This document shows positions 1 through 20,964 of a stretch of 20,964 nucleotides of DNA, piece by piece; the stretch's first letter is position 1; each line of letters begins with the position of its first letter. The stretch spans positions 1-20,964 of IMG/VR virus record IMGVR_UViG_3300047548_000161; one strand, given 5' to 3'. The DNA comes from a virus. Position numbers and translations under genes: made by a program. The notes beneath the pieces were generated by a model. That model was given only the letters and a program-made list of their open reading frames with translations. It did not search any database and was not told the DNA's origin.

Positions 1-2472
1 TTTTTGAAGGGACTTTAATTGTTTTTCTTCTTGGTCTAGTATACACATTTGACTTTGTATCTTAGTTATCCAAGAATTTGTTATAATTTCATGAGCTACA
101 TTAGTTATTATAAATCCTACAGATTTATCACTGTAGTCTTTTGGTAATACTCTCTTATCAACTGTAAATATCTCTCCTATTGTTAATCCTGATAATCCAT
201 CAATATCAAGATCTACAGATATTGGTACAACCGCTTTATAGTCTGTGCCCCCTTCTAATTCTACTAGTAATGTATTGAGATATCCATTCATAGCTGTTAT
301 ATTAGAACTATAATAAGCACTTATAGTTCTATTGACCATTACATAGTTGTTAACGTATTGAATTAAAACTAATATTGAATTTAGCATATTCTTTTTATTC
401 ACTACATCTTCTTGTAATGTTCCGCCTCTTTCATTAGTTATATCTCCAAATAGCCTATCTTTAAGTCCTTCATTTAAGTAATTATAAGTTGAAGTTTGAA
501 TAGAAGCTATATTCTGTCTATCTTGAGCAGCTATTGCTATCATAGTTGCTTGTGATGGGAATATTTTAGATTCTATCTTATGCTTTCTGACAATAGAGGA
601 GTTTCCTGCCACATTTATTTTGAACTTAGTGTCAACTCTAGAATCAGCAGGGAGTTCTGTGTAGTGCTTATCTATTAGGCATATCCTATTATCTGCTACA
701 AATTTATCAAAATCATTTATAGATCCCAAAGCAAATGATACATCAGCAAGTATTTTAGATAAGAACTCTCCTAAATATACAAATCCGTTATTAGATATTA
801 TCTGACTTTTGTATATAGATACTATAGTTTTTATATTTACGTATATGTTTCCTATTTGTCCAAAATTAGTATTTGAGTAAAGGTACTCCCTCATATTGTA
901 GTCTGCCTGAGCGGGGCCAGATAATGCTTGTGTTTCTGTTTTAAATATTTCCGGCCTGTATCCTTTGTTACCTGAGGGGTCAGTAAATAGAATTGCTTTA
1001 CTATTTCTAATAACTGCTACATTTGGATCTATTGATATAGAATTAAAAGAAGCTTGGCATAGTCCATTTGATAACGATGTTAAATCTGTCGGATCTGATG
1101 GAATTTCTATTTTTATCAAACTGTCTCCTTTTTTAGGATACAGAGTTTTAAATACATTTAGAATATGAACTAGATATGCTAGCTGTATATAGTAATAAGA
1201 TCTCTTATCTCCCGGATTAGCTTGAGAGACTGGTATTGGCTGAGTTACTTCTGTCTGAGATGTTGCGGTGGAGTCTGTTGGCGTTACTGTCGTATTTGTA
1301 GTCGGTGTAGTCGAAGTTCCATAGAGAGCTCTCTGTATTTGGTTACCGGCCAGGTTTGAATTAAAACTATCTCTGGCTTGTTGCAATGGACTTAATGCAG
1401 CATTTGGAGATAGTGAAAATCCGGAGTTGTATTTATAGATGTACTTATCTATATATTTTGCTTGATCAGGTTTAATTAAATTATCTACTCCAAGTATTAA
1501 AGGAGAATTACTCCTTGGATTAGAGTCGCTCAGTTTACAATACTCATCAAACAGTAACTCAAATTGACTTTTTATTTCACTATAATCTATTTGCTGTTCT
1601 TCAGGGACTGTTCCATCTGTGGATGTTGTACCTTCTGGAGTTATTGTAGCACTTTGATTTGGGCCTACATTTATTCCTGTCGTATCATTAATTCTTATAC
1701 TGTCAATAACGTCTCCCATGCTTATAAGCACAGTAGTGCATTCATAAGATCCATTCTCTTGTAGTGTATAATTAAAATTTTTTATATACCCTAAAAGACC
1801 ATCATAATTAGCCGAGTACTTATGTCTTAATGATATTAGCTTTTCATATATAATATCCTGATTTAGATTTTCATCAAAACAATTTATTGTATTAAAAGGA
1901 GTATTGTCTATTCTAAAATCTGTATATTCAGTGTTTAAAGTTTTATAATCTGTTCTTTTTGTAGGGCTATCGTCTTTTACAGAAGTGTTTAAGAACATAG
2001 ACCATCCCCACTCTAGTAAAACTTTATAGCCAGGTCTCATAAATAATATACTCAACTCCTCCAACTGTCTTACATCCCAAGCATAAAAACGAACTGTAGC
2101 TTCTGATAAGGATCCGTAAGCTGCTACATTTCTAACACTAATATTTGTTATACCTGGCATAGGTCTTATGCCATATTGGTTTGTTCCTAGATCGCTTCCA
2201 TAAGAACCTCCTTTACCTCCTAACCCAGCTCTCATTTTTACTGTGTTAGTCTCAGTATTGAAACTATACAAAGTACCTCCCATTAACACGTACTTTTTTG
2301 CTAAATCAGAATTTCCTTTATAGTCTACGAAAGAAGTCATTCTAACCCATGGGGATTTAGCTGATACGTATTTAGCAAACTCTACAGGCCTTTCTTTTTG
2401 TTTAAGAAGGCTTTGCCTAGCATTTATCTGACGTATTACAAAGGGCTTGAAAGTACTTTTAAATATAGACAT
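1..2472 (-). CDS. Large baseplate hub-like protein (3' end outside window)
   Basis: The frame is open from the ATG at 2472 to the left edge (824 codons, no stop), so the C-terminus is missing. It starts 5 bases after the stop of the LysM-like gene, which suggests the same transcript. N-terminal residues 40-47 read SPWVRMTS. A Gly-rich stretch and an aromatic segment ending LLEWGW follow within the first 200 residues. Residues about 384-418 are a Thr/Ser/Pro-rich linker. Near the visible end (residues about 760-811) is a segment with a GLSGLTIG turn, then FIITNVAHEI and SWITKIQSQ. That arrangement resembles the end of the hub domain of gp27, Mu gpP and PBSX XkdQ proteins. Its place after the tape measure and LysM-like genes supports a hub role. 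At 824 or more residues it is about twice T4 gp27, so another domain may be fused. Hub is an inference from pattern and context, and no lysozyme domain is visible. Confidence 0.6.
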   Translation of the reverse strand, partial: MSIFKSTFKPFVIRQINARQSLLKQKERPVEFAKYVSAKSPWVRMTSFVDYKGNSDLAKKYVLMGGTLYSFNTETNTVKMRAGLGGKGGSYGSDLGTNQYGIRPMPGITNISVRNVAAYGSLSEATVRFYAWDVRQLEELSILFMRPGYKVLLEWGWSMFLNTSVKDDSPTKRTDYKTLNTEYTDFRIDNTPFNTINCFDENLNQDIIYEKLISLRHKYSANYDGLLGYIKNFNYTLQENGSYECTTVLISMGDVIDSIRINDTTGINVGPNQSATITPEGTTSTDGTVPEEQQIDYSEIKSQFELLFDEYCKLSDSNPRSNSPLILGVDNLIKPDQAKYIDKYIYKYNSGFSLSPNAALSPLQQARDSFNSNLAGNQIQRALYGTSTTPTTNTTVTPTDSTATSQTEVTQPIPVSQANPGDKRSYYYIQLAYLVHILNVFKTLYPKKGDSLIKIEIPSDPTDLTSLSNGLCQASFNSISIDPNVAVIRNSKAILFTDPSGNKGYRPEIFKTETQALSGPAQADYNMREYLYSNTNFGQIGNIYVNIKTIVSIYKSQIISNNGFVYLGEFLSKILADVSFALGSINDFDKFVADNRICLIDKHYTELPADSRVDTKFKINVAGNSSIVRKHKIESKIFPSQATMIAIAAQDRQNIASIQTSTYNYLNEGLKDRLFGDITNERGGTLQEDVVNKKNMLNSILVLIQYVNNYVMVNRTISAYYSSNITAMNGYLNTLLVELEGGTDYKAVVPISVDLDIDGLSGLTIGEIFTVDKRVLPKDYSDKSVGFIITNVAHEIITNSWITKIQSQMCILDQEEKQLKSLQK

Positions 2473-2477
2473 AAATT

Positions 2478-2780
2478 TTATACTCCGTTTAGGGATTCGT
2501 AATCTGCTAGTATTCTTTCTAAATCAGAAGGAATTCTTAACTGTGTTCCTGGCTTTACAAATATACTATCTCCTGGTAAATTATTTGCAACTATTAATAC
2601 CCAATAGTAATCAACAGACTTATAATAATCAAAAGCTATTATATCAAGCCTATCTCCGTAGACTGTTTCTATGTATATGTCTAGATCAGAAAAAGGTATT
2701 TGCGGATACTTAGGAGCTTTTATATATCTTCTAGTATTCTGGTTTTCTTTTATAATAGGGAGATTGCTGTATCTAGACAT
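2478..2780 (-). CDS. Small LysM-like / gp53-like baseplate protein
   Basis: A 100-residue protein between the gp48/54-like gene (2-base gap) and the hub gene (5-base gap). Residues about 39-84 contain YGDRLDIIAFDYY, then YYWVLIVANNL, and end in PGTQLRIP. This is the layout of LysM-type modules in phage baseplates (tail protein X, XkdP, and the LysM-like part of T4 gp53): an aromatic helix, a small-molecule-like loop and a closing PGT.L.IP strand. In known tails such proteins link the wedge or the tape-measure end to the hub. The assignment rests on these motifs and on the position just before a hub-like gene. Whether it is closer to gp53 or to tail protein X cannot be settled by eye. Confidence 0.65.
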   Translation of the reverse strand: MSRYSNLPIIKENQNTRRYIKAPKYPQIPFSDLDIYIETVYGDRLDIIAFDYYKSVDYYWVLIVANNLPGDSIFVKPGTQLRIPSDLERILADYESLNGV

Positions 2781-2782
2781 TT

Positions 2783-4528
2783 CTATTTTAATTTATCATT
2801 TATTCCTTTCAACCACTGCTTTCTTTCTTTCTTTTCACCTAAACCATCTATTCCTATAAAAGGAGCCTCTGCATTTTTTCTTGGTAAGAAGTTATATATA
2901 GGTATAAATGTCATGCTACATTTTAAAAGTTGAGGCAATTCATGCATGTCTGCATCAACTTCGTTAGATTGTGCTTCAGGTTCTTGTAATGCTATCTCCC
3001 AGTTAGAGTCCTCATCTATACTTATATCTAAAGTTGTTATTATTCCAGGCTGGTATAATATAAAATCTCCTATTGTAAGTTCAGCTATGTTTCCTCTCAT
3101 TAAACCAGCAGAAGAGTAATCCGGAGTTAAACTAGAAATAAGGTAATTTAATTTTTGATACAGAGGTTTCATTTCAGCTCTGGAGGATGCGGCTATGGTA
3201 AAGTTAAATGTTATGGTTTCTGTAAATCCATCATAAGCGTAAAAAGATTCGCCTCTTCCTACATACTTATAAGGGTCCCATTTGGAGTTTACATTCCTTT
3301 TTATGTTTGTCAAGTAAGCTCTGAACACCATATACACTCCGTAACTACTTCCTTTAGGATCCAATGCTTTATCATTATCATATACCTTAATTCTAAATTT
3401 TACTATATCTCTAATACGCTCTGGGGATATATCGAGATCATTTATATCTTTTCCCTCTTTAGGGCTATTACTATAGTATAAAGATATTTGATTGATTCTG
3501 TCAGCAGTGTCTGCTGGGGCATCATATTTTTGCCTTTCTGCAGCAGTTCTCACTCTTGATACTCCTATTCGTTTCTCTAGATTATATAGTTCGTAATTTG
3601 ATGTCGGAAGTTCATTTCCCTTGTTACCTCCCAATTTTTTATTAACAGCATTTTTATAAGCTCTAAAATCCGCATTAGACTGTAGGCTATATGTATTAGG
3701 GGCATCATCAGGTCCTAAAGGAGGTCTATTTATCAACTCCCCTTCTGCTTCTTGTATTTTAGTGGGATCTACCGGTACATTTCTAGCAGGAGTGTTAGTT
3801 ATTTTATACAAATTGGATACAGGTATTTTTACAAACCCACTTTGTACATCAACTACACTATCGTAGTCCAATCTGCCCTTAATTGGTACTCTATTTATAG
3901 TAGTATTTCCTATTCCTAAAAAAGAATCAGAGCCTCCACCATACTTCATTATAACATTCTGATCTTGGTTTTTGTCTGAAAATTTTCTTACTAAATTGTT
4001 TAATCTATTTCTTCCTTCACTTTCTTCATCTTGTATAAACTTCTCGTAACTTCTTTCACTCTCAGTCTGAGGAATTAACCCGTGCTTTGTGAATCTGGCT
4101 CCTAAAGGCCCCAAAGCTACTTGAGCCAGTGTGTTTAATCCTAAAGGATTGTATAATTGAGTCGGTATGATTTTTTTATCAAATACATTAACATCTATCT
4201 GTTTGATATTTGGATTGCTTCTTTGAAGACCTGTTTGTTTTAAAAGAAATAACGGACCTTTTACAGTAGTATATAAAAATTGAGTGACCCTAGATAAATC
4301 AGAAGCAGTTCGGGAGGCTAACGTTACCATTCCGAAAGGAGTTAACCCATCATCAAAATTAGAAGGAGACCATCTAGTGTCTATACCTCTAACGACAAAA
4401 GGTTGGTTACTGCTACCTCCTCCAGGACGATCTTTACCGTATCGTAAATTGTTGGCATTAAAAGTACCTTTTCCACTATAGTATCTATAGTTATTTAAAT
4501 TTTGTACTAGTTGTTCTAAAAGTGGCAC
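2783..4528 (-). CDS. Baseplate tail-tube cap/initiator-like protein (gp48/gp54 type)
   Basis: 581 residues, starting 20 bases after the tape-measure stop. The N-terminal two thirds are rich in Asn, Ser, Pro and Gly and hold no motif I recognise. The C-terminal part (residues about 390-560) has segments WDPYKYVGRGESFYAYDGF, ETITFNF, then MKPLYQKLNYL, a tube-like IAELTIGDF strand and a late SMTFIPIYNF. A domain with this pattern (a PYKYVGRGE loop, strands, and a helix with LYQKLNYL) is what I associate with baseplate proteins on which the tail tube starts, as T4 gp54 and gp48 do. It is longer than either (320 and 364 residues), with the excess in the N-terminal part. The position between the tape measure and the LysM-like and hub genes fits a tube-to-baseplate junction. 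The exact T4 equivalent is uncertain. Confidence 0.55.
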   Translation of the reverse strand: MPLLEQLVQNLNNYRYYSGKGTFNANNLRYGKDRPGGGSSNQPFVVRGIDTRWSPSNFDDGLTPFGMVTLASRTASDLSRVTQFLYTTVKGPLFLLKQTGLQRSNPNIKQIDVNVFDKKIIPTQLYNPLGLNTLAQVALGPLGARFTKHGLIPQTESERSYEKFIQDEESEGRNRLNNLVRKFSDKNQDQNVIMKYGGGSDSFLGIGNTTINRVPIKGRLDYDSVVDVQSGFVKIPVSNLYKITNTPARNVPVDPTKIQEAEGELINRPPLGPDDAPNTYSLQSNADFRAYKNAVNKKLGGNKGNELPTSNYELYNLEKRIGVSRVRTAAERQKYDAPADTADRINQISLYYSNSPKEGKDINDLDISPERIRDIVKFRIKVYDNDKALDPKGSSYGVYMVFRAYLTNIKRNVNSKWDPYKYVGRGESFYAYDGFTETITFNFTIAASSRAEMKPLYQKLNYLISSLTPDYSSAGLMRGNIAELTIGDFILYQPGIITTLDISIDEDSNWEIALQEPEAQSNEVDADMHELPQLLKCSMTFIPIYNFLPRKNAEAPFIGIDGLGEKKERKQWLKGINDKLK

Positions 4529-4548
4529 TTTATATTATTTTTTTATTG

Positions 4549-7023
4549 TTAAGCTAAGTCTGGTATCATATTCAAAGCCGTGGCGATTTGTTTTCCATCT
4601 ACTATCAGTGCTATGTTATTTTGTACAACAGACTTTTTAGGAGTGTCTGCAGACGCAGAAGATCTTTTATATTCTTCTAAATCCCTAGCTGCAGGGTTTG
4701 AGGTAGAATAAGGAACCTCAGCCATTTCTGCAGGTTTTGGAGATGCTGTTTTAACAGGTTTTGCAAACGCACTGCTGTTTCCATAAACTTGCTCTTGTTC
4801 TAAATTGGAAATTCTAGTTTGTAAATCTTGAGTCCTATTTGTGGAATATGGATTAGAAGTAGGATTGTTACTTTGATAAGGTGTAGGAGGCTTTCCTGGT
4901 CCTGGTGTAGCTGATACTGCATCCGTATCTTCAAAGGCTCCTGAGCCAGCTGATATGCCTATAGCCGCAGCTCCTGCCGCAACTGTTCCTCCTATAAGCG
5001 CAGCTCCTAAAAGATTAGTTCCTCCACTAGCTACTGTTACCGCAATTGCAGTTTTAATTGCTAAAGCCGATATTACACCAAAAAGTGCTGCGGCTCCTAT
5101 AAGTATACCTTTTAACAATGTTGTATTTTCTAATACTTTTGCTATAAAATTTAATACTTTAGTTAAAGGGCCTGCGGCCATTTCTGTAAATATCTGTTTT
5201 ATTCTCTCAACAGATTCTTCAAATCTTTGTTGTAAGTTAGCTCTTGCTATATCCTGTAAAAGGATTTCACCACCTTCTTTCTTTCTAGCAGCCGCCATTA
5301 ATGCGGCCATTCCCTCTTTATCATTTCTTTGTCTTAGTAATTCGTATTGTTCTTCTAAAGCATTTCTATTTTCAAACCCTAGATTTTTTAATATCTCGGC
5401 TTCTCTAGCAGATTTAGTAAGTTCTTCTGCTGATAATCCTATAGAGGCTGCTAATCTTTCTCTTTGAATAACATTTAACTTTGTTAATCCATTAAGACCT
5501 CCCATTTGATCAAGCAGTTCTTTAGATGCTTCCACTGACTTTCCGTCTAATGCCAAAGCTCTCGCTTTCTCAAAATTAAATCTTCTACCCGTTAATAACT
5601 CCGCTTCAAGTTCTCCTGATATAGAACTTTCAAAATCTAATAAACTTTTAGATATTTGTTTAGACTGTTCTAAAGATATTCCTAATTTATTGGCTTCTAT
5701 AACAGCTTTTGCTATTAAATCAGGATTATTTTTATACATAACAGAAATTTCAGAGTTGACCTTTGCTATCTCTGTTATTATCTTTCTATAAGACATCGCT
5801 GTATTGTTTTGTCTTATAGCGCTTTGTAAAATACTATCTGCAGATCTTCCAGTTAATAAAGAAAACTTCTGTATACCTGCCGCTTCATCTTTTGACAGTC
5901 CCATTTGCTTTGTAAGCAAAATTTGACTTTGAACCATTTTAGCACTAAAGAGAGAATTAGTTTCTAAAATCTCCTGTAGTTCTGCTGTGGCAAGTGATTG
6001 ATTTTTTACAGATAAAAAAGATCTTTCTAACCCTTGCACCAAAACCTCATTATTAGCAGATATAGCTCTAAAATTATCTAATAGTCCTATAGTAGACTCT
6101 TTAGCCATTCCTAGGTTATTCGCTACTTGTGTTAATTGAGCATCAAACTCTAGAGTTGCCTTTACTAAAGATCTGATTAGGCCTACCAACGCTGTGATTC
6201 CTACTACTAGCAGAAACAAAGGACTTTTAACAATCCTCATTATTTCTTCTTTAAGAGCTCCAAATCCTTCTTTTGTACTTTTGCCAAAAGCATCAGATAT
6301 TTTCTTAAAATCCATAAAGTCTTTTAAGAAAGGTATTCCTGTTAAAGATTGGAAGATTCTACCTAGCGCACTAGCTTTTAGTTGTGTCTCTTTAACTAAG
6401 TTATTTCCTGCGGTTAATTGAGAATTTATATCATTTAATTTATTCTCTATTTTTCCTCTTACTTCTAATTCTTTGTTTAAATTTACTAAAGCTATTTCGT
6501 CAGCGCTTACTGTTGCCATTTGAGCGCTAGCTCCTTGAGTTTGATTAGCTATAATTTTTTGTTGTATGGCATTGAGCTCATTTGCCAAATCATTTCTAGT
6601 TTTTCCTAGATTTACTAAAGTCTGATCTATTGCTTCTTCAAGAGCAAGGGACTCGTTTTGATTAAAAGCAATTCTTTCTTGTACAAGTTCTTGATCTACA
6701 TACTCTCTTCCTATTTTACTGGCTATCTGTCTTGTATCGTCTAAAGTATGCTTGACATCTGTACCTAGTTCAAAAGAAAATCTCAAACTTTCAGAGGATA
6801 CTTGAAGATACTTTGCTAAATCTTTTGTATATCCTGTGGTAGCCTGCATGTCCATCCTCAACTTAACCAGATCCTTAACTATATCTCCAGTCATAGCAGG
6901 GGTCCCAAGTAAGTTTGAAGGGCTGTTAGGAGGGGGTGGTGTAGCCGCTTGGGTAGGCGCAGGAGTTGCTGTAGGCGCCGGACTTGGTGCTGGTGTTGGA
7001 GTCGGAGTTACTGGAGGAGGCAT
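4549..7023 (-). CDS. Tape-measure protein (gp29-like role)
   Basis: 824 residues, the longest complete protein among the tail-core genes, directly after the gp26-like/94-codon overlapping pair. That is the usual site of tape-measure genes. Residues 1-35 are almost only Pro, Ala, Thr and Ser. Long Gln/Glu/Leu-rich helical stretches follow (about 50-240). One hydrophobic segment lies at about 267-288 (SPLFLLVVGITALVGL) and a longer Ala/Gly/Ile-rich hydrophobic region at about 630-695. The end has a QNNIALIVDGKQIATALN pattern seen in many tape measures. In the virion such proteins fill the tube, set its length and enter the cell envelope during ejection. The hydrophobic segments fit the last role. 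T4 gp29 is 590 residues, so a longer tail is possible. The GAGAAAG six to twelve bases before the ATG is the nearest thing to a Shine-Dalgarno in the window. Confidence 0.8.
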   Translation of the reverse strand: MPPPVTPTPTPAPSPAPTATPAPTQAATPPPPNSPSNLLGTPAMTGDIVKDLVKLRMDMQATTGYTKDLAKYLQVSSESLRFSFELGTDVKHTLDDTRQIASKIGREYVDQELVQERIAFNQNESLALEEAIDQTLVNLGKTRNDLANELNAIQQKIIANQTQGASAQMATVSADEIALVNLNKELEVRGKIENKLNDINSQLTAGNNLVKETQLKASALGRIFQSLTGIPFLKDFMDFKKISDAFGKSTKEGFGALKEEIMRIVKSPLFLLVVGITALVGLIRSLVKATLEFDAQLTQVANNLGMAKESTIGLLDNFRAISANNEVLVQGLERSFLSVKNQSLATAELQEILETNSLFSAKMVQSQILLTKQMGLSKDEAAGIQKFSLLTGRSADSILQSAIRQNNTAMSYRKIITEIAKVNSEISVMYKNNPDLIAKAVIEANKLGISLEQSKQISKSLLDFESSISGELEAELLTGRRFNFEKARALALDGKSVEASKELLDQMGGLNGLTKLNVIQRERLAASIGLSAEELTKSAREAEILKNLGFENRNALEEQYELLRQRNDKEGMAALMAAARKKEGGEILLQDIARANLQQRFEESVERIKQIFTEMAAGPLTKVLNFIAKVLENTTLLKGILIGAAALFGVISALAIKTAIAVTVASGGTNLLGAALIGGTVAAGAAAIGISAGSGAFEDTDAVSATPGPGKPPTPYQSNNPTSNPYSTNRTQDLQTRISNLEQEQVYGNSSAFAKPVKTASPKPAEMAEVPYSTSNPAARDLEEYKRSSASADTPKKSVVQNNIALIVDGKQIATALNMIPDLA

Positions 7024-7038
7024 GCTTTCTCTTTATAT

Positions 7039-7046
7039 ATAAATAT
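7039..7046 (-). promoter_or_regulatory. ATATTTAT element before the tape-measure gene
   Basis: The sense strand reads ATATTTAT with 15 bases to the ATG at 7023. It lies in the 31-base gap after the 94-codon frame. It is one of nine same-orientation copies in the window. A late-promoter function is inferred. Confidence 0.45.
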
Positions 7047-7054
7047 TAAAGCCG

Positions 7055-7339
7055 CTATTTTTTACTAGCGGCTCTAGGTGACACATAATCTGGCATTTGT
7101 TCTTTTCTCTTTGCTAAGTCTTCCATGCTAAGAGATCCTCCTTTTTTATTAGCTTTTTCTATCTCTTCGTTATGTTTCTTTATTATATCTGATAGTTTTT
7201 TTATGTTTATAAGTCTATACGCCGTAGGCATATGATAGGCTTGTTCATATGAGATAGCTCCCTTGCTATTCATAGATAGCCATAACAATTCATCAAATAA
7301 GTGGTTTCTATACTCTGAAGTCAGGCCAAAAAAAGTCAA
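7055..7339 (-). CDS. Overlapping small frame, probable frameshift extension of the gp26-like protein
   Basis: This 94-codon frame overlaps the end of the gp26-like gene by 32 bases in the +1 frame and ends 31 bases before the tape measure. Its first possible start is a TTG inside the gp26-like gene, without a ribosome binding site. The first ATG is at residue 23 (7273), inside what looks like folded protein (EYRNHLFDELLWLSM, then ISYEQAYHMPTAYR, then a Lys/Glu-rich helix). A run of seven T in the overlap offers a slip site. A shift of +1 or -2 there would give a fusion of about 338 residues. In lambda, Mu and many other tailed phages the gene pair before the tape measure makes a tail-assembly chaperone and its frameshifted extension. 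T4 instead uses separate genes 26 and 51. I infer the frameshift; separate initiation at the TTG or ATG is the alternative. Confidence 0.7.
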   Translation of the reverse strand: MTFFGLTSEYRNHLFDELLWLSMNSKGAISYEQAYHMPTAYRLINIKKLSDIIKKHNEEIEKANKKGGSLSMEDLAKRKEQMPDYVSPRAASKK

Positions 7340-8072
7340 GAGTCATTGGGATATTGAGGCCCTCCACTACCTCTCCATTACTCAAAGTAAAATCAAATAC
7401 CATCTTAATATCAGGAGTATTCAGTGCCATTTCTTTTCTCAGATCTTGAGAATCTCTCATAGGCATTACTTTGACAAAATCCCTAATTACTTTCTTATCT
7501 CTGTCTCCATCTACAGCTACTATTAAATTAGAAAGCCTTACAGTACTCTCTGATGAGAGATTTTTGTTTATCTTTTGCAATCCTTTTACCTCTGATTCTA
7601 TGGCATTCTCATCTTTTTGAGTAGCTATTTTATAAGTTACTAGCTTTCCACACATTTGCAGTTGGTAATCAAACTCATTAACACCTTTCTTAATAGATGC
7701 CCAATCCAACTCTTTTTCTTTAAGTGTGGATAAATCCACAGTTACCTCTTCAGGAGTTGATTTTCCTGCCGGAGTATACTTGAAGGAGTAGCTACTTCCG
7801 TATGCTAATATCCTGGCTGCTATCATTATAGCATTCTTATCTCCTATAAGAAGATCGTTATAATCAATTTTAGAAGCTATAATAGCTTGTAAAAACTTAT
7901 CAATAACTACACCTTGTTGAATGAAGTTTTTGTTTGTTAAAATGTCTTCATGCATTGCTGTAGGTAAGTAAAGTTCTATCTGTCCTGAACTTAGTGGACT
8001 GCTTTCTGGATAAAGAAGACCTCTTGAAGGTAGGTCTAAAGGTTGTGTTGGAACATTCATTAAATCTGCCAT
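7308..8072 (-). CDS. gp26-like baseplate hub / tail-assembly chaperone protein
   Basis: 254 residues. Residues 14-22 read LPSRGLLYP, followed by SGQIELYLP, EDILTNKNFIQQG, and a helical IIASKIDYNDLLIGDKNAIMIAAR stretch read in pieces. This combination is what I know from the T4 gene 26 baseplate family (Pfam T4_baseplate). In T4, gp26 is needed to build the hub around the tape measure. The ATG is preceded by an ATATTTAT element 18 bases upstream, and a strong terminator isolates the gene from the preceding one. This gene therefore probably begins a new transcription unit of chaperone, tape measure and baseplate genes. Its last seven codons overlap another frame across a T7 run. The last visible residues in this frame are FFWPDFRV, then TAG. 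At 254 residues it is somewhat longer than T4 gp26 (208). Confidence 0.75.
   Translation of the reverse strand: MADLMNVPTQPLDLPSRGLLYPESSPLSSGQIELYLPTAMHEDILTNKNFIQQGVVIDKFLQAIIASKIDYNDLLIGDKNAIMIAARILAYGSSYSFKYTPAGKSTPEEVTVDLSTLKEKELDWASIKKGVNEFDYQLQMCGKLVTYKIATQKDENAIESEVKGLQKINKNLSSESTVRLSNLIVAVDGDRDKKVIRDFVKVMPMRDSQDLRKEMALNTPDIKMVFDFTLSNGEVVEGLNIPMTLDFFWPDFRV
7328..7334 (-). other. T7 run, candidate programmed frameshift or transcriptional slippage site
   Basis: On the sense strand the gp26-like gene reads GAC TTT TTT TGG and stops six codons later at TAG (7308-7310). Gaining one base, losing two, or a change in the number of T in the transcript at this run would continue as TTT GGC CTG ACT in the 94-codon frame. 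It is the only homopolymer of this length in the overlap. Confidence 0.6.
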
Positions 8073-8090
8073 AAACTATATTTTATATAT

Positions 8091-8098
8091 ATAAATAT
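8091..8098 (-). promoter_or_regulatory. ATATTTAT element before the gp26-like gene
   Basis: The sense strand reads ATATTTAT with 18 bases to the ATG at 8072. It lies just downstream of a strong intrinsic terminator, which makes a new transcription start here plausible. Confidence 0.55.
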
Positions 8099-8116
8099 AC
8101 CATTTTATGTTTTTGT

Positions 8117-8145
8117 AAAAAAGAAACCCACCAATATTAGGTGGG
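8117..8145 (-). terminator. Intrinsic terminator after the 322-codon gene
   Basis: The sense strand has stem CCCACC, loop TAATATT, stem GGTGGG, followed at once by TTTCTTTTTT. It stands 24 bases after the stop of the gene ending at 8170 and before the ATATTTAT element of the gp26-like gene. It separates the middle transcript from the chaperone/tape-measure/baseplate transcript. Confidence 0.85.
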
Positions 8146-8169
8146 CCTTTTGCATGGGTGTAGGGGGTG

Positions 8170-9126
8170 TTATTTTATCCAGCCTTCTTTTAAGGACTGC
8201 TGTAACATTACTCTAGCAAGTTGTTCTTCGTCTAACTCTTTCTTCATTTTGCTTTTAAGTTCTGCCATTCTCTTAGCATTCATCTTAGAAGATATTTTTT
8301 CTACTATAGATGGTTCTTTTACAAGTTTAGTTAGATGCTTTCTAACGCCTTTTAAATTCTTTTCTGCTAATTTTTCTTGGTCCTTCTGCCTCTTCTCTTC
8401 AAGCATCATTTCATGCGCTGTAAGGGCTTCTAATGCAGCCTTAGCAGATTCCATTTGCTTCATTGCCTTTTCAGCAAGTTTTTGCTTTTTAGGATCGTCT
8501 TTAGCTTCTGCCATTGTCTTTAGCTTGTCTACTATTTCTGATACTTGACCAGCTATGTCAGATGCCTTTACTTCGTTTTCTAGTACTTCTGTGTCTGCTA
8601 CTTCCATTTCTTCTGACTCTTTTGTCATTCCTGGTCTGTTATACTTTATGCTATCTCCTGCTTTAAATTTAGATATTTGAGCTTTTTGTTGAGGAGTTAC
8701 TGTTTTTGATGTACCGTCTGTAGTTATAAACTCCCTTTCTTCTTCTTCTAACCCTGATTTGCGACCTTGTTTTATAAGATCTACGCTTCCTTCTATATCA
8801 GCTTTTTCAATACCTGAAATAATATCATTATATATTTTTTCCAGTTCAGGTGTATCAATACTAATACTATTATCTATTATACTCATGGCCTTCTTTAACT
8901 CCTTAAACTCAGGAGTTTTTGACTGTATTTTTAGATTGTAGGTTGTACCACCATCGTTTGATTTCATAAAAGATACATATGATGGATCATCGCTAACTCT
9001 AGGGTCCATTAATGCAAAAGCAAATTTTTTAGGGATAATTACATCTAACAGTCCTTTTTGAGATTTATTCAACTCTTCTTTAAGTATTTTAACAATAAGA
9101 TTGTCAAGTTTTTCAGTTTGCTTCAT
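8170..9126 (-). CDS. Unknown charged, coiled-coil-rich protein (318 residues from the preferred ATG)
   Basis: The open frame extends to a TTG at 9138 (322 codons), but the ATG at 9126 in TATAAAATG is the more likely start. No family is recognised. The N-terminal third (MKQTEKLDNLIVKILKEEL, then a mixed segment with FAFALMDPRV and a GGTTYNLKI strand) looks like a small folded domain. From about residue 180 to the end it is highly charged, rich in Lys, Glu, Ala and Met, and probably coiled coil. It ends in EGWIK. Two ATATTTAT elements precede it and a strong terminator follows, so it may be a single-gene unit. Its position between the tube and the chaperone gene suggests a virion or assembly role. 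The Lys/Glu/Ala/Met coiled coil would also suit a scaffold-type protein, but that is a guess. Confidence 0.85.
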   Translation of the reverse strand: MKQTEKLDNLIVKILKEELNKSQKGLLDVIIPKKFAFALMDPRVSDDPSYVSFMKSNDGGTTYNLKIQSKTPEFKELKKAMSIIDNSISIDTPELEKIYNDIISGIEKADIEGSVDLIKQGRKSGLEEEEREFITTDGTSKTVTPQQKAQISKFKAGDSIKYNRPGMTKESEEMEVADTEVLENEVKASDIAGQVSEIVDKLKTMAEAKDDPKKQKLAEKAMKQMESAKAALEALTAHEMMLEEKRQKDQEKLAEKNLKGVRKHLTKLVKEPSIVEKISSKMNAKRMAELKSKMKKELDEEQLARVMLQQSLKEGWIK

Positions 9127-9147
9127 TTTATAATGCAATTTGTGTAT

Positions 9148-9155
9148 ATAAATAT
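9148..9155 (-). promoter_or_regulatory. ATATTTAT element, proximal copy before the 322-codon gene
   Basis: The sense strand reads ATATTTAT with 21 bases to the ATG at 9126. It is the nearer of two copies in this 53-base gap. Confidence 0.45.
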
Positions 9156-9167
9156 CAAATTTAGTGT

Positions 9168-9175
9168 ATAAATAT
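9168..9175 (-). promoter_or_regulatory. ATATTTAT element, distal copy before the 322-codon gene
   Basis: A second copy 12 bases upstream of the first and 41 bases from the ATG at 9126. The two copies share ATATTTATA followed by CAC or TACAC, which looks like a local duplication. Confidence 0.4.
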
Positions 9176-9179
9176 TAGA

Positions 9180-9770
9180 TTAGAATCCTTCTTCTATAAA
9201 TATCTTCTCTATTTTCTTAGAAAGTTTCTTATAATTCATATTAAATTTAGGGGACATGTTTTCTATTAGCCTTTTATTAGTGTACGGACTGTTTTTAGTT
9301 GAACACCATCTTCTAGACATTAACATGTAATTATAGAAATGAACATAAGAGTTTGCTTTTCTTGTGTAGCTTTCTACATCTATAGGAAGTTCAAACTCTT
9401 TTATTAAGGCTACAGATCTTTTTTCGTTATCTAATTCTAAATCTCTACAGTTTGCTACATGCTTTTCTATACCGACTACAGAATTTCCTGATAACCACTC
9501 ATCTAATTTAGCACAACTCTTGACACAATCTTTCCACAAAGGGATTTGTTCTCTCCATTGAGTTAAGTGACAATACTCATGAACTAATATCTCTATTGAA
9601 TCTTTTCTACCCATAGAACAAACTAATGTGGGAACAGATTCGTCAAAATATCCGGAAGCTTTTATAGAATTAGTAACTTTTACATACTTTGTATTCCTTA
9701 AATCACATTTAACACCTTCTTTTCGGCACTCGGCTTTAACAAAAGCGATAAAGTATTTATGTGTATTCAT
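9180..9770 (-). CDS. HEYCH-motif putative zinc metallopeptidase
   Basis: 196 residues. Residues 64-68 are HEYCH in the context ILVHEYCHLTQW, a standard HExxH zinc site with E65 as the expected catalytic base. A downstream ELDNEKRS segment (residues 112-119) could give the third zinc ligand, as the glutamate does in gluzincin/ImmA-like enzymes. The N-terminus has no signal peptide, and several cysteines are scattered (19, 22, 51, 67, 82, 86, 109, 156). The substrate is unknown. It could process a virion protein, act on a host protein, or be cargo that arrived with the neighbouring homing endonuclease. It is preceded by its own ATATTTAT element and no Shine-Dalgarno. The prohead protease of T4 (gp21) is a serine protease, so this is not its counterpart. 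Confidence 0.65.
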   Translation of the reverse strand: MNTHKYFIAFVKAECRKEGVKCDLRNTKYVKVTNSIKASGYFDESVPTLVCSMGRKDSIEILVHEYCHLTQWREQIPLWKDCVKSCAKLDEWLSGNSVVGIEKHVANCRDLELDNEKRSVALIKEFELPIDVESYTRKANSYVHFYNYMLMSRRWCSTKNSPYTNKRLIENMSPKFNMNYKKLSKKIEKIFIEEGF

Positions 9771-9798
9771 AGTATGTACATTAAAAAACCCGCCATAA

Positions 9799-9806
9799 AT
9801 AAATAT
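9799..9806 (-). promoter_or_regulatory. ATATTTAT element before the metallopeptidase-like gene
   Basis: The sense strand reads ATATTTAT starting at the last base of the endonuclease stop codon, with 28 bases to the ATG at 9770. A short GGCGGGTTTTTT follows it. Confidence 0.4.
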
Positions 9807-10714
9807 CAGGTCTGTGGGATTATCCCAGCCTCTATAAGAGTATTTAACACTTCTTCTGGAGAGTTGTATATTTTATTTTCCCAGAATCTAAGTATTGTAA
9901 TATCGTTTTCTGCACACCATTTGTTCTTAATGTGATCCTTCTCTATATTTGTTTTTTGGAATTCAAAATCCGGCTCTCCGTGTATGTCTGGGTTACAATG
10001 CCAGAAGTCTCCGTCTGTTTCTATTATTATTTTTAAAGAGGGTATATAAAAATCATAAAACGCCTTTATACTCTCTACATAGTAAAATTTAGTGTAGTCT
10101 ACATTATAAGGGTCCAGATAAGTCTCTTGAAAATAGGTTTCTAATTTAGAAGTATACTGCTTATGACTATTAATAAGGTGGTTTATGTGACTCTTAGATA
10201 GCTTCTCTCTATACTCTGGGGATTCCCAGTAGTGCGTCATTTTCGCTTTCCAATTCTGTACATGCTCCTCAGACTTCTTCTTCCCTTTAAGCTTGTTAGA
10301 TATTTTTTCAGCCCTTTCAGGAGAGTTTTCTTTTTTAAATAGATAACTATAATTTTTAAGAGTGTCGTTAGATTCTTTAGTTTGTCCTTTAGACCAGTGT
10401 TTTATCTCTCCATTGGCATATTTTTCTTTGTATTTAGCGGCACTTTTGGCCAATCTAGTAGGGTCAGACTTGTCTCCCCATACATCAGGATGGTGGTTTG
10501 CGTAATGTCCTGGTCCCGCATACTCTCTATAGTTAAAAGGATTTTCTACAAAATACGATACTTTTTTACCACACCCACATTTACACAAAGGTATTACATC
10601 ATCATACAAGTATTTTAATGTGTATTCCATACTTGTTGTCTTGTGTGTTTTATATAAATGCTTAGACAATCCATTTTTATTGCCAAACACTTTACCGCAT
10701 ATCTTACATTCCAT
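9806..10714 (-). CDS. Free-standing homing endonuclease: zinc finger plus Vsr-like nuclease domain
   Basis: 302 residues in three parts. Residues 3-24 form a C2H2 finger (C3, C6, H19, H24). Residues 44-75 hold a second probable zinc site (CKCGCG, then GHYANHH). Residues about 145-180 have the GKKKSEEH and SPEYREKLSKSH repeats typical of NUMOD3-type DNA-binding helices of homing enzymes. The C-terminal domain has IIETDGDFWHCNP (E232, D234, H239), then NIEKDHIKNKWC (D260, H261) and ITILRFWE. This is the layout of Vsr-like, EDxHD-type homing endonucleases. It sits between tail tube and metallopeptidase genes with no role in the tail, as expected for a mobile intruder that cuts genomes lacking it. 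A hairpin directly before its ATG, with an ATATTTAT element in the loop, probably controls expression. Confidence 0.85.
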   Translation of the reverse strand: MECKICGKVFGNKNGLSKHLYKTHKTTSMEYTLKYLYDDVIPLCKCGCGKKVSYFVENPFNYREYAGPGHYANHHPDVWGDKSDPTRLAKSAAKYKEKYANGEIKHWSKGQTKESNDTLKNYSYLFKKENSPERAEKISNKLKGKKKSEEHVQNWKAKMTHYWESPEYREKLSKSHINHLINSHKQYTSKLETYFQETYLDPYNVDYTKFYYVESIKAFYDFYIPSLKIIIETDGDFWHCNPDIHGEPDFEFQKTNIEKDHIKNKWCAENDITILRFWENKIYNSPEEVLNTLIEAGIIPQT

Positions 10715-10753
10715 AAAAAGAAAAACTTTGCTACATATAAATATAGCAAAGTT
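10715..10753 (-). terminator. Hairpin with T tract immediately before the homing endonuclease
   Basis: The sense strand has 10-base arms AACTTTGCTA and TAGCAAAGTT, a 10-base loop TATTTATATG, and then TTTCTTTTT up to the ATG at 10714. It has the form of an intrinsic terminator (although AT-rich) for transcripts coming from the tail-tube gene. The ATATTTAT element spans the loop and one base on its 5' side. Confidence 0.7.
10737..10744 (-). promoter_or_regulatory. ATATTTAT element inside the hairpin loop before the homing endonuclease
   Basis: The sense strand reads ATATTTAT with 22 bases to the ATG at 10714. A transcript begun a few bases downstream would lack the 5' arm of the hairpin and escape termination. 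Confidence 0.5.
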
Positions 10754-10788
10754 AATCTAAAAACAGGTAATACCGGTATAATTCTAAA

Positions 10789-11277
10789 TCAAAAATTTAA
10801 AATCATCCCACTGTTTCCTAAAGTCATCTCAATAGTGGTGTAAGCATCCAAAGACCAGTCCCAATCACCGAAAGAAGATACATTCTTAATGAAAGCCTTC
10901 TTAATTACCCATTCATTCACTACGTTTCCAACAGGATCTATAGCGTTGAAGGTAATATCCTTCCAGTAAAAGTCACCGTAGCCAGCACGACCTGTTACAG
11001 TCTCGTAGCCAAGTCTAGCCCATTCCATTACAGTCTGTGCACCTGAAGGTGATACTGGATTGTAGAGGCTGAGTGTTACATCGTTCCACCTACGCTTAGC
11101 ACGAAACTTTACGTATGAGTTGATGTGATCAATGATAACCTCTCCATCATCGTATCCGATACCTCCTACCTTTTTAATCAGGTAGGAAGGGATACCGTCT
11201 ATATACATTACGAATCTATGTTGGAGGATGGGTTCAAATAATGTGCCCAACATTTCATCTGTACTAAGTAAAGCCAT
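10789..11277 (-). CDS. 19: Tail tube protein gp19
   Basis: 162 residues, against 163 in T4 gp19. It begins MALLSTDEMLGTLFEPILQH and contains HRFVMYIDGIPSYLIKKVGG, a WNDVTLSLYNPVSP segment and a C-terminal SFGDWDWSLDAYTTIEMTLG strand pair. All are features of the T4-type tube protein, which stacks in hexameric rings to form the inner tube inside the sheath. It follows the sheath gene by 34 bases. No Shine-Dalgarno is present; the ATG is preceded by AAATTAAA, with an ATATTTAT element 22 bases upstream. Its GC content is visibly higher than that of its neighbours (about half in the lines I counted), probably codon selection for a very abundant protein. Confidence 0.95.
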   Translation of the reverse strand: MALLSTDEMLGTLFEPILQHRFVMYIDGIPSYLIKKVGGIGYDDGEVIIDHINSYVKFRAKRRWNDVTLSLYNPVSPSGAQTVMEWARLGYETVTGRAGYGDFYWKDITFNAIDPVGNVVNEWVIKKAFIKNVSSFGDWDWSLDAYTTIEMTLGNSGMILNF

Positions 11278-11299
11278 TTTATTTTAATTTATTCTATTA

Positions 11300-11307
11300 A
11301 TAAATAT
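11300..11307 (-). promoter_or_regulatory. ATATTTAT element before the tail tube gene
   Basis: The sense strand reads ATATTTAT within the 14-base palindrome TTAATATTTATTAA, with 22 bases to the ATG at 11277. The tube protein is needed in many copies, so an extra start here is reasonable. Confidence 0.5.
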
Positions 11308-11311
11308 TAAC

Positions 11312-13567
11312 TTATCCGAAATTAACTCCAGTAGCTGTGATATTGAATTCCAACAAGATGAATTCGATAGACTTAACAGGAGATACATAAATCTTACCTA
11401 TCAGCTGATTGCGATCTATCACATCATTGGTATTCAGTGTGTCATCAATCTGGATACGGAAGGCATACAAACCTTGACGAGTTTGAACACTCTCCATATA
11501 CGGAGTTATTGCTGAGATGAGGTTGTTTCTAGTTGCTATGGTGTTGTTCTCAAACACATAGTTAAGAGCTACGTTGCTGATGTACTCACGGAGATTGATT
11601 AACAACCTACGAACATTTATACGATTCAGAGCGGTATCTCTAATCTGAAGTGTCTTTTGACCCCAGATAACTACTCCACTAGTTTGGAATTTAGCGATTG
11701 GGTTAACACGGCCAGCATACAAAGCATCCCTATCTGCCTTAGTCAGACGTACACGGGTATCAATTGCTCCACCAAGTCCACCACGATTCAAACCAGCAGG
11801 AGCGAACCATTCAGCAGCTACCTTATCATTGTAAGCGTAGGCTTGAGGTACTACTACTGTTGGAGGAACGTAGATGTCTTTAGTAGTGTTAAGGTCTTTT
11901 ATTTTTACCCAAGGGTAGTAAGCAGCACTGTAGCTAGAATCCAAGCTAGCAGCAGTTGCTACGGCAGTTGCTACTGTAGAGTTCAAACCAGTTAAATCAC
12001 GAAGATAAACTGCATCTGTACGTCCTTCGCACATATTTTCAGCAACAGATGCTACATAAGGATGATACTCTTCTATTACACCAGGTAAAGCTAAGATATC
12101 AAAATTATATTCTTCAGTGTTAGAAAGAATGTTTAAAGCTTTTTCGTAAGAAACAGATCCGTTAGCGCTAGCTCCGTTCAAGTTAAATCCAAACACATTG
12201 CTTACTGATATATCAGCACCTTTCTTCTTTATAGTCGTGTAGTTCATACCATCAGTTCCGCCTTGGAAAGGAAGTATAAACTTATTATCACCAGCAGGCT
12301 TAGTAAATATAGCATTAGAACCTGTAGCAGCTCCGGTAGGAATTGGGTTAAGATAGTTCCAGTTATCAGAATTTGAATAATCAAATCCAGAGTATGTTGC
12401 ACTAGATGCTGTGCTAGATACCATAGAAGCAGCAGGCAAGTTAACTGAAGCAAATCCTGCTATTGTTTCGTAGATAGCTTTGTGTCCATTAGGGTATAGC
12501 TGTGGGTGTGTTGCTTTTCCAGATACAGCACCAGCAACTTCTATTCTAATATAGTTAGACCTATTGTCAAAATCTCCGTACTTAACTACTCTTCCGAGAG
12601 TTGAGCTGTAAGCTGAGTAGGTGTCTCCGATCATTTTGCCTACATAGTTAGCAGCATCAGGATCCATAGACACTCCAACAAATTGCTCAAGAATTGAAGG
12701 AGACCTGTCTGTATCATTCCACTGGCGAACAATTACGTCAAAAGTAGAATAATCAGCAGCAGTTAAACCTTGGCTTATGTTAGCTATTGCTACTTTAACG
12801 TCTTTATTTGTTTTGAAGCCATCAGACCTGTGGTGGAATTTAAATAATTCAACACCGCTATCTGCTACTACCCATGGAGTAGATCCGTGATCGTACCCAC
12901 CAGGATTAGAACTAGTAAATTCGCAAGCAGTTGTTGTAAAAACTAAATCACTGTTTATAGTTCCTCCATAAGAAGATGCCGCTACTCCACTTCCAGTAAT
13001 AAAGTTACTGAAAAGCAAGTATGGGAATATGGATCCTGTTTGAGAATTCTCATCTGTTCCTAATACTTTAGAAATATAAGTAGCAGATGTAGGATTTAAA
13101 GACGCACTAAAAGAGGAGCTAAATGTTCCTGTACCTGTATAAGCCCAGAATTTACCATTAAAAGCATTATAAGTACCTCCTACAGAAGATCCTGTATGGA
13201 TTGCTACTGCAGCGGTATCATTTTTAGTAGGGTAAAGTACAGCTACTATTGTAGAGCCGCTTATAATAGCAGATATAGGCCTTGTAAGACCGTATATAAA
13301 TCCACCATCACCAAGAACTCTAGTTACTTTTGCTGTGTTTCCAGCTTGTAAGTAGCTATAAACAGTTTGAGGTACATAGCTATTAGCACTGTCTGCGCCA
13401 AAAATAGCAGTGAATTGACCGTAGCTGGTAACATCCGTAGGAACGAATGCAGGGCCTTTTTCAGTAGGTCCTACTATTGCAAGAGCCGTTTGTTCAACGC
13501 CTTGCGTATAGAAGCTCTGATCGTTTTCGTAGGCATAAACGCCAGCGGAAAGAATTTGTTCTGTCAT
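11312..13567 (-). CDS. 18: Contractile tail sheath protein gp18
   Basis: 751 residues, against 659 in T4 gp18. The N-terminus (MTEQILSAGVYAYENDQSF, then IVGPTEKGPAFVPT) and C-terminus (RRLLINLREYISN, NVIDRNQLIGKIYV-like segments, then VKSIEFILLEFNIT) are those of T4-type sheaths, whose conserved end forms the inner core that grips the tube. The middle (about residues 100-470) is Ser/Gly/Thr-rich, divergent and probably the outward, variable domains. This part carries the extra length. Around the residue 510 boundary the DNA changes from AT-rich to clearly more GC-rich. The start codon lies inside one arm of a 15-base inverted repeat spanning the leader. The tube gene follows after 34 bases. 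Confidence 0.95.
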   Translation of the reverse strand: MTEQILSAGVYAYENDQSFYTQGVEQTALAIVGPTEKGPAFVPTDVTSYGQFTAIFGADSANSYVPQTVYSYLQAGNTAKVTRVLGDGGFIYGLTRPISAIISGSTIVAVLYPTKNDTAAVAIHTGSSVGGTYNAFNGKFWAYTGTGTFSSSFSASLNPTSATYISKVLGTDENSQTGSIFPYLLFSNFITGSGVAASSYGGTINSDLVFTTTACEFTSSNPGGYDHGSTPWVVADSGVELFKFHHRSDGFKTNKDVKVAIANISQGLTAADYSTFDVIVRQWNDTDRSPSILEQFVGVSMDPDAANYVGKMIGDTYSAYSSTLGRVVKYGDFDNRSNYIRIEVAGAVSGKATHPQLYPNGHKAIYETIAGFASVNLPAASMVSSTASSATYSGFDYSNSDNWNYLNPIPTGAATGSNAIFTKPAGDNKFILPFQGGTDGMNYTTIKKKGADISVSNVFGFNLNGASANGSVSYEKALNILSNTEEYNFDILALPGVIEEYHPYVASVAENMCEGRTDAVYLRDLTGLNSTVATAVATAASLDSSYSAAYYPWVKIKDLNTTKDIYVPPTVVVPQAYAYNDKVAAEWFAPAGLNRGGLGGAIDTRVRLTKADRDALYAGRVNPIAKFQTSGVVIWGQKTLQIRDTALNRINVRRLLINLREYISNVALNYVFENNTIATRNNLISAITPYMESVQTRQGLYAFRIQIDDTLNTNDVIDRNQLIGKIYVSPVKSIEFILLEFNITATGVNFG

Positions 13568-13646
13568 TTTCTATAAAATTTGAAAAATATTATGTATTGA
13601 TACGATAATAAATATCAATAATTTTCAGCAAAAAATGACAGAACAA
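13556..13646 (-). repeat. 15-base inverted repeat covering the sheath start codon
   Basis: AAAATGACAGAACAA occurs on the plus strand at 13632-13646. It occurs again on the minus strand at 13570-13556, where it is the sheath start (ATG at 13567). The arms are perfect over 15 bases and 61 bases apart. In RNA reaching in from the 90-codon gene, the start codon would be in a long stem. Confidence 0.85.
13608..13615 (-). promoter_or_regulatory. ATATTTAT element in the loop of the sheath leader hairpin
   Basis: The sense strand reads ATATTTAT with 40 bases to the ATG at 13567, between the two arms of the 15-base inverted repeat. RNA started just downstream would lack the 5' arm. Confidence 0.5.
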
Positions 13647-13652
13647 TATTTA

Positions 13653-13925
13653 TTAAGCTACTTCTATCTTTCCGGCAGACAAGTCTATAGTGCCTTCTCC
13701 GTATTTTTTAAGTAAATCTTGAGAAAGTTCTGTTTCTTTCTCTCTGAGTTTTGCATAATCAGAGAATAATAGGTCTTTTTCTTTCTTTAATTCCTCTTCT
13801 TTCTTCCTAATAAGATTCAATTTAATCTCAAGATCTCCTATAGAATTAAGAGTTTTTCCAAACTTATCATTTAAATCTCTTAATTTTTCAATCTCTTCTT
13901 GAGTCAAATCTATAACTTGTGCCAT
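13653..13925 (-). CDS. Small coiled-coil protein of unknown function
   Basis: 90 residues. After MAQVIDLTQEEIEKLRDLN it is almost wholly charged heptad-like helix (residues about 8-70, rich in Lys, Glu and Leu). It ends in LLKKYGEGTIDLSAGKIEVA, a small strand-forming tail. Proteins of this build (helical coiled coil plus a KYG.G.ID tail) are common in T4-like structural regions, but I do not know a proven function. It starts 10 bases after the zinc-ribbon gene stop and is probably cotranscribed with it. Confidence 0.8.
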   Translation of the reverse strand: MAQVIDLTQEEIEKLRDLNDKFGKTLNSIGDLEIKLNLIRKKEEELKKEKDLLFSDYAKLREKETELSQDLLKKYGEGTIDLSAGKIEVA

Positions 13926-13935
13926 ATTATTTGTT

Positions 13936-14169
13936 TTATATTTCCCACTTCTCTAAGGGACACGCCTCTTTCCCCGGTAAGGGGGAAAATATTTTTTTCT
14001 TTAGGGGGCATCCGCACTTTCCACAATAATGATATTGTAGGACTTCGCTTAATCTATTTTCTTCGCAACTATCACACACGGATATTCTTTTTTCTGCTCT
14101 TTCTTTCTCTTCTTGAGTAGGATTCGCAGCAGCTATCCACGATGATGCTATTTCCAATAGCTTGTTCAC
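13936..14169 (-). CDS. Small zinc-ribbon protein
   Basis: 77 residues from a GTG start, 7 bases after the stop of the membrane-protein gene. No alternative ATG is present. A helical N-terminal half with Glu/Lys-rich residues 18-28 is followed by C32-x2-C35, then YCGKCGCPL (C49, C52, C54) and C70 in ACPLEKW. This gives a four-to-six-cysteine zinc ribbon. Proteins with CGKCGCPL and CPLEKW ends occur in many marine and freshwater phages without known function. A DNA- or RNA-binding or structural role is possible. No enzymatic motif is visible. Confidence 0.75.
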   Translation of the reverse strand: MNKLLEIASSWIAAANPTQEEKERAEKRISVCDSCEENRLSEVLQYHYCGKCGCPLKKKIFSPLPGKEACPLEKWEI

Positions 14170-14176
14170 AGGCTAC

Positions 14177-14497
14177 TTATTTTTTAAGGGCTTGTTTTTT
14201 TGTTCTTTTTGCTTTTGGCTTAACCTCTTCTACTGGTTCAGCGACTGCTGCTTCTGAAGGAAGTTCAGTAGTTCCCCATACAGGAGCTGTTGGTTCTGGC
14301 ATAGCTACAGACGGTTCTGGCATAGCTACAGATTCTGTAGCTGGGGCTAGCATTTCTTCGTTAACTGCAACTTGAAAAACTGGATCAGATGGATTTGGCA
14401 TCACATCTACGATTGGCTTTTCTTTTTTAGATGGCCTAAAGATAAAAAACAATACTATTGCAGCTGCAACAGGGATAAAAATAAATACTGGATTCAT
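14177..14497 (-). CDS. Small single-pass membrane protein with Pro/Glu-rich repeats
   Basis: From the ATG at 14497 the product has 106 residues; an upstream in-frame TTG at 14533 is less likely because the ATATTTAT element lies between the two. The N-terminus MNPVFIFIPVAAAIVLFFIF is a membrane span followed at once by the basic stretch RPSKKEK, so the bulk should stay on the basic, usually cytoplasmic, side. The middle is acidic and proline-rich with a repeated SVAMPEP unit. The C-terminus is Lys/Arg-rich (KPKAKRTKKQALKK). No family is recognised. A holin or spanin is conceivable from the build but nothing specific shows it. Confidence 0.65.
   Translation of the reverse strand: MNPVFIFIPVAAAIVLFFIFRPSKKEKPIVDVMPNPSDPVFQVAVNEEMLAPATESVAMPEPSVAMPEPTAPVWGTTELPSEAAVAEPVEEVKPKAKRTKKQALKK
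14292..14332 (-). repeat. Tandem 20-base direct repeat inside the membrane-protein gene
   Basis: GGTTCTGGCATAGCTACAGA occurs at 14292-14311 and 14313-14332 (plus strand), with a period of 21 bases. It encodes the two consecutive VAMPEPS-type units, so copy number could change without a frameshift. Confidence 0.9.
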
Positions 14498-14519
14498 AAA
14501 TTGGTTTTTATTTACAATA

Positions 14520-14527
14520 ATAAATAT
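14520..14527 (-). promoter_or_regulatory. ATATTTAT element before the small membrane-protein gene
   Basis: The sense strand reads ATATTTAT with 22 bases to the ATG at 14497. It is the rightmost of the nine copies and lies in the AT-only gap that separates the fibre cluster from the tail core. Confidence 0.5.
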
Positions 14528-14585
14528 ATGCAAATATATATTTTTTGTATAAATTATATATATTTTTTATAAAAAATTAATATTG

Positions 14586-16175
14586 CTAAATTCCATATCT
14601 TCCTTTTAAAGCATTGTAGTTTTGTAATACATCTGCTGCTGATAATGAAGCTGTGTACCACATCATATGTGCTATTGACATTGATATAGGACTTGAAGGA
14701 GTTCCACTAGCAGCTCCTAAAAAGTATGTTCTTGTCGCACTTATAAAGTTATTATCAGAAAAAGTATCAGTTGTACTTTGTCCTAAAAGAGATCCGTTTA
14801 AATAAAAATCAACACTTGTATTTGAACTTACAAAAGTAAACATGCCTAATTGACTTTGCGATATAAACTGATTAGGGAACACAGTATATATGTTAGCAAA
14901 GTTAGTAGGAGTGGATACTGTAAATTCTACTTCTCCTGGTCCTAATCCTGTTGCCCATTGTCCCATTCTGTATGAAGTAGGATTAGAGTTATCTCCAAAG
15001 AAACGATAAGTTGTTGCATTAGAAGGGAATGGTCCCAAAGACATAATCAAATTTAATGTATGAGATTTAGGCGCAGATCCTGTTAAGTAACCAGAACCAG
15101 ACATAAAATCATCAATTCCATCAAGAACAAACCTACTAGCAGATGCATTTGAAACAAACACAGGAGAATTTACTAAAGCTAAATTATTAGAGCCAGCTAA
15201 GTTAGTCCAAACATTTCCTGATCCTGCGTATGAAGCAGCGTCTCCTGCGTCAAATCTATGAGTCAAACTTGCAGTTACTATTTGTGTAACTCCTCCGCCG
15301 CCTCCGCCACTGCCTCCACTACCTGTATAGTATGAGATGTATATTACACCTTGTGCGCCAGCGCCTCCTCCTCCAGCAGAATCATCATCTCTAGCACCTC
15401 CGCCACCGCCATAAAGACCGCCATCACCTCTTGTTCCAGGATTCCCTCCAGAACCTCCAGTACCTACAGCATTTAAGGCACCTCCGGTTCCGTTAGATCC
15501 AGAAGTAGGAATTCCCACACCGCCTCCTCCGTATCCCAATCCTGAGTTTGTAGCTCCGCCACCGCCGCCAGCACCTCCTGCTCCATTTGCTCCTGCGCCA
15601 GTACCGCCTCCATTACCTCCATTTCCAGAGTATCCACCAGCGCCTCCGCCTCCACCACCAGTATCGTTACCAGTTGCAGCACCTCCAGCACCTCCGTTTC
15701 CTCCACCTTCTCTAAAGCTACCTGTAGATATACCTCCTGCTGCTGCAGCTGTAGATCTCTCCTGTCCTCCTGCACCTCCACCAGCTTGTATTAATATACC
15801 AGCAGAAGAACTTACGTAAGTTGTCCCCCCAGCACCTCCGTTTCCTCCACCATTTGCACCAGCTGTCCCCCCAGCTCCTACAAAAAATCTTAAAATTTCA
15901 CCTTCTGTAACAGATATATTACCATATGCTAAAGCACCTCCGGCTCCGCCTCCATAACCTTCATTCCTATCTCCTTCAGATCCAGCACCTCCACCGCCTC
16001 CTCCTACTAAAAGTGTGTATATCTCAGTCACTCCTACAGGTACTGTAAAATTATTAAGTCCTGTTGTAGTATATGATCCAGTAACTAATTGAAAAATTGG
16101 TGAAGAAGGGTATCCTCCTATAATAAAAGTACCACTAAAAAATTTAAAAGAATTACTGTATATTGATAGAGACAT
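14586..16175 (-). CDS. Glycine-rich adhesin with C-terminal LamG/concanavalin A-like domain
   Basis: 529 residues. Residues about 35-60 have NNFTVPVGVTEIYTLLVGG, the usual opening of phage glycine-rich tail domains. It is followed by about 230 residues dominated by runs of Gly with Ala, Ser and Asn, closed by GGGAGAQGVIYISYY. Such regions may fold as packed polyglycine helices, as in gp38 adhesins. Residues about 300-529 look like a LamG-type jelly roll: LTHRFDAGDAASY, WTNLAGSNNLALVNSPVF, RFVLDGIDDF, a VDFYLNG strand and a closing MWYTASLSAADV. Lectin-like domains of this kind bind glycans. It starts one base after the preceding stop and ends the fibre cluster, so a receptor-binding role at a fibre tip or baseplate is likely. 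Confidence 0.8.
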   Translation of the reverse strand: MSLSIYSNSFKFFSGTFIIGGYPSSPIFQLVTGSYTTTGLNNFTVPVGVTEIYTLLVGGGGGGAGSEGDRNEGYGGGAGGALAYGNISVTEGEILRFFVGAGGTAGANGGGNGGAGGTTYVSSSAGILIQAGGGAGGQERSTAAAAGGISTGSFREGGGNGGAGGAATGNDTGGGGGGAGGYSGNGGNGGGTGAGANGAGGAGGGGGATNSGLGYGGGGVGIPTSGSNGTGGALNAVGTGGSGGNPGTRGDGGLYGGGGGARDDDSAGGGGAGAQGVIYISYYTGSGGSGGGGGGVTQIVTASLTHRFDAGDAASYAGSGNVWTNLAGSNNLALVNSPVFVSNASASRFVLDGIDDFMSGSGYLTGSAPKSHTLNLIMSLGPFPSNATTYRFFGDNSNPTSYRMGQWATGLGPGEVEFTVSTPTNFANIYTVFPNQFISQSQLGMFTFVSSNTSVDFYLNGSLLGQSTTDTFSDNNFISATRTYFLGAASGTPSSPISMSIAHMMWYTASLSAADVLQNYNALKGRYGI

Positions 16176-16176
16176 C

Positions 16177-16446
16177 TTAGAAATTATCTAAATTTATTTG
16201 TTCAGCTTCAGTAAATATCTCATCTACTTCAGCATCTGTTAATCCTAATTGAGATTGTATATATAATACAAGTCCGCTAGCTCTGTTTACTTCAGCAGCA
16301 GATTGCCAAGCGTTTGTAGATATGGTTCTTTTTTTATCGTCTTCTATAGTTCCTAACGCATCTATTACATCTTGATTTAAACCTCTCCATTCCACAATTG
16401 AATGTATTCTCCAAGTTGCTACATTCCAAGTTGCATAATCTGTCAT
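16177..16446 (-). CDS. 89-residue unknown protein in the fibre cluster
   Basis: The start is an ATG 12 bases after the stop of the third paralogue. The stop is one base from the adhesin start, so translation is probably coupled. The N-terminus is Trp-rich (MTDYATWNVATWRIHSIVEW). The rest looks like three helices, ending in LGLTDAEVDEIFTEAEQINLDNF. I do not recognise a family. The position just before the adhesin would fit a fibre assembly partner or a small linker, which is only a guess. Confidence 0.75.
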   Translation of the reverse strand: MTDYATWNVATWRIHSIVEWRGLNQDVIDALGTIEDDKKRTISTNAWQSAAEVNRASGLVLYIQSQLGLTDAEVDEIFTEAEQINLDNF

Positions 16447-16458
16447 AATTGTAAAATT

Positions 16459-16920
16459 TTAAATTGGTAAGAAAAATTGTCCTCTTAGTCTTTTAGTTCC
16501 GGATGCTGTCCATACAGTATTATGTCCAGCTGTTGTTCCATATGAACCTAAACAATACAATCCACCTTTTGCTGTTTGTACAGTAGTTCTTTTATATACA
16601 TATAAAGTTCCTGCATTTAAAGTACCATTGTTTGTACTGCTACAAGAGTAAGGTATATAGAAAGAATTTGAGTCACTTACACCAGGAGTTTGTCTGTTTT
16701 CAAATTCTCTTTTTAAATTTACTGGGATAGTAAAATAAGTTGTAGTAGAATTGCTAGTCCCATCTAATCTGTATATGACATATAATATGTTATCTACTAT
16801 TTTGTATATTAAAATTCTTCCATTAGTATCAAAAGAAGACCATCCTACTATAGTAGCATCATTTGAAAAATCTACCCACCCTGTATCTGGAAAGTCTTGA
16901 AAATTAAATTGAGTAAACAT
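16459..16920 (-). CDS. Small fibre-cluster paralogue 3
   Basis: 153 residues, third of three tandem relatives. It shares with the other two an N-terminal W-x-D/W-x-D-Y start and GWSSF, a central GTSNSTTTYFTIP, and a C-terminal VWTASGTKRLRGQFFLP. It is predicted all-beta by its alternation of hydrophobic and polar residues. It starts 3 bases after the stop of copy 2. These proteins are probably virion surface or fibre-tip components, because they lie between the fibre and adhesin genes. No known family is assigned. Confidence 0.8.
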   Translation of the reverse strand: MFTQFNFQDFPDTGWVDFSNDATIVGWSSFDTNGRILIYKIVDNILYVIYRLDGTSNSTTTYFTIPVNLKREFENRQTPGVSDSNSFYIPYSCSSTNNGTLNAGTLYVYKRTTVQTAKGGLYCLGSYGTTAGHNTVWTASGTKRLRGQFFLPI

Positions 16921-16923
16921 ATT

Positions 16924-17337
16924 TTAAGCTTGAACGGGTACAAAAAACATTCCTCTAAATTGTTTGTTTCCAGAAGCAGTCCATGTTGCACTGGTTCCTT
17001 GTGTGCCTGTACATAGCATGCCTCCAGTTCTCGGATCTTTAGTTATTGTTAACTGTCCCCATATAGTTGTATTGTTATTTGCTACAGTTATAGGAACTAC
17101 TATTGTTCCTCCGGTTATAGAAGGACTTAGAAAAGAAAAGGGTAATGTAAAAGATGTTGTTGTTGAATTACTAGTTCCATCAATCCTAAATACCACCATA
17201 ACTAAATTCTTTTCAATAAACTTATATTTTATATATCTAGTTGCATTAGGAGGAAATGTCCATCCTATTACATTACTAGGAAATATATCTTGCCAACCAT
17301 TGTTAGGAAATGTCAGTTTACTAAAATTACTTAACAT
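16924..17337 (-). CDS. Small fibre-cluster paralogue 2
   Basis: 137 residues, second of the tandem relatives, 6 bases after copy 1. The shared motifs are NGWQDIFPSNVIGWTF near the N-terminus, DGTSNSTTTSFTLPFSF in the middle, and TWTASGNKQFRGMFFVP at the end. It is closer to copy 3 than to copy 1 in the end motif (RG.FF.P). The likely role is as for its neighbours: a beta-rich virion surface protein. Divergence between motifs suggests exchangeable surface loops. Confidence 0.8.
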   Translation of the reverse strand: MLSNFSKLTFPNNGWQDIFPSNVIGWTFPPNATRYIKYKFIEKNLVMVVFRIDGTSNSTTTSFTLPFSFLSPSITGGTIVVPITVANNNTTIWGQLTITKDPRTGGMLCTGTQGTSATWTASGNKQFRGMFFVPVQA

Positions 17338-17343
17338 GTTATT

Positions 17344-17784
17344 TTACATTAAAGGTAATACAAAACAAGAAGATATTAGTTTAGTACCAGAAGCTGTCCA
17401 AGTTGCTTGCGCACCTCCAACAACTCCATAAGCACAGTTCACAGTTATAGTATAAGTTCCTACAGTAAGTCCAGGAAAAGGGGTAAGAGGCTGTAAACGA
17501 GCGTAACTCACAACTCCATTATTAACAGCAGTCCCGGTACAAAAAAGAGCCCCGTTAAATATCCTAAAACTTTCAGTACATACATTAATAGGTAATGTAA
17601 AGTTAGTTGCTGTACTATTACTAGTGCCTAATAAAGTAACTACAACATGTATTACATTTTCTCTATAGTTTACAAACAGTACTTTTTTAGTAAAAGAACT
17701 CCATCCAACTATTCTGGAAGTGCCAGAGTAGTCATACCATTGGTTATGCGTTATATCTCCTTTAAAACTATTTGCTGCCCACAT
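17344..17784 (-). CDS. Small fibre-cluster paralogue 1
   Basis: 146 residues, first of the tandem relatives. The N-terminus has QWYDYSGTSRIVGWSSF, the middle LGTSNSTATNFTLPINV, and the end TWTASGTKLISSCFVLP. It is the most divergent copy, with an altered C-terminal motif (LISSCFVLP in place of RG.FF.P). It is separated from the preceding 135-residue gene by 11 bases. Confidence 0.8.
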   Translation of the reverse strand: MWAANSFKGDITHNQWYDYSGTSRIVGWSSFTKKVLFVNYRENVIHVVVTLLGTSNSTATNFTLPINVCTESFRIFNGALFCTGTAVNNGVVSYARLQPLTPFPGLTVGTYTITVNCAYGVVGGAQATWTASGTKLISSCFVLPLM

Positions 17785-17795
17785 AATAAATTTCT

Positions 17796-18203
17796 TTAAT
17801 AGTCCCCAGCCATACAGAAAACGGTTGAGGCAACGGTTCCCGATATTGTTGTCATGCCTACTCTAACTAATTGACCTGATGCTATTTGAAAATCATTGTA
17901 TAAGTTTACCGATCTAAAAGAAGGTGTTGTATCGTTCGCTGTAACCGCTGTTACTTGTATCTCATCAAACAACTCTAAGTTAGCTCCTGTTGTATCTGTT
18001 ACAAATATTAATATAGACCCTGCTACAGAAGTTCCTTGAAATTTTACTCCTATTTGAGTTATTTTGGTTCCATTTGTAGCTCCAGTAATTAACGTTTGTA
18101 AGTTTGTGGTTGTTGCTCCTGATCTATCTGTTGTTAAAGCAGTTATTACAGCATGTTTGTAAATAGGGCTTAATGGAAAAATAGGTGTTGTATTTGCTGG
18201 CAT
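17796..18203 (-). CDS. 135-residue virion-type protein of unknown function
   Basis: The start MPANTTPIFPLSPIYKHAVITALTTDRSG, taken in part, and the following alternation of short strands (TKITQIGVKFQGT, GSILIFVTD, QLVRVGMTTI) suggest a compact all-beta protein. It ends FCMAGDY. Proteins with this build (an N-terminal TTPIF.L.P and a TDRSG segment) occur next to fibre genes in many phages, and I take it as a structural protein. No experimental function is known to me. It begins 11 bases after the fibre stop. Confidence 0.75.
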   Translation of the reverse strand: MPANTTPIFPLSPIYKHAVITALTTDRSGATTTNLQTLITGATNGTKITQIGVKFQGTSVAGSILIFVTDTTGANLELFDEIQVTAVTANDTTPSFRSVNLYNDFQIASGQLVRVGMTTISGTVASTVFCMAGDY

Positions 18204-18214
18204 ATATGTTTTTT

Positions 18215-20964
18215 TTAATAGTTAAAAAATAAGAATAAACTTGAAGCAGCGGAAGATCCGCCTGTTGATGATCCTCCTATAGAAGAAGTAGGTATGGTTA
18301 TAGTTCTGTTATTAGGACCTCCAACCCAAACATATCCACTTTGGAGGGATGCTGTAAATGTGGTAGATACCTCTAGGGAGCCTGTTATATCAATACCTGT
18401 ATTTGTTATTTCAAGTATGTTAACACTTCCAGAAGTAAATGCAGCTAAGGTGGTTAAAGATCCACTATCAGATACTTTGAATAACTCCCCTCTACTTCCT
18501 GTAACCACCAGTAAAGTAGAGCCGCTACCTTGCATGGTAACAGTGTTCGTATTCTTATTGAAAGTAAATGATGTTGATCCTGATGTAGATCCTGCATCAT
18601 TGAATTGCACTGTTGTGTTTACTCCTCCAGGAGCTGCTGAAGCTACTACTCCAGTAAGTGCAGATCCATCTCCTCTAAACGAGCCTGTAAAAGCAGACGC
18701 TGTTACAAATCCTTGTACTGTTAATGAGTGAGTTGGGTTTGTATTTCCAATACCTACATTAGCACGTAGTATTGTTTTTGTTATATTTGAGTTGCCTAAA
18801 ACAACTGTATTTGATCCAAATCCTGTGGTGTCAGCTCCTATTACGATTTCATTATTAGTTTGTCCACTTAAACCACCAGCATTAAGACCAAATGCATTGT
18901 ATCCTATATATATTGATGATGTTATATATCCTGTTATATTACTTCCAGCATTTGATCCTAACGCTGTATTTTGAAGTCCATCAGCATTAGTTATTGATTG
19001 GTATCCAATAGCAGTATTGTTACTATTTACTAATGAATTATTTAAGCTTAGAGCTCCTACAGCCGTATTTTGAACACCTGTAGTAATAGCAGATCCTGCG
19101 GACCAGCCAACAGCAGTGTTTAAATTTCCCCTAGTATTAGAATCTAATGCGGTTACTCCTACAGATGTGTTAAAACTAGCATCGTTACCAGCTGCAAAAG
19201 TATTTGTAGTACCAGCATGTCCTATATATATGTTTTGTCCAACCGCTCCTGCGGCACGAAAAGTTGATCCTATTACTCTAGGGTCACCATTTGTATTAAT
19301 TGTTAAACTTCCAGTTATAGTTAAACTACCTGTTAATACTAATGCTGTTCCTGTAAATGTTAAATTAGCTTCTGCGTTTGCAGCATTTGTAGTTCCATCT
19401 GAAGTTAATATCCTATTGTCTGCGTTATTAGCCACAGTTGTAAAGCCTGTACCACTACTACCAGAAGACCCTGAAGTACCTGTGGACCCAGAGCTTCCAG
19501 ATGTACCTGTTGAGCCTGATGATCCACTAGTTCCTGTTGATCCGGAAGAACCTGAGCTACCATTAACTCCGTTTGCACCTGATGTGCCGCTAGAACCTGT
19601 TGATCCAGAGGATCCTGAGGAGCCGGTACTACCGGAAGAACCGGAAGATCCTGTGGAACCTGATGATCCAGAAGACCCACTTGTTCCGGTAGATCCACTA
19701 GAACCGCTAGTACCATTAGCTCCTGATGTACCACTAGAACCTGATGAACCATTTGCACCATTGGCTCCACTAGTTCCTGAACTACCTGATGTTCCGCTAC
19801 TGCCACTACTGCCGTTAGCTCCGCTGGTACCTGATGAGCCCGAAGAACCATTAGCCCCATTAGCTCCTGAGGTTCCAGAAGATCCACTTGTGCCTGTGCT
19901 ACCACTACTCCCTGAAGTTCCTGTTGAACCGCTTGATCCAGAAGAACCTGTTGATCCAGAGGATCCCGAACTACCGGAGGTACCTGAAGAACCTGCAGCA
20001 GCTACCCAAGTAGTTCCATTATATCTATAAATGTTATTATCTGATGTATTATAATATATTTGACCTGCCGCTGTACCAGCTGGATTTGATGCTGCTGTAG
20101 GTATCCTTAAAGATCCTGTAATTCTTACTGAACCAGTAAAATCATGGGTATCAGCTGTACTATCTCCGAATATATTACTTCCACTACTGTAAATTACAGA
20201 AGAAGAAACGGTTTGAACTACTAGTGTATTTGCTGTAATAGTTCCTGTAGAACTAATATTTCCAGTTACAGTAAGAGTAGTTCCGTTAAAAGTTAAGTTA
20301 GATTCAGCATTTGCATCATTTGCTGCGCCTGTAGAAGTAAGGACTCTATCATTAGCAGCATTAGATATAGTTGTAAATCCTGTACCAGAAGATCCTGAGG
20401 ATCCGCTTGTACCTGTTGAACCTGAGCTACCGCTAGTTCCTGTACTACCACTGCTTCCAGAAGTTCCAGTAGAACCTGAGGATCCTGAAGTACCAGTAGA
20501 ACCACTAGACCCGCTAGATCCGCTAGTGCCGTTAGCACCGCTAGATCCACTACTACCTGAACTTCCAGAAGTTCCTGCGCTACCAGAAGACCCAGAAGTT
20601 CCATTCGCACCATTAGCTCCTGATGTACCAGAAGAGCCGGATGTTCCGTTTGCTCCAGAAGATCCTGAAGATCCTGATGTTCCATTAGCGCCACTGGTAC
20701 CGGAAGAACCAGAAGTTCCGTTAGCTCCTGATGTTCCTGAAGACCCTGATGTACCGTTCGCTCCACTGCTTCCACTCGATCCTGATGATCCTGTAGATCC
20801 AGAAGATCCACTAGATCCTGTAGAACCTGATGAACCTGAAGTGCCAGTTGATCCAGAGCTTCCTGATGTACCTGTAGAACCAGAAGACCCTGAAGAACCT
20901 CTAGATCCTGAGGATCCAGAAGAACCGGAAGTTCCGGTTGTACCACTACTTCCAGAAGTTCCTG
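18215..20964 (-). CDS. Very long tail fibre with two collagen-like arrays and a beta-roll end (5' end outside window)
   Basis: The frame is open from the right edge to the TAA at 18215 (915 full codons; the start is not seen). An internal GTG at 19435 is not a credible start, because the Gly-X-Y frame runs straight through it. The order of parts is: 192 residues of Gly-X-Y, a 130-residue module with VIYSSGSNIFGD and GQIYYNTSDNNIYRYNG segments typical of phage fibres, 181 residues of Gly-X-Y, then about 411 residues. The last part repeats the module opening. It continues with NTAVG/NTAIG-type repeats (residues equivalent to 19200-18800) like the left-handed beta-roll heads of YadA-type adhesins, then GIGNTNPTHSLTV, GDGSALTGV and GELFKVSDSGSL. 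No S74 chaperone domain is seen at the C-terminus. It is probably a trimeric, elongated host-recognition fibre. Confidence 0.9.
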   Translation of the reverse strand, partial: GTSGSSGTTGTSGSSGSSGSRGSSGSSGSTGTSGSSGSTGTSGSSGSTGSSGSSGSTGSSGSSGSSGANGTSGSSGTSGANGTSGSSGTSGANGTSGSSGSSGANGTSGSSGTSGANGANGTSGSSGSAGTSGSSGSSGSSGANGTSGSSGSSGSTGTSGSSGSTGTSGSSGSTGTSGSSGSTGTSGSSGSSGTGFTTISNAANDRVLTSTGAANDANAESNLTFNGTTLTVTGNISSTGTITANTLVVQTVSSSVIYSSGSNIFGDSTADTHDFTGSVRITGSLRIPTAASNPAGTAAGQIYYNTSDNNIYRYNGTTWVAAAGSSGTSGSSGSSGSTGSSGSSGSTGTSGSSGSTGTSGSSGTSGANGANGSSGSSGTSGANGSSGSSGTSGSSGTSGANGANGSSGSSGTSGANGTSGSSGSTGTSGSSGSSGSTGSSGSSGSTGSSGSSGSTGSSGTSGANGVNGSSGSSGSTGTSGSSGSTGTSGSSGSTGTSGSSGSSGTGFTTVANNADNRILTSDGTTNAANAEANLTFTGTALVLTGSLTITGSLTINTNGDPRVIGSTFRAAGAVGQNIYIGHAGTTNTFAAGNDASFNTSVGVTALDSNTRGNLNTAVGWSAGSAITTGVQNTAVGALSLNNSLVNSNNTAIGYQSITNADGLQNTALGSNAGSNITGYITSSIYIGYNAFGLNAGGLSGQTNNEIVIGADTTGFGSNTVVLGNSNITKTILRANVGIGNTNPTHSLTVQGFVTASAFTGSFRGDGSALTGVVASAAPGGVNTTVQFNDAGSTSGSTSFTFNKNTNTVTMQGSGSTLLVVTGSRGELFKVSDSGSLTTLAAFTSGSVNILEITNTGIDITGSLEVSTTFTASLQSGYVWVGGPNNRTITIPTSSIGGSSTGGSSAASSLFLFFNY
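19322..19453 (-). repeat. Fibre module opening, second copy
   Basis: 44 residues beginning GTGFTTVANNADNRILTS directly after the second Gly-X-Y array. They match the copy at 20255-20386 in 27 of 44 positions, so array and module were duplicated together. Confidence 0.85.
19451..19993 (-). repeat. Collagen-like Gly-X-Y array, C-terminal block
   Basis: Sixty uninterrupted Gly-X-Y triplets plus a closing Gly. X and Y are almost only Ser, Thr, Ala and Asn, with a single Val and no Pro. Serine codons vary (TCT, TCA, AGT, AGC, TCC, TCG), so the protein repeat is kept while the DNA repeat is scrambled. Confidence 0.95.
20255..20386 (-). repeat. Fibre module opening, first copy
   Basis: 44 residues beginning GTGFTTISNAANDRVLTS directly after the first Gly-X-Y array. 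It is the partner of the copy at 19322-19453. Conserved positions include GTGFTT, LTS, and NAE.NLTF. Confidence 0.85.
20387..20962 (-). repeat. Collagen-like Gly-X-Y array, N-terminal block (continues past the window)
   Basis: Sixty-four uninterrupted Gly-X-Y triplets reach the window edge. Ser and Thr dominate, with some GAN triplets, a single Arg and no Pro. The total length is unknown because the array leaves the window. Confidence 0.95.

Follow-up and report, generated by a model that had tools for sequence, protein, structure and literature searches.

In the virus studied here and in its relatives, a single gene very probably yields two forms of a tail assembly chaperone (TAC), a short one and a long one that arises through a +1 ribosomal slip at a run of T, as judged from comparison of related sequences. 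The window, that is, the whole 20,964-nt stretch analyzed (IMG/VR record IMGVR_UViG_3300047548_000161), carries on its minus strand a gp26-like open reading frame (ORF) of 254 amino acids (positions 8072 to 7308), whose 3′ end reads ATG ACT CTT GAC TTT TTT TGG CCT GAC TTC AGA GTA TAG and encodes the C-terminal end ...LDFFWPDFRV*. A second minus-strand frame, in a +1 (equivalently −2) relation to the first, is open from 7342 to 7058, with a TGA just before it (7345–7343) and its stop codon at 7055–7057. The two share 32 nt, counted up to the gp26 stop, and the shared segment includes the T7 run at 7334–7328. The candidate slip site TTT TTT TGG (7326–7334; the P site holds the Phe codon TTT, with a T after it, and the A site holds TGG) is preceded by a GAC codon (7335–7337), a position with marked codon bias. 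A conserved Shine–Dalgarno (SD)-like element, GGAGGG, lies at 7360–7365, with a GGAGG-to-T-run spacer of 26 nt. Beyond the slip site, 90 codons in the +1 frame (7058–7327, GLTSEYR...ASKK) would encode a C-terminal chaperone domain.

The surrounding genes follow the order known for TACs: tube, gp26, second frame and tape measure. The tail sheath (11312–13567; phrog_23, E=1e-70) and tail tube (10789–11277; phrog_4542, E=7e-14) genes lie upstream of the gp26-like gene, all on the minus strand. Directly downstream is a tape measure protein candidate (4549–7023, minus strand), assigned by position, length and an annotated counterpart in immuto and SP-15. An Rfam search of the window gave no match. 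The sequence-only reading of this locus had described the 32-base overlap at the T7 run, the +1 (or −2) rather than the common −1 relation, the lack of an ATG near the start of the second frame and its chaperone-pair layout before the tape measure gene, and all of these were borne out, the overlap exactly. Other minus-strand ORFs were also observed. Between the tube and chaperone genes, a 302-amino-acid ORF (9806–10714), whose start resembles a zinc finger and whose end resembles an endonuclease (IIIETDGDFWHCNP), is possibly a free-standing homing-type endonuclease. Inside the tail cluster, a 196-amino-acid ORF (9180–9770) is metalloprotease-like, with the HExxH-type motif LVHEYCHL. A long collagen-like protein with GTSGSSG repeats (18215–20962), running past the window end, is likely a tail fibre.

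In the proposed mechanism, the gp26-like gene and the second frame would constitute a single TAC gene. Most ribosomes would stop at TAG and release the 254-amino-acid short form (TAC-N), and a fraction would pause with tRNA-Phe in the P site on TTT and TGG as the A-site codon. The tRNA-Phe would then move one base forward onto the overlapping TTT, or onto TTC in some relatives, and pair again there; reading would proceed as ...LDFF-GLTSEYR... in the +1 frame to give a predicted long form (TAC-NC) of ~338 amino acids, which ends in a helical domain. Lambda gpG/gpGT suggests by analogy that the role of the short form would be to coat the tape measure protein, and that of the long form to bring in the tail tube protein. 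The lambda pair is likened here by layout, as it also comprises a short and a frameshift-extended chaperone preceding the tape measure gene, although its shift is −1.

In profile searches, the gp26-like protein matched PF12322 with E=6e-5 (23.3 bits, below the curated cut-off of 24.5, which the close relatives L002 and L004 exceed with 25.2 and 27.3 bits) and phrog_150 (baseplate hub) with E=1.5e-6. The second frame of the window gave no family match in the same Pfam and PHROG searches. The two domains were modelled separately rather than as a fused protein. The AlphaFold model of the gp26-like protein had a pLDDT of 91; its viral Foldseek matches were SP-15 and T4-like hub subunits, and its best PDB fold match, although weak (prob 0.51, E 0.45), was the HK97 tail assembly chaperone 2ob9. 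The second-frame domain was modelled as helical (mean pLDDT 79.5, at least 95 over residues 11–60), with a helix, a GGxS...MP...R turn and a long helix, and its fold weakly resembled that of the Moogle tape measure chaperone. In addition, DUF6760 (PF20546), a family of unknown function, matched 13 of the 50 second-frame members of alignment A11 (best E=6.5e-6), and is possibly related to the second-frame chaperone domain; it matched neither the window nor the genomes tried.

Comparison with relatives, which the sequence-only reading had proposed as a check, showed that the T run and the frame relation are kept. The +1 relation was found in 169 of the 170 fetched loci having both ORFs, and TTT TTT TGG CCT was identical in 122 of 142 unique sequences. 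On these two counts the second frame is judged to be real, far beyond chance. Close IMG/VR relatives (L001–L006, 64–82% identity) keep site and relation exactly, and both are also present in Flavobacterium phage immuto and Microcystis phage Mel-JY01. Scans with alignments of gp26 and of the second frame added 160 further loci, 80 of which were retrieved by gp26 alone and were thus not chosen for having the second frame. The other slip sites in this set were TTT CTT TGG CCT (8), TTT TTT TTT CCC (6), TTC TTT TGG CCT (2) and single variants; TTC TTT CGT is a further variant among the relatives. In one locus (L025), an equally long chance frame is present in −1, yet the conserved domain is in +1. 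Once the SP-15-like branch was added, the set contained 163 unique +1 sequences from metagenomic viruses and from Flavobacterium, Microcystis, Bacillus SP-15 and Listeria phages. Each domain is present once per complete genome. The SP-15-type alignment found a single contig among bacterial genomes, from an Erysipelotrichaceae MAG (L323). A few members of the +1 branch (L299, L300 and those with TTT TTT TTT CCC) have T TTT TTT or T9, on which a −1 shift should likewise be feasible; mixed or shifted sites are possible there. At L008:5854-5964, L012:5695-5814 and L181:3730-3959, public annotation of the second frame is limited to a C-terminal scrap in immuto and SP-15, with none in LIS04; the TAC-C domain goes unrecognized there.

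Judged from the sites themselves, the direction of the slip is best read as +1 and not as the Mu-type −2 slip that the sequence-only reading had brought up, because TTT CTT TGG and TTC TTT CGT permit +1 but not −2 re-pairing. In a −2 slip, the P-site tRNA-Phe would move back two bases in the T7 run and enter the same frame with one extra residue, giving a junction with three Phe (LDFFFGLTSEYR) instead of the two expected for +1. Such a slip is known in Mu (PMC5009743), the window T7 run itself is compatible with it, and perfect −2 re-pairing on T7 or T6 runs is possible at 127 of the 137 window-branch sites. It fails, however, at the other 10 and at 12 of the 26 SP-15-branch sites, whereas the P-site tRNA can re-pair after a +1 move at all 137 and at 21 of 26, respectively. 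The frame is unchanged at TTT CTT TGG (8), GAT TTC TTT TGG (2) and TTC TTT CGT/CGC/CAT (7), all of which permit +1 only; 17 sites (TTT CTT TGG, TTC TTT TGG and TTC TTT CGN/CAT) thus discriminate for +1 and none for −2 alone. In five SP-15-branch sites (for example, TTA TTT AAT and TTA TTC AAT), the nominal codons do not offer a clean +1 re-pairing. Taken together, the −2 slip appears unlikely.

The codon preceding the slip site is strongly skewed toward a C ending: AAC outnumbered AAT by 79 to 0, GAC outnumbered GAT by 26 to 2 and AGC outnumbered AGT by 10 to 0, compared to 584:1195, 570:1912 and 147:274 for the same pairs in gene bodies. The AAC/AAT bias has a P value of 2e-37, which is inflated by shared ancestry as no phylogeny correction was applied, and the NNC pattern spans 99 representatives of less than 85% identity. 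A C before the T run prevents the −1 heptamer T TTT TTT, which these viruses appear to avoid. The canonical −1 features that were looked for are lacking: the relation is +1, a C precedes the run and folding energies revealed no downstream RNA structure in the +1 branch (mean z 0.15). The site also differs from the RF2-type +1 arrangement, as the A-site codon is TGG and not a stop codon and the SD-like element is 26 nt upstream, not 3 nt. A GGAGG-like element 26 nt 5′ of the slip site was present in 83 of 99 representatives, compared to a mean of 34 (maximum 45) in synonymous-codon shuffles. At −31, GGAGG lies farther 5′ than the known RF2 or dnaX modes would allow, and its spacing matches no known stimulator.

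Substitution patterns between related sequences indicate that, in the window's branch, the second frame is under purifying selection from the slip site onward. Position 3 of the +1 codons takes 67% of the substitutions in the nine post-slip codons (the overlap zone) and 58% in codons 10–33. The conserved motif F-[FY]-[GS]-L-x-x-E-Y starts at the slip site itself, and the 0-frame tail past that site is variable (WPDFRV, WPEFGV, WPK). Independent or coupled initiation, with the second frame as a separate gene started from TTG 7339 or by termination–reinitiation, was weighed against these data. That TTG is present in the window and its closest relatives, and 72 of 137 unique loci have some ATG, GTG or TTG at or upstream of the slip site. 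The TTG is, however, the only near-upstream second-frame start left by the TGA in the window and has no SD-like core; the first ATG is well inside the frame. Immuto and Mel-JY01 have no TTG at the corresponding position, and in 65 of the 137 loci the +1 frame offers no ATG, GTG or TTG earlier than 10 codons after the slip site, inside the conserved domain. A candidate start with an SD core was found in only nine of the 137. On these start and SD counts, an independent start was rejected and is very improbable. The third-position substitutions, the missing starts and the motif beginning at the slip site together form the signature of a frameshift fusion, not of a separate gene.

Transcriptional slippage at the T run, which would add or remove one or two bases in the mRNA, is suggested by a T7 run within an AT-rich genome, but relatives with interrupted runs (TTTCTTTGG, TTCTTTCGT) retain the frame, which makes this explanation scarcely credible. 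A homopolymer sequencing or assembly error splitting one gene, for which the homopolymer at the junction would speak, has a negligible probability and is already refuted by the comparison with relatives, as the same frame is present in the finished cultured genomes of immuto, Mel-JY01, SP-15 and LIS04, as well as in over 150 contig sequences that are unique.

The gene upstream of the tape measure in the T4 superfamily (PF12322 / phrog_150 + phrog_634) has homologous N and C domains and a junction at the same place after FF, and would use −1 instead of +1 slipping. In S-PM2, P-SSM2, KVP40, HTVC008M, Cr30 and phiM12, a tiny ORF annotated as a second gene, gp51, comes after gp26 in a −1 relation, and the gp51-type homology begins 5′ of the annotated gp51 start. 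All 88 sequences inspected (85 unique −1-branch members plus Atu_ph07, PA5oct and LR756511) carry the heptamer T TTT TTY, and in all 85 the −1 frame lacks a start codon ahead of the slip. About 55 of the 85 have an upstream GGAGG-like element with a 10-nt spacer, the SD-to-slip-site distance of dnaX. Folding energies point to a downstream stem between +8 and +60 (mean z −2.47, with 58% under −2); its presence in the −1 branch and absence in the +1 branch provide independent support for both direction calls. The window's branch is set apart from these phages by its +1 relation and by lacking the heptamer, the element at 10 nt and the stem. The second-frame domains of the window's, SP-15 and −1 branches were found to be homologous by hhalign (92.8–96.4%, with P between 1e-9 and 4e-7; column-shuffled controls did not exceed 9.5%).

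The link to T4 is made in two steps. The window C-domain matched the −1-clade gp51 ORF (hhalign 92.8%, P=4e-7), and the −1 domain matched the C terminus of T4 gp51 at 88.7% (92.2% in a separate comparison); the direct comparison of the window second frame with T4 gp51 gave 0.5%, which is not significant alone. The sequence-only reading had connected this locus to gp26/gp51. That link is real, although the second frame corresponds to the gp51 C-terminal domain only and not to the whole of gp51. Genes 26 and 51 are indeed separate in T4, as that reading had it, but T4 gp51 comprises an entire gp26-like protein together with the C-terminal domain. Each of T4 gp26 and gp51 is a full PF12322 protein, and their genes are transcribed divergently; from their sequences, the two are paralogues, with gp51 being the long isoform from a duplicated gene. 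T4 would thus share with the window a short and a long chaperone from one family, and differs in encoding them as two divergent paralogous genes without a frameshift (Vladimirov et al. 2022, as cited in PMC10885494). In the gp26 tree, the directions form deep groups and at least three changes are required, a number that is tentative given a quick tree with long branches. The jumbo phage relatives Atu_ph07/PA5oct (L182/L183) and LR756511 (L013) have the −1 heptamer T TTT TTC yet fall on the +1 side of this tree and are possibly secondary direction switches.

Frameshifted tail chaperones using −1, −2 or +1 shifts are established, T4 having long been the exception (PMC5009743). Phage Mu (−2) and the haloarchaeal myovirus HSTV-2 (very likely +1) have a second frame that is reached by +1/−2, as is that of the window, to which they are likened on that basis, although they belong to different phage groups (PMC5009743). 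The TACs of Vandenendeviridae/Andersonviridae (Adele, Moogle) share a T-run slip site at the TAC-N end but use −1 with GTTTTT (PMC12846349). The tie of gp26/gp51 to the general chaperone system, also put forward by the sequence-only reading, is real and already published: PMC10885494 and PMC12846349 cite Vladimirov et al. 2022 for T4 gp26/gp51 as tail assembly chaperones, PMC10885494 cites Vladimirov, Gautam and Davidson 2022 for T4-like phages with one short and one long gene, and PMC12846349 credits Vladimirov et al. 2022 with poly-T −1 signals in T4-like TAC-N genes. The literature check, which extended to works other than Vladimirov et al. 2022 itself, found no report of the +1 branch. T4 gp26/gp51 as chaperones and frameshifted chaperones in general are known, whereas what may be new is the +1 branch with its class of sites, together with the contrast in direction among homologous genes.

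We lean toward the view that a homologous chaperone pair switched frameshift direction in evolution, +1 here and −1 in the T4 superfamily, on the same T run through neighbouring bases and stimulators, and became two genes in T4. The +1 site would then be a conserved class of its own (a non-T before TTT TTT TGG, or TTY TTT CGN), accompanied in the window's branch by an SD-like element whose 26-nt spacing is unexplained. This would explain why the cyanophage 'gp51', only about 20% of the usual length (PMC3037559), is annotated as a tiny separate gene, and would mean that a C-terminal chaperone domain has been overlooked or shortened in the annotation of immuto, SP-15 and LIS04. As matched natural +1 and −1 sites in homologous genes, these loci would make the determinants of frameshift direction testable by a few base changes in a reporter.
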